Assembly (NCBI GenBank): GCA_021812735.1
Contig: JAKAMV010000581.1
Location: forward strand, 1 to 6,716
Source: Chloroflexota bacterium
Lineage (GTDB): Bacteria > Chloroflexota > Limnocylindria > Limnocylindrales > CSP1-4
Length of the DNA stretch: 6,716 nt
Direction of reading: 5' to 3'
Made by a program: the position numbers and the translations under genes. How positions within the stretch are numbered: the stretch's first letter is position 1; every line of letters starts with the position of its first letter. The notes under the pieces are model-generated. The model was given only the letters and a program-made list of their open reading frames with translations. It searched no databases and was not told the DNA's origin. Of the stretch, positions 1-6,716 are shown piece by piece.

Positions 1-435
1 TTCGTCAGCCGGGTCGGCGTCAGCGTGTCGCTGGCCGTGCTGCTGGTGATGACCACGCCCTGGGCCGACCTCCTCAAGAGCCTCCAAGCCATCCACGTGC
101 CGCAGCTGTTCATCCTCGTGCTCGCGATGGCGTACCGCTACATCTTCCTGTTCCTGCACCTCGCCAACGGCATGTTCGAGGCGCGCAAGAGCCGGATCGT
201 GGCCCGGACGAGCGGGGGCGAGCAGCGGCGCTGGATCACCGCCTCGATGGGCGGGCTGCTCAACCGGAGCGTGAGGATGAGCAACGACGTCTACGCGGCG
301 ATGGTCGCGCGCGGCTTCCGCGGCTCCATCCGGACGTTCGCCGAGTACCGGATGACCCGCGACGACTGGGCGGCGCTGGCCGGCACGATCGCGATCTCAG
401 CGGCGGCGGTCGTCGCCCAGCGGGGGCTCCCGTGA
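1..435 (+). CDS. cbiQ: ECF transporter transmembrane component, CbiQ/EcfT family (5' truncated by window)
   Basis: This is the membrane subunit that couples ATP hydrolysis by the following ATPase to a substrate-binding component, probably encoded before the window. The frame is open from base 1, so only the C-terminal 144 residues or so are present. Visible are hydrophobic segments (the LAVLLVMTT region, FILVLAMAYRYIFLFLHLA, and a final AALAGTIAISAAAVVA), a TPWADLLKSL stretch and an AYRY stretch typical of CbiQ, and the two cytoplasmic coupling motifs of EcfT: a first, variant one (FEARKSR) and a clear second one (MVARGFRG). These arginine motifs contact the ATPase in known ECF transporters. 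The stop overlaps a possible GTG start of the ATPase gene by 4 bp, so the two are one operon. The His-rich ATPase and the Fur-type gene downstream suggest nickel, cobalt or zinc rather than a vitamin substrate; the specificity subunit is not visible. Confidence 0.9.
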   Translation, partial: FVSRVGVSVSLAVLLVMTTPWADLLKSLQAIHVPQLFILVLAMAYRYIFLFLHLANGMFEARKSRIVARTSGGEQRRWITASMGGLLNRSVRMSNDVYAAMVARGFRGSIRTFAEYRMTRDDWAALAGTIAISAAAVVAQRGLP

Positions 436-443
436 CGGGGCCG

Positions 444-450
444 GGAGGAG
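444..450 (+). promoter_or_regulatory. Shine-Dalgarno GGAGGAG deciding the ATPase start
   Basis: A strong purine-rich site, GGAGGAG, lies 8 bases before the ATG at 459. It favours that ATG over the in-frame GTG at 432, which has only a G-run (422-426) 5 bases upstream but would give the 4-bp GTGA overlap with the upstream stop. Both starts remain possible. Confidence 0.6.
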
Positions 451-458
451 AACCAACG

Positions 459-1469
459 ATGCTGATCGAGTCGCACCGCCCCGAGGAGGGGCCCGCCCCG
501 CGCGCGTCCGAGCCGGCCTTCGACCTGCACGGCATCCGCTTCGTCTACGGTCGCCGGCAGGTGGCGCTCGACGGCATCGACCTGCGGATCGAGCGCGGGG
601 AGCAGGTGGCCCTGCTGGGCGCCAACGGCTCGGGCAAGTCAACGCTGCTCAAGCTGCTCGACGGGATCGTGGGGCCGACCGGCGGGACGATGCGCGCGAT
701 GGGCCGCGACGTGACGGCCGTGGCCGCCGGGCACGACGCCTTCCGCTTCCACCGCGAGGTGGGGCTGGTGTTCCAGGACCCGGACATCCAGCTGTTCAGC
801 GCCACCGTCCGGGACGACGTCGCGTTCGGCCCGCTCCAGCTGGGTCTCCCGCTCGAGGAGGTGCGGGCCGCCGTGGACGCGGCGCTCGCCCAGATGGAGA
901 TCACGCACCTCGCCGACCGCGCGCCGTTCGAGCTCTCGGGCGGCGAGAAGAAGCGGGCGGCCATCGCGTCGGTACTCTCGCTGGGCCCGGACGTGCTGCT
1001 GCTCGACGAGCCGACGGCCGCGCTCGACCCCAGGACGAAGTGGGTGCTGGTCAACCTGATCCGCCGCCTGGGCGAGGGCGGCAAGACGCTCGTGACGGCC
1101 ACCCACGAGCTCGACATCGTGCCGATCATCGCGAAGCGCGTCGTCGTGCTGGGCGAGGACCGCCGGGTTCTGGCTGATGGACCGACTGACACGATCCTCG
1201 CCGACCGCGACCTGCTCATCCGGGCCAACCTGATCCACGAGCACCTCCATGAGCACGGCGCGGTGCGGCACGCGCACGCCCACGATGCCGAGCACCACGA
1301 CGACGGCGAGCCGATGGCGGAGCTGCCGGGGCGCACGCATCCGGATGGGGATCACCCCGGGGTCGGCCAGCAAGGCGAGCACGGCGGGCACGGCGAGCGT
1401 GCCGCCCGTCCCGAGCCGCTGCCCCCTGCCGGTGTTGGCGACCACGACTACCCCGAGGCCTTCGAGTGA
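459..1469 (+). CDS. cbiO: ECF transporter ATPase, CbiO/EcfA family, with histidine-rich C-terminal tail
   Basis: This ATP-binding subunit powers metal-ion uptake with the CbiQ-type subunit upstream. Numbered from the ATG at 459 (336 residues), the ABC motifs are complete: Walker A GANGSGKST at 54-62, Q-loop glutamine 106 in VFQDPDIQLF, signature LSGGE at 159-163, Walker B VLLLDE at 179-184, D-loop LDP near 189 and H-loop histidine 216 in TATHEL. VFQDPDIQLF is characteristic of ECF ATPases. Family members usually end near residue 280; here an acidic, proline- and glycine-rich tail (about 260-336) carries 14 histidines in HEH, HAHAH, HH and HGGH clusters. The inferred role is nickel, cobalt or zinc binding, storage or sensing. 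The start could instead be GTG 432, overlapping the upstream stop. The stop TGA overlaps the GTG of the fur-like gene. The tail keeps the local high GC and shows no frameshift. Confidence 0.93.
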   Translation: MLIESHRPEEGPAPRASEPAFDLHGIRFVYGRRQVALDGIDLRIERGEQVALLGANGSGKSTLLKLLDGIVGPTGGTMRAMGRDVTAVAAGHDAFRFHREVGLVFQDPDIQLFSATVRDDVAFGPLQLGLPLEEVRAAVDAALAQMEITHLADRAPFELSGGEKKRAAIASVLSLGPDVLLLDEPTAALDPRTKWVLVNLIRRLGEGGKTLVTATHELDIVPIIAKRVVVLGEDRRVLADGPTDTILADRDLLIRANLIHEHLHEHGAVRHAHAHDAEHHDDGEPMAELPGRTHPDGDHPGVGQQGEHGGHGERAARPEPLPPAGVGDHDYPEAFE

Positions 1470-1939
1470 CCGGGCCAACCGGATCCGAGCCCCGCTCGCC
1501 CGCAGTCCAGGTCGCCTGGGCCGACGCGCGCGAGGCGCTCCGCGAGCGCGGCCTCCGCTGGACGCCCCAGCGCCGGCTGATCCTCGAGGTCCTCGCCGAG
1601 ACGAGCGGCCACATCACGGGCGCGGAGCTGGTCGAGCGCTGCCGGGCACGGGACGGCGCCACGATCGGGTCCACCGTGTACCGGACGCTCGACGTCCTCG
1701 AGGAGCTGGGCTACGTGCGCCACAGCCACGGCTCCGACGGCCGGGAGGAGTACCACGTCCTGCCCCTCGCCGAGCACGCCCACGTCCGGTGCCTCGGCTG
1801 CGGGGCGGCCTGGGACCTGAGCTGGGAGGACGCGCGGGAGCTGGCGGAGCGGCTGGAGGCGCGCAATGGCTTCAAGGTTGCGCTCGGGCACGTGATGATC
1901 GGGGGCTACTGCCCGGGCTGCGAGCCGGCCGCACCGTAG
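1466..1939 (+). CDS. Fur-family metal-dependent transcriptional regulator (Fur/Zur/Nur type)
   Basis: This 157-residue protein has the Fur layout: an N-terminal winged helix (about 20-90), starting with LRWTPQRRLIL and containing the recognition-helix stretch STVYRTLDVLEELGYV, followed by a dimerisation and metal-binding domain. Two CxxC pairs, C109/C112 in VRCLGC and C149/C152 in YCPGC, are the structural zinc site of many Fur, Zur and PerR proteins. Histidines at 97, 104, 106 and 142 are candidate sensory ligands; the usual HHHH run before the first CxxC is reduced to EHAH. The start is GTG 1466, overlapping the ATPase stop as GTGA, with GAGG 7 bases upstream. Placement at the end of the ECF operon implies metal-responsive, probably autoregulatory, control of uptake. 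Iron, zinc and nickel sensors cannot be told apart from this sequence. The last bases take part in a 17-bp direct repeat. Confidence 0.92.
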   Translation: MTGPTGSEPRSPAVQVAWADAREALRERGLRWTPQRRLILEVLAETSGHITGAELVERCRARDGATIGSTVYRTLDVLEELGYVRHSHGSDGREEYHVLPLAEHAHVRCLGCGAAWDLSWEDARELAERLEARNGFKVALGHVMIGGYCPGCEPAAP

Positions 1940-2219
1940 CGCGGCGCCCCCTCAGGGCCGGCCGCACCGTAGCTACGCGGAGCATGTCGGGGCTCTGGTC
2001 GAGCCCGACCACCGTGCAGCCGAAGGCGTCGCGCAAGGCCTTCGCGACCATGCCGGTCCCGGTCGCCACGTCGAGCACCCGATCGCCCGTGGCCGCATCG
2101 ATCGCATCCACGAGGGCGCGCCGCCAGCGCGGATCCTGACCGAGCGAGAGGACCGCCGCCACCCGGTCGTACGTGCCCGCGATCCCGGTGAAGATCCGCT
2201 CTGCGTCGGCCGTCGTCAT
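1872..2219 (-). pseudogene. Truncated MenG/UbiE-type SAM-dependent methyltransferase (N-terminal third only)
   Basis: Read from the ATG at 2219 (a GTG two codons earlier is also possible), the frame gives a clear UbiE/MenG N-terminus: IFTGIAGTYDRVAAVLSLGQD, then PRWRRALVD, SAM-binding motif I RVLDVATGTGMVAKAL and the acidic loop VVGLDQSPDMLRVA. In intact relatives this enzyme C-methylates demethylmenaquinone or a related quinone in about 230 residues. Here recognisable sequence stops after about 83 residues, at roughly base 1974. The frame then runs on through a copy of the fur 3' end and into the antisense of that gene, ending at 1872 with an arginine/serine/proline-rich nonsense tail. Motifs II and III and the catalytic half are absent, so it should be inactive. 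No good Shine-Dalgarno precedes the ATG. Confidence 0.8.
1924..1973. repeat. 17-bp direct repeat at a rearrangement junction
   Basis: GCCGGCCGCACCGTAGC occurs exactly at 1924-1940 and at 1957-1973, a 33-bp period with 16 bases between the copies. The first copy is the end of the fur-like gene, including its TAG stop. The second abuts the point where the - strand methyltransferase loses its homology. An exact 17-bp match is unlikely by chance even at this GC, so it looks like a small duplication or microhomology scar left when the methyltransferase gene was deleted. A misassembly would leave a similar trace. Confidence 0.85.
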
Positions 2220-2231
2220 GGCCACCCAGCC

Positions 2232-2435
2232 TCAGCTCAGCCAGCCCGCGATCAGGGAAGGGTTGGCTCCCACGACGCCCACGACCACACCGACCAGACC
2301 CGCAATCGCCATCGCCAGGGGCAGCTGCGCCACCGGCGCGGCGTCGCCCTGGCGGGTCCTGACGCGAATGCCTCGGACGGGGCCTCCCTCAGCGAATTGG
2401 TTCCGAACCGCGACGGGGGCGCTGTGCTGGGGCAT
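2232..2435 (-). CDS. Possible small single-helix membrane protein, unknown function
   Basis: An open frame of 67 residues begins at ATG 2435 and ends 12 bp before the methyltransferase remnant on the same strand. It has a polar, basic N-terminus (about 1-35, with GIRVRTRQGD), then a glycine/valine/alanine-rich segment at about 38-57 (LPLAMAIAGLVGVVVGVVGA) that could span a membrane once, and ends IAGWLS. No family is recognised. In its favour are the orderly polar-then-hydrophobic layout and its position in line with the methyltransferase. Against it are weak ribosome-binding sequence (GAGACC some 9 bases before the ATG), short length, and a location in a decayed region. It could be chance coding or another remnant. 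Confidence 0.35.
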   Translation of the reverse strand: MPQHSAPVAVRNQFAEGGPVRGIRVRTRQGDAAPVAQLPLAMAIAGLVGVVVGVVGANPSLIAGWLS

Positions 2436-2508
2436 GCGCTCGGTCTCTGCGGCGTCCGACCGACGCAGTCTCCGCGCTGACGCATTTCAGAAGCCGTGAC
2501 AACTTGCG

Positions 2509-2523
2509 GCGGCTCATAGCCGC
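2509..2523. other. Short GC-rich hairpin
   Basis: GCGGCT, the triplet CAT and AGCCGC form a perfect 6-bp stem with a 3-base loop, between the possible small membrane protein and the sigma-factor-like remnant. On the - strand it lies past the end of the sigma-like frame and is followed by CAAGTTGTCAC, with no T tract, so a classical intrinsic terminator is not supported. The surrounding bases 2436-2574 contain no gene I can support. Confidence 0.3.
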
Positions 2524-2574
2524 GGGCGTGGCGATCACGCCATCGGCGCGATGTGCTCCCCGCTCGTCGTCCGG

Positions 2575-2834
2575 CTACCGCCGCACCTCGGCGACGCCTT
2601 CGCTCTCGAGCGAGCTCGAGGCGTCGGGGCCGGCCTCATTGTCAACGCCCACGCGGAGCCGGTACACGAGCTCCCCGCCCAACCAGGCCCGGGCGTCGCC
2701 GCCGCGGAAGCTGGACCGGCGCTCGAGCGCCCTGGCGTAGGCGGCCTGCGCTTACGTCCTGCGGGTGTGCTCGTCGCGGACACGACGGCCAGGCGCCTGA
2801 CGAGCAGCGTGGTAGGATCGTCCGAGGTGCTCAC
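2575..2834 (-). pseudogene. Broken ORF resembling an ECF sigma factor (region 2)
   Basis: From a GTG at 2834 the - strand reads MSTSDDPTTLLVRRLA, like many ECF sigma factor N-termini, but this frame turns to nonsense. In another frame a stretch RRVRDEHT is followed by an in-frame TAA, then AQAAYARALERRSSFRGG and DARAWL, ending at TAG 2575. The second part resembles sigma region 2: the usual order is a RRVGD-type segment, an AEDLxQ motif, a FxRAL helix, then FRG and a (R)xWL segment. The AEDLxQ site is where the stop falls, and there is no IARN segment or region 4. I read it as a sigma factor gene inactivated by a frameshift, a stop and loss of its 3' half. The similarity rests on about 30 residues. 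The facing + strand frame (2551-2865) is judged antisense noise. Confidence 0.35.
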
Positions 2835-2885
2835 GCGCACGAGAGGGGGTGGTGCGAGCGGTTGATCTATCGAGGGGAAAGATCG

Positions 2886-3710
2886 GTGAGCATAGGGGGA
2901 TCCATGAATCACTTGCCCGGCCGCCTGTCGCGGCCGTCTTCCGATTGGCGACCACTCCTGCGCCATGTCTCGGCGACCGCGATAGCGGGACTCGTCGTCC
3001 TCTCTGCCGGCCTCTCGCCCAGCGTCGCTGAGGCAACCGTCGTCCACAGCCCGCCCTGGGCTGATTCCTTCGGCGCGAAGTGGGACGGGACGAACGGCCT
3101 CGACACGCGTGCCTCCGCGCTGTGGATGAAGACCAAGCTCGGCGCCAAGGGCTACACCGCGTACACCGCCAACGGGTACGCCGCCTCCACGTCGATGGGC
3201 TCGAGCTACGCTCAGTCGGACGCCGTGTGGGCCATGTTCGGCCATGCGAACCGAGGCTTCATCACGCAGTACGCGGGGAGCACGAGCACCGTCCTCCACG
3301 CCGTCCCGAACGGCACCCTGTACTCGTGCTCCTCGCCGCACGCCTGCCTTAGCAACTACGGCGGCGGGAAGATCAGCAAGATGAAACTCATGGTGTTCGG
3401 CGGCTGCTACACCGCCCTGGCGGGCAATGACTCGCTGCCCTACAGCGCGGACCTTGGGATCGTCGCGACGCAGGCCGACGGCGTGAGCACTGCGGTCGGC
3501 TTCGACAGCGAGATCTTCTGGCCGCCGATGGACAAGTGGTCGGAGGTGTTCTTCGGCGACCTCGCTGCGGGGCACGACGTGAGCCACGCCCTCATCCTGG
3601 CCGCCGACCAGGCCGCGATCTCGAACGGGGGCAACTACGGCGGCACCAACTACTTCGACATGTTCGGTAGCACCACGACGACCGTCGTGCCAGCGGGGTA
3701 TGGGTCATGA
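2886..3710 (+). CDS. Exported caspase-like (clan CD) cysteine peptidase candidate
   Basis: A 274-residue protein not assignable to a named family by eye. From GTG 2886 it has a basic N-terminus, a hydrophobic core (about 29-46) and an AEA signal-cleavage site after residue 50. The mature part carries the spacing seen in caspase, gingipain and CHAT-type folds: a hydrophobic strand then AMFGHAN (His120), a second hydrophobic strand KLMVFGGCYTA (Cys174), then a GVSTAVGFDSEIF strand, WSEVFFGDLAAG and a helix SHALILAADQAA, matching the usual end of the fold (VIGF, FW..L..G.s, A...A). Cys148 and Cys154 could form a disulfide. The start is supported by GAGGGGA at 2872-2878, 8 bases before the GTG; ATG 2904 is an alternative with GGGGG only 4 bases upstream. 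A TAGGAT -10-like hexamer at 2813-2818 lacks a clear -35. The stop overlaps the next gene by ATGA, implying coupled translation. Gene is secure; the protease role is inferred. Confidence 0.85.
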   Translation: MSIGGSMNHLPGRLSRPSSDWRPLLRHVSATAIAGLVVLSAGLSPSVAEATVVHSPPWADSFGAKWDGTNGLDTRASALWMKTKLGAKGYTAYTANGYAASTSMGSSYAQSDAVWAMFGHANRGFITQYAGSTSTVLHAVPNGTLYSCSSPHACLSNYGGGKISKMKLMVFGGCYTALAGNDSLPYSADLGIVATQADGVSTAVGFDSEIFWPPMDKWSEVFFGDLAAGHDVSHALILAADQAAISNGGNYGGTNYFDMFGSTTTTVVPAGYGS

Positions 3711-4513
3711 TCGGATCGATCCGGCTCCATCCGGCGCGCGGCCTCACCGTCACGGCCGTGCTCGTCACGGCGGGGCTGCTCGCCGTCGGCATCGTCTCTG
3801 TCAGCTCGGCTACCCCGCCGGGCCCGCGCATGACCGACAACGTTCGGCCGTCGGGGGCTCGCGCGGCCGTCGAGCGTTTCCTCGGGCAAGCCGTGCCCGG
3901 CGCGGCGATCACCGGCCCTGATCGTGGGCTGTTCCGCCAGACATACAAGGTCGAGACACCGGACTTCACGGCGCTGGTCGATGCGTTCGACGGCCGGGTC
4001 GTGTACTTCCTCAACGCCCCCGGCCAGCTCATCCACGGCGCATCCGCACGGACCTTCGATCCGGTCGAGATCGCGACGCGCGTCCTCACGGAGCACCGCG
4101 GGGCCATGCCAGGGGTCAAGCCCACCGTGACCCGTGCTGACCACGGCGCCCTTCAGCTCATCGAGGTCACGTGGCAACGGACGAGTGGGGCCATCAGGCT
4201 GCCCGACATGCGACGCGTGGTGCTCGACGCCGAGACCGGTGCCGTCATCTCGTACATGAACGATCAGCTGCCCTACGCGGATCCGCCGACGACGGCCGTC
4301 ACGCAGGAGCAGGCTGAGCAGACGGCCCTGGCTGCCTGTGGGCTTTCCCACCCGTCGGTGACAAGGGCCCAACTCCTCGTGACTTTCGACTCGACGACCG
4401 GGGCGCAGGTCCTCGTGTGGAGAGTCGATGTCTTCGACGAATCCGTGCCCGCGGCCGCAGAGGTCGAGGTTGACGCCGTCACCGGCGTCGGCACGGTCAC
4501 GGGCCGAGGCTAG
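3707..4513 (+). CDS. Membrane-anchored protein with three PepSY-like units
   Basis: A 268-residue protein translated from ATG 3707, overlapping the peptidase-like gene's stop by 4 bp. A hydrophobic helix at about 13-34 is a signal anchor, putting the rest outside the cytoplasm. The remainder falls into three units of roughly 55-70 residues, each an alanine-rich helix followed by beta strands ending in an acidic turn: ARAAVERFLG to VDAFDGRVVYF (51-101), VEIATRVLTEH to VVLDAETGAVISYM (120-184), and EQAEQTALAACG to VEVDAVTGVGTV (201-264). The D-x-x-T/D-G-x-V signature is the hallmark of PepSY/YpeB-like domains, found in propeptides and regulators of secreted peptidases. Together with the upstream gene this suggests inhibition or chaperoning of the protease; it could instead be a general cell-envelope PepSY protein. 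No enzymatic motif is seen. Confidence 0.88.
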   Translation: MIGSIRLHPARGLTVTAVLVTAGLLAVGIVSVSSATPPGPRMTDNVRPSGARAAVERFLGQAVPGAAITGPDRGLFRQTYKVETPDFTALVDAFDGRVVYFLNAPGQLIHGASARTFDPVEIATRVLTEHRGAMPGVKPTVTRADHGALQLIEVTWQRTSGAIRLPDMRRVVLDAETGAVISYMNDQLPYADPPTTAVTQEQAEQTALAACGLSHPSVTRAQLLVTFDSTTGAQVLVWRVDVFDESVPAAAEVEVDAVTGVGTVTGRG

Positions 4514-4520
4514 AAGGAGG
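4514..4520 (+). promoter_or_regulatory. Shine-Dalgarno AAGGAGG fixing a GTG start
   Basis: AAGGAGG, an essentially ideal site, begins immediately after the TAG of the PepSY-like gene and lies 9 bases before GTG 4530. It settles the start of the propeller gene, whose frame is open far upstream inside the preceding gene. Confidence 0.8.
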
Positions 4521-4529
4521 AACCGCACG

Positions 4530-5501
4530 GTGCGCCGTCGGAGCATCGCTCTCGTCGTCCTGGCGGCGCCTGTCGCGGTGGCGGTCGTCGTGGCCGCCGC
4601 CGCGACGGGGTGGGGGACCGCTCCGGCGCCCCGGCCGAGCGGGCGCACGGCCTCGTTCGATCCGCGGACGGCGGTCGTCGTTGGCCCCGACATCTACGTC
4701 GCGGGGGCAAGCCTGACCAAGGACTCCCGCGGGGTCGTCGCGGTGTCGCAGGACGGCGGCCGGACGTGGTCGATGGCGCTGCTGGACGCCCCTCCGGTGG
4801 TTCGCGCGGCGAGCGACGGCTCGTCGGTCTGGCTGGCGACTGACTGCGGGGGGCGCAACGGTGGGCGGTGCCTCCTCCACGGCACGGCCCAGGGCGGCTG
4901 GCGCGAGGTGGCGTCACAGCCGATCGACGACCTCATCGCCGGACCGGCCGGCTCGCTCACGACCGTCGTGCACCCCGTCCGCCAGCCGCCGCGTCTCGCC
5001 GAGACCGACGATGGTGGCTCCAGCTGGCACGACGTCATCTCGCCCTGTCCTGACAGCCGGGTCCCGATTGCGATTGCCGGTCGCACCACGCTCTCGCATG
5101 CCGTCTGCGGCGTGTGGCTGCCCGACCAGGGATGGGTCGCCCTCGACGACTGGCTGCTCGTCCGCAGGGACCACGCGAGATGGGAGACCATCTCGCGCTC
5201 GTCAGGGCAGTCGATTGAGGATCTCGCCTCATACAACCTTGGCGCCATAATCCTGACGCTTGGGGGTGGGGGCTGGCTGCAGGCCAACGGCCATCTGTAC
5301 AGGACTCAGGACGACGCCGCCACTTGGTCGCGCGTGGACGTCGACCCGTCCAATGCCCTCTCGGTCGCCGCCGTGGCCCCCATCGACGCCGCCAACGCGT
5401 ACGTCGTGCTCCGCACCGAGGGCAACCCGTCTCGGCTGATGCGCGGCGACAGCAGCACCGGCTGGACGGTTGTGGCGACGTGGCCGTGGGCATGGCCGTG
5501 A
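4530..5501 (+). CDS. Anchored or exported BNR/Asp-box beta-propeller protein
   Basis: A 323-residue protein starting at GTG 4530. The N-terminus MRRRSIALVVLAAPVAVAVV and the following residues to about 27 form a basic-then-hydrophobic signal anchor; a proline-rich linker (31-37) follows. The rest is rich in short beta strands, with Asp-box motifs of the S/T-x-D-x-G-x-x-W type at 73-80 (SQDGGRTW) and 159-166 (TDDGGSSW) and a degenerate one at 259-266 (TQDDAATW). Such motifs mark sialidase, Ycf48 and sortilin-like propellers. No sialidase active-site set is recognisable, so a binding or scaffold role is more likely than an enzyme. Cysteines 106, 114, 173 and 193 could form disulfides outside the cell. 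It is the third gene of the operon, 16 bp after the PepSY-like stop. It ends with an odd tryptophan-rich tail, TWPWAWP, before TGA. Confidence 0.85.
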   Translation: MRRRSIALVVLAAPVAVAVVVAAAATGWGTAPAPRPSGRTASFDPRTAVVVGPDIYVAGASLTKDSRGVVAVSQDGGRTWSMALLDAPPVVRAASDGSSVWLATDCGGRNGGRCLLHGTAQGGWREVASQPIDDLIAGPAGSLTTVVHPVRQPPRLAETDDGGSSWHDVISPCPDSRVPIAIAGRTTLSHAVCGVWLPDQGWVALDDWLLVRRDHARWETISRSSGQSIEDLASYNLGAIILTLGGGGWLQANGHLYRTQDDAATWSRVDVDPSNALSVAAVAPIDAANAYVVLRTEGNPSRLMRGDSSTGWTVVATWPWAWP

Positions 5502-5900
5502 GGCGGCGGCGGTGATGCCCGTCACTTCCCATCGCGCCGCTGCATGCCGCTGGGGCATGAGGAGTACGGCCTGCGTGCGAATGCGGGCCCGGTCGCCCAG
5601 CATCGGGCACACCTCGACCTCGCTCCCGGGTGATCTCGCTGCCAGCGGGCGTGTCGGTCCCATCTACATTCCTGCAACGAAGTCGGTGGATGGTCGGCTG
5701 TCTGCAACAAAGACGCGATTCGTATCCACGCCTCACGCACTCCAAGGCGCGCGAAGCTCGCGAGTCAGCGCCAACCCGGACCGATCCGCCGTGCCGCGCC
5801 GCGGACCATCCGATTGCGCATCGAGGATTCGAGGCTGCCATAGCGCACGCGCAAGGGCCGTCCCATGGAGACATCGGGCACCACCTGGGTCGGCAGGGGC
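5502..5900. other. Gene-poor stretch between the exported-protein operon and tRNA-Sec
   Basis: No convincing gene is visible in about 400 bases; open frames on both strands are short and lack recognisable motifs or good ribosome sites. Just after the propeller stop a hairpin is possible: GTGA (5512-5515) with TCAC (5522-5525), flanked by GC-rich halves (GCGGCG and CGCCGC), but no T run follows. A near-repeat, CTGCAACGAAG at 5672-5682 and CTGCAACAAAG at 5702-5712, differs by one base. On the - strand from about 5867 a short frame begins MGRPLRVRY, faintly like the start of REP-associated tyrosine transposases, but decays at once. No terminator with a T tract is seen downstream of the tRNA. Confidence 0.5.
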
Positions 5901-5998
5901 TGGCGGGAGCGCATGGGAGTCGAACCCACCGCGCGACGCCGGGCGCCGCGCCAACTGGTTTTGAAGACCAGGAGGCCCACCGGGACCCATCCGCTCCC
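5901..5998 (-). tRNA. selC: Selenocysteine tRNA, tRNA-Sec(UCA), CCA encoded
   Basis: Read on the - strand, 98 bases fold as a bacterial tRNA-Sec. The acceptor is GGGAGCGG against GCGCTCCC (seven pairs, with a G-G mismatch at the eighth). The D arm has six pairs, GGGTCC/GGGCCT including two G-U, around a CGGT loop. The anticodon stem is CTGGT/ACCAG with loop CTTCAAA, giving anticodon TCA (bases 5962-5964). The long variable arm is an 8-bp stem, GCGCGGCG/CGTCGCGC, with loop CCCGG. The T arm has TTCGACT in the loop and five pairs. Discriminator G and an encoded CCA (5903-5901) follow. The 6-bp D stem, long acceptor/T stack, large extra arm and UCA anticodon are diagnostic and separate it from tRNA-Ser. 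It is charged with serine, converted to selenocysteine, and inserted at UGA codons. It diverges from selD. Confidence 0.96.
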
Positions 5999-6003
5999 AG
6001 ACA

Positions 6004-6032
6004 GGATCATAGGCGCCCCGGTCCTATGATCC
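6004..6032. promoter_or_regulatory. Perfect 10-bp inverted repeat forming mirrored -10 promoters for tRNA-Sec and selD
   Basis: GGATCATAGG (6004-6013) and CCTATGATCC (6023-6032) are exact inverted copies separated by 9 bases. Each arm contains TATGAT, one base from the -10 consensus, reading outward: on the + strand at 6025-6030, 6 bases before the selD ATG, and on the - strand at 6011-6006, 7 bases before the tRNA 5' end. The spacing suggests transcription starts at or next to the first base of each gene. No TTGACA-like -35 is seen; the -35 zone of each promoter would overlap the -10 of the other. An operator for a dimeric regulator is an alternative or additional reading. Confidence 0.6.
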
Positions 6033-6036
6033 CGAC

Positions 6037-6716
6037 ATGACCGCGCGTCCCGAGCCCCCGACGATCCGCCTGACCGACCTCACCGATTGTGGCGGCTGCG
6101 CCGCGAAGCTGGGCGCCGACCTGCTGGCCGACGCCCTGGCCGGGCTCGGCGCGATCACGCCCACGGCAGGGCGCCTGATTGCCGGCCTCGAGCCGCCCGA
6201 CGACGCCGCCGCGTACCAGGTCTCAGACGACCTCGCGATCCTCGGCACGCTCGACTTCTTCCCGCCGCTCGTTGACGACCCGGTGGCGTTCGGCGAGATC
6301 GCGGCCGCCAACGCGCTCTCCGACGTGTTCGCGATGGGTGGCCGCGTGCTGTTCGCGCTGTCGATCGCGGCGTTCCCCGAGGAGCTGCCGCGCGACGTGC
6401 TGGCGGCCATCTTCGGGGCCGCCGCGGGCAAGGTCCGCGAGGCGGGCGGGGTGCTCGCCGGCGGGCACACGATCAAGGACTCGGAGCCGAAGTACGGGCT
6501 GGCCGTGGTTGGCGCGGCCCATCCCGACCGGCTGTTCCGCAAGGGAGGCGCGCGCCCCGGTGACCTGCTGCTGCTCACCAAGCGCCTTGGCACGGGGCTG
6601 CTGGTGAGCGGCCGGCGCTCGGGCGTCGTCGGACAACCGGACCTCGAGGCGGCCATCGCGCAGATGCGGCAGCTCAACCGGGCGGCCGCCGAGGCCCTCG
6701 CCCGGCACGGGATCCG
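6037..6716 (+). CDS. selD: Selenide, water dikinase (selenophosphate synthase) SelD, 3' truncated by window
   Basis: SelD makes selenophosphate from selenide and ATP, the selenium donor for selenocysteyl-tRNA and selenouridine. About 226 residues, some two thirds of the usual length, are present. The N-terminus IRLTDLTDCGGCAAKLGADL carries the catalytic pair Cys21 and Lys24 in a C-A-A-K arrangement; the catalytic residue is TGC cysteine, not UGA. The AIRS-like ATP-binding core follows: DDAAAYQVSDDLAILGTLDF with metal/phosphate-binding aspartates, then FGEIAAANALSDVFAMGG, then the glycine-rich LAGGHTIKDSEPKYGLAVVG. ATG 6037 is the first start available and directly follows a TATGAT box with only 6 bases between, so the mRNA is probably leaderless; no Shine-Dalgarno is present. 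The neighbouring tRNA-Sec confirms the pathway. selA and selB may lie beyond the window. Confidence 0.96.
   Translation, partial: MTARPEPPTIRLTDLTDCGGCAAKLGADLLADALAGLGAITPTAGRLIAGLEPPDDAAAYQVSDDLAILGTLDFFPPLVDDPVAFGEIAAANALSDVFAMGGRVLFALSIAAFPEELPRDVLAAIFGAAAGKVREAGGVLAGGHTIKDSEPKYGLAVVGAAHPDRLFRKGGARPGDLLLLTKRLGTGLLVSGRRSGVVGQPDLEAAIAQMRQLNRAAAEALARHGI

Follow-up and report, generated by a model that had tools for sequence, protein, structure and literature searches.

An exported, predicted clan CD-like cysteine peptidase (g1) and the YpeB-like triple-PepSY protein encoded immediately behind it (g2) are, taken as a whole, best explained as a bicistronic exported enzyme-plus-regulator unit, a reading to which we assign a probability of roughly 55%. 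The window, meaning the whole 6,716-nucleotide stretch that was analyzed, corresponds to G000:C56:38492-45207 (minus strand) in the 3.9-Mb assembly of an uncultured member of the Chloroflexota. As the preliminary description had it, three consecutive genes are found here, all on the plus strand: g1 (2886-3710), g2 (3707-4513) and g3 (4530-5501). An ATGA overlap joins g1 and g2 (TGA stop of g1 at 3708-3710, ATG start of g2 at 3707), and the TAG stop of g2 (4511-4513) is followed by a 16-bp gap containing AAGGAGG (4514-4520, plus strand), the ribosome-binding site of g3, and then by the GTG start of g3 at 4530. The best start of g1 is GTG 2886, with a ribosome-binding-site-like GAGGGG (2872-2877, plus strand) 8 nt ahead of it; counted from the alternative ATG at 2904, the residues called His120 and Cys174 below become His114 and Cys168. 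All three gene products appear to carry the export or anchor helix that had been proposed for them: their N-termini read by eye as Sec-type-like, with a basic start, a hydrophobic stretch and small residues.

Based on open reading frames and Pfam matches, the 5′ flank of the module holds a CbiQ/CbiO-like transporter pair, a Fur-family regulator and a shortened UbiE-like methyltransferase (minus strand), and the 3′ flank holds tRNA-Sec (minus strand) followed by a selD-like gene. Third-position GC of the module genes (0.85-0.89) is somewhat below that of the four neighbors measured (0.93-0.98). The apparently shortened UbiE-like frame (1872-2225, minus strand; about 117 codons) stops where the Fur-family gene has its 3′ end, and a 16-bp direct repeat was seen by eye at this junction (copies at 1924-1939 and 1957-1972). 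On the other side, tRNA-Sec (5901-5998, minus strand) adjoins the selD-like gene (6037-6716, plus strand), which suggests selenocysteine use in this organism.

The model of the g1 product, of middling confidence (pLDDT 59.4), shows an alpha/beta fold that resembles structures of caspase, C25, CHAT or separase type; some of the structural matches, among them DdvA and an axoneme entry, are by title not clan CD enzymes. In this model, the predicted catalytic His120 (codon 3243-3245) follows strand 113-118 and the predicted nucleophile Cys174 (codon 3405-3407) follows strand 166-172; the His is invariant in all 10 alignment rows that reach it and the Cys in 12 of 12. Fold prediction and dyad conservation together support a clan CD-type (caspase/CHAT/gingipain-type) fold for g1, in agreement with the caspase-like fold and His120/Cys174 dyad claimed earlier, and we infer that the protein would act as a peptidase. 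Cys148 and Cys154 (3327-3347), both present in 9 of the 11 rows reaching them, may be disulfide-bonded within the loop that separates the two dyad residues. Curated Pfam models for C14, C25 and CHAT did not recognize g1, no Pfam family matched any of nine members of the g1 family at E up to 1, a PDB sequence search with g1 gave no matches, and a literature search on DUF6345, considered as a possible relative, returned nothing. Catalytic death, with g1 serving as a clan CD-fold binding scaffold, is most improbable: it would fit the lack of a Pfam family in 9/9 members and the frequent replacement by Ala of the residue after the catalytic His, usually Gly, but the His and Cys of g1 are invariant at canonical places, as are the HGD and the Cys of the STC motif in a second, diverged version of the enzyme described below.

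Compared with known clan CD enzymes, g1 resembles gingipains (C25) and CHAT enzymes in fold and in the placement of the His/Cys dyad, and gingipains are also exported. It differs from them in that Pfam detects no clan CD family in it and in lacking a gingipain-size propeptide; g1 is almost without a cis propeptide, its fold beginning roughly 10 residues after the likely signal cleavage site. We know of no PepSY partner for gingipains or CHAT-domain enzymes. Prokaryotic metacaspases and orthocaspases (C14) share the caspase-type fold and dyad, whereas g1 has no C14 match in Pfam. According to a 2012 survey of prokaryotic caspase homologs (PMC3501461), some of them are predicted to be extracellular or to have an N-terminal helix; the word PepSY is absent from the text of this survey.

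The g2 product (3707-4513, plus strand) was assigned from Pfam, its structure model and structural matches as a YpeB-like triple-PepSY protein with an N-terminal export or anchor helix. Its triple PepSY architecture, originally read from the sequence, is borne out by the model, which shows units at residues 48-103 (3848-4015), 119-187 (4061-4267) and 200-267 (4304-4507, all plus strand) and little besides; Pfam alone detects one unit (residues 198-260, 1e-6, 29.4 bits against a cut-off of 24). The best solved fold for g2 is YpeB, with a large rmsd in the superposition (7.1 over 206 residues); rows 2-3 of the structural match list are uncharacterized proteins, and propeptides of M4-type proteases are also among the solved matches.

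In Bacillus, according to two reports, SleB and YpeB share an operon, either protein is degraded if its partner is missing, and YpeB, which is cut during germination, may keep SleB inactive (PMC13393411, PMC6660665). The latter report obtained the strongest inhibition of SleB in vitro with the N-terminal domain of YpeB (residues 21-202) and detected no cross-links between PepSY and SleB (PMC6660665). The g1-g2 pair is similar in that an exported hydrolase and a membrane-anchored PepSY protein are encoded side by side with the PepSY gene after the enzyme, and g2 shares with YpeB the C-terminal PepSY repeats. Unlike YpeB, g2 has no large N-terminal domain (its first PepSY helix begins at residue 48 in the model) and no NCBIfam match (no family at E up to 1), and its operon partner is not a SleB-type hydrolase: g1 is a predicted clan CD-like peptidase, whereas SleB is a lytic transglycosylase. 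M4 metalloprotease propeptides (vibriolysin/thermolysin-type) likewise provide a PepSY fold adjoining an exported peptidase, but they belong to the same chain as the enzyme, whereas g2 is a separate gene product, and their enzymes are metalloproteases, whereas g1 is by prediction a cysteine peptidase. These PepSY-type propeptides are inhibitors as well as foldases, which argues against a rather unlikely alternative in which g2 is a foldase, anchor or stabilizer that aids folding of g1 and tethers it to the membrane but does not regulate its activity. In favor of that alternative, g2 is composed of little but PepSY units, and the PepSY region of YpeB is reported to be needed for stable SleB incorporation, the N-terminal part being the best inhibitor (PMC6660665).

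Relatives of g1 were found in 8 of the 107 genomes of the family (G000, G004, G005, G007, G008, G018, G181 and G445). A sample of 400 genomes of the phylum held none outside the family except two chance matches, in the distant Chloroflexota G184 and G281, which were rejected as short matches (E 9.1e-4 and 4.7e-4) in glycosyltransferase-looking ORFs. In all eight genomes, the g1 relative is immediately followed, on the same strand, by a g2 relative that overlaps it or starts at most 12 bp further on, which rules out chance adjacency of the two genes. Starts were chosen by hand in G181 and G008, the start in G004 is uncertain, and the g1 relative of G018 is cut at the contig end. At the G445 locus (L025 1219-2732, G445:C159), a truncated g1 relative without the His half precedes an intact g2 relative; the same genome also holds a locus of the second version elsewhere (L115). 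Pairwise identity across genomes runs at 28-42% (g1) and 25-37% (g2); only G007 and G181 are closer to each other (65% and 53%, respectively). The g1 identities correlate with those of g2 (r 0.68, Mantel p 0.02; r 0.12 without G181), but as the correlation hinges on this single close pair, no co-evolution argument is drawn from it.

The surroundings of the eight loci were compared all-against-all using ORFs of at least 100 aa in neighborhoods of 4.4-20 kb. Besides the pair, they have in common only ABC-type genes, recombinases (G004, G181) and two kinds of following gene (names partly by eye), namely a solute-binding-like gene in G007 and G181 and a short lipoprotein gene in G005 and G008, so that the pair persists in differing surroundings. 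The G004 module (L011 336-18523, G004:C107) sits between two serine recombinase genes, and its locus includes an I36-type peptidase inhibitor match just under cut-off, an ABC transporter gene and, downstream, a reprolysin-type metallopeptidase. Carriage of the pair as mobile-element cargo for bacterial competition or conflict, with g1 hitting other cells and g2 giving immunity, is very unlikely. Such a role would agree with the recombinase genes flanking the G004 locus and adjoining the G181 locus, with a Replic_Relax gene near the G007 locus and with the differing third genes, but g1, g2 and the second-version enzyme L099 gave no PADLOC or PHROGs match at E 0.1, no relative was found in the viral contigs searched, and the second version by eye retains its chromosomal neighbors in many genomes.

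Three Asp-boxes (S/T-x-D-x-G-x-T-W) are present in g3 (4530-5501, plus strand) at residues 73-80, 159-166 and 259-266, compared with a mean of 0.0015 in 2000 shuffles, while BNR/sortilin Pfam matches were all below cut-off. The Asp-boxes noticed at the outset are present, and on sequence grounds g3 is likely an exported Asp-box propeller. Across the 107 family genomes, the g3 profile had any match in 20. Two of these, G000 and G004, were the only ones with a match below 1e-100, and the remaining six genomes with g1 gave no match. In G004, the g3 relative precedes the enzyme gene in the same orientation; in G000 it is downstream, and in other lineages other exported proteins occupy the place of the third gene. 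A conserved propeller as third component was thus rejected. The conserved synteny that the preliminary description named as a check holds for the g1-g2 pair (8/8 genomes) and fails for the propeller (2/8, upstream in one); likewise, its peptidase-PepSY-propeller module stands as regards the clan CD-like fold and dyad, the three-PepSY partner and their linkage, which extends to a diverged second version, but not as regards the propeller as a conserved component. For P0002 (g1 relative) and P0011 (g3 relative) alike, the longest contig is given as 16247 bases, and they may represent a further complete g1-g2-g3 set.

The second version is exemplified by locus L071 of G454, which gave a weak g2 match and where a PepSY/FTP-like protein (FTP match under cut-off, E 0.17) comes after another exported protein, with HSHGD and STC motifs. 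Searches for relatives of this enzyme were positive in 51 of 177 class genomes and in 17 of the 400 sampled phylum genomes, all within the same order. The first 40 of the 51 genomes in the match list were inspected at one locus each, and every one of these loci has a PepSY-like partner behind the enzyme gene in the same orientation (E 1e-143 to 5e-10); since the partner profile was built from 18 of them, 22 are independent of the profile. The neighbors of this locus are, by eye, constant across many genomes, so the 40 loci do not amount to 40 independent events. Profile comparison scored 39.7 (probability 66%) between the enzymes of the two versions, where the best of 100 column shuffles reached 26.4, and 65.2 (95.5%) between the partners, where the shuffle maximum was 19.8, which links the two versions; unrelated pairings reached probabilities of 3% or less. 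An hhalign comparison of alignment A4 with the single L071 protein gave a probability of 1.4%, such comparisons being informative only with a family alignment. The best PDB sequence match of the second-version enzyme profile was a CHAT protein at a non-significant E of 0.073, and its motifs and profile link suggest that this enzyme shares the g1-type fold. None of the 3 sequences scanned had a Pfam match above the curated cut-off which, together with the 9 first-version enzymes, probably makes the system invisible to routine annotation. A lipoprotein-like third gene follows the pair at 18 of the 40 loci (the query's own counted; several stretches end too early), and six more second-version loci have a relative of it. 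A lipobox pattern occurs in 16 of 23 second-version third genes and sub-threshold WD40/PD40 matches in 2 of 4 scanned; as relatives of g3, these genes were rejected (hhalign probability 0.1-0.3%).

Matches to g2 were obtained in 24 of the 107 family genomes, and PepSY proteins of its family have several settings, as seen from sigma-linked and purH-linked relatives. At L053-L056 (PepSY genes, in match orientation, at 1360-2343, 1348-2355, 1306-2367 and 1372-2361, respectively), N-terminally extended triple-PepSY-type proteins are encoded, by eye, after ECF sigma-factor-like genes and are possibly anti-sigma factors with a PepSY sensor. In the genus labeled g2, at L060, L063-L066, L074 and L077, lipoprotein-like relatives of the g2 protein lie just downstream of a purH-like gene (by eye), and no enzyme gene of the g1 kind was seen beside them. 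The window's own genome has a second, lipoprotein-like triple-PepSY-type protein away from the module (L072 1225-2211, G000:C32). The sigma-linked relatives at L053-L056 bear on a further, quite unlikely alternative, that g2 is a sensor or substrate and that g1 cleaves it, or an anchor, to release a signal. Conservation of nothing besides g2 beside g1 would also suit this alternative; against it, g2 has no cytoplasmic domain ahead of its helix, and no sigma gene lies beside the pair within the window.

In the enzyme-plus-regulator reading, g1 would be a Sec-exported single-domain clan CD cysteine peptidase, and g2, made from the overlapping start codon and anchored or released beside g1, would bind it in trans. 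Most likely, g2 would hold g1 folded, localized and inactive, and removal or rearrangement of g2 would end this state. YpeB is proposed to play such a part for SleB, and PepSY propeptides play it for M4 proteases. The third exported protein, here the Asp-box protein, would probably contribute surface or substrate binding and be swapped between lineages. A trans regulator is the simplest reading because the nearest solved relative of g2, YpeB, is the operon partner of an exported hydrolase, because other solved relatives are protease propeptides while g1 has virtually none, and because the two genes are neighbors wherever g1 is found. By analogy, g2 may thus be the inhibitor or chaperone of g1 that had been supposed, and we infer physical binding of g1 and g2, the direction of control and the role of the third protein. 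Several observations count against this explanation: g2 lacks the ~180-residue N-terminal domain of YpeB that best inhibits SleB in vitro, cross-links of PepSY to SleB were not detected, the g1 model is of middling confidence, the YpeB superposition has a large rmsd with uncharacterized proteins in rows 2-3 of the match list, the apparent co-variation of g1 and g2 disappears without G181, and related PepSY proteins also occur without an adjoining enzyme gene.

A search of mostly non-subscription literature on PepSY with caspase-like, gingipain or CHAT enzymes, or on caspase-inhibitor operons, yielded no paper that appears to deal with such a pair. Enzyme-plus-PepSY units are already known in kind, and what is new in g1-g2 is the enzyme class; recurrence of the pair in related genomes suggests an undescribed extracellular protease-control system. 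More tentatively, and at somewhat less than even odds, the exported clan CD cysteine peptidases of both versions would form two families not yet described, in one Chloroflexota order as sampled, and be controlled in trans by co-encoded YpeB/propeptide-like triple-PepSY proteins as a two-gene split zymogen, with lineage-specific exported third subunits (Asp-box propeller, solute-binding-like protein, lipoprotein) setting target or trigger. With two diverged versions of conserved layout, binding and control are directly testable on small proteins. If true, caspase-type bacterial enzymes would have an exported branch served by its own YpeB-like trans regulator, connecting two systems unconnected in the literature searched, and the PepSY enzyme-regulator principle would reach beyond spores and metalloproteases.
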